In this document: positions 1-36,894 of the stretch, one piece after another
How positions within the stretch are numbered: position 1 is the first letter of the stretch
How the letters are laid out: each line of letters starts with the position of its first letter
Assembly (NCBI GenBank): GCA_004348015.1
Contig: QNVI01000016.1
Location: forward strand, 16,445-53,338
Reading direction: 5' to 3'
Source: Thermoproteota archaeon
GTDB lineage: Archaea > Thermoproteota > Methanomethylicia > Methanomethylicales > Methanomethylicaceae
Length of the DNA: 36,894 nucleotides
Translations under genes and position numbers: made by a program
Notes under the pieces: model-generated
Told to the model about the DNA's origin: nothing
The model's database searches: none
Seen by the model: the letters and a program-made list of their open reading frames with translations, nothing else

Positions 1-177
1 CCATATAGAGATTATATCGTTGGAAATCCATTTGATGAACCTGTTAAAATAGAAGCTCCTATATATTCTATTGATGGTATAAAAGCATTAGAAAAACTTG
101 GTTTAATTGTTGAGCCTTTATTGCCATATGAAAATCTTGTAGAAAAAATTAAAAAAGTTAAGTCTTTAATTAAGTGA
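1..177 (+). CDS. Unrecognised protein, C-terminal fragment (5' end outside window)
   Basis: Frame 1 is open from the first base to the TGA at 175-177 and gives 58 residues of C-terminal sequence beginning PYRDYIVGNPFDEP and ending in a Lys-rich helix (KIKKVKSLIK). Only 4 bases separate its stop from the ATG of the ATPase F subunit, so it probably belongs to the same transcription unit. I do not recognise the family from this fragment and it does not look like an ATPase subunit tail. The start and the bulk of the protein lie outside the window. Confidence 0.6.
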   Translation, partial: PYRDYIVGNPFDEPVKIEAPIYSIDGIKALEKLGLIVEPLLPYENLVEKIKKVKSLIK

Positions 178-181
178 TAAA

Positions 182-466
182 ATGAAAATTGTTTTTATTG
201 GTAATCCAGGACTATCATATGGATATAAAATATTTGGCATAGAGCCTATACCAGTAACTTCAAAAGAAGAATTTTTAAAAGCAATTGAAAAAGTATTAAG
301 AATGAATGATATTGGAATTATACTATTAGATAGTGATTTCTCTTCATTAGTAAAAGACTATATTCGTAATTTAAAAATAAAAACAACAATTCCCTTTATA
401 ATAGAAGTTCCTGGATTAAAATCCATTCCAGAAATGGATATTAAGCTCATTTCAATAAAGCGATAG
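182..466 (+). CDS. atpF: A-type ATP synthase subunit F
   Basis: This 94-residue protein is the small central-stalk F subunit (NtpG/Vma7 family) of the archaeal A1Ao ATPase, a soluble cytoplasmic part of the rotor. It has the family's Rossmann-like pattern: an N-terminal strand and turn (VFIGNPGLSYGYKIFGIEP), a central strand ending in LLDSDF where the family has a bacterial/archaeal response-regulator-like core, and a hydrophobic strand TIPFIIEVPG. The length is normal for the family (about 95-110). It is followed 9 bases later by subunit E, then A, B and D, which confirms the assignment by context. ATG 182 has no strong ribosome binding site, which fits translational coupling to the preceding gene. 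Confidence 0.92.
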   Translation: MKIVFIGNPGLSYGYKIFGIEPIPVTSKEEFLKAIEKVLRMNDIGIILLDSDFSSLVKDYIRNLKIKTTIPFIIEVPGLKSIPEMDIKLISIKR

Positions 467-475
467 GTGTGAAAT

Positions 476-1069
476 ATGAGCCAAAACATAGAAGCTTTTA
501 AACAAATGGTTGATAAATTACTAAATGATGCAAAAGAGAGAGTAATTACTATTATTAATAATACATTTGAAGATATACTAAAAATGTTTAATGAATCTGA
601 AAAATATACTATATCTCATTATAAAGAAACTTTATCTTCATATAAAGAAAGAGCAGAAATAGAATCTAAAAAAGAGATATCAAGAGCAGAAATAGAATCT
701 AGATTATATTTGCTAAATTTAAAAGATACATGTATTAATAAAGTCTTTGAAGAAGTAAAATCTAAACTAATAGAATATTGTAAAAGTGATGAATACATAG
801 AGATTATTTTAGAAAAATTAAAAAATATATCAAAGGAAATTCCTATAGAAGAACTTCTTATGAAAGAAGATGATATTAAACGTATAAAAATCACTAGACT
901 CAGAAAAATCTTGGGCTCTTCAGAAATAAAGCCTCATCCTATTGAAATAGGTGGATTCATTATTATATCTAAGAATGGTAGATTGACAATAAATAGGACA
1001 TTTGATTATTTAGTAGAAGCAGAAAAACAAGTTCTAAGATCAAAAATTGCATCAATTTTATTTAGGTGA
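476..1069 (+). CDS. atpE: A-type ATP synthase subunit E (peripheral stalk)
   Basis: This 197-residue protein is the E subunit, which pairs with subunit H as a coiled-coil peripheral stalk holding the A3B3 head to the membrane a subunit. Residues 1 to about 90 are almost entirely helical and rich in Lys and Glu, and the C-terminal half is a mixed alpha/beta head containing the [19 protein letters not shown] segment typical of the family's C-terminal domain (usually GGVVVES/D..GRI.vdNT). ATG 476 is preceded by AGGTG. Its TGA (1067-1069) sits within the ribosome binding site of atpA. Length is typical (about 190-205). Confidence 0.93.
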
Positions 1070-1074
1070 TGAAG

Positions 1075-2838
1075 ATGAAAATTGGTAAAATAATAAGAAT
1101 CAGTGGTCCTGTTGTACAGGCTGAAGGTGCTTTAGGTTTTGAAATGCATGAATTAGTAATGGTTGGAAATGAGGAATTAATAGGTGAAGTTGTTAGAATA
1201 GAAGGAGACATTATAACAGTACAAGTATATGAAGATACTATTGGTTTGAAAATAGGAGAACCTGTTAAAGGCTCTGGAATGCCTTTAGCTGTAGAATTAG
1301 GCCCTGGATTATTACAAAGTATATTTGATGGAATTCAACGTCCGCTTACTATCATAAGAGAAGCTACTGGTGATTTTGTAAGAAGAGGAGTTAAAACAAC
1401 AGCATTACCAAGAGATAAAAAATGGCATTTTGTTCCATTAAAGAAAGCAGGGGATTATGTAAAACCTGGTGAAATTATTGGAAAAGTCCAAGAAACACCA
1501 TTAGTAGAGCATAGAATTCTTATTCCTCCAAATAGAGAAGGTAAAATAGAATACATAGCAGAAGAGGGTGATTATACAATAGAAGAAATAATAGCAAAAC
1601 TTTCACTAAATAATACAACATACGATTTAAAAATGTATCATAAATGGCCTGTAAGAAGACCAAGACCTTATGTAGAACGTCTTGAACCAACAGAACCTCT
1701 TATAACAGGTCAAAGAATAATTGATACATTATTTCCAATTGCAAAAGGAGGAGCAGTTTGTATTCCTGGAGGATTTGGTACTGGCAAAACTGTGACTTCT
1801 CATCAACTTGCTGCATGGTCAGATGCTCACATAATTATATACATTGGTTGTGGAGAAAGAGGAAATGAAATGACTGAAGTTTTAATAAACTTTCCAGAAT
1901 GGAAAGATCCAAGAACTGGAAGACCATTAATGGAAAGAACAATATTAATTGCAAATACAAGTAATATGCCTGTAGCTGCAAGAGAAGCTAGTATATACAC
2001 TGGTGTAACAATAGCTGAATACTTTAGAGATATGGGATATGATGTCGCAATAATGGCAGATTCTACAAGTAGATGGGCTGAAGCATTAAGAGAAATTGCT
2101 GGAAGACTTGAAGAAATGCCAGCTGAAGAAGGTTATCCTCCATATCTTGCATCTAGACTTGGAGAATTTTATGAACGTGCTGGAAGGGTCAAAACATTAA
2201 GTGGACTATATGGATCTGTAACATTAATAGGTGCAGTTTCTCCACCTGGAGGAGATTTTTCAGAACCTGTTACTGTTCACACAAAAAGATTTGTTAGAGC
2301 TTTCTGGGCACTAGATACTGCATTAGCAAGTATGCGTCATTATCCTGCAATAAATTGGTTAATATCATATTCTGAATATGTTGATTATGTTGAAAAATGG
2401 TGGAATGAAAAAACTCATGGAAATTGGAAAAACCTAAGATTAAAAGCTCTTGAGATATTAAAAAGAGAAGATGAATTAAAAGAAATTATAAGATTAATTG
2501 GTATAGAGTCTCTTCCTGAAAGTGAAAAATTAATTCTTGAAACTGCAAGACTCTTAAGAGAAGGTTTTCTTCAACAAAATGCATATGATACAATAGATAC
2601 TTATTCTTCACCAGAAAAGCAATATAAACTTTTATATGCAATTCTTGAATTCCATAATATGGCACTTAAAGCAATTTCAAAGGGTATACCTGTTTCAAAG
2701 ATCATTTCATTAAGATCTGTTGTTGATTTAGCAAAAGCAAGAATGAATGTACCAAATGAGAAAATTGATGAAATAGACAATATTTTGAAACAGATAGAAT
2801 ATGAAATTAATAGTATTATGGAGGAGAAATCTTCATGA
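1075..2838 (+). CDS. atpA: A-type ATP synthase catalytic subunit A
   Basis: Catalytic subunit of the A1 head, three copies per enzyme, coupling ATP turnover to ion transport. The Walker A motif GGFGTGKT lies near residues 232-239, after the 'non-homologous region' insert (about 115-190) that distinguishes A from B. Other landmarks are the GERGNEM motif, [15 protein letters not shown] and the [10 protein letters not shown] loop, all family-typical. Length about 587, normal. GTG 1066 and ATG 1069 are also in frame, but GGTGAT (1065-1070) is an ideal ribosome binding site for ATG 1075, giving the N-terminus [12 protein letters not shown] expected in the family. The stop overlaps the atpB start as ATGA. 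Confidence 0.97.
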
Positions 2839-4208
2839 GTATTGAATATAAAACCATACAAAAAATTAGTGGTCCTTTAATATTTGTAGAAGGAGTCTCT
2901 GGAGTAGGATATAATGAACTTGTAGAAATAAGAGATCCAGAGGGAAATTTAAGAAGAGGAAGAGTTCTTGAAATTAATAGAAATATTGCAGTAGTTGAGG
3001 TTTTTGAAGGAACAACTGGTCTTTCTATTACATCTTCAACTGTAAGATTTCTTGGTAAACCTTTAACAATACCTCTATCAACTGAAATGCTTGGTAGAAT
3101 TTTTAATGGGCTTGGAGAACCAATAGATGGCGGTCCTCCTCCATTTACAGAGGAATATAGAGATGTAAATGGATTACCAATGAATCCATATGCAAGAGAT
3201 TATCCTACAAAATTTATACAAACAGGAGTCTCTGCTATTGATGGTATGAATACATTAGTAAGAGGACAGAAATTACCAATTTTTTCAGGTTCTGGTTTAC
3301 CTCATAATTTACTTGCAACACAAATAGCAAGACAAGCTACAATAGTTGGTGAAGAAGAAGGATTTGCTGTTATATTTGTAGCTATGGGTATAAAACATGA
3401 TGAAGCTGAATTCTTTAAGAAAAGCTTTGAAGAGTCTGGTGTACTAAAGAACTCAGCTCTATTCTTAAATTTAGCAGACGATCCTCCTGTAGAAAGATTA
3501 GTAACACCAAGATGTGCATTAACATTAGCAGAATATTTAGCATTTGAACAAGATATGCATATACTAGTAATACTGACCGATATGACAAATTATGCAGAAG
3601 CATTACGTGAGATTAGCGCAGCAAGAGAAGAAGTTCCAAGTAGAAAGGGATATCCGGGTTATATGTATAGTGATCTTGCTTCTATTTATGAACGTGCTGG
3701 AAGAATAAAAGGAAAGAAGGGAAGTATAACTCAAATGCCTGTACTTACTATGCCAAATGATGATATAACTCATCCAATTCCTGATCTTACTGGTTATATA
3801 ACAGAAGGACAAATTGTACTTGATAGAGATCTACATAGACGTGGTATATATCCACCAATAAATGTTCTTCCAAGTCTTTCTAGATTAATGAAGGATGGAA
3901 TAGGAAAAGGAAAAACAAGAGAGGATCATGGTCCAGTATCTAATCAGCTTTATGCTGCATATGCAAGAGCTCAAGAATTGAGAATGTTAAGTACTATAAT
4001 TGGAGAAGAAGGATTAACTGATAGAGATAAATTATACTTAAAATTTGGAGAATTATTTGAAAGAAAATTCTTAAGCCAAGGAATAAATGAAAATAGAACT
4101 CTAGAGACAACATTAAATATTGCATGGGAGTTACTTTCCATATTCCCAGAAAGTGAACTAACAAGAATTCCAGATCATATATTAAAGAAATATTATAAGA
4201 GGATATGA
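2835..4208 (+). CDS. atpB: A-type ATP synthase regulatory subunit B
   Basis: Non-catalytic nucleotide-binding subunit B of the A1 head, alternating with A in the hexamer. At 457 residues it has the usual length. It lacks a Walker A lysine loop: the equivalent stretch reads [10 protein letters not shown], the diagnostic SGSGLPHN of archaeal and eukaryotic B subunits. Other family motifs include [48 protein letters not shown] and the [17 protein letters not shown] segment. ATG 2835 overlaps the atpA stop by 4 bases and is preceded by GGAGGAGA, so the two are translationally coupled, which suits a 3:3 complex. Confidence 0.97.
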
Positions 4209-4211
4209 CTC

Positions 4212-4838
4212 TTGTCTCTAAGAGTTATACCCTCTAAGATGAATTTAATTCGTTTTAGGAGAACTCTTAATTTTTTAATTAGAGTTCATGATCTTCTTGA
4301 AGATAAGAAAGAAATTTTACTTTTAGAAATAAGTAAAAGGATAAATGAAACAATAAAATTAAGAAAAGAAGTTAATGAAATGCTGAAAAATGCATATGAA
4401 CTTTTAAATAAAGCTAACGTAATAATGGGCAATAAAAAAATAGAAATTATTGAACCAATAAGTGAATATAAAATTGAAATTAAAAAAAGAAAAATCATGG
4501 GAATTTCCATACCTGCTATTTCTTTCTCAAAAGAAAAAAAGCCTATTTCCTATGGAATCTCTCAACCTACTGTACTACTAGATAATTTTATTGAAATTTT
4601 TGATAAATGTACTCCAATGTTATTAAGATTAGCAGAAATGGAAATGATTTTAATAAAGCTATTAGAAGAAGTTAAAAACACTCAAAAAAGAATAAATGCA
4701 TTAGAATATGTTTTAATTCCTCGATATAAAAGCCTAATAGCATTTATATCTTCTGTTTTAGAGGAAAGTGAAAGAGAAGAATTTGTAAGAATTAAAAAAC
4801 TTAAGAGTATTTGGATGAGGAGGGCAGTACATGAGTGA
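4212..4838 (+). CDS. atpD: A-type ATP synthase subunit D (central shaft)
   Basis: Subunit D forms the long antiparallel coiled coil of the rotor shaft inside A3B3 and contacts F and the C subunit. The 208-residue protein begins with the family signature (IPSKMNLIRFRRTLNFLIRV), in which the short segment before the coiled coil is conserved, so TTG 4212 is preferred to the internal ATG at 4239. Two long heptad helices at about residues 10-75 and 140-200 flank a globular middle. It lies 3 bases after atpB, with a purine-rich GAGG upstream. Its last codons overlap the start of a 46-codon ORF at 4831. Confidence 0.92.
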   Translation: MSLRVIPSKMNLIRFRRTLNFLIRVHDLLEDKKEILLLEISKRINETIKLRKEVNEMLKNAYELLNKANVIMGNKKIEIIEPISEYKIEIKKRKIMGISIPAISFSKEKKPISYGISQPTVLLDNFIEIFDKCTPMLLRLAEMEMILIKLLEEVKNTQKRINALEYVLIPRYKSLIAFISSVLEESEREEFVRIKKLKSIWMRRAVHE

Positions 4839-4971
4839 AGAGGAATTAAAAATAAAAGAAATTTATGAAATGAAGAAAATTGAAATAAAAAAGCAAATTG
4901 AAGATGTTATTGATAAAATATCAAAAGAAATTGAAATGAAAAAAGAAGAAATATATAAAAGGGTTTTATAA
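4831..4971 (+). CDS. Small charged coiled-coil protein in the ATPase operon (46 aa)
   Basis: A short frame opens at ATG 4831 inside the last codons of atpD and ends at TAA 4969-4971. The purine-rich GGATGAGGAGGG sits just upstream and gives a strong ribosome binding site. The predicted protein is 46 residues, starts MSEEELKIKEIYEMKK, is about half Lys and Glu with regularly spaced Ile/Val/Leu, and should be one continuous helix without a membrane segment. In Sulfolobus acidocaldarius a small epsilon subunit gene lies at this place, between the D-type (gamma) and proteolipid genes, so this may be an equivalent. That is inference from position, since I see no clear sequence motif. It could also be a short H-like stalk helix. 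Confidence 0.6.
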   Translation: MSEEELKIKEIYEMKKIEIKKQIEDVIDKISKEIEMKKEEIYKRVL

Positions 4972-4975
4972 GTAA

Positions 4976-5368
<393 letters not shown>

Positions 5369-5384
5369 TGATTAGGTGTACTTA

Positions 5385-7280
5385 ATGTTCCGTCCAGAAA
5401 GGATATCAAAAACTTCTCTAATTTTTTTTAAATCTGATGCAGAAGAAGTCCTTAAAATATTAAGTAAACACGAAGCATTTCATATAATTATAAAAGAAAA
5501 CAATATAGAGTCTGGAAATATAAATAAACTAAAATTACTAATTGAAAAAATAGATGATATAATAAAAAGAATAAGAAATATTTCTGGCGAAGTAGAAATA
5601 GAATCTTATTATCAAACTTATTATCAAATTCCAGAATCAAAAGATATAACATCTTTGATTTCTAGTATAGAAAATGAAGTAATTAATTATGAGAATAAAG
5701 TAAAGGAAATTGAACAAATACTAAATTTAGAAAATTCACTTAGCTTTATTATTTCACTTTGGAGACCTATTGCTATTAAATTGAAGGAAATATTTCCAAT
5801 TAAATTTTACTCAAAGTATTTCTCATTTATTGCTTTTTATCAAAAAGAGTATCATCCTACTGTATTCAATATTCCTCTTCCAAATATCATTATTAATATA
5901 TCACAAAATCCTAATATAATACTATTAATTTGTTTTAAGAATGATGAATATAATATTAAAAAATATCTTGAAGAAGCTGGTTATGCAGAAATACCTAAAT
6001 TCAACAATATGCCAAAAGATATATTCGAAGTAGATGAAGTTATTAAATTATTGCAGGATAGAATTAATGATATATCTAAAATAAAAAATGAATTAATCTC
6101 TAATATATCTAAAATAACATCGAGATTATTTTACTTCAGATCAATTTTATCTGATTTTCTTTCTATTATTAATATCAAGGAAAATTATTCTTTTGGAAGA
6201 AATTTAGTTATATTAGAAGGTTATGTTCCAACAAGAAATACTAATTTATTATTTAAAGACTTAAGAGAAAAATTAAATGGTAGAATAATTGTAAATTATG
6301 TAGAAGAACATTCATCAAAGGATATTCCTGTTATATTTAGATATCCTAAATTTATTTCATTATTTGAAAAAATAACATGTTTATATGGTACTCCTTCATA
6401 TAATGAAATAAATCCAACACCAATTTTAGCCATAACATTTCCTTTATTCTTTGGACTTATGTTTGGAGATATTGGACATGGTATTATGTTATCACTTTTA
6501 GGATTATTCTTATATAAATATACAAAATCCTTATCAAGAATTGGAATCTATCTTTTTATATGTGGTATATTTTCTGCTATTATTGGTGGTTTTCTATATG
6601 GTGAAGCATTTGGTAAGCATATTTTCCATGGCATATTTTCACCTGGTGAAGATTTCATGTCATTACTCAAATTTTCATTATATATTGGTATAGCTCATAT
6701 TTCAATTGGCCTATCAATACAAATAATTAATAATTTAATACAGAATAAGAAAGTTGATGCATTTTTATTAAATCTACCAAGACTTATGCTTTACATTTGT
6801 TTTATATACTTAGTATTTGGTTTTGGTTTAAATATAATGAGATGGTTAGAAGGACCTATTCTAATAATGATCATTCCCATGATATTTATGATGATTGGAA
6901 AGCCTACATGGGCTCTTATATCCCATGGAAAAAGAGAATTTCTTTCAGTTTTTGGAGAAATAGGATTTGAAACTATTGATACAGTAATTCGCTTCATTTC
7001 AAATACCGTATCTTACTTGAGAATATTCGCAATGGTAATGGCACATATTTATCTTACAAATGTATTTTACAGCTTATCATATATTGCTGGAGAGGGAATT
7101 ACTGGAATTATATTTTCATGGTCAATGGCAATAATAGGAAATATATTTGTTGTTCTTTTAGAATCAATTGTAGCAGTAGCTCAAGATCTCAGGCTTCACT
7201 TCTATGAGTGGTTTAGTAAATTCTTTGAGAATAATGGAGTAAAATTCTCTCCATTTAAATTAACAATATTAACTAGATGA
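5385..7280 (+). CDS. atpI: A-type ATP synthase membrane subunit I (a subunit)
   Basis: The stator a subunit of Ao, which forms the ion half-channels against the c ring. Residues 1 to about 340 form the cytoplasmic domain with long helices that bind the peripheral stalks; the rest contains about seven or eight membrane helices. FGLMFGDIGHG marks the first membrane region and TVSYLRIFAMVMAHIYL contains the conserved arginine facing the c-ring carboxylate. Length about 631, near the family norm. GTG 5376 is in frame but lies in the AGGTG ribosome binding site; ATG 5385 gives MFRPERISK, the usual N-terminus (MLRPERM). Its stop overlaps the end of atpC on the other strand by 8 bp. Confidence 0.95.
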   Translation: MFRPERISKTSLIFFKSDAEEVLKILSKHEAFHIIIKENNIESGNINKLKLLIEKIDDIIKRIRNISGEVEIESYYQTYYQIPESKDITSLISSIENEVINYENKVKEIEQILNLENSLSFIISLWRPIAIKLKEIFPIKFYSKYFSFIAFYQKEYHPTVFNIPLPNIIINISQNPNIILLICFKNDEYNIKKYLEEAGYAEIPKFNNMPKDIFEVDEVIKLLQDRINDISKIKNELISNISKITSRLFYFRSILSDFLSIINIKENYSFGRNLVILEGYVPTRNTNLLFKDLREKLNGRIIVNYVEEHSSKDIPVIFRYPKFISLFEKITCLYGTPSYNEINPTPILAITFPLFFGLMFGDIGHGIMLSLLGLFLYKYTKSLSRIGIYLFICGIFSAIIGGFLYGEAFGKHIFHGIFSPGEDFMSLLKFSLYIGIAHISIGLSIQIINNLIQNKKVDAFLLNLPRLMLYICFIYLVFGFGLNIMRWLEGPILIMIIPMIFMMIGKPTWALISHGKREFLSVFGEIGFETIDTVIRFISNTVSYLRIFAMVMAHIYLTNVFYSLSYIAGEGITGIIFSWSMAIIGNIFVVLLESIVAVAQDLRLHFYEWFSKFFENNGVKFSPFKLTILTR

Positions 7281-8136
7281 TAAACTCCTGAACTATTGTA
7301 CTTGGTATAATTCCTTTTTCTATACTAATTGCAATTCTTATTATGTTCTTTATTTCAATTTTCTTCATTTCAATATATGCAATAATCTCTCCTAATCCTA
7401 CATAATCTTCATAGTACATTTTTTTCAATATTGATATTAACTTTTTTTCAAAATCTCTTTCTATTGCTCTTTGATTATCTTTATATTCCTCCATACTTAG
7501 TATGGATAAAGCCTTATCAATATTTTCTTCTTTTAATGCCTCGGAAAGTATTTTTTTATCAATTTTTCCTCCTTCTAATATTAATAATTTCATTAAAATA
7601 TCCTTTCTTATATTATTCTTAATTCCTCTTATTATTGTCAATACATTATGTTCATCTATTTTTAATGAAATATAGCTTTTCAATACATTGTAAATGTTAT
7701 ATTTTTTTGTCAATTCTATAATCTTTAAAATTCTATTTTTAGCTATAAATGAAATAACAACTCCTGGTACTTCATATTCAATAATTTTCTTGAATTCTTC
7801 ATTAATTTCATTTAATAAACCCTTCTTATACTTCTCTAAAATTGTTTTTGCAATATTCTCTTCTTCAAATTCTTGTTTTAATAATTCTAATAATTCTCTA
7901 TAAGAAGGTGCAATTTTTATAAATTCACTTAGTTCTGTATAAAACAATTCTAATAGTTTTTCTTCTATATTTCTTGAATCAGGTTTTACATCAGCCAATT
8001 CTGGATATATACTTCTTAATCTACTTACTAATTCATTTAAATCTTTAGAAGAAGTAAGTTCAATTAATTGTCTCTCACTGAGCATTTTACTTCTTTTTGC
8101 AGAGGCTTTAACTGCTGTATATACCACATCGCTCAA
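7273..8136 (-). CDS. atpC: A-type ATP synthase subunit C
   Basis: Subunit C (eukaryotic d, NtpC/Vma6 family) is the funnel that links the D/F shaft to the c ring. The protein is 287 residues, almost all helical, and opens with the family pattern YTAVKASAKRSKMLSERQL followed by LTSSKDLNELVSRL. It is somewhat shorter than many homologues (about 330-370), but has no visible break. Start TTG 8136 is preceded by AGGAGATG at a proper distance. It lies 3 bases after atpH on the - strand, so C and H form a separate unit converging on the main ATPase operon. Confidence 0.88.
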   Translation of the reverse strand: MSDVVYTAVKASAKRSKMLSERQLIELTSSKDLNELVSRLRSIYPELADVKPDSRNIEEKLLELFYTELSEFIKIAPSYRELLELLKQEFEEENIAKTILEKYKKGLLNEINEEFKKIIEYEVPGVVISFIAKNRILKIIELTKKYNIYNVLKSYISLKIDEHNVLTIIRGIKNNIRKDILMKLLILEGGKIDKKILSEALKEENIDKALSILSMEEYKDNQRAIERDFEKKLISILKKMYYEDYVGLGEIIAYIEMKKIEIKNIIRIAISIEKGIIPSTIVQEFII

Positions 8137-8139
8137 ATT

Positions 8140-8463
8140 TTACATCTCCTTAAATTTATTAAGGATATACTGAAGAACTTCACTTACAGCTTCATTCATG
8201 TTTTTTTCGCTTTTTCTTTTAATTTCTTCTCCTTCCTTTTCTACCATTTCTTTAATTTCTTCTATTTTCAATTTTGTATCTTTTTGTATTTTTAAAAATA
8301 AATTCTCTCCTTCTTTTTTCGCTTTTTCTTCAATTTCTTTTTCTATTTTTTTTGCTTCTTCTTCAGCTTTTCTTCTAATTTCTTCAGCTTTCTTTTTTGC
8401 TTCTTCTTCTATAGAAATTGCTAAATCTTCTGCTTTTTTAAGTCCTTCCAATATTTCCTTCAA
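8140..8463 (-). CDS. atpH: A-type ATP synthase subunit H (peripheral stalk)
   Basis: A 107-residue protein that is one long, highly charged heptad coiled coil (repeats such as KKKAEEIRRKAEEEAKKIEK), beginning MKEILEGLKKAEDLA. Length, composition and the N-terminal pattern match subunit H (also called G), the partner of E in the peripheral stalk. Start TTG 8463 has GGAGG upstream and overlaps the trmI stop by 4 bases; atpC follows after 3 bases. The Lys/Glu-rich code makes the complementary strand T/C-rich with few stops, which is why an open but meaningless frame runs opposite. A generic coiled coil would look similar, so the call leans on context. Confidence 0.85.
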   Translation of the reverse strand: MKEILEGLKKAEDLAISIEEEAKKKAEEIRRKAEEEAKKIEKEIEEKAKKEGENLFLKIQKDTKLKIEEIKEMVEKEGEEIKRKSEKNMNEAVSEVLQYILNKFKEM

Positions 8464-9224
8464 CTTGCCCTCCTCCCTGATGTTATATATCCAGTATGAC
8501 CAATCATTATTGTTTCAGGTCTTGTCTCATTTAATTTTACTTTATATCTCCTAATAATTAATTCAATAGTTTTTATATTTATAAATCCTGCTAATTTCAT
8601 TGCTTCAACAGTTTTTTCAACTTGATTTATTGTAGGGCTAAAACTTACAAATCTTCCTCCTATTTTCAAGGCTTTTTTTGCTTCTTCTACTACAAGCCAT
8701 GGAGTTGCCATATCTAGTACAACTGCATCAACATTTCTTTCATCAATTCCCTTTGTAATATCCTTTAGTTTAAATTCTACATATTTACTTAGTCCTAATC
8801 TTTCAATATTTTTTTTAGCAATTTTTTGAAATTCTTCTCTAATTTCATATGTATATACTTTTCCATCAGGTCTTATTAAATTTGCAATATAAGATGTTAA
8901 TACTCCGCTTCCAGTTCCAGCCTCAACAACTATTGATCCAGGATGTATATTAGCTTGAAAACATATATAACATAAATCCTTTGGGTAAATTATTTGAGTT
9001 TTTCTTATAATTCTCTCAAGAAAATCTATATAGTCTAATGGTAAGACTTTTAATGAGACTGCCATATTTGTTTGAATTTCACATCCATATGATTTTCCTA
9101 TGATATCATCTAATTTTACTACTCCTTTATGTGTATGAAAGGTTTTTCCTTTTTCTATTTTTACAATCCAACTATTCTTATCATTTAGATATAGAAGAAC
9201 TTCATCTCCTTCTTTTATTTCCAT
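8460..9224 (-). CDS. trmI: tRNA (adenine-N1)-methyltransferase, TrmI family
   Basis: Class I AdoMet-dependent enzyme making m1A at position 58 (and, in several archaea, 57) of tRNA, a thermostabilising change in the T loop. Of its 254 residues, the N-terminal beta domain carries the family motif HTHKGVVKLDDIIGKSYG (30-47). The Rossmann part has EAGTGSG (101-107) for AdoMet, an acidic strand end YEIRE (126-130), DMATPW (171-176) and the C-terminal RPETIMIGHTGYI signature. The length matches archaeal TrmI. It leads the - strand unit trmI-atpH-atpC, with a 4-base overlap to atpH. ATG 9224 has a GGGGAAG site upstream. Confidence 0.93.
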   Translation of the reverse strand: MEIKEGDEVLLYLNDKNSWIVKIEKGKTFHTHKGVVKLDDIIGKSYGCEIQTNMAVSLKVLPLDYIDFLERIIRKTQIIYPKDLCYICFQANIHPGSIVVEAGTGSGVLTSYIANLIRPDGKVYTYEIREEFQKIAKKNIERLGLSKYVEFKLKDITKGIDERNVDAVVLDMATPWLVVEEAKKALKIGGRFVSFSPTINQVEKTVEAMKLAGFINIKTIELIIRRYKVKLNETRPETIMIGHTGYITSGRRAS

Positions 9225-9249
9225 TTTTCTTCCCCATAATTATTTCCGT

Positions 9250-9290
9250 GAAATTTTTATATTTGTTATCTTTTTTTTAAGCTGGTGATT
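9250..9290. promoter_or_regulatory. Divergent promoter region, trmI and CoA-transferase
   Basis: The 68-base gap between the divergent starts at 9224 (-) and 9293 (+) contains TTTTTATATT (9254-9263), which reads as a TATA-like box in both directions. It lies about 35 bases from each start. GGTGAT at 9284-9289 is the ribosome binding site of the + gene. The box is inferred from composition and spacing only. Confidence 0.4.
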
Positions 9291-9292
9291 AT

Positions 9293-10495
9293 ATGCAAAA
9301 ACCCTTGGAAGGAATTCGTGTATTAAACGTTACACAGGCATTATTCGGGCCATACTGTGCTATGATTTTAGCAGATCTTGGTGCAGAGGTAATAAAAATT
9401 GAGAAACCTGGAACTGGTGATATGAATAGAGAATGGGGGCCATTCTTTCCTAATGTTCAAGGTCCAGATAAAAGTGGATATTATGTGAGTTTACATAGAG
9501 GGCAAAAAAGCATTACATTAAACTTAAAAACAGAAAAAGGAAAACAAATACTTAAAGAATTAGTTAAAATAAGTGATGTACTAATTGAAAACTTTAAGCC
9601 AGGAACACTAGATGGTTGGGGAATTGGATATGAGGAATTAAGAAAAATAAATCCAAGACTTATATATGCATGTGGCTCAGGTTTTGGACACTATGGTCCA
9701 TATAAAGATTGGCCAAGTTATGATATTATAGGACAAGCCATGGGTGGATTTATGGATTTAAATGGATGGCCAGATAAGCCTCCATGCAGAGCAGGTTCTT
9801 CTATAGGTGATATAGTAGCAGGAATGTTCCTTTGTATAGGTATACTTGTTGCACTTAGATATAGAGATATGACTGGAAAAGGACAGAAAGTAGATGTTGC
9901 TCAAATGGACTCAATGATTGCAATATTAGAAAATGCTGTTGTACGTTATAGTATAGAAGGAAAACCTCCAACAAGAATAGGTTCAAAACATCCAACAATT
10001 ACTCCATTTGATGTATTTAAAGCAAAGGATGGATATGTAGTAATAGCTGCAGGTAATGATGCTATATGGAGAAGACTATGTACTGCCATGGGAAAACCAG
10101 AATTAGCAGATGATCCAAGATTTCGTACAAATCCATTGAGATGTGAGCATGAGCCAGAACTTAAACCAATAATAGAGGAATGGACAAAAGATAGAACAAG
10201 ATGGGAAATAGTTAATTTATTATTAAAGCATGATGTTCCTTCTGCTCCAGTTTACAATGTAGCAGAAGCTGTTGAAGATCCTCATACAAAAGCAAGAGAA
10301 ATGGTTGTTGAAATTTATCAACCTCAATATGGAAAAGTAAGAATAGCCGGTTGTCCAATTAAATTCTCAGAAACTCCAATAAAAATAGACAAACCAGCAC
10401 CACTATTAGGTCAACATACTGAAGAAATATTAACACAACTTTTAGGATACACTAAGGAACAAATAGAAGAACTAAAAAAAGAAAATGTTATATGA
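9293..10495 (+). CDS. CaiB/BaiF (class III) CoA-transferase family protein
   Basis: Family III CoA-transferases move CoA between an acyl-CoA donor and an organic acid through a covalent aspartyl intermediate. The 400-residue protein has the whole fold: N-terminal PLEGIRVLNVTQALFGPYC, DLGAEVIKIEKPGTGD, RGQKSITLNLKT, and RAGSSIGDIVAG, in which Asp173 matches the catalytic aspartate of formyl-CoA transferase. The C-terminal part has PSAPVYNVAEAVEDPH, also typical. Substrates cannot be told from sequence; formyl-CoA, succinyl-CoA:aromatic acid and carnitine enzymes all share these motifs. GGTGAT precedes ATG 9293. The next gene, a biotin ligase, overlaps its end by 11 bases, suggesting joint expression. 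Confidence 0.92.
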   Translation: MQKPLEGIRVLNVTQALFGPYCAMILADLGAEVIKIEKPGTGDMNREWGPFFPNVQGPDKSGYYVSLHRGQKSITLNLKTEKGKQILKELVKISDVLIENFKPGTLDGWGIGYEELRKINPRLIYACGSGFGHYGPYKDWPSYDIIGQAMGGFMDLNGWPDKPPCRAGSSIGDIVAGMFLCIGILVALRYRDMTGKGQKVDVAQMDSMIAILENAVVRYSIEGKPPTRIGSKHPTITPFDVFKAKDGYVVIAAGNDAIWRRLCTAMGKPELADDPRFRTNPLRCEHEPELKPIIEEWTKDRTRWEIVNLLLKHDVPSAPVYNVAEAVEDPHTKAREMVVEIYQPQYGKVRIAGCPIKFSETPIKIDKPAPLLGQHTEEILTQLLGYTKEQIEELKKENVI

Positions 10496-11429
10496 TTTTT
10501 TCCTTACTTCTGATTTTATTTCAGGAGAAAAAATAGCAAAAAAATTGAATATAAGCAGAGTAGCTGTTCATAAGAAAATTCAAAATCTTAGAAAACAAGG
10601 TTATGTTATAGAGGGTATTCGTGGAAAAGGTTATAGACTTATACCAAGATTTGATGGTCTCCTTCCATTAGAATTAAAACTAAGATTAAAGACTAAAATT
10701 TTTGGAAAGGAGATTATAACATTAGAAAGTATAGATTCTACACAAATATTGATAAAAGAATTAGCAGAAAAAGGTTTTCCAGAAGGAACTTTGGTAATTG
10801 CATTAGAACAAACGAGTGGAAAAGGAAGAATGAATAGAAAATGGATATCTCCTAAAGGAGGACTTTGGTTTAGTTTATTATTACGTCCATCAATACTTTC
10901 TAAAGATATTTATAAACTTTCATTATTGTTTGGAGTAGCAATAACTATTTCTTTAGAGCATTATGGTATAAAAGCATCACTTAAATGGCCTAATGATATT
11001 ATAATTAATAATAGAAAATTATGTGGAATATTATTAGAAGGTGATATTGAATTAGATAAAGTAAATTTTGTAACCGTAGGAATAGGAATTAATGTTAATT
11101 TTCCTTCTAATATTCTTCCTAATGATTTAAGATCTTCATCAATATCTATTTATGATATATTAGGAAGAAATATAGATAGAGCAGAACTATTATGTAAAAT
11201 CTTAGAATATTCTGAGAAACTATATCTTCAAGCAATTAATGAAGGTTTCTCTAATATTATTTCACTATGGCGCTCAAAATCATCTATATTTGGAAAATCT
11301 ATTGAAGTTAAATTACTAGATAAGAGTATTAAAGGTATAGCTATAGATATTGATGATGATGGTTCATTAATTTTAAATCAGAATGGAAAAATAATAAAAA
11401 TTTATTCTGGTGATGTTATCTTCTTATAG
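10485..11429 (+). CDS. birA: Biotin--protein ligase with N-terminal winged helix
   Basis: Activates biotin as biotinyl-AMP and attaches it to a lysine of biotin carrier proteins. Residues 1-50 are a winged helix-turn-helix (KIAKKLNISRVAVHKKIQNL, then a wing ending IRGKGYRL), so like E. coli BirA it may also be a biotin-sensing repressor. The catalytic part has GKGRMNRKW (112-120, the biotinyl-AMP loop), KWPND (167-171) and NNRKLCGIL with the conserved lysine, followed by a C-terminal SH3-like domain. ATG 10485 lies within the end of the CoA-transferase gene. No carboxylase or carrier gene is in the window. The end overlaps the oppositely transcribed SufB/D gene by 14 bp. Confidence 0.94.
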   Translation: MLYDFFLTSDFISGEKIAKKLNISRVAVHKKIQNLRKQGYVIEGIRGKGYRLIPRFDGLLPLELKLRLKTKIFGKEIITLESIDSTQILIKELAEKGFPEGTLVIALEQTSGKGRMNRKWISPKGGLWFSLLLRPSILSKDIYKLSLLFGVAITISLEHYGIKASLKWPNDIIINNRKLCGILLEGDIELDKVNFVTVGIGINVNFPSNILPNDLRSSSISIYDILGRNIDRAELLCKILEYSEKLYLQAINEGFSNIISLWRSKSSIFGKSIEVKLLDKSIKGIAIDIDDDGSLILNQNGKIIKIYSGDVIFL

Positions 11430-12621
11430 CAGTGAAAATTTTCTTCCTTATTTCAGATTGTAAGATCTCAGGAATACCTGGTAATCCTGGATCTAAGAAG
11501 CCTTTTACAAGTATTCCTATGGCATCATCAGGAGGAATTCCCCTTGCCATTAAGTAATTTAATTGTTCTTCTTGTAATTTTCCTATAGCAGCCTCATGTG
11601 ATAATTCTGTTTCAGAATGTTCTGCTATTAATTCAGGTATGGCAACTATTGAAGCTGTAGGACATAATATCATTCCTCTACATTCAAGATGTCCTTTAGT
11701 ATTTCTATTTTGTCCTATAATTTGACCTCTATTATAGACTTTTGCATTACCAGTAGCAACAACCTTAAAAATTGATTCTCCAGAACAGCCTTCATTCATT
11801 AAAATAATTCTACTTCCTAAGTCTATAATAGAATCTTGACTCCCATATATTATAGAATTAAATTTTGCTTTTGCATCTTTTCCTATAAGATAAGCAGTAG
11901 GATATGCTTGTAAATCTCTTACTGGTTTAAGTAATATATAGTTTGATATAAATACTCCACCATCTTCTATAATTACCCCTGTTCTAGGTCTAACATATGT
12001 GCCTTCATTCCAACTATGTACCATAGTGAATATTATTTTTGCATTTTTCTTTACATAGAATTCACTAATACCAATATGAAGACCATAATTGACTTTACTA
12101 CCTATTGTACAACCTGTTATTATATTAATTTCAGACCCTTCTTCTGCTATTATTATATTATGTGGAGCTTGTAATAATCCTTGAGAATGTATATACAAAC
12201 AAGCTTGAATTGGTTGTGAAATCTTAGTGTAAGGAGCAGCTCTTATAAAATATCCCTTAGTTGATTTTAATTCAGCTATAGCTGTATATTTATCTTGATC
12301 AACAGAAATTGCCTTCCAATAATATGATTTTAACCAATCATATCTTAATAAAGCCTCATCTATGGGTAAAATCTCCAATCCTTTTATATTAGATGCTACT
12401 CTAGATAATACTACTGAATGATCTACTTGAAAATAAATACCACTTTTCTCTTGAGATAATTCAATACCAACTTCTAATACCTTATTTTTTATTTCATCAT
12501 TAATCATAGTTTTCTCTTCTGTTTTATCAATAAATTTATTTATATCGATATCACTTCCATAGGCTGCTCTTTTTGTTAAGGCCTGAAGTGCAAGATCTCT
12601 ATATCTATCCTTCCAACTCAT
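11416..12621 (-). CDS. sufB: SUF-type Fe-S assembly scaffold, SufB/SufD family
   Basis: A 401-residue beta-helix protein of the SufB/SufD family, which with the ATPase SufC builds Fe-S clusters and passes them to apoproteins. Family landmarks are the repeated short strands in the centre (about 150-320) and the C-terminal signature HSETELSHEAAIGKL at 335-349, followed by LNYLMARGIPPDDA. GHLECRGMILCP supplies two cysteines, candidates for the cluster-building cysteine of SufB. Only one B/D-type gene is present, next to sufC, as in the minimal two-gene archaeal SUF-like (SMS) arrangement. Start ATG 12621 overlaps sufC by 17 bases. The B or D label is uncertain. Confidence 0.9.
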   Translation of the reverse strand: MSWKDRYRDLALQALTKRAAYGSDIDINKFIDKTEEKTMINDEIKNKVLEVGIELSQEKSGIYFQVDHSVVLSRVASNIKGLEILPIDEALLRYDWLKSYYWKAISVDQDKYTAIAELKSTKGYFIRAAPYTKISQPIQACLYIHSQGLLQAPHNIIIAEEGSEINIITGCTIGSKVNYGLHIGISEFYVKKNAKIIFTMVHSWNEGTYVRPRTGVIIEDGGVFISNYILLKPVRDLQAYPTAYLIGKDAKAKFNSIIYGSQDSIIDLGSRIILMNEGCSGESIFKVVATGNAKVYNRGQIIGQNRNTKGHLECRGMILCPTASIVAIPELIAEHSETELSHEAAIGKLQEEQLNYLMARGIPPDDAIGILVKGFLDPGLPGIPEILQSEIRKKIFTAIRR

Positions 12622-13360
12622 TTTTTAATACCTCTTTTATGAGTGCCTCATATCCTAATGCTTCTATTTTAGGAATCAATTCTTCATAACTTCCGGTTAG
12701 AACTATCTTGCCTTTTGACATTATATAAACTTTATTTGGTTTTACATATTGAAGTATATGTCTATGATGTGTAATTATCATTACTGCACAATTATTTTCT
12801 TCAATATAATTTTTTAAGCTATTTCCAAGTATTCTCAAAGAATCTATATCTACGCCACTATCTATCTCATCAAGAATCATAAGCTTTGGTTTCATTGCAA
12901 ATAATTGTGCAAGTTCACTTCTTTTTCTTTCACCACCAGAAAATCCTACATTAAGTTCTCTATCCATATAAATACTAGGCTCAAGATCTACTTTTCTTAA
13001 GATTTCTTCTATAAATTTAGAATCTTTTAATATCCAAGGATTTTTACCAGCAGCAAAAGCTATCATATCTCCAAATCTTAAGCCACGTATGGTAGGCGGT
13101 GATTGAAATGCTACTGCAATTCCTAATTTTGCTCTTTCATAAATTGTAAGATTAGTAATGTCTTTACCATCAAATACTATCTTCCCCTTACTTACTATAT
13201 ATCGAGGAAAACCAGCTAATGTAAGTACAAGTGTGGTCTTTCCTGATGCATTATGACCCATTATAGCAATTACTTCTCCTTTTTCCATTGATAAATTTAT
13301 TCCCTTTAATATTTCCTTTCCTTCTACTACTACATGTAGATTATCAGTTTCTAATAGCAA
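12605..13360 (-). CDS. sufC: SufC-like Fe-S assembly ATPase
   Basis: Soluble ABC-type ATPase that drives the SufB/D scaffold. The 251 residues hold Walker A GHNASGKTT (35-43), the ABC signature FSGGE (140-144), Walker B MILDEIDSG (161-169) and an H-loop histidine in IITHHR (195-200). LDEIDSGVDIDSL is the version found in SufC and not in transport ATPases, and no membrane partner is adjacent. Start TTG 13360 has a weak AAAGGGA upstream. It is the first gene of the - strand pair sufC-sufB, divergent from dph6. Confidence 0.93.
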   Translation of the reverse strand: MLLETDNLHVVVEGKEILKGINLSMEKGEVIAIMGHNASGKTTLVLTLAGFPRYIVSKGKIVFDGKDITNLTIYERAKLGIAVAFQSPPTIRGLRFGDMIAFAAGKNPWILKDSKFIEEILRKVDLEPSIYMDRELNVGFSGGERKRSELAQLFAMKPKLMILDEIDSGVDIDSLRILGNSLKNYIEENNCAVMIITHHRHILQYVKPNKVYIMSKGKIVLTGSYEELIPKIEALGYEALIKEVLKNELEG

Positions 13361-13377
13361 TTTAAATCCCTTTATAG

Positions 13378-13402
13378 CTTTATATAACTCATTTATATTT
13401 AT
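13378..13402. promoter_or_regulatory. Divergent promoter region, sufC and dph6-like gene
   Basis: TTTATATAA at 13379-13387 is centred 26 bases before ATG 13409 of the + gene, which has no ribosome binding site, so that mRNA is predicted to be leaderless. In the other direction the same box, or the second AT-rich element at 13391-13402 (read as AATAAATATAAAT), could serve sufC, whose start is at 13360. Spacing and composition are the only evidence. Confidence 0.5.
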
Positions 13403-13408
13403 TCTTTT

Positions 13409-14080
13409 ATGAGATTAATTTTATTATATTCTGGTGGTAAAGATAGTAATTTAGCATTATATAAATTAATAAATAAAGGATATAAAGTTGATCTTCTCAC
13501 CATTATTCCTAAAACTTTCGACTCATGGATGTTTCATAGACCAAATGTTGAATTTACAAAAGTACAAGCTGAGTGTATGGAATTGAATTGGCAATCCTTT
13601 ATTGTTTCTGGAGAAAAAGATAAGGAAATTCAAGAAATTATTGATTTTCTTAAAGATAAGGAAATTGATGGTATTGTTGCAGGTGCTATTAAGAGTAGAT
13701 ATCAAAAAGAAAAAATAGAATATATTTGTGATAAATTGAATGTTAAACCCATATTTCCATTATGGGAGCTTTCAGAAATGGAGATTTTGAATAATATTAT
13801 TGAATTGGGCTTTGAGGTATATTTTTCATGTGTAGCTGCAGAAGGCTTTGGAAAGGAATGGCTTGGTAGAAAATTAGATCTAAAAGCTATAAATGAGCTA
13901 ATTAAATTAAAAGAAAAATATGGAATTAGCATAGTAGGTGAAGGAGGGGAATATGAAACTTTTGTCTGTGATTCTCCTCTATTTAAAAAAAGAATAAAAG
14001 TAACTACAAGCGAAATAGTATGGCATAGAAACTATGGCTATTGGTTTATAAAGAATTATGAATTAATTTCAAAAAATTAA
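13409..14080 (+). CDS. dph6: Dph6-like ATP pyrophosphatase (diphthine--ammonia ligase family)
   Basis: N-type ATP pyrophosphatase of COG2102/DUF71. In eukaryotes Dph6 amidates diphthine on elongation factor 2 in the last step of diphthamide synthesis; archaeal members are presumed to do the same on aEF2. Among 223 residues the PP-loop YSGGKDS (7-13) binds ATP, GAIKSRYQKEKIEYIC is the family's substrate-side motif, and GEGGEYETFVCDSPLF is the C-terminal signature. Length is normal for archaeal single-domain members. ATG 13409 has no ribosome binding site but a well-placed TATA box. pyrG starts 27 bases after its stop. Confidence 0.93.
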   Translation: MRLILLYSGGKDSNLALYKLINKGYKVDLLTIIPKTFDSWMFHRPNVEFTKVQAECMELNWQSFIVSGEKDKEIQEIIDFLKDKEIDGIVAGAIKSRYQKEKIEYICDKLNVKPIFPLWELSEMEILNNIIELGFEVYFSCVAAEGFGKEWLGRKLDLKAINELIKLKEKYGISIVGEGGEYETFVCDSPLFKKRIKVTTSEIVWHRNYGYWFIKNYELISKN

Positions 14081-16022
<1,942 letters not shown>

Positions 16023-16171
16023 TTTATTCACCTTTTTTATGAGATTTTCTTTTAATTTAGAAAAGAATTTACTTTTAAACTTTTTGTTTATATAATAAAG
16101 TGTAAAAATAATAATTTTTATTTTTTATTTATTAATAACTTTAATTATCTTATTTAAAATAATATTTATAA

Positions 16172-16190
16172 CAAAAAATATAATATAGTT
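16172..16190 (+). promoter_or_regulatory. Probable TATA promoter of the DUF460 gene, in a 198-base AT-rich gap
   Basis: The gap 16023-16220 between divergent genes is almost pure A/T. AAAAAATATAATA at 16174-16186 is the best TATA candidate on the + strand, about 40 bases before ATG 16221, which lacks a ribosome binding site. The rest of the gap shows no open frame or GC-rich RNA-like segment. So many A/T runs make the exact box uncertain. Confidence 0.4.
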
Positions 16191-16220
16191 AAAAAGTAAT
16201 AAAAAAGTAACGGAATATAA

Positions 16221-18140
16221 ATGCAGTTGTATAGAATTGTATTAGGAATAGATAGACTTCCTTCTTATGATAAGTACTCAATTGTAGTAATGAATACCTC
16301 TGATATTCTATTAAGAAAAGAAGGTTTGTCTAAGACTGAAATATTAGAAATTGCCCAACAATATAAAGTTGATGCAATTGCAATTGATAATATATATGAA
16401 CTTGGATCAGAACAAGAAATTAAAAATTTTATGAGTTATATCTATAGGGCTGATCTTATTCAAATCTGTGGCTCTCCTTTTCATGGTTTTAAATCTCTCT
16501 CATTAATTGCAAAAGAATTAGGTCTTTCAAAAGGAGGAAAGCTCTCTTCTATAAAATCTGCAGAGGTTTGTGCTATGGCAGTTTTATTGGGTCATGGATA
16601 CATAGTAAAATTTTATGATCCTGAAACTAAGGTAATAATCTCTCGAAGAAGAAGTTTTGGCTCAGGAGGAATGAGTGCAAATAGGTATAGAAGGAGTATT
16701 GAAGGAGCAATATTAAATTTAACAAAAATTATTCAAAATCGTTTAAAATCAAAAAGAATAGATTATGATCTTATATTTAAAAAAGGGTCTCATGGTATAG
16801 ATAGTGCTATATTTGTTATTTATTCACCCAGAAATCAATTAACTGGAATTATTCGTCCAATGCGTACTTCAAGTGTAAATATAAGAATTGTTCCTATTTT
16901 GTCTAAATCATTTGATTACATTCCAATCTCTCATATTGAAGAGAAACGAAAGAAAAAATATCTTATTATTGGAATAGATCCAGGAACAGTTTGTGGAATT
17001 GCCATACTCGATTTAAATGGAAAGGTATTATATTTATCAAGTGGTAGAAATATTACAAGAGGAGAAATTACAAGAATTATAATATCATTGGGTAAAGCAT
17101 TAATATTCGCATCAGATGTTAACCCTCCACCACTAATGATTTCAAAATTAGCTGCTTCTCATAATGCACTTATATTTTCACCAGAGTCTTCATTAAAAAT
17201 AGATGAGAAAATTTCTCTCTTAAATAAAATTACTTCTGAACAAAACATCATAGTCAGAGATTCTCATCAAAGAGATGCGCTTATTGCAGCTTTAAAAGCC
17301 TTTATGTATTATAAAAATAAACTAGAACAATGTGTAGCACATGTAAAAGAATCCGGTGTAAAAGTTGATATAGAGGAAGTTAAAGCATTAGTAATTAGAG
17401 GTGTAAGTATTAAGGACGCAATCTCTTTATCAGAATTACCACAAGTAGAAAGAAAACCATTAAGTATCAAAAAGCGTATGTCTGAAAAAGAGAAGATATT
17501 ATTACTTAAAAATAAATTTAATTCTATAAAGTTAGAACGTGATGCCTTACTCCTCAAAATAAAAGATTTAGAATCTAAAATAAATGAATTAGAGGAAAAA
17601 TTGCTTTTGGCTAAAAGAGAGATTAAACAAGCCCCCAATGATTATGAATTAGATCGTCGTTTAAAATCTTTAACAGATGAAATAAATAAATTAAGATATG
17701 AACTTGAAAAAGAAAGAGATGAGAAAAAAGATATAATAAACAATATGATCTCATTAGCAAATGGAAATGCTATTATAATTAGAAAATTCTCTACACTTAA
17801 AGAAGCCATAGACTCTAAAATTAATAGATTTGTTATTAAAAAAGTAGGAGAAATCAATGAAGAACTTAAAGATAAATTATTAAAATCTCCTCCAGAATTT
17901 ATAATAACTCAAGAAGTTTCTAATATTCTATTTGACTTTAATGTACCTATTATTTATCTAAATGAAATTAATTTTAAAGATTATAATGATTTTATTATAA
18001 TTGAGAGAAAATTATTTGAAGAGATCTTAGAAAATTCTAAGAAAAGACTAGAGGAAAAAAATAAAGAAAAAACTAAAAAATTGATTTCATTATTTGAAGA
18101 ATATAGAAAAGAGAGAATTAAAGAATTTAAAAAAGTGTAA
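16221..18140 (+). CDS. DUF460 family protein with RNase H-like fold (COG2433)
   Basis: A 639-residue archaeal protein of the DUF460 family, predicted RuvC/YqgF-like nuclease of unknown role. The N-terminal region (1-240) is the archaeal part. The RNase H-like core starts with LIIGIDPGTVCGIAILDL (248-265), where Asp253 is the first acidic residue; ASDVNPPP (297-304) and HQRDALIAALKA (349-360) supply the other two candidates, Asp299 and Asp352. A coiled coil follows at about 415-510 and a charged C-terminal region ends the protein. The acidic set argues for retained nuclease chemistry, but no activity is established to my knowledge. The end overlaps the AdoMet synthetase gene by 14 bp. Confidence 0.88.
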   Translation: MQLYRIVLGIDRLPSYDKYSIVVMNTSDILLRKEGLSKTEILEIAQQYKVDAIAIDNIYELGSEQEIKNFMSYIYRADLIQICGSPFHGFKSLSLIAKELGLSKGGKLSSIKSAEVCAMAVLLGHGYIVKFYDPETKVIISRRRSFGSGGMSANRYRRSIEGAILNLTKIIQNRLKSKRIDYDLIFKKGSHGIDSAIFVIYSPRNQLTGIIRPMRTSSVNIRIVPILSKSFDYIPISHIEEKRKKKYLIIGIDPGTVCGIAILDLNGKVLYLSSGRNITRGEITRIIISLGKALIFASDVNPPPLMISKLAASHNALIFSPESSLKIDEKISLLNKITSEQNIIVRDSHQRDALIAALKAFMYYKNKLEQCVAHVKESGVKVDIEEVKALVIRGVSIKDAISLSELPQVERKPLSIKKRMSEKEKILLLKNKFNSIKLERDALLLKIKDLESKINELEEKLLLAKREIKQAPNDYELDRRLKSLTDEINKLRYELEKERDEKKDIINNMISLANGNAIIIRKFSTLKEAIDSKINRFVIKKVGEINEELKDKLLKSPPEFIITQEVSNILFDFNVPIIYLNEINFKDYNDFIIIERKLFEEILENSKKRLEEKNKEKTKKLISLFEEYRKERIKEFKKV

Positions 18141-19341
18141 ACTTTCTTTCTAATAATCCCTCAATTATCTTTTCAATTTGATCAAATTCTTTATTAACAA
18201 TACTTTCTATTTCATATTTCATATTACTAGTTAAATTATATGATTTTTCCAATACTAATTGTATATTTGTTAAATAAGGATTATCAATGGCTCTACCTAT
18301 TTGACTTACAATTTTTACATATACTTCTTCTATTCCTTTTATTTTTGCAATTTCATTTGCAATATTACATGCAATCACATTATATATCTTACCTACATGA
18401 CTCATTGGATTTTTGCCTGCAGTAGCTTCAAGTGACATTGGTCTTGATGGTGTTATAAGACCATTAACTCTATTACCTCTTCCAGTTTCACCATCATCTC
18501 CCATTTCTGCAGAAGTCCCTGTTACTGTTAGATAAACACTATTTATCTCAGGTCTATCTGCAGTATTTATTTCTATTTCTATAGGTACTTCATATTTTTT
18601 GACCAAATAATCTTGTAATTTATTCTTAAGTTCTTCTTTTACAGATATATAATGATTTATATCATGTATAAATTTTGAGATCATTGCTACTGCAATTATC
18701 AACTTGATTTCATTACCTATACGTAATCCCATGACTTTTACATCTTCTCCAACCTCAGGCATTTCTTTTTTTAATTTATTTGAATTAATGAATCTTTCAG
18801 TATCATAAACTATTTTCTCTAGTGTAGTAAGTGGTGCAAAAGCAACACCAAAAGATGTGTCATTTGCACATTTTATCTTACTTTTATAATTATAAATAGA
18901 AACAAGATCTACAGAACCTCTTCCAACTCTATAATCGACTATTACATGAGTCTCAGGGTCTAAAAATCTCATATTATTTTTTATCCAATTCTTTGCAGCT
19001 TCTATTGCAATTCTCCCAACAGGTATACATTCTCTTACATTATTACTAATTATATCTGTAGTAGCTCTTCCAGACATTAATATGTATATTGGCGTTACTA
19101 CTTCTCCTCCACCAAATCTTACATTTGTTTGTCCTCCAACTATTAGCACTTTATCTACATTATGATGAAGTACCTGACCAAATCTTTCCATATAGTATTT
19201 ACAAAGAGAAAGACTAAATTCTTCTGATAGACTATCTGCCATAAAATCAGGATGACCTGTACCTTTTCTTTCTACAAATTCTACTAATTGATTTTTAACA
19301 GTTTGAGAATAAAGTTCTTCAACTACAATATTTCTACTCAT
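18127..19341 (-). CDS. mat: Archaeal-type S-adenosylmethionine synthetase
   Basis: Makes AdoMet from methionine and ATP. It belongs to the archaeal MAT family, which is only distantly related to bacterial MetK. Landmarks in about 404 residues are [14 protein letters not shown] near the N-terminus, [29 protein letters not shown] and [17 protein letters not shown], all characteristic. ATG 19341 gives [13 protein letters not shown] 19344 is 3 bases upstream and closer to the GGTGA at 19352-19356, so either start is possible. The Sm-like gene lies 24 bases upstream on the same strand, and AdoMet-using methyltransferases (trmI and the gene at 19680) are nearby. Confidence 0.95.
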
Positions 19342-19365
19342 CAATTATATTCACCACATAGATTC

Positions 19366-19617
19366 TTATGAACGTTGTAAAATTTCTTTAGCAGGAGATG
19401 TTACAATATACAGTATATTACTTCCTCTTACTAGGACCTTGCCATATTTTGCTAATGGACTACCATTATCTATTGTTTCTATAGCATCAGTTAATACTAA
19501 ATTCATTGTTTGATCATATCTAACAAGATTTCCTATATATTCATGGCCATCTTTTAGTTTTACTAATATTTGATTATTTAGGGCTTTATTAAGTAATCTA
19601 AATGTTTCATTTGGCAT
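19366..19617 (-). CDS. Sm-like archaeal protein (Lsm/SmAP)
   Basis: An 83-residue Sm-fold protein, expected to form a heptameric ring that binds U-rich RNA. The Sm1 motif covers ILVKLKDGHEYIGNLVRYDQ and continues to MNLVLTDA, with the RNA-contacting Asp and Asn of DQTMN; the Sm2 motif is GKVLVRGSNILYI (the family's hallmark RG in VxxRGxxI). Length fits SmAP1. ATG 19617 has GGTGTTGAT upstream and a TATA box about 45 bases away. The AdoMet synthetase gene follows after 24 bases and is probably co-transcribed; several archaea put SmAP beside RNA or translation genes. Confidence 0.94.
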   Translation of the reverse strand: MPNETFRLLNKALNNQILVKLKDGHEYIGNLVRYDQTMNLVLTDAIETIDNGSPLAKYGKVLVRGSNILYIVTSPAKEILQRS

Positions 19618-19654
19618 TAATCAACACCATATGGATTCTCTATTATAGAGTTTG

Positions 19655-19670
19655 TAGTTTATATTTATTA
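19655..19670 (-). promoter_or_regulatory. TATA promoter of the Sm-like gene
   Basis: Read on the - strand, AATAAATATAAACT at 19655-19668 is a good archaeal TATA box about 45 bases before ATG 19617. This leaves room for a short leader carrying the GGTGTTGAT ribosome binding site. Confidence 0.5.
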
Positions 19671-19679
19671 AGCTTATTA

Positions 19680-20180
19680 TTATTTTTTACCAATTAGGAA
19701 AATACTTTTCATAGTATCCGACTCATAAATTTCAGTATCTTCTGGTATATTTTTTGGTATATTTGAATGTTTTAAAATACTAATCCCGAATCTACCATTT
19801 CTTTTTAAACATCTAATAATTTCTGAGAAAAATTTTTCTTTATTTTCTGCAAGATCAATTACTGTAATACTCATTACTATATCTGCAATTTCATCTCTTA
19901 GTGGAAGATTTTCTCCATCCGCTAAAATTAATTCAGCTTTTCCAATTTTCTTTGCTTCTCTGATCATATTTATAGAAATATCAATACCAATTATTTCTTT
20001 ACATTTTACCATTTTGAATAGAATACCTGTACCACATCCTACATCTATTAAAATTTCATCTTCTTTTGGCTTAATTCTTCCTAATAGAAAGCTTATTTTT
20101 AATTCCTGTTCTTCTTTATATCTCATATTATATAAATATGCAGTTGTATTATATTCCTCCATTAAATTACGTTTTTTCAT
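19680..20180 (-). CDS. Class I SAM-dependent methyltransferase, substrate unknown
   Basis: A 166-residue Rossmann-fold methyltransferase of the Methyltransf_11 type. Motif I is IDVGCGTG (45-52), an acidic residue ends the next strand (GIDISINM), LADGENLPLRDEIADIV is the usual motif II/III stretch, and LAENKEKFFSEIIRCLKRNGRFGIS is seen in parts as the post-II helix and strand. The N-terminal EEYNTTAYLYNMRYKEEQ resembles small-molecule or tRNA methyltransferases, but is not decisive. It is short, so it probably lacks any separate substrate domain. ATG 20180 has no ribosome binding site and a TATA box centred 27 bases upstream, hence probably leaderless. Confidence 0.85.
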   Translation of the reverse strand: MKKRNLMEEYNTTAYLYNMRYKEEQELKISFLLGRIKPKEDEILIDVGCGTGILFKMVKCKEIIGIDISINMIREAKKIGKAELILADGENLPLRDEIADIVMSITVIDLAENKEKFFSEIIRCLKRNGRFGISILKHSNIPKNIPEDTEIYESDTMKSIFLIGKK

Positions 20181-20199
20181 GAGATAAAGATTTATTTAA

Positions 20200-20219
20200 G
20201 AGTTATATTTTTATTTAGG
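20200..20219. promoter_or_regulatory. Shared divergent promoter, methyltransferase and alba
   Basis: AGTTATATTTTT at 20201-20212 reads AAAAATATAACT on the - strand and is centred 27 bases before ATG 20180, predicting a leaderless message there. In the + direction the same T/A-rich stretch (20203-20217) lies about 45 bases before the alba ATG at 20254, whose AGGTGA (20244-20249) indicates a leadered message. Confidence 0.5.
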
Positions 20220-20253
20220 ATAGTTTAAACTTAGAAAAATATGAGGTGAAAAT

Positions 20254-20568
20254 ATGGCAGAAACACAGAAATCACAACCACAAAAACCTAAAGAAGTCCT
20301 TAAGGATGTTGTATTAGTTGGTAAAAAACCACTAATGAGCTACGTCATGGCAGCATTAATGCAATTAACTCAAAGCGATTCCATTACAATAAAAGCAAGA
20401 GGAAGAGCGATTTCTCGTGCAGTAGACGTTGCTCAAATACTTACAAATAGATTCCTTGGAGATTCTTCAATAAAGTCAATAAAAATTGATACAGAGACTA
20501 TAGGAGATCCACCTAGGAATGTATCAATAATAGAAATAGTGGTTTCTGGCAAACCATTAAAGAAATAA
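20254..20568 (+). CDS. albA: Alba chromatin protein
   Basis: Small basic DNA- and RNA-binding protein of archaeal chromatin. The 104-residue chain has a disordered, Gln/Lys-rich tail (1-17), then VVLVGKKPLMSYVMAAL, where Lys24-Lys25 match the lysine pair (Lys16/17 in Sulfolobus Alba) that contacts DNA and is acylated. IKARGRAISRAVDVAQ and the C-terminal hairpin with Arg518-region sequence PPRNVSIIEI complete the fold. The tail is longer than in Sulfolobus. AGGTGA lies 4 bases before ATG 20254. No other histone or chromatin gene is present in the window. Confidence 0.96.
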   Translation: MAETQKSQPQKPKEVLKDVVLVGKKPLMSYVMAALMQLTQSDSITIKARGRAISRAVDVAQILTNRFLGDSSIKSIKIDTETIGDPPRNVSIIEIVVSGKPLKK

Positions 20569-20585
20569 GCATACTGCATACTTTT

Positions 20586-20620
20586 ACATCTTTTTTATTT
20601 TATTAATTAATTTTTTATCA
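20586..20620 (+). terminator. T-rich terminator region after alba
   Basis: After the alba stop the + strand has T runs (CTTTTTTATTTTATT then TTTTTTATC, about 20590-20620), as archaeal T-run terminators do. The 143-base gap to the moaD end holds no open frame. In such AT-rich DNA T runs are common, so this is a weak call. Confidence 0.35.
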
Positions 20621-20711
20621 TATAAATTTTCAATTTTATAATAAATAAGCAATTTAGACGAAATAGAGATATAAACCAAAAAGAAGTACTAAGGTTTTGT
20701 TACGAAATATT

Positions 20712-20990
20712 TCATCCTCCTGCTATTGGAGGAAATATTGAGATACAATCTCCATCTTTCAATTCTGTTTTAATATCATTTAATCCTCTTATATCTTTTC
20801 CATTTAATAAGATTTTTACCATATCTTTTAATCTTCTTCCTTCAAAAATTATATTTTCTAAAATCGAACCAAATCTCTCTAATAATAAATTTAGAACATC
20901 TTCTATAGTAGTTCCTTCACATTCTATCTCCATACTTGATATGTCTAATACCTCTCTCAATATTGCGAAAAATTCTACTTTTATTTTCAT
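20712..20990 (-). CDS. moaD: MoaD/ThiS-like ubiquitin-fold sulfur carrier
   Basis: A 92-residue beta-grasp protein ending exactly in the diglycine needed for thiocarboxylate formation (FPPIAGG, Gly91-Gly92). The start KIKVEFFAILREV matches MoaD-type proteins and ISIFPPIAGG is the MoaD tail, not the ThiS one. It should donate sulfur to molybdopterin (tungstopterin) synthesis, though archaeal members may also tag proteins as SAMPs. The gene is divergent from the tungsten-type oxidoreductase at 21057, which needs this cofactor; the pairing of MoaD-like genes with AOR genes is common. ATG 20990 has no ribosome binding site, so the message may be leaderless. Confidence 0.92.
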   Translation of the reverse strand: MKIKVEFFAILREVLDISSMEIECEGTTIEDVLNLLLERFGSILENIIFEGRRLKDMVKILLNGKDIRGLNDIKTELKDGDCISIFPPIAGG

Positions 20991-20995
20991 TTCTT

Positions 20996-21050
20996 ATCGA
21001 TTAAATTTAAATAATCCTCATGATTAAATTCTTTTCGATTAAGAGATGAT
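20996..21050. promoter_or_regulatory. Divergent promoter region with three GATTAA repeats, moaD and AOR-HPS
   Basis: The 66-base gap contains CGATTAAATT, TGATTAAATT and CGATTAAGAG, three direct near-copies spread across it (about 20998, 21021 and 21037). ATTAAATTTAAATAAT in the first half can act as a TATA box both ways: toward moaD (start 20990) and toward the oxidoreductase (start 21057, ribosome binding site GAGATGAT). The repeats could bind a regulator; no known operator matches. Confidence 0.35.
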
Positions 21051-21056
21051 AAATAC

Positions 21057-23582
21057 ATGAATGGATATATGGGGAAAATATTAAGAGTTGATTTATCTTC
21101 AAAAGAAATTTCAATTGAAGAATTAAATATGGATATAGCATATCAATTTATTGGTGGAAGAGGATATGGTGCTAAGGTATTATTTGATGAACTTCCTGTA
21201 GGCATAGACCCTTTAGGTCCAAAAAATAAGTTAATATTTATGACAGGCCCTCTTACAGGCACACCTGCTCCTACTTCTGGCAGATATTCTGTATCTACAA
21301 AATCCCCTCTTACAGGTACAATATTTGATGCTAATGGTGGTGGATATTTTGGAGTTGAATTAAAAAGAGCTGGATTTGATGGAATTATAATAGAAGGAGT
21401 AAGTGATACTCCTGTATTTCTTTCTGTAATAAATGGAAAAGCAGAACTTAATGATGCAACTAATATTTGGGGCTTGGATGTATTTGAAACAGAAGCTCGT
21501 CTTAAACAGATTATAGGTGAGCCATATGCTAGAGTTGCTTGCATTGGTCCTGCTGGAGAAAGACTTGTTAAAATAGCAGCTATAATGAATGATAAACATA
21601 GAACTGCAGCTAGAGGTGGTGTAGGTGCTGTTATGGGATCAAAAAAACTTAAAGCAATTATAGTTAAAGGCTCAGCAGAGATTCCTATTGCAAATCGTTA
21701 TGCATTTATGAAAGAAGTAAAGCGTTGTATAAATGTAATTAAAGGTCATCCAGTTACTGGTGATGGACTAGGAAGATATGGTACTGCTATATTAATTCAT
21801 ATAATTAATAAAGCTGGAATACTTCCAGTAAGAAATTATAAATCAGGTTTCTTTGAGGAAGCTGAAAAAGTAAGTGGAGAATACATGGCAAAAACAATTT
21901 TAAAAGGAAAAAAAGGATGTTTTGCATGTCCAATAATGTGTGGAAGAATTACAAATGTAAAATTACCTAATGGTAATATATTAGAAACAGAAGGACCAGA
22001 ATATGAAACAATATGGGCTTTCGGTCCAAATTGTGGTATAAGTGATATTGAAGCTATAGCCATTGCTAATGATATGTGTAATAAATATGGAATTGATACA
22101 ATATCAATGGGGCAAGTAATTGCTTTTCTTATGGCATGTTATGAAAATGGTAAAATTGATGCTAAGAATATAGGATTTGAACCAAAATTTGGTGATATAG
22201 AGAGTTTATATAAATTAATAAAAATGACAGCTTTTAGAGAAGGCATTGGAAATATATTAGCTGAAGGGGTTAAAAGAGCATCTGAAATATTTAATGCTGA
22301 GGATTATGCTTTTCATGTTAAAGGACTTGAGCTTCCTGCATATGATCCAAGAGGAGCAAAAGGAATGGCTCTCGCCTATGCAACTTCAAATAGAGGAGGA
22401 TGTCATTTAAGAGCCTTTATGGTTGCTCCTGAGATTTTAAGTATTCCAAGATACTTAAATCCAAATTCTTATGAAAATAAGGCATTACTTACAAAAATTA
22501 TGCAAGATGTATTTGCAGTTCTAGATTCGCTCATATTATGTAAATATTCTACACTCGCATTATTCTCTACACTAAATTTTGAGCCTGACTTTTATGCAAG
22601 ATTGCTTACAACTGCTACAGGATTTTATGTTGATAGAGAGGAATTCTACAAAATTGGAGAAAGAATATACAATTTAGAAAGACTCTTTAATGTTAGAGAA
22701 GGCTTTTCAAGAAAAGATGATACTTTACCTAAAAGACTATTAACTGAGCCATTACCAGATGGTCCTGCAAAAGGAGAAATAATTAATTTAGATAGATTAC
22801 TAAATGAATATTATGCTATAAGAGGTTGGGATTATAATGGAGTACCAACAGATAAGAAGGTGTTGGAATTGGGTCTAACTCCACTTTATGATGGTCCAAA
22901 AATTCAAGTAGCTATTGATGAAAGATATATGAAGGATGCATTACCTATTGCTGAAGCAGCGTATCGCGGAGGAGCTGATATAATAGAAGCAGGAACACCT
23001 TTAATTAAATCAGAAGGTCTAAGAGTAATAAAAGAATTTAGAAAATTATGTCCAAATGCTACAATTGTAGCTGATCTTAAAACATTTGATACTGGATGGT
23101 TGGAAACAGAATTAGCTGCTGAAAATGGTGCTGATATAGTAACAGTAATGGGAGCAACAGATGATTATACAATAAAAGATGCAGTAGGTGCAGCTAGAAA
23201 GTATGGTCTTAAGGTAATGGTAGATTTAATGAATCTTAAAGATCCAATATCAAGAGCTATAGAAGTTGAAAAATTAGGTGTTGATATTGTTTGCTTACAT
23301 GTTGGTATAAGTGCACAAATAAGAGAAAGAGAAGTAGATCAAAAAATTGCTATGGTAGAAAGTCTTGTTAAATCAGTAAATATACCAGTTGCAGTAGCTG
23401 GAGGAATAAAGTTAGAAGTTGTACCATTATTAGTAAAAGCAGGTGCTAAAATAATTATAGTTGGTGGAGCTATTACAAAATCTGCAAATCCAGAAGAAGC
23501 TACAAGAAGATTTGTTACCACAGTAAGGAAATTATGGAATGAGTACAAACAAAAATTGACTTCTTCTTCGCCTAAAGGATGA
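21057..23582 (+). CDS. Aldehyde:ferredoxin oxidoreductase fused to 3-hexulose-6-phosphate synthase
   Basis: One 841-residue chain holds two complete enzymes. Residues 1 to about 608 are a tungsten-type aldehyde:ferredoxin oxidoreductase: MNGYMGKILRVDLSS start, GPLTGT and ARGGVGAVMGSKKLKA pterin-side motifs, the [4Fe-4S] ligands Cys288, Cys291, Cys295 (CFACPIMC) and Cys495, and the usual end YYAIRGWDYNGVPT. Residues 614-838 are a (beta/alpha)8 HPS domain of the OMP decarboxylase superfamily: QVAIDERYMKDALPIA, IIEAGTPLIKSEG, DLKTFD with the Asp673-Lys675-Asp678 triad, His748, VAVAGGIK and IIIVGGAIT. HPS interconverts hexulose-6-phosphate and ribulose-5-phosphate plus formaldehyde; AOR-family enzymes oxidise aldehydes including formaldehyde. 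3-Keto-gulonate-6-phosphate decarboxylase is a less likely reading. The frame is continuous and composition uniform. Confidence 0.93.
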   Translation: MNGYMGKILRVDLSSKEISIEELNMDIAYQFIGGRGYGAKVLFDELPVGIDPLGPKNKLIFMTGPLTGTPAPTSGRYSVSTKSPLTGTIFDANGGGYFGVELKRAGFDGIIIEGVSDTPVFLSVINGKAELNDATNIWGLDVFETEARLKQIIGEPYARVACIGPAGERLVKIAAIMNDKHRTAARGGVGAVMGSKKLKAIIVKGSAEIPIANRYAFMKEVKRCINVIKGHPVTGDGLGRYGTAILIHIINKAGILPVRNYKSGFFEEAEKVSGEYMAKTILKGKKGCFACPIMCGRITNVKLPNGNILETEGPEYETIWAFGPNCGISDIEAIAIANDMCNKYGIDTISMGQVIAFLMACYENGKIDAKNIGFEPKFGDIESLYKLIKMTAFREGIGNILAEGVKRASEIFNAEDYAFHVKGLELPAYDPRGAKGMALAYATSNRGGCHLRAFMVAPEILSIPRYLNPNSYENKALLTKIMQDVFAVLDSLILCKYSTLALFSTLNFEPDFYARLLTTATGFYVDREEFYKIGERIYNLERLFNVREGFSRKDDTLPKRLLTEPLPDGPAKGEIINLDRLLNEYYAIRGWDYNGVPTDKKVLELGLTPLYDGPKIQVAIDERYMKDALPIAEAAYRGGADIIEAGTPLIKSEGLRVIKEFRKLCPNATIVADLKTFDTGWLETELAAENGADIVTVMGATDDYTIKDAVGAARKYGLKVMVDLMNLKDPISRAIEVEKLGVDIVCLHVGISAQIREREVDQKIAMVESLVKSVNIPVAVAGGIKLEVVPLLVKAGAKIIIVGGAITKSANPEEATRRFVTTVRKLWNEYKQKLTSSSPKG

Positions 23583-23667
23583 ATATCTCTTAGAACTTTA
23601 GTTTTTCACATCTATTTTGATTTATAAAATGGAAATAGATTTCTATAAAAAATAGCATTTTCCTTAA

Positions 23668-23704
23668 AATATTTTTACAAATATTTTTGTCTCTGTTGTT
23701 TCTT
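23668..23704 (+). terminator. T-rich region downstream of AOR-HPS
   Basis: ATTTTTACAAATATTTTTG followed by CTCTGTTGTTTCTTG, about 90-120 bases after the stop at 23582, looks like an archaeal T-rich terminator. It contains a short direct repeat (AAATATTTTTACAAATATTTTTG overall). No protein-coding frame is visible in the 176-base gap. Confidence 0.3.
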
Positions 23705-23707
23705 GAT

Positions 23708-23722
23708 GAGTATATAAAATAT
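23708..23722 (+). promoter_or_regulatory. Orphan TATA box in the AOR-HPS / fumarase gap
   Basis: TATATAAAATATA at 23711-23723 is the closest match to an archaeal TATA consensus in this gap. It faces + but no + gene follows: transcription would begin near 23740 and run antisense to the end of the fumarase beta gene. Only a 13-codon frame (ATG 23741) lies downstream. It may be chance in AT-rich DNA. Confidence 0.3.
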
Positions 23723-23758
23723 AGTTGCTACTAAACTTACATGATGTTACTTTTATAT

Positions 23759-24286
23759 TCATCTTATTTTATTTCCTCTTGAGTCCATAGTAACAATGCA
23801 TGGTCCAAAATCTTTCACTTCAAAAACCCATACTGCTTCAGGATCTCCTAGATCTCTCCAATATACTTCTTTTACATTTTTGATTTGTTTTGCTGCCAAA
23901 GCTCCCGCTCCTCCTGGAAATTCCATATATATGCAATGATACTTCTTTAGAGCATTAAGAGTTTTTTCACCCATTCCTCCTTTTCCTACTATGCCTTTTA
24001 ATCCTGTTAATCTAATTAACTCCTCTTCTAATTCCTCCATTCTCATGCTTGTCGTTGGACCAGCAGAAACAACTTTTAATCCCTTAAGTAAAGGACCACA
24101 ATGATATATTACTCTGTTTTTTAAATCAAATGGAAGATATTCACCTTTTCTCAAGAGTTCTACTGCTCTTAGATGTGCCATATCTCTCATAGTAAATAAG
24201 ATTCCAGAAAAGTACACAATATCTCCTATGCTTATTTTCTCAATTATCTCATCATTTAATATAGTATCCAACTTCCATATCTCCAT
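23759..24286 (-). CDS. fumB: Class I fumarate hydratase, beta (C-terminal) subunit
   Basis: Small subunit of the two-subunit Fe-S class I fumarase, which interconverts fumarate and malate. The 175-residue protein carries GDIVYFSGILFTMRDMAHLR, CGPLLKG, VSAGPTTSMRME and GKGGMGEKTL, the anion-binding swivelling domain motifs, and ends with VKDFGPCIVTMDSRGN. The frame extends 11 codons further upstream, but AGGTGA (24291-24296) lies 4 bases before ATG 24286, which gives MEIWKLDTIL. It starts 4 bases after the alpha gene. Tartrate dehydratase has the same two-subunit plan, so the substrate is inferred from frequency. Confidence 0.92.
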   Translation of the reverse strand: MEIWKLDTILNDEIIEKISIGDIVYFSGILFTMRDMAHLRAVELLRKGEYLPFDLKNRVIYHCGPLLKGLKVVSAGPTTSMRMEELEEELIRLTGLKGIVGKGGMGEKTLNALKKYHCIYMEFPGGAGALAAKQIKNVKEVYWRDLGDPEAVWVFEVKDFGPCIVTMDSRGNKIR

Positions 24287-24290
24287 ATTT

Positions 24291-25139
24291 TCACCTAACA
24301 ATCTTAGTTTCTTTTCCATCGTATAGAATAGATATTCTTCTTAAAGCCCAACATTGAATATTTACGCATAATGGAAGACTAGCTGTATGACAATGTGCCC
24401 ACTCTATTGCTACATTAAGTGCTGTAGTTTTTCCACCAAATCCCATAGGTCCTATTCCTAAGTTATTTATTTCTTCTATTAATTCTTCTTCTAAATTTCT
24501 TGCAACTTCATAAGAACTTCTTTGATTGATAGGTCTTAGAAGAGCACATTTTGATAAATGTATGGCTAATTCCATATTTCCTCCTATTCCAATACCTACA
24601 ATTATTGGTGGACATGGCTTTCCATCAGCTTTTCTTACAGTATCAATTACAGCTTCTTTTATTCCCTTTATTCCTTTTAATGGATCTAACATATAAACAC
24701 GACTAACATTTTCTGAACCAGCACCTTTTGCTAAGATATCAATTTCTATAAAACCATCATCTTCATATTCAAAATGAATTATTGGATGAAATCTTCCCAA
24801 ATTTTCTCCTTGATTTTCTCTTGTAAAAGGATTCACTGTATTTGCTCTTATGGGAACTTCTTTTACTGCTCTTCTTATTGCTTCTTCTATTACTTTCTTA
24901 ATTTTTTTAAATTCTTTTGAACATTTTACAAAAAATTCAATTATTCCTGTATCTTGACATATTGGTACTTTTTCTTCTCTTGCATATTTAATATTCTCTA
25001 TTATGGAATCGACAACAATTCTACTTAAACCTTCTTCTTTTTCTCTTATTTCTAATAATTTTCTCTCTATGTCTTCTGGTAAATCACATTCTAATTTTCT
25101 TATTGCCTCAACAATAATATCAGTATCTATATCATTCAT
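24291..25139 (-). CDS. fumA: Class I fumarate hydratase, alpha (N-terminal, Fe-S) subunit
   Basis: Catalytic Fe-S subunit of two-part class I fumarase, likely in a full or partial citric acid cycle. Its 282 residues keep all three [4Fe-4S] ligands by alignment with known members: Cys61 in PICQDTG, Cys176 in GKPCPPIIVGIGIGG and Cys263 in NIQCWALRR. NPFTRENQGEN and GPMGFGGKTTALNV are also family motifs. ATG 25139 has no ribosome binding site and a TATA-like element centred 25 bases upstream, so the fumA-fumB message is predicted leaderless. Confidence 0.93.
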   Translation of the reverse strand: MNDIDTDIIVEAIRKLECDLPEDIERKLLEIREKEEGLSRIVVDSIIENIKYAREEKVPICQDTGIIEFFVKCSKEFKKIKKVIEEAIRRAVKEVPIRANTVNPFTRENQGENLGRFHPIIHFEYEDDGFIEIDILAKGAGSENVSRVYMLDPLKGIKGIKEAVIDTVRKADGKPCPPIIVGIGIGGNMELAIHLSKCALLRPINQRSSYEVARNLEEELIEEINNLGIGPMGFGGKTTALNVAIEWAHCHTASLPLCVNIQCWALRRISILYDGKETKIVR

Positions 25140-25157
25140 AAAAATAAAAAACCAAAA

Positions 25158-25171
25158 AGTATTAATAAATC
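25158..25171. promoter_or_regulatory. Symmetrical divergent promoter between fumA and the 25190 gene
   Basis: GTATTAATAAAT at 25159-25170 contains the palindrome TATTAATA. Its centre (about 25164) is 25 bases from both ATG 25139 (-) and ATG 25190 (+). Neither start has a ribosome binding site, so one box could drive two leaderless messages in opposite directions. Confidence 0.45.
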
Positions 25172-25189
25172 ATGCTATTTTCTTTTTTT

Positions 25190-25609
25190 ATGTATAATGA
25201 TTATGATCAATTAAGAAAATTTTCTTCTGAAATATCACAATTAGTTAAATATATCTATTTTAATAATTTAGTAAGAGCTGAACAAGAGTTAGTATTATTA
25301 AAAAATAAATTAGAAAAATTTGGAGAGATAGGAAATGGTTTTTTTAATGCTATAAAAGGCGTATATGTTGCTATGAAAGAAAAAGACAAAATTGCTTTTT
25401 TTACAAGAGTTTATCGATATGAAAGTCCAGAAAAAATTAGAGAATTAGCTGATAATTTTAAAAATGAAATTTTCAGATCAACTATTGATGACTATGAAAG
25501 AGGTTATCTTTTATGTTGGGAAATTATTTTAAGAACTTTATCTGAACTTAAGGAGCAATATCCAGAATATCTATTAAAAGAAGAAAATACAGAACCTACA
25601 TCCAAATAA
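25190..25609 (+). CDS. Unknown helical protein, 139 aa
   Basis: I do not recognise this protein. It is predicted to be all helical, soluble and charged, with no cysteine motif (one Cys) and no membrane segment. Repeated aromatic residues stand out (YNDYDQL, KYIYFNN, NGFFNAIKGVYVAMKE, FFTRVYRYESPEKI, DDYERGYLLCWEII), suggesting a compact helical bundle. The frame also opens at ATG 25172, but ATG 25190 lies at the leaderless distance from the TATA-like element at 25159-25170. Codon use is like its neighbours. Its end overlaps the EMC6-like gene tail to tail by 14 bp. Confidence 0.7.
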   Translation: MYNDYDQLRKFSSEISQLVKYIYFNNLVRAEQELVLLKNKLEKFGEIGNGFFNAIKGVYVAMKEKDKIAFFTRVYRYESPEKIRELADNFKNEIFRSTIDDYERGYLLCWEIILRTLSELKEQYPEYLLKEENTEPTSK

Positions 25610-25901
25610 TATCATAGGTAATAACCCAAATTACATACCAAATTAAAAAGTATGAAAAAATTCCTGTTGTATAAAGTTTCCTATAATCTTTCACATTAGA
25701 ATATATTCCTCTAATTACATACCTAAATAATATGTAAGTTAGAATAAAGAATGAAGTTCCTACTATCAATCCTAATCCTTCTTTCAAATTCAATATCCCG
25801 CATAATAATCCAGCGATTATTGCAAATATTATCCTTATATAGTAAATTTTTCTGTAAATAGAATGATGTGTAGGTGCCGAGCTTGAAATCTTATCTGTCA
25901 T
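25596..25901 (-). CDS. EMC6/Rab5ip-like membrane protein
   Basis: A 101-residue protein with three hydrophobic segments (about 20-40, 46-66 and 78-100) after a polar start. The order and spacing resemble EMC6 of the eukaryotic ER membrane complex: IRIIFAIIAGLLCGILNL for the first segment with its AGxxxGILxL turn, a second long helix, a basic loop (NVKDYRKLYTTG) before the third, then FSYFLIWYVIWVITYDI. EMC6 pairs with EMC3, an Oxa1-superfamily insertase, and archaeal versions are expected to help insert membrane proteins. ATG 25901 has AGGAGA 8 bases upstream. Its 5' end lies inside the start of rqcH. Without a database search a generic three-helix protein cannot be excluded. Confidence 0.6.
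   Translation of the reverse strand: MTDKISSSAPTHHSIYRKIYYIRIIFAIIAGLLCGILNLKEGLGLIVGTSFFILTYILFRYVIRGIYSNVKDYRKLYTTGIFSYFLIWYVIWVITYDIIWM
25834..25845 (+). promoter_or_regulatory. Probable TATA box of rqcH, inside the EMC6-like gene
   Basis: CTTATATAGTA at 25834-25844 lies about 40 bases before the rqcH start at 25883, so the transcript would begin near 25866 and carry the AGGTG site. The box lies within the coding region of the oppositely directed EMC6-like gene. Confidence 0.4.
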
Positions 25902-27844
25902 CTATAGATCTCCTCGCCATTATTAGAGAATTGAATTCCATACTTATAAGTACTCGTATAGAAAATATATATAATTTAGATAATTTTGCTTTTCTATTTC
26001 GCTTTCATAAGGCTAATGGAATTAATTTTGATCTAATATTTGAATTAGGAAAAAGAATTAATTTGAGTAATTTTAAATATCCATTACCATCTTCTCCTTC
26101 TCCTTCTGTAGCTAGAATAAGATCATTAATAATGGGGACTCAAATAGTTGCTATTAATCAAATAGATCTAGATAGAATTATCTGTATTATATTGAAATCA
26201 AATGAGGAAAAAATATTAAAATTATATTTAGAATTATTCGAAAAAGGTAATATAATAATAACTGATGAGTTCGATAAAATTATTTTTGCATTATATCAAA
26301 GAAGAATGAAGGATAGATGTATTATAGTAGGAGAAACATATAAACCTCCTCCTATTCGAGGTAAGAGTATTTATGAAGAAATTAACTATGATGATATAGG
26401 TAATGAGGATATAAGAAATTTAAATGTAGTAAAAGTCTTAAGCAAATATTACAATTTACCCCCAGAATTTATAGAAGAAGTTTTAGTAAGATGTAATATA
26501 AGCTCTAGTGCATTATTTTCAGAAATTAATAATGAAGTGCTTCAAAAATTTATAAAAACTGCTAGATCAATAATAGAAGAAATCAAATCCTCAGCATTAA
26601 AGCCAAATATTGTAGTAAAGAATGGAGAAAGAATATCAGTTCAACCTATTGAATTTATTTCATTACCTTATGATCGGATATATTTCGATTCATTTAATAA
26701 TGCAGTAGATGAATATTTTTCATCATTTATTACACAAAAGTTATCAGAGAAACAAAGGAAACCATTAGATGAAAAAATAAAAGAATTTGAGAATATTATT
26801 GAAAGACAAAAGAAATACCTAAAAGAACTAGAAGAAAAACAAATCAAAAGTAAGAAAATTGGAGAAATCATATTGACTAACTTGGATAAAATTCAAGCTT
26901 TAATAGATCATGTAATTAATATGAGGAAGAAAAATGTAGATTGGGAGGAAATAAAAAAATTATCTCCTATTGAGATATTGGAGATAAATCCTTCAAAAGG
27001 AACTCTTAAAACTATTATAAATAATCAAGAATTAGAAATTGACTTTAAAATTTCTGCTACGGATAATATGAATAAATTCTTTTCAGAGTATAAAGAAATC
27101 TCAAAAAAAATTAATGGTCTAATTAATGCTATAAATGAAACTGAGAGAAAAATTAATGAACTAAAAAAAGGTCTAGAAGAAATCAATAAATTAATTATTG
27201 TAAAAGAAATGAAAAAAGAATGGTATGAAAGATTTAGATGGACTTTTTCATCTCAAGGATTCTTAATAATTGGAGGAAAAGATGCTAAGCAAAATGAAAT
27301 TCTTGTAAAAAAATATATGGATGAAAAAGATGTTTTTGTTCATTCAGATGTACCTGGTGGTTCAGTAGTTATAATAAAATCTAATGGTTTAGAAGTTCCT
27401 GAAGAAACAAAAAGAGAAGCAGTATCCTTTGCTGTTATTTATTCAAAAGCATGGAAGGCCGGATTAAGTGCTGCAGATGGCTATTGGGTTATGGCTAATC
27501 AAGTAAGTAAGAAGCCACCTTCAGGTGAATTTCTTAAAAAAGGCTCATTTATGATATATGGTGAAAGAAATTATATTCGTAATGTGCCTCTAATATTATT
27601 TTTAGGTGTGAAAATAGTGGATAAGGAATTTAAGATTATTGTAGGCAATGAAAATTTTGTAAAAAATAATTCTATTGCTTTTGTCAAATTAGTACCTGGA
27701 GATTTAAAAGGAGAGATTTTAGCTAAGAAAATAAAAGAATTATTAATAAAAAGAGCAAGTAATGAGTATAGAGAAATTATAAATGCAATTCCTAATAATG
27801 AAATTTTATCTAAATTACCCCCAGGTGGTGCATTACCTTTATAA
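25883..27844 (+). CDS. rqcH: RqcH / NFACT family ribosome quality control protein
   Basis: RqcH (Rqc2/NEMF family) binds stalled 60S/50S subunits and directs tRNA-dependent C-terminal Ala (CAT) tailing of the blocked nascent chain. The order is NFACT-N (1 to about 270), a two-part coiled coil (about 290-345 and 400-440), and NFACT-R/DUF814 (about 450-555) with FLIIGGKDAKQNE and VHSDVPGGSVVI. The Asp-Arg pair required for tailing in bacterial RqcH is kept (IDLDRIICI, residues 97-98 with this start). GTG 25874 is in frame but forms the AGGTG site; TTG 25883 gives MKSYLSSIDLLAIIREL, the usual N-terminus. The C-terminus (LPPGGALPL) is intact. Confidence 0.93.
   Translation: MKSYLSSIDLLAIIRELNSILISTRIENIYNLDNFAFLFRFHKANGINFDLIFELGKRINLSNFKYPLPSSPSPSVARIRSLIMGTQIVAINQIDLDRIICIILKSNEEKILKLYLELFEKGNIIITDEFDKIIFALYQRRMKDRCIIVGETYKPPPIRGKSIYEEINYDDIGNEDIRNLNVVKVLSKYYNLPPEFIEEVLVRCNISSSALFSEINNEVLQKFIKTARSIIEEIKSSALKPNIVVKNGERISVQPIEFISLPYDRIYFDSFNNAVDEYFSSFITQKLSEKQRKPLDEKIKEFENIIERQKKYLKELEEKQIKSKKIGEIILTNLDKIQALIDHVINMRKKNVDWEEIKKLSPIEILEINPSKGTLKTIINNQELEIDFKISATDNMNKFFSEYKEISKKINGLINAINETERKINELKKGLEEINKLIIVKEMKKEWYERFRWTFSSQGFLIIGGKDAKQNEILVKKYMDEKDVFVHSDVPGGSVVIIKSNGLEVPEETKREAVSFAVIYSKAWKAGLSAADGYWVMANQVSKKPPSGEFLKKGSFMIYGERNYIRNVPLILFLGVKIVDKEFKIIVGNENFVKNNSIAFVKLVPGDLKGEILAKKIKELLIKRASNEYREIINAIPNNEILSKLPPGGALPL
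25941..25952 (-). promoter_or_regulatory. Probable TATA box of the EMC6-like gene, inside rqcH
   Basis: The perfect palindrome TACTTATAAGTA at 25941-25952 lies about 45 bases before ATG 25901 on the - strand and falls within rqcH codons 20-24. With the rqcH box at 25834 it implies 5' ends of the two transcripts that overlap. Confidence 0.35.
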
Positions 27845-27870
27845 TTAATCTATAGAAATATTCATACAAA

Positions 27871-27890
27871 TTTAAATAATTTATAAACTA
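27871..27890 (+). promoter_or_regulatory. TATA promoter of the CBS gene cluster
   Basis: The 66-base gap before ATG 27911 contains TTTAAATAATTTATAAAC (27871-27888). The TTTATAAAC part is centred about 27 bases before the ATG, consistent with a leaderless message; GATGAT just before the ATG is an alternative weak ribosome binding site. Confidence 0.45.
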
Positions 27891-27910
27891 TTATATAATT
27901 CAGATGATTT

Positions 27911-28459
27911 ATGGCAAAGATAAGAACTTTACACGTAGAAGACGTAATGCGTAAAGATGTAATAAAATTACCTGAGGAAGCTAATGTAAGAAAGGTAGCT
28001 ATAGAGATGAGTGAAAAAGGAGTGGGTTCTATAGTTATAACACATAATGACCATCCAGTTGGCATAATAACTGAAAGAGATTTAGTTAGCAGAGTTATTG
28101 CAAAAGGTTTAGATCCTGAGAAAACATTGGCAAAAGAAATAATGTCATCACCATTATTTGTTATAAGTCCAAAAGCTGAAATTATGGAAGCAGCAAGGAA
28201 AATGTCTTCATTAAATGTTCGTAGATTAATTGTTGTTAAAGATGGAAAAATGATTGGAATCATAACATCAAGAGATATATTAAATATAGCACCAGAATTT
28301 ATTGAAATATTAATAGAAGCATCAAAAAATAGATTAATTAGAACATCAGAAGAAGAAATGGTAGGATATTGTGATAATTGTGAAGAATGGTCAGATTCGC
28401 TTAAGGAAGTTAATGGTCAATTTCTATGTGAAAACTGTCGTTTAGAATTTAGTCAGTAA
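27911..28459 (+). CDS. CBS-domain pair protein with C-terminal zinc ribbon
   Basis: A 182-residue protein with two CBS units, a Bateman module that normally binds adenosyl nucleotides or AdoMet. CBS1 spans about 8-65 (VEDVMRKDVIKL, GIITERDLV) and CBS2 about 75-130 (IMSSPLFVISP, GIITSRDIL). A short ribbon follows with Cys154, Cys157, Cys173 and Cys176 (CxxC...CxxC), probably binding zinc. No enzyme domain is present, so it is likely a regulator or partner protein. It is the first of three CBS genes in a row, with 19 bases to the next one. Confidence 0.92.
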   Translation: MAKIRTLHVEDVMRKDVIKLPEEANVRKVAIEMSEKGVGSIVITHNDHPVGIITERDLVSRVIAKGLDPEKTLAKEIMSSPLFVISPKAEIMEAARKMSSLNVRRLIVVKDGKMIGIITSRDILNIAPEFIEILIEASKNRLIRTSEEEMVGYCDNCEEWSDSLKEVNGQFLCENCRLEFSQ

Positions 28460-28478
28460 TCCTAAAATTGGTGAGAAA

Positions 28479-29312
28479 ATGAGTGTAAGTGACTTTATGT
28501 CATCACCTGTTATTATAGCATATCCAACTGATAATTTAGCCTATGTAAGAAATTTAATGTTAAAGAAAGGAGTAAGTCGATTAGTTGTCATTGAAAGAAA
28601 TCATCCAATAGGTATGATAACAAGAAAGGATATTATTAGGAAACTTAGAAGTTATGACTTTCAACAGAGAGATTTTGATTCCATACTCGTATCAGAAATA
28701 ATGCGTAGTCCTATAATTTCAATAAATGAGAATTCTTCAATAATTGAAGCTGCTAAAGAGATGCTTAATGAGAATATTAGAGGATTACCTGTAGTAAACA
28801 ATAAAGGAGAATTAGTTGGTATAATAACAAAAACTGATATAACAAGATACTTTGCTGAAAATATTGAATCCAAATATACTGTAAAATCAATTTGTCAAAC
28901 TAATAACATTCCTATTGTTAATAGGCATCATAGTGTATATAGAGTTATTGATATATTAGAGAAATCTAATAATGATAGAGTTATAGTAGTTGATGGTGGA
29001 AAACCAGTAGGAATAATTACTGAAACAGATTTATCTTTTATCACACTTCCAAAGAAAGTTGAAAGTTTTATTAAAAGAATTAGAAAGGAATATGGTGAAG
29101 TTTCTTATGAACGTATTTATCTAATACCTGTTGCTGAAGATATTATGACACCAGATCCAATAACAATAAAAGAAGATGAAGATGCTAATTTAGCAGCTAA
29201 AATGCTAATTGAATATAATATTGGTGGAATGCCAGTAATAAATGATGATAATAAATTGACTGGTGTAATTACAAAATTTGATTTTGTTAAAGCATTAGCA
29301 AAGGGTGGATAA
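28479..29312 (+). CDS. Four-CBS-domain protein
   Basis: The 277 residues are made of four CBS units and nothing else: VSDFMSSPVIIAYP (about 2-60), VSEIMRSPIISINE (about 68-125), VKSICQTNNIPIVN (about 130-190) and AEDIMTPDPITIKE (about 212-275), each ending in the GxITxxD-type motif (GMITRKD, GIITKTD, GIITETD, GVITKFD). Two Bateman modules could form a flat disc that binds up to four nucleotides. ATG 28479 has GGTGA 4 bases upstream. The gene ends 1 base before the next CBS gene, so they are surely co-transcribed. Ligand and target unknown. Confidence 0.93.
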   Translation: MSVSDFMSSPVIIAYPTDNLAYVRNLMLKKGVSRLVVIERNHPIGMITRKDIIRKLRSYDFQQRDFDSILVSEIMRSPIISINENSSIIEAAKEMLNENIRGLPVVNNKGELVGIITKTDITRYFAENIESKYTVKSICQTNNIPIVNRHHSVYRVIDILEKSNNDRVIVVDGGKPVGIITETDLSFITLPKKVESFIKRIRKEYGEVSYERIYLIPVAEDIMTPDPITIKEDEDANLAAKMLIEYNIGGMPVINDDNKLTGVITKFDFVKALAKGG

Positions 29313-29313
29313 T

Positions 29314-30114
29314 ATGAGACTAATGGACATACTAGTAAAGAATCCTCCTATGTTGAATAAAAATAGACCCATAACTGATACGCTGGAGATTTTAAGAAAG
29401 GAATCAATAGATAGTGTATGTATATATGATGAGAAACCCATTGGTACAATTAGTTATAGAGATATTCTAAGTAAAATAGGTCTAGAGAGAGTAAGAAGAA
29501 TAGTCCCAGAAGCTCTTTATAATTCAAGTTTTGTTAGGTATTTTCCTACCTATGTATCAGATGAATGTTCTATTAGAAAATGTGCTGAATTAATGATAGA
29601 ATTTAATACAAACTCTCTTCCTTTTTTCTATGGTGATACTTTTCTTGGTATGATTTATAGACGAGATATGATAAGATTTATTGAGGATTCTTCTATAACT
29701 ATAGAGTCATTAATGAATAGAAATTCATTAGTGATATATCCATATAGTAGAATAATACATGTGAGAAGGATGATGTTAGACAATAATCTATCTTTTTTAC
29801 CAGTCTTAAGTGATAATGGCAAAGTTTTAGGTGCAGTAACCGAAGGGGAAGTTGTTGATACTCTAATAGAATTTTATAGAAGAACACCAGAAAAACATCA
29901 AAAGGCTAGAATAAGGGAAATATTAGTTACAACATCAATGGTTGTGGATGTTCCTATTGTAGAAAAAGAAGCTATTCTTTCCGATATTGCTGTAGAACTT
30001 AGAAAAAAAGGATTAATAGGAGCTATCGTTACTGAGAATCAAAAAGTTATAGGAATTCTTACTTATAATGAAATACTAAAATATATAGTTCATAGCTTTC
30101 CAGAGGGATTATAA
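29314..30114 (+). CDS. Four-CBS-domain protein, more diverged
   Basis: Third CBS gene in the row: 266 residues with four CBS-like units beginning LMDILVKNPPML, YVSDECSIRKCAEL, IESLMNRNSLVIYP and IREILVTTSMVVDV. The GxIT motifs are worn (GTISYRD, GMIYRRD, GAVTEGE, GILTYNE), so nucleotide binding may be lost at some sites. GTG 29305 is in frame but sits in the ribosome binding site AGGGTGGAT; ATG 29314 is preferred. It follows the second CBS gene directly. The Mut7-C gene starts 8 bases after its stop, which may tie nucleotide sensing to RNA metabolism, but that is inference. Confidence 0.88.
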   Translation: MRLMDILVKNPPMLNKNRPITDTLEILRKESIDSVCIYDEKPIGTISYRDILSKIGLERVRRIVPEALYNSSFVRYFPTYVSDECSIRKCAELMIEFNTNSLPFFYGDTFLGMIYRRDMIRFIEDSSITIESLMNRNSLVIYPYSRIIHVRRMMLDNNLSFLPVLSDNGKVLGAVTEGEVVDTLIEFYRRTPEKHQKARIREILVTTSMVVDVPIVEKEAILSDIAVELRKKGLIGAIVTENQKVIGILTYNEILKYIVHSFPEGL

Positions 30115-30121
30115 AATCTCT

Positions 30122-30541
30122 ATGAAATTCATAGTAGATGCAATGTTAGGAAGACTTGCAAAGTGGTTAAGACTACTTGGTTATGATACTATATATGATA
30201 AAACGATTACTGATGATGAATTAATAAATATTGCAAAAAATGAAGGACGGATACTATTGACAAGAGATGAAATTCTCTTCAAGAAAGCAATAAAACAAAA
30301 CATAAATGCAAAACTGATAAATTCTACAGATTTTATGAGAGCTTTAAAAGAACTTGATCTTCACTTAGATGAATCCATAATAGGCTCTAGATGTATATTA
30401 TGTAATACAATATTAACTACAGAAAATTCAAATATTTGGAAATGTCCAAATTGTGGAAAACTTTATTGGCAAGGAAAACATTGGAAGGATATAAATAAAA
30501 GGATAAAATTTTTAAAAGGTGATAATTATGTTGACTCTTGA
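30122..30541 (+). CDS. Mut7-C family RNase (PIN-like, zinc ribbon)
   Basis: A 139-residue protein of COG1656 (DUF82), a PIN-like domain followed by a zinc ribbon. Asp6 in MKFIVDAMLGRLAKWLRLLG and the acidic residues in LLTRDE (45-50) are the likely metal ligands of the nuclease fold; Cys91, Cys94, Cys108 and Cys111 (CILC ... CPNC) form the ribbon. Animal Mut-7 exonucleases carry this domain at the C-terminus, whereas archaea have it alone. Substrate unknown. The last 14 bases overlap the AMMECR1 gene on the same strand. Confidence 0.92.
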   Translation: MKFIVDAMLGRLAKWLRLLGYDTIYDKTITDDELINIAKNEGRILLTRDEILFKKAIKQNINAKLINSTDFMRALKELDLHLDESIIGSRCILCNTILTTENSNIWKCPNCGKLYWQGKHWKDINKRIKFLKGDNYVDS

Positions 30542-31139
30542 GGAAGGAGAATTTTTAGTCAAACTTGCTAGAGAAGCAGTAACAAGATATATTGATAGAG
30601 GAGAAAAAATCACTCCTCCTAAATACCCAAGTGATAAAATTTATGAAAAGAGTGGAGTTTTTGTCACAATAGAAAAATTATTTCATGGAGAAAAAATATT
30701 AAGAGGTTGTATCGGCTTCCCATATCCCTATTTTCCATTAATTGAGGCTGTAATTGAGGCTGCAATAAGTGCTGCTACAGAGGATCCACGTTTCCCTCCT
30801 TTGAGAAAAGAAGAACTTTCTGAGGTTATATTTGAAGTTAGTGTCTTAACACCTCCAAAATTATTAATTGTTGAAAATCCAAAGGATTATGCTAAAAAAA
30901 TAAAAGTAGGAAGAGATGGTCTAATTGTAGAAATGGGCCCATATTCTGGGCTTTTATTACCTCAGGTTCCAATAGAGTATAAATGGGATGAAGAGACTTT
31001 TCTTTCAGAATGTTGTATGAAAGCAGGCCTTCCACCAGACTGTTGGCTTTCAAAAAAAGTTAAGATTTATACTTTTACTGCAGAAATATTCTCTGAACTA
31101 ACTCCATGTGGTAAAATCATAAAAAGAGAAATTGGATGA
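30528..31139 (+). CDS. AMMECR1 family protein
   Basis: A 203-residue protein of the widespread AMMECR1 family (COG2078), whose biochemical role is not established. The near-invariant motif is LRGCIGFPYP (family LRGCIG), followed by AISAATEDPRFPPL and FEVSVLTPPK, and near the end GLLLPQVPIEYKWDEETFL with LSECCMKAGLP. Length is typical. GTG 30519 is in frame but part of the AGGTGAT site; ATG 30528 gives MLTLEEGEFLVKLAREAV, matching the family start. It overlaps the Mut7-C gene by 14 bases and precedes the glycosyltransferase by 4. Confidence 0.94.
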   Translation: MLTLEEGEFLVKLAREAVTRYIDRGEKITPPKYPSDKIYEKSGVFVTIEKLFHGEKILRGCIGFPYPYFPLIEAVIEAAISAATEDPRFPPLRKEELSEVIFEVSVLTPPKLLIVENPKDYAKKIKVGRDGLIVEMGPYSGLLLPQVPIEYKWDEETFLSECCMKAGLPPDCWLSKKVKIYTFTAEIFSELTPCGKIIKREIG

Positions 31140-31143
31140 TAAA

Positions 31144-32340
31144 ATGCGTCTATACTTTGCTCCATGTGGTATAGGATTAGGACATGCAGGAAGATGTATT
31201 GCAATAGCTAATATGTTTAAAAATAATGCTAAGATTTTATTTTCTTCATATAATGAAGCTGTAAATTATATTAGAAGGGAAAATTTTGATGTAGAAAAAG
31301 TACCTGAAATTTATTTCTATGAGAAAATTGATGGTACTTTTGATCTCAAAAGAAGTCTATCTGCAGGACCTAAGATTATTATTAATTTCCTTAGACAAAT
31401 AGGTGCAGAAATACATCTTATGGAACATTTTAAGCCTAATGTTGTTATCTCAGATAGTCGTTTGTCATCAATTATTGCTGCTAGGACAATGGGTTTTAAA
31501 TCAATTCTAATTTTACATCAGCTAAGAATAATGATCCCACATATTAAACCTATTGATAAGAAAATAAAGCAGAAAATAAAAGATCATGCTGAAAGATTTA
31601 TTTTAGAAACACTTGGTAGCTTATGGAATTTAAGTGATATGATATTAGTACCAGATTTTCCCCCTCCTTTTACAATAGCCAAATATAATGTTGTTCCATC
31701 TAATAGATATTTAAATAAACTAAAACTAATTGGACCAATTATACCAAAATATCCTTGGGAATTACCTCCAAAAGATGAAATAAGAAAAGAATTGAGAGAA
31801 AAACTAGGAATAGATGATAGTCCACTCATATTTATTGCTATGAGTGGTACATTAACTGAAAAAAAGTACATTACTGAAAAGTTAATTAAAATACTTCAGG
31901 ATTTCCCTCAAACATACAATGTAGTATTAAGTAGAGGAATTACAGATAACAATAATGTTAATAGAATAAGTAAAATAAATGAAAAGATAATAATATGTGA
32001 TTGGGTAGATGATAGATATAAGTTATTAAAAGCATGTGATCTACTAATAACAAGAGGGGGTCATAACACTGTTTCTGAGGCAATATATTATGGAAAGCCA
32101 ATGATAATAATTCCAACACCGGCTCATTCTGAACATCAAGGAATTGCAAAATCTGCAGTAAATATGAAAATTGCAAAATGCATTCAACAGTATAATCTTT
32201 CTAAGGAAAATCTTTTAAGTAGTATAAATGAAATTTTGAATTCTTCTGGAGCTCTTTTAAGAGTTAAAGAATTAGAAAATTTTGCTTCTAAGTTTAATGC
32301 TTTAAAAACAATATATGAAATAATAAATAAAACAATATAA
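31144..32340 (+). CDS. MurG-like GT-B glycosyltransferase
   Basis: A 398-residue two-domain GT-B enzyme of the MurG/GT28 group. The N-terminal domain starts YFAPCGIGLGHAGRC, the glycine loop of the family, and carries the acceptor side with PNVVISDSRLSSI. The C-terminal domain has CDWVDDRYKLLKACDLLIT, then RGGHNTVSEAIYYGKPMIII and HSEHQGIAKSA, which bind the nucleotide sugar. No membrane segment is seen. Archaea lack murein, so it presumably acts in glycolipid or protein glycosylation, but sugar and acceptor are unknown. TTG 31132 is in frame; ATG 31144, after GGATGAT, is preferred. Confidence 0.85.
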   Translation: MRLYFAPCGIGLGHAGRCIAIANMFKNNAKILFSSYNEAVNYIRRENFDVEKVPEIYFYEKIDGTFDLKRSLSAGPKIIINFLRQIGAEIHLMEHFKPNVVISDSRLSSIIAARTMGFKSILILHQLRIMIPHIKPIDKKIKQKIKDHAERFILETLGSLWNLSDMILVPDFPPPFTIAKYNVVPSNRYLNKLKLIGPIIPKYPWELPPKDEIRKELREKLGIDDSPLIFIAMSGTLTEKKYITEKLIKILQDFPQTYNVVLSRGITDNNNVNRISKINEKIIICDWVDDRYKLLKACDLLITRGGHNTVSEAIYYGKPMIIIPTPAHSEHQGIAKSAVNMKIAKCIQQYNLSKENLLSSINEILNSSGALLRVKELENFASKFNALKTIYEIINKTI

Positions 32341-32345
32341 AAAAT

Positions 32346-32576
32346 TTATTGCATGGTTATTAATGTGGTTGTTCTTAATAGGCCATCTACTTTTCTAATT
32401 TCTTCAATACGCTTTGTAAGTTCCTTAATATCTTGTGTTTCTAATTTCAATAATATATCAAATTCACCAAATACTAAATATCCTTCAATAACTCCTTTTA
32501 TTTTTAAACACTTTTCTAATACTTCTCTTTCTTTCCCTATCTGAGTTACTCCTAATACAAAAGCTGATAAACCCAT
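32346..32576 (-). CDS. Stand-alone Lrp/AsnC effector (RAM) domain
   Basis: A 76-residue protein consisting only of the ligand-binding alpha/beta sandwich of Lrp/AsnC regulators: GLSAFVLGVTQIGKEREVLE, IKGVIEGYLVFGEFDILLKL and VDGLLRTTTLITMQ. No DNA-binding helix-turn-helix is present. Such lone RAM proteins form oligomers that can bind amino acids or mix with full Lrp proteins. The frame extends 9 codons upstream, but GAGGGG lies 6 bases before ATG 32576 and gives the usual start of the domain. Its stop is 5 bases from the end of the glycosyltransferase gene. Confidence 0.92.
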   Translation of the reverse strand: MGLSAFVLGVTQIGKEREVLEKCLKIKGVIEGYLVFGEFDILLKLETQDIKELTKRIEEIRKVDGLLRTTTLITMQ

Positions 32577-32615
32577 TCTTATCCCCTCATAATTATATAT
32601 CACTTTTCATTAAAT

Positions 32616-32630
32616 AAACATATATAAATA
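32616..32630 (+). promoter_or_regulatory. TATA promoter of the transglutaminase-like gene
   Basis: ACATATATAAATA at 32618-32630 is centred about 26 bases before ATG 32651, which has no ribosome binding site. A leaderless message is predicted. Confidence 0.5.
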
Positions 32631-32650
32631 ATTTTTGTAAAAAGAAGTAT

Positions 32651-33772
32651 ATGATAATTTTTATCCCTATTCTATTATTAATAAATCCTATTGCTTATCA
32701 ATATAATATTACAATAACATTAATCAATAAAGGAGAGACTCTTTTTCCTAATACAACAGATTCCCCATATTATTATTTATTAAATCAGAATATATTTCCT
32801 AATACAACATATCAAGAAGTTGTACTAGAAAGCGTCTTAATCAATTCCTCACCAGTATTATTTAAAATACATTCAGATATTGATGGAAATCCATGGATAG
32901 AAGTTATTACTGATAAGCCAATTAAAACAAATGAATCGCTATCACTATCACTATCTTTTTTAATTAAAATTAAAAATAGAGATTTTGATATTTCTGGAAT
33001 AAGTAGTATAAATGACCTATCAAAGAATCTTTCTGAAAAATATCCATTAATTGGCATATGGAATTTATCAAATAGAGGATTAGAAGAGGTTTCAAAACTT
33101 GTATATTCCATTAAAGGAACTGAAGATAATACGCTTATAATAATATTAAAAATATTAGAATGGTTTGAAGAAAATATAAAATATAATCCCAGTCTTACCT
33201 ATCCTCAAGAATTATTAGATACATATCACAATAAAAGTGGTGATTGTGATGATCAAGCAAATTTATTTGTTCTTTTTTGTAGGATTTTGGGAATACCGTC
33301 TTATACTTCCATAGGTGCAATATACATTCCTGGAAGTAGAATTACAGATGAACATGATAATATGAGATTCATTCTAAATAATGTAGTTTGGCATGGATGG
33401 GCAATGGTCTATTTACCAAAAGATTCTACAGGTAATTGGTTTTCTGTAGATTTAACTTTTTTTAAAGGAGCATATATTGTGAATAATTATATTAGAAGTA
33501 GGAACTTACTGGATCATATTACTGGATCTGCTTTTTCAAAACAAGCTACGTTTGAATATATGAGAATTAACTCTACAAATTACATTAGTGCTTATTTTAA
33601 AATGAAAAATATAATGAATAGCTATAATGTAACATGGATAGAGGAACATTATGTATATCCAATTTATGAAATTCCATCATGGTTATTAATATTAATAATT
33701 AGTATCATTTCTATTTTGATCCTTTATAAGATTCGAAATGTATTACTGAGAAAATGTCCTTTCTACCCCTAG
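32651..33772 (+). CDS. Membrane-anchored transglutaminase-like protein
   Basis: A 373-residue secreted or surface protein. The N-terminal hydrophobic stretch (about 1-16) is a signal sequence and about 342-361 a C-terminal anchor (WLLILIISIISILILY) followed by a short basic tail. The domain in between is transglutaminase-like, with the Cys-His-Asp triad as Cys199 (SGDCDDQANLF), His248 (VVWHGWAMVYLP) and Asp267 (WFSVDLTFF). Many N-x-S/T sequons in the first 200 residues fit an external, glycosylated protein. Such domains in archaea may be proteases or cross-linkers; which is unknown. Its last 62 bases overlap the nitroreductase gene on the other strand. Confidence 0.85.
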   Translation: MIIFIPILLLINPIAYQYNITITLINKGETLFPNTTDSPYYYLLNQNIFPNTTYQEVVLESVLINSSPVLFKIHSDIDGNPWIEVITDKPIKTNESLSLSLSFLIKIKNRDFDISGISSINDLSKNLSEKYPLIGIWNLSNRGLEEVSKLVYSIKGTEDNTLIIILKILEWFEENIKYNPSLTYPQELLDTYHNKSGDCDDQANLFVLFCRILGIPSYTSIGAIYIPGSRITDEHDNMRFILNNVVWHGWAMVYLPKDSTGNWFSVDLTFFKGAYIVNNYIRSRNLLDHITGSAFSKQATFEYMRINSTNYISAYFKMKNIMNSYNVTWIEEHYVYPIYEIPSWLLILIISIISILILYKIRNVLLRKCPFYP

Positions 33773-34244
33773 GCATAGGTCTTTCTGCTGGTACTCCAAT
33801 TGGTATTAATGCTACTGGTCTTACTCCTTGTGGTATTTTTAATATCCTTCTTACTTCTTCTTCTTCAAAAGCGCCAACCCAGCAAGAACCATATCCTAAT
33901 GCTGTTGCTGCTAATAACATGTTTTCTATTGCAGCAGCAGTATCTTGTATACAATAAAGTGTTTTTCCTCTAATTCCATAAACAGACTCAGACTCATACT
34001 CCTTAGCACATACTACTATTATAACCCATGCATACATCATCCAATATTGACCTAAAGCTGCCTCGCATAATTTTTCTTTTATATCATTATTTGTAACAAT
34101 TATAAACTCCCAAGGTTGAATATTTCCGGCTGATGGTGCAAGTATACCAGCTTTTAAAATCTTCATTAAATCTTCTTCTTTTATAGGAACATTCTTGTAC
34201 TTTCTTATGCTTCTTCTTTTTTCTATGCATTCAAATACATCCAT
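33711..34244 (-). CDS. Nitroreductase family flavoprotein
   Basis: A 177-residue FMN-dependent NAD(P)H oxidoreductase of the nitroreductase family. RRSIRKYKNVPI contributes the FMN phosphate-binding Arg residues, APSAGNIQPWEF is the second FMN motif, and LLAATALGYGSCWVGAF and ALIPIGVPAE complete the fold. The natural substrate is unknown; family members reduce quinones, flavins or nitro compounds. ATG 34268 is upstream in frame, but ATG 34244 has GAGAGAG before it and gives the usual MDVFECIEKRRS start. Its last 20 codons overlap the end of the transglutaminase-like gene. Confidence 0.92.
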   Translation of the reverse strand: MDVFECIEKRRSIRKYKNVPIKEEDLMKILKAGILAPSAGNIQPWEFIIVTNNDIKEKLCEAALGQYWMMYAWVIIVVCAKEYESESVYGIRGKTLYCIQDTAAAIENMLLAATALGYGSCWVGAFEEEEVRRILKIPQGVRPVALIPIGVPAERPMPRGRKDIFSVIHFESYKGSK

Positions 34245-34355
34245 TTCTCTCTCACTTATAAATATCATTTTATTCTTAATAATATTTATTATTTAAGGTT
34301 AATATAATGAAAGTATTATATTTTTAGCTTAATTATCCTTTGAACTGAGAAGAAA

Positions 34356-34910
34356 TCATGTGCTTTTTGATGTTTTTTCTAGCATACGTTCAAAAGTCCA
34401 TCGTACAACACTTCTAATTTCTCTAATTCTTGTTTCATCACTCACATTCTTAATGATTATTTCTTTTATTAGATCACCATCTGTTTCTACAGTATAGTCA
34501 ATAACTTCTTCTGGATTTTTCTTCTTACGTGCAACTTCTTCTTCATCTTTTTTCTTCATCTTTTCTAATACTCTTTCAATAAAGAAAGATTGAAAGGGAG
34601 AGGTTTTTACAGTTAATCCTAAATCTTGTCTTGGAACTATTTTAATCATATTTTTTCCTATATAAATATTTCCTAAATCTTCTCCAGATTTAGATTTTAT
34701 TTGAAAAACTTCCTCAAAAGCTTCTTCTGAAATTTTTTCTTCAGGTTCTTCTATGATCTTACTTGCAGGTTTAAAGCTTACCTTTGCTAAAGCCTCATCA
34801 ACAAGCTTAAGTGATGTTTTCAATAATGTTAATTCTTTTTCCATTTTCATAATTTTTTCTTCTAAGTCCTTTTTTAATTCAGCTAAAATTTTAACATCTT
34901 CTTGTGACAT
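34356..34910 (-). CDS. Unknown protein with N-terminal coiled coil, 184 aa
   Basis: I do not recognise this family. Residues 1 to about 45 form a heptad coiled coil (LKKDLEEKIMKMEKELTLL), residues 50-75 an acidic linker, and about 70-184 an alpha/beta domain with strands GNIYIGKNMIKIVP and DLIKEIIIKNVSD and a C-terminal helix with IRSVVRWTFERMLEK. There are no cysteines or membrane segments. GGTGA sits before ATG 34910. It is divergent from the DNA ligase gene with a shared promoter, so a role in DNA replication or repair is possible but not shown. Confidence 0.7.
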   Translation of the reverse strand: MSQEDVKILAELKKDLEEKIMKMEKELTLLKTSLKLVDEALAKVSFKPASKIIEEPEEKISEEAFEEVFQIKSKSGEDLGNIYIGKNMIKIVPRQDLGLTVKTSPFQSFFIERVLEKMKKKDEEEVARKKKNPEEVIDYTVETDGDLIKEIIIKNVSDETRIREIRSVVRWTFERMLEKTSKST

Positions 34911-34945
34911 TTTTTCACCATAATTATGTCATTTAAATCTGTTAT

Positions 34946-34985
34946 AATTTTATATAAGAAATTTCGAATATATAATATTGGTGAT
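34946..34985. promoter_or_regulatory. Divergent promoter, DNA ligase and coiled-coil gene
   Basis: TTTTATATAAGA at 34948-34959 is a strong TATA box. Going + it places the start of transcription near 34979, just before the GGTGAT (34980-34985) and TTG 34989 of the ligase. Going - it lies about 43 bases before ATG 34910. Its position shows that the frame upstream of 34989 is not translated from this promoter. Confidence 0.6.
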
Positions 34986-34988
34986 AAA

Positions 34989-36794
34989 TTGAAATATAGT
35001 GAACTTGTTGATTTTTATGAAAGAATTGGACAAACAACAAAGAGATTAGAGATTACTGATCTATTGGTAGGATTATTTAGTAAATGTCCTTCAGATCTAA
35101 TTGATAAGGTTGTATATTTAACTCAAGGAAGAATTTTTCCTGAATTTATTCCTTTGGAATTAGGAATGGGAGATAAAATGATTATGAGAAGTATTGCTCA
35201 AGCTGCTACAGTTAAAGAATCTGAAGTTGAGCAGCTTTATAAAACCACAGGTGATCTAGGTAAAGTTGCTAATATTCTTCTTTCTAAGGGTAAAAAACAA
35301 GTAACACTTGATTTATTTTCTTCCTCTCAAAAGAAGGAACCTATTACAGTAGAACGAGTTTATAGAGATTTAGAAAAAATTGCAAAAGCTCAAGGTCCTG
35401 GTTCTCAAGAAGAGAAAATTCGTATATTATCTGATCTTTTAAGAGATTCTTCTCCAAGAGAAGCCATGTATATAGTACGTACAGTAAATGGCACTCTTAG
35501 ACTTGGAGTTGCTGATATGACAATACTAGATGCTCTAACAATTACTTATGTTGGATCAAAAGATGCTAGACCTATTGTTGAAAGAGCTTATAATCTTAGA
35601 AGTGACTTAGGTTTTGTAGCCAAGATATTAGCGACTCAGGGAATAAATGCATTAAAAGAAATAAAACCAATGCCAGGCATACCTGTAAGACCAATGTTAG
35701 CAGAACGTCTTTCTGATCCTATTGAAATTTTAGAAAAAATGAATGGTAGATGTGCAGCTGAATATAAATATGATGGAGAACGCGTACAAATTCATAAAAT
35801 TAATGATAAAGAGATTGTATTATTTTCAAGAAGACTTGAAAATATTTCACATCACTATCCTGATGTAATGGAATTTGTTTCAAATAGCATTTCCTTGAAC
35901 TCCTATATTGTAGAAGGAGAAATAATTGCTATTGATCCTGATACTAATGAATTCTTACCTTTTCAAGAATTAATGCATAGAAGAAGGAAGTATGATATTG
36001 ATGAGGCAATGAAAAAATATCCTGCATCTATAAGATTATTTGATATAATTTATGCTGATGGAGTAGACTTTACACTAACTCCGTATCCTAAGCGTAGAGA
36101 ATTTTTAAGTAAAGTTGTAAAAGAGAATGATAGAGTAAAACTTGCTGAACAGAAAATAATTGAAAATGTAGAAGATTTAGAAATGTTCTTTCATGAGGCT
36201 ATTTCAGATGGATGTGAAGGACTTGTTGTGAAATCTATTTCATCAGAATCAATATATAGAGCAGGAGCAAGAGGATGGCTTTGGATAAAATATAAACGTG
36301 ATTATAAGAGTGAAATGATAGATACTGTTGATTTGGTTGTAGTTGGAGGCTTCATGGGAACTGGTAGAAGAGCTGGTTGTATTGGTTCATTACTTCTTGC
36401 TGCTTATAATGATAAAAATGATACATTTGAAACTGTATGTAAATGTGCGACAGGATTCAGTGATGAAGAAATAAAGAATATGCGAAATATTTTAGCTCCT
36501 TATATAATTCCACATAAACATGCAAGAGTAGAGTCTAAAATAACTCCTGATGTTTGGGTTTTACCAGCTATTGTTATTGAGGTTATCGGAGCTGAAATAA
36601 CATTATCCCCAGTACATACTTGTGGATTAAATGCAATAAAGAAGGGTACAGGTTTGGCAATCCGTTTTCCAAGATTTACTGGTAAATGGAGATATGATAA
36701 AAAACCTGAAGATGCTACAACTACTGATGAAATAATTGAGATGTATAAAAGACAATTAAAGAAATTATATGAAGAAGTAGAGAGTATTTCATGA
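34989..36794 (+). CDS. lig: ATP-dependent DNA ligase
   Basis: Joins Okazaki fragments and repairs nicks with ATP. The 601-residue protein has the N-terminal DNA-binding domain (1 to about 220), the adenylation domain with the AMP-accepting lysine in KYDGER (Lys260), EGEIIA, DGCEGLVVKS and WIKYKRDY motifs, and the C-terminal OB fold ending in RFPRFTGKWRYDKKPEDA. The frame is open from an ATG at 34926, but a TATA box and GGTGAT lie between; TTG 34989 gives MKYSELVDFYERIGQTTKRL and the length of Sulfolobus ligase (601). All key residues are present. Confidence 0.96.
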   Translation: MKYSELVDFYERIGQTTKRLEITDLLVGLFSKCPSDLIDKVVYLTQGRIFPEFIPLELGMGDKMIMRSIAQAATVKESEVEQLYKTTGDLGKVANILLSKGKKQVTLDLFSSSQKKEPITVERVYRDLEKIAKAQGPGSQEEKIRILSDLLRDSSPREAMYIVRTVNGTLRLGVADMTILDALTITYVGSKDARPIVERAYNLRSDLGFVAKILATQGINALKEIKPMPGIPVRPMLAERLSDPIEILEKMNGRCAAEYKYDGERVQIHKINDKEIVLFSRRLENISHHYPDVMEFVSNSISLNSYIVEGEIIAIDPDTNEFLPFQELMHRRRKYDIDEAMKKYPASIRLFDIIYADGVDFTLTPYPKRREFLSKVVKENDRVKLAEQKIIENVEDLEMFFHEAISDGCEGLVVKSISSESIYRAGARGWLWIKYKRDYKSEMIDTVDLVVVGGFMGTGRRAGCIGSLLLAAYNDKNDTFETVCKCATGFSDEEIKNMRNILAPYIIPHKHARVESKITPDVWVLPAIVIEVIGAEITLSPVHTCGLNAIKKGTGLAIRFPRFTGKWRYDKKPEDATTTDEIIEMYKRQLKKLYEEVESIS

Positions 36795-36802
36795 AATAGA
36801 AA

Positions 36803-36814
36803 GATTTATATGTT
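36803..36814 (+). promoter_or_regulatory. TATA box upstream of the GC-rich element at the window end
   Basis: GATTTATATGTT at 36803-36814 is centred about 26 bases before the hairpin that begins at 36834, the distance expected between an archaeal TATA box and a transcription start. No protein start lies downstream within the window. Confidence 0.4.
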
Positions 36815-36833
36815 ATTTCTTTAATATCAAATT

Positions 36834-36894
36834 ACCGATTCATATAATTAGAATCGGTTGACGGATGAGAGGAGAAGCCACCCCCTTGAATGCC
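36834..36894 (+). ncRNA. Probable 5' end of a structured RNA (cut by window end)
   Basis: After the DNA ligase gene there is a perfect inverted repeat, ACCGATTC (36834-36841) and GAATCGGT (36851-36858), with a 9-base loop. The following 36 bases are markedly GC-rich (GACGGATGAGAGGAGAAGCC then ACCCCC), unlike anything else in the window. In AT-rich thermophile genomes such islands usually mark stable RNAs. A TATA box lies at the right distance. I cannot name the RNA: the start does not match 16S, 23S or tRNA. A transposon end with a foldback, as in IS200/IS605 elements, is an alternative. Confidence 0.4.

Follow-up and report, generated by a model that had tools for sequence, protein, structure and literature searches.

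A single gene joining a predicted tungsten-type aldehyde:ferredoxin oxidoreductase to a 3-hexulose-6-phosphate synthase domain in Thermoproteota, with a putative role in pentose and formate supply

The fusion gene and its surroundings

The window, by which we mean the whole stretch of 36,894 nucleotides that was analysed, stems from a 1.12 Mb genome of Candidatus Methanomethylicota (Methanomethyliaceae) that is 90.6% complete. One of its open reading frames, which starts with ATG, has no internal stop codon and encodes 841 amino acids, joins an aldehyde:ferredoxin oxidoreductase (AOR) to a 3-hexulose-6-phosphate synthase (HPS). This genome carries one copy of the fusion. The features of the locus are as follows.

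20712..20990, minus strand: ThiS/MoaD-family gene, divergent, 66 bp upstream of the fusion (PF02597, E 6e-16)
21057..23582, plus strand: AOR-HPS fusion gene, 841 codons in a single open frame, same architecture in 27 genomes
21057..22883, plus strand: AOR half, residues 1-609 (AFOR_N and AFOR_C of Pfam; PDB AORs 9mqx, 1aor, 9g7j)
21783..21785, plus strand: T243, second-shell residue (AOR-Pf Thr243; role in PMC12096430), invariant in 25 fusions
21918..21941, plus strand: CxxCxxxC motif with Cys288, Cys291 and Cys295, 4Fe-4S ligands, invariant in 25
22005..22007, plus strand: E317 (AOR-Pf Glu313), tungsten-site acid-base residue, from alignment to 1aor, invariant
22341..22343, plus strand: Y429 (AOR-Pf Tyr427), from alignment to 1aor, invariant
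22404..22406, plus strand: H450 (AOR-Pf His448), from alignment to 1aor, invariant
22539..22541, plus strand: C495, fourth 4Fe-4S ligand, invariant in 25
22884..22895, plus strand: short joint linking the AOR and HPS halves (residues 610-613), constant in length in the aligned fusions except that of G022
22896..23555, plus strand: HPS half, residues 614-833 (OMPdecase/HUMPS; TIGR03128, 201.9 bits; PDB 9lj9, 3ajx)
23073..23090, plus strand: DxKxxD motif of the HPS half, here DLKTFD (residues 673-678), with D673, K675 and D678 invariant in 25

Pfam places AFOR_N at residues 6-205 (E 7e-83), AFOR_C at 221-607 (E 2e-151) and OMPdecase/HUMPS at 614-819 (E 3e-35). The same scan found no Fae domain in the reading frame, the AFOR domains standing there instead. 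An AlphaFold model of the fusion (mean pLDDT 82, pTM 0.85) matches both the AOR fold and the HPS fold. The sequence-only reading had described an uninterrupted 841-codon frame with both enzymes, and the open reading frame together with the Pfam and NCBIfam matches bears this out; the four cysteines and the DLKTFD motif lie at the positions it had assigned to them.

The divergent ThiS/MoaD gene accompanies the fusion in all loci examined from the window's family (f1) and from families f3 and f6, while the other neighbours differ. Its product likely helps to make the pterin cofactor. On the 3' side of the fusion, fumarase genes are found in f1, and a CTP synthase gene follows directly in 5/5 f6 loci and in one f3 locus (L021-L026). 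Elsewhere in the window, an A-type ATPase cluster, read from the translations, occupies positions 182-8463, with most subunits on the plus strand and its final two genes (7273-8136 and 8140-8463) on the minus strand. A Class III CoA-transferase gene (9293-10495; PF02515) overlaps the start of an apparent biotin-protein ligase gene (10485-11429), and three consecutive CBS-domain genes lie at 27911-30114, and their order is conserved in those other Methanomethyliaceae loci that extend to this point.

Recurrence and ancestry of the fusion

Across two overlapping sets, of 61 related genomes and of 398 Thermoproteota genomes, the fusion is encoded by a single continuous reading frame in 27 species genomes from eight families of Thermoproteota: 16 in f1, five in f6, and one each in f2, f3, f13, f15, f28 and f40, the f13 copy beginning at a contig end. 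Three additional fusions are split by contig ends. The other AOR-HPS fusions that had been suggested for a search thus exist, and the recurrence of one architecture across eight families indicates that the join is real. Indeed, while the window derives from a fragmented metagenome-assembled genome, the length-conserved joint within the same reading frame in 27 genomes refutes an assembly error, to which we give practically no chance. The nearest named record is Candidatus Methanomethylicota Bin S31 (97% identical), and other named records with the fusion belong to Methanomethyliaceae and Methanosuratincola. A contig scan seeded with short fusion peptides returned full fusions in Methanomethylicota-type records only, and the retrieved locus flanks of relatives contained no AOR gene adjoining a standalone HPS gene.

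In a tree with 16 non-fused AORs, the AOR halves from 17 fusions group together as a single clade (100% SH-aLRT), and the HPS halves also form one clade (96%), with the exception of a long branch from genome G022. A single ancient fusion event is the simplest reading of the trees. The G022 fusion (L084:241-2730) is strongly diverged, with identities of 44% in the AOR half and 35% in the HPS half, and the latter scores 104 bits against TIGR03128, far under the cut-off. An independent second fusion in this genome was considered and rejected, its AOR half being nested inside the fused clade with 100% support. Since the long branch of its HPS half finds no placement in the tree, HPS activity of this copy is uncertain, and it may have another function.

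Active sites of the two halves

Statements on residue invariance refer to an alignment of 25 fusions. In the AOR half, all four 4Fe-4S cysteines (C288, C291, C295, C495) are invariant, and so are T243, E317, Y429 and H450, the equivalents of the second-shell residues Thr243, Glu313, Tyr427 and His448 named for AORs sensu stricto (PMC12096430). The metal-site and second-shell residues of that group are all present. The AOR half is 46-49% identical by fold alignment to the P. furiosus AOR (1aor), the C. autoethanogenum AFOR (9g7j) and 9mqx, with 46% for the C. autoethanogenum enzyme; the fusion departs from these AORs by the HPS domain at its C-terminus and by a few additional residues beyond the fourth cysteine. 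The bit scores were 631 for the AOR 9mqx and 613 for the AOR 1aor, well above the 385 for the FOR 1b25, and membership of the FOR group was rejected on these grounds. The sequence-only reading had drawn on FOR as a formaldehyde-oxidising precedent, and this kinship did not hold. We conclude that the AOR half is predicted to be a tungsten-type AOR sensu stricto rather than an FOR-type enzyme.

The HPS half passes the NCBIfam model for 3-hexulose-6-phosphate synthase (TIGR03128) narrowly, with 201.9 bits at a cut-off of 200, and its closest solved structures are an HPS-PHI fusion (9lj9), the nearest of all, and an HPS (3ajx). All catalytic residues of the suprafamily (D621, E644, D673, K675, D678, D703 and H748) are invariant; within the DLKTFD motif T676 is invariant as well, and L674 and F677 vary. 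The related activity that had to be considered is that of 3-keto-L-gulonate-6-phosphate decarboxylase (KGPDC). We take E112, R139, T169 and R192 (E. coli numbering) to be the positions that distinguish KGPDC, and changes in KGPDC of the type E112D/R139V/T169A raise its HPS activity. The first three of these positions also appear in titles of PDB mutants, and the PDB holds the E112D/R139V/T169A mutant, including one entry with D-ribulose 5-phosphate. In 25/25 fusions the four positions carry the HPS-type residues D703, I751, A781 and A805, and on the HPS half the KGPDC models fall well short of their cut-offs (106 at a cut-off of 250, and 88 at a cut-off of 294). These residues and low scores led us to reject an identity as KGPDC, and the HPS half is predicted to be of the HPS type. 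A C-terminal half that decarboxylates keto-gulonate 6-phosphate or has lost its activity would be in keeping with the narrow pass of TIGR03128, with the strong divergence of the G022 copy and with Ser752, which replaces the Asp of the HPS loop GIDEQ in 23/25 fusions (the f13 and f15 members keep the Asp); in view of the HPS-type positions and the invariant catalytic residues, however, we regard it as very improbable.

Gene content and a possible role in pentose and formate supply

Apart from the fusion, the window's genome has no HPS; it also contains three further AOR-family genes, all without an HPS domain. The phosphohexulose isomerase (PHI) gene that the sequence-only reading had proposed to look for elsewhere is present at C7, and a ribose-5-phosphate isomerase (Rpi) gene is located at C24. 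Gene absences rest on metagenome-assembled genomes and are provisional: Fae and methenyl-H4MPT cyclohydrolase (Mch) were found in 0/22 genomes of the window's family, the window's genome included, neither the window's genome nor its sister yielded a transketolase, and a search for formate routes in the window's genome detected neither formate-THF ligase (FTHFS) nor pyruvate formate-lyase (PFL). In archaea, AICAR is formylated by PurP at the expense of ATP and formate, and two genes of the PurP family (PF06973, PurP C-terminal) occur in 22/22 genomes of the window's family. The picture differs elsewhere. Family f6 has Fae and Mch alongside the fusion, f3 has Mch, and several f3, f6 and f13 genomes encode a second, longer HPS (319-437 aa), that of G036 being an RraA-like fusion. 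Genomes in which Fae was not found, for which the sequence-only reading had suggested a search, thus make up the window's family, but since f6 combines Fae with the fusion, the latter does more than stand in for Fae. In addition, more than half of the fusion-bearing genomes of the window's family have transketolase.

HPS is reversible and its equilibrium usually favours condensation; prompt oxidation of the formaldehyde would therefore pull pentose formation and avoid toxicity. Our preferred reading, to which we assign a probability of roughly 0.68, is that the fusion is a bifunctional enzyme of a reversed ribulose monophosphate (RuMP) pathway, which would provide ribulose 5-phosphate and formate for purines. 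PHI, encoded elsewhere, would convert fructose 6-phosphate to hexulose 6-phosphate, which the HPS half would split into ribulose 5-phosphate and formaldehyde; on the same polypeptide, the AOR half would oxidise the formaldehyde to formate and reduce ferredoxin. Removal of the formaldehyde would draw the unfavourable split forward and prevent damage. Ribulose 5-phosphate could then proceed via Rpi to ribose 5-phosphate and PRPP, and the formate could be used by PurP-family enzymes, which need it together with ATP for purine synthesis. We infer these substrates, the direction and the fate of the formate from gene content and conserved residues. Points in favour are the invariance of both active sites in 25 fusions, the position of the fusion as sole HPS of the window's genome and the constant pairing with the ThiS/MoaD gene. 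Ribulose 5-phosphate synthesis coupled to formaldehyde oxidation had already been suggested from the sequence, and apart from the kinship with FOR this suggestion fits the HPS-type half, the intact AOR site, the presence of PHI and Rpi, the retention of the fusion across numerous genomes, and the failure to find Fae, Mch and transketolase in the window's genome. The use for formate, which is indicated by the PurP-family genes, was not part of that suggestion. A more ambitious version, in which the HPS site channels formaldehyde to the tungsten site and a single chain thereby gives both the ribose and C2/C8 of the purines in methanogens that lack the H4MPT and folate C1 enzymes sought, seems to us tentative and on balance doubtful.

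The preferred reading is weakened by Ser752, by the presence of Fae and Mch in f6, of Mch in f3 and of transketolase in many fusion genomes, and by the clade to which the AOR half belongs. AORs sensu stricto have wide substrate ranges (PMC12096430), and formaldehyde is a poor substrate of the C. autoethanogenum AFOR (PMC12727526). The AOR half might therefore act on different aldehydes, such as those arising in amino acid catabolism, the fusion serving stability or shared regulation only, and the three further AOR-family genes in the window's genome are compatible with this view. Nevertheless, a single length-conserved fusion has been kept in eight families, the product of HPS is itself an aldehyde, and the same logic is apparent in the parallel Fae-HPS fusion, so that we consider this explanation unlikely.

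Alternatively, the HPS half could serve assimilation or detoxification by fixing formaldehyde, either external or made from formate by the AOR half, into hexulose 6-phosphate and then fructose 6-phosphate. The usual equilibrium of HPS speaks for this direction, and operation in the forward direction has been suggested for Brockarchaeota (PMC8065059). However, assimilation would consume ribulose 5-phosphate in a genome where no transketolase was found for its regeneration, the reduction of formate with ferredoxin is energetically uphill, and formate does not serve as a source of energy for a cultured relative (PMC12244365). Fixation of formaldehyde made from formate, which the sequence-only reading had put forward as the reverse mode, was not supported, and assimilation as a whole appears improbable.

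Circumstantial evidence that formate is a desired second product of the preferred pentose-forming route comes from two Methanomethyliaceae genomes without the fusion, G003 (L090:4875-8552) and G013 (L091:1151-4822). Both encode a divergent standalone HPS with a PFL gene 4-7 bp behind it, so that where AOR-HPS is missing, HPS seems again to be tied to a formate-making enzyme. These PFL genes pass the cut-off for true pyruvate formate-lyases (1151 and 1153 bits, respectively, against 994). In G003 the PFL gene is followed by a PFL activase gene (258 bits against a cut-off of 232), in the place of which G013 has a 251-aa reading frame. Both genomes also carry transketolase, and no PFL match was found in the fusion genomes of the window's family.

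A close parallel is the archaeal Fae-HPS (NF009833), in which a C-terminal HPS likewise stands behind a formaldehyde-consuming enzyme, and which other families from the class and phylum of the window's genome possess. Fae-HPS of M. hungatei (Mhun1628) has been proposed to trap formaldehyde immediately while pentoses are being made (PMC5241800). Whereas Fae loads formaldehyde on H4MPT without a redox change, the partner in AOR-HPS would yield formate and reduced ferredoxin. HPS is fused to another domain also in HPS-PHI (9lj9) and in the HPS-RraA/MenG-like proteins (NF005442), but there it is N-terminal and the partner is the isomerase or an RraA-like domain. Lastly, AORs have been proposed to dispose of RuMP formaldehyde in Culexarchaeia, Brockarchaeota and Asgard archaea. 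The idea of AOR converting formaldehyde to formate is the same, but these are separate proteins, with no fusion reported and no specific AOR tied to HPS. We found no description of an AOR-HPS fusion in the open-access literature searched.

Our findings suggest a pentose phosphate route for methyl-reducing methanogens that lack the methanopterin formaldehyde route, and in some genera transketolase, together with a possible source of formate for their purines. If the preferred reading is true, AOR-HPS would be the redox counterpart of Fae-HPS, and one tungsten aldehyde oxidoreductase would gain a definite physiological substrate. Methanosuratincola carries the fusion gene too and has a species in culture, and the medium of Methanosuratincola petrocarbonis LWZ-6 contains tungstate (PMC12244365), so that this reading is testable now.
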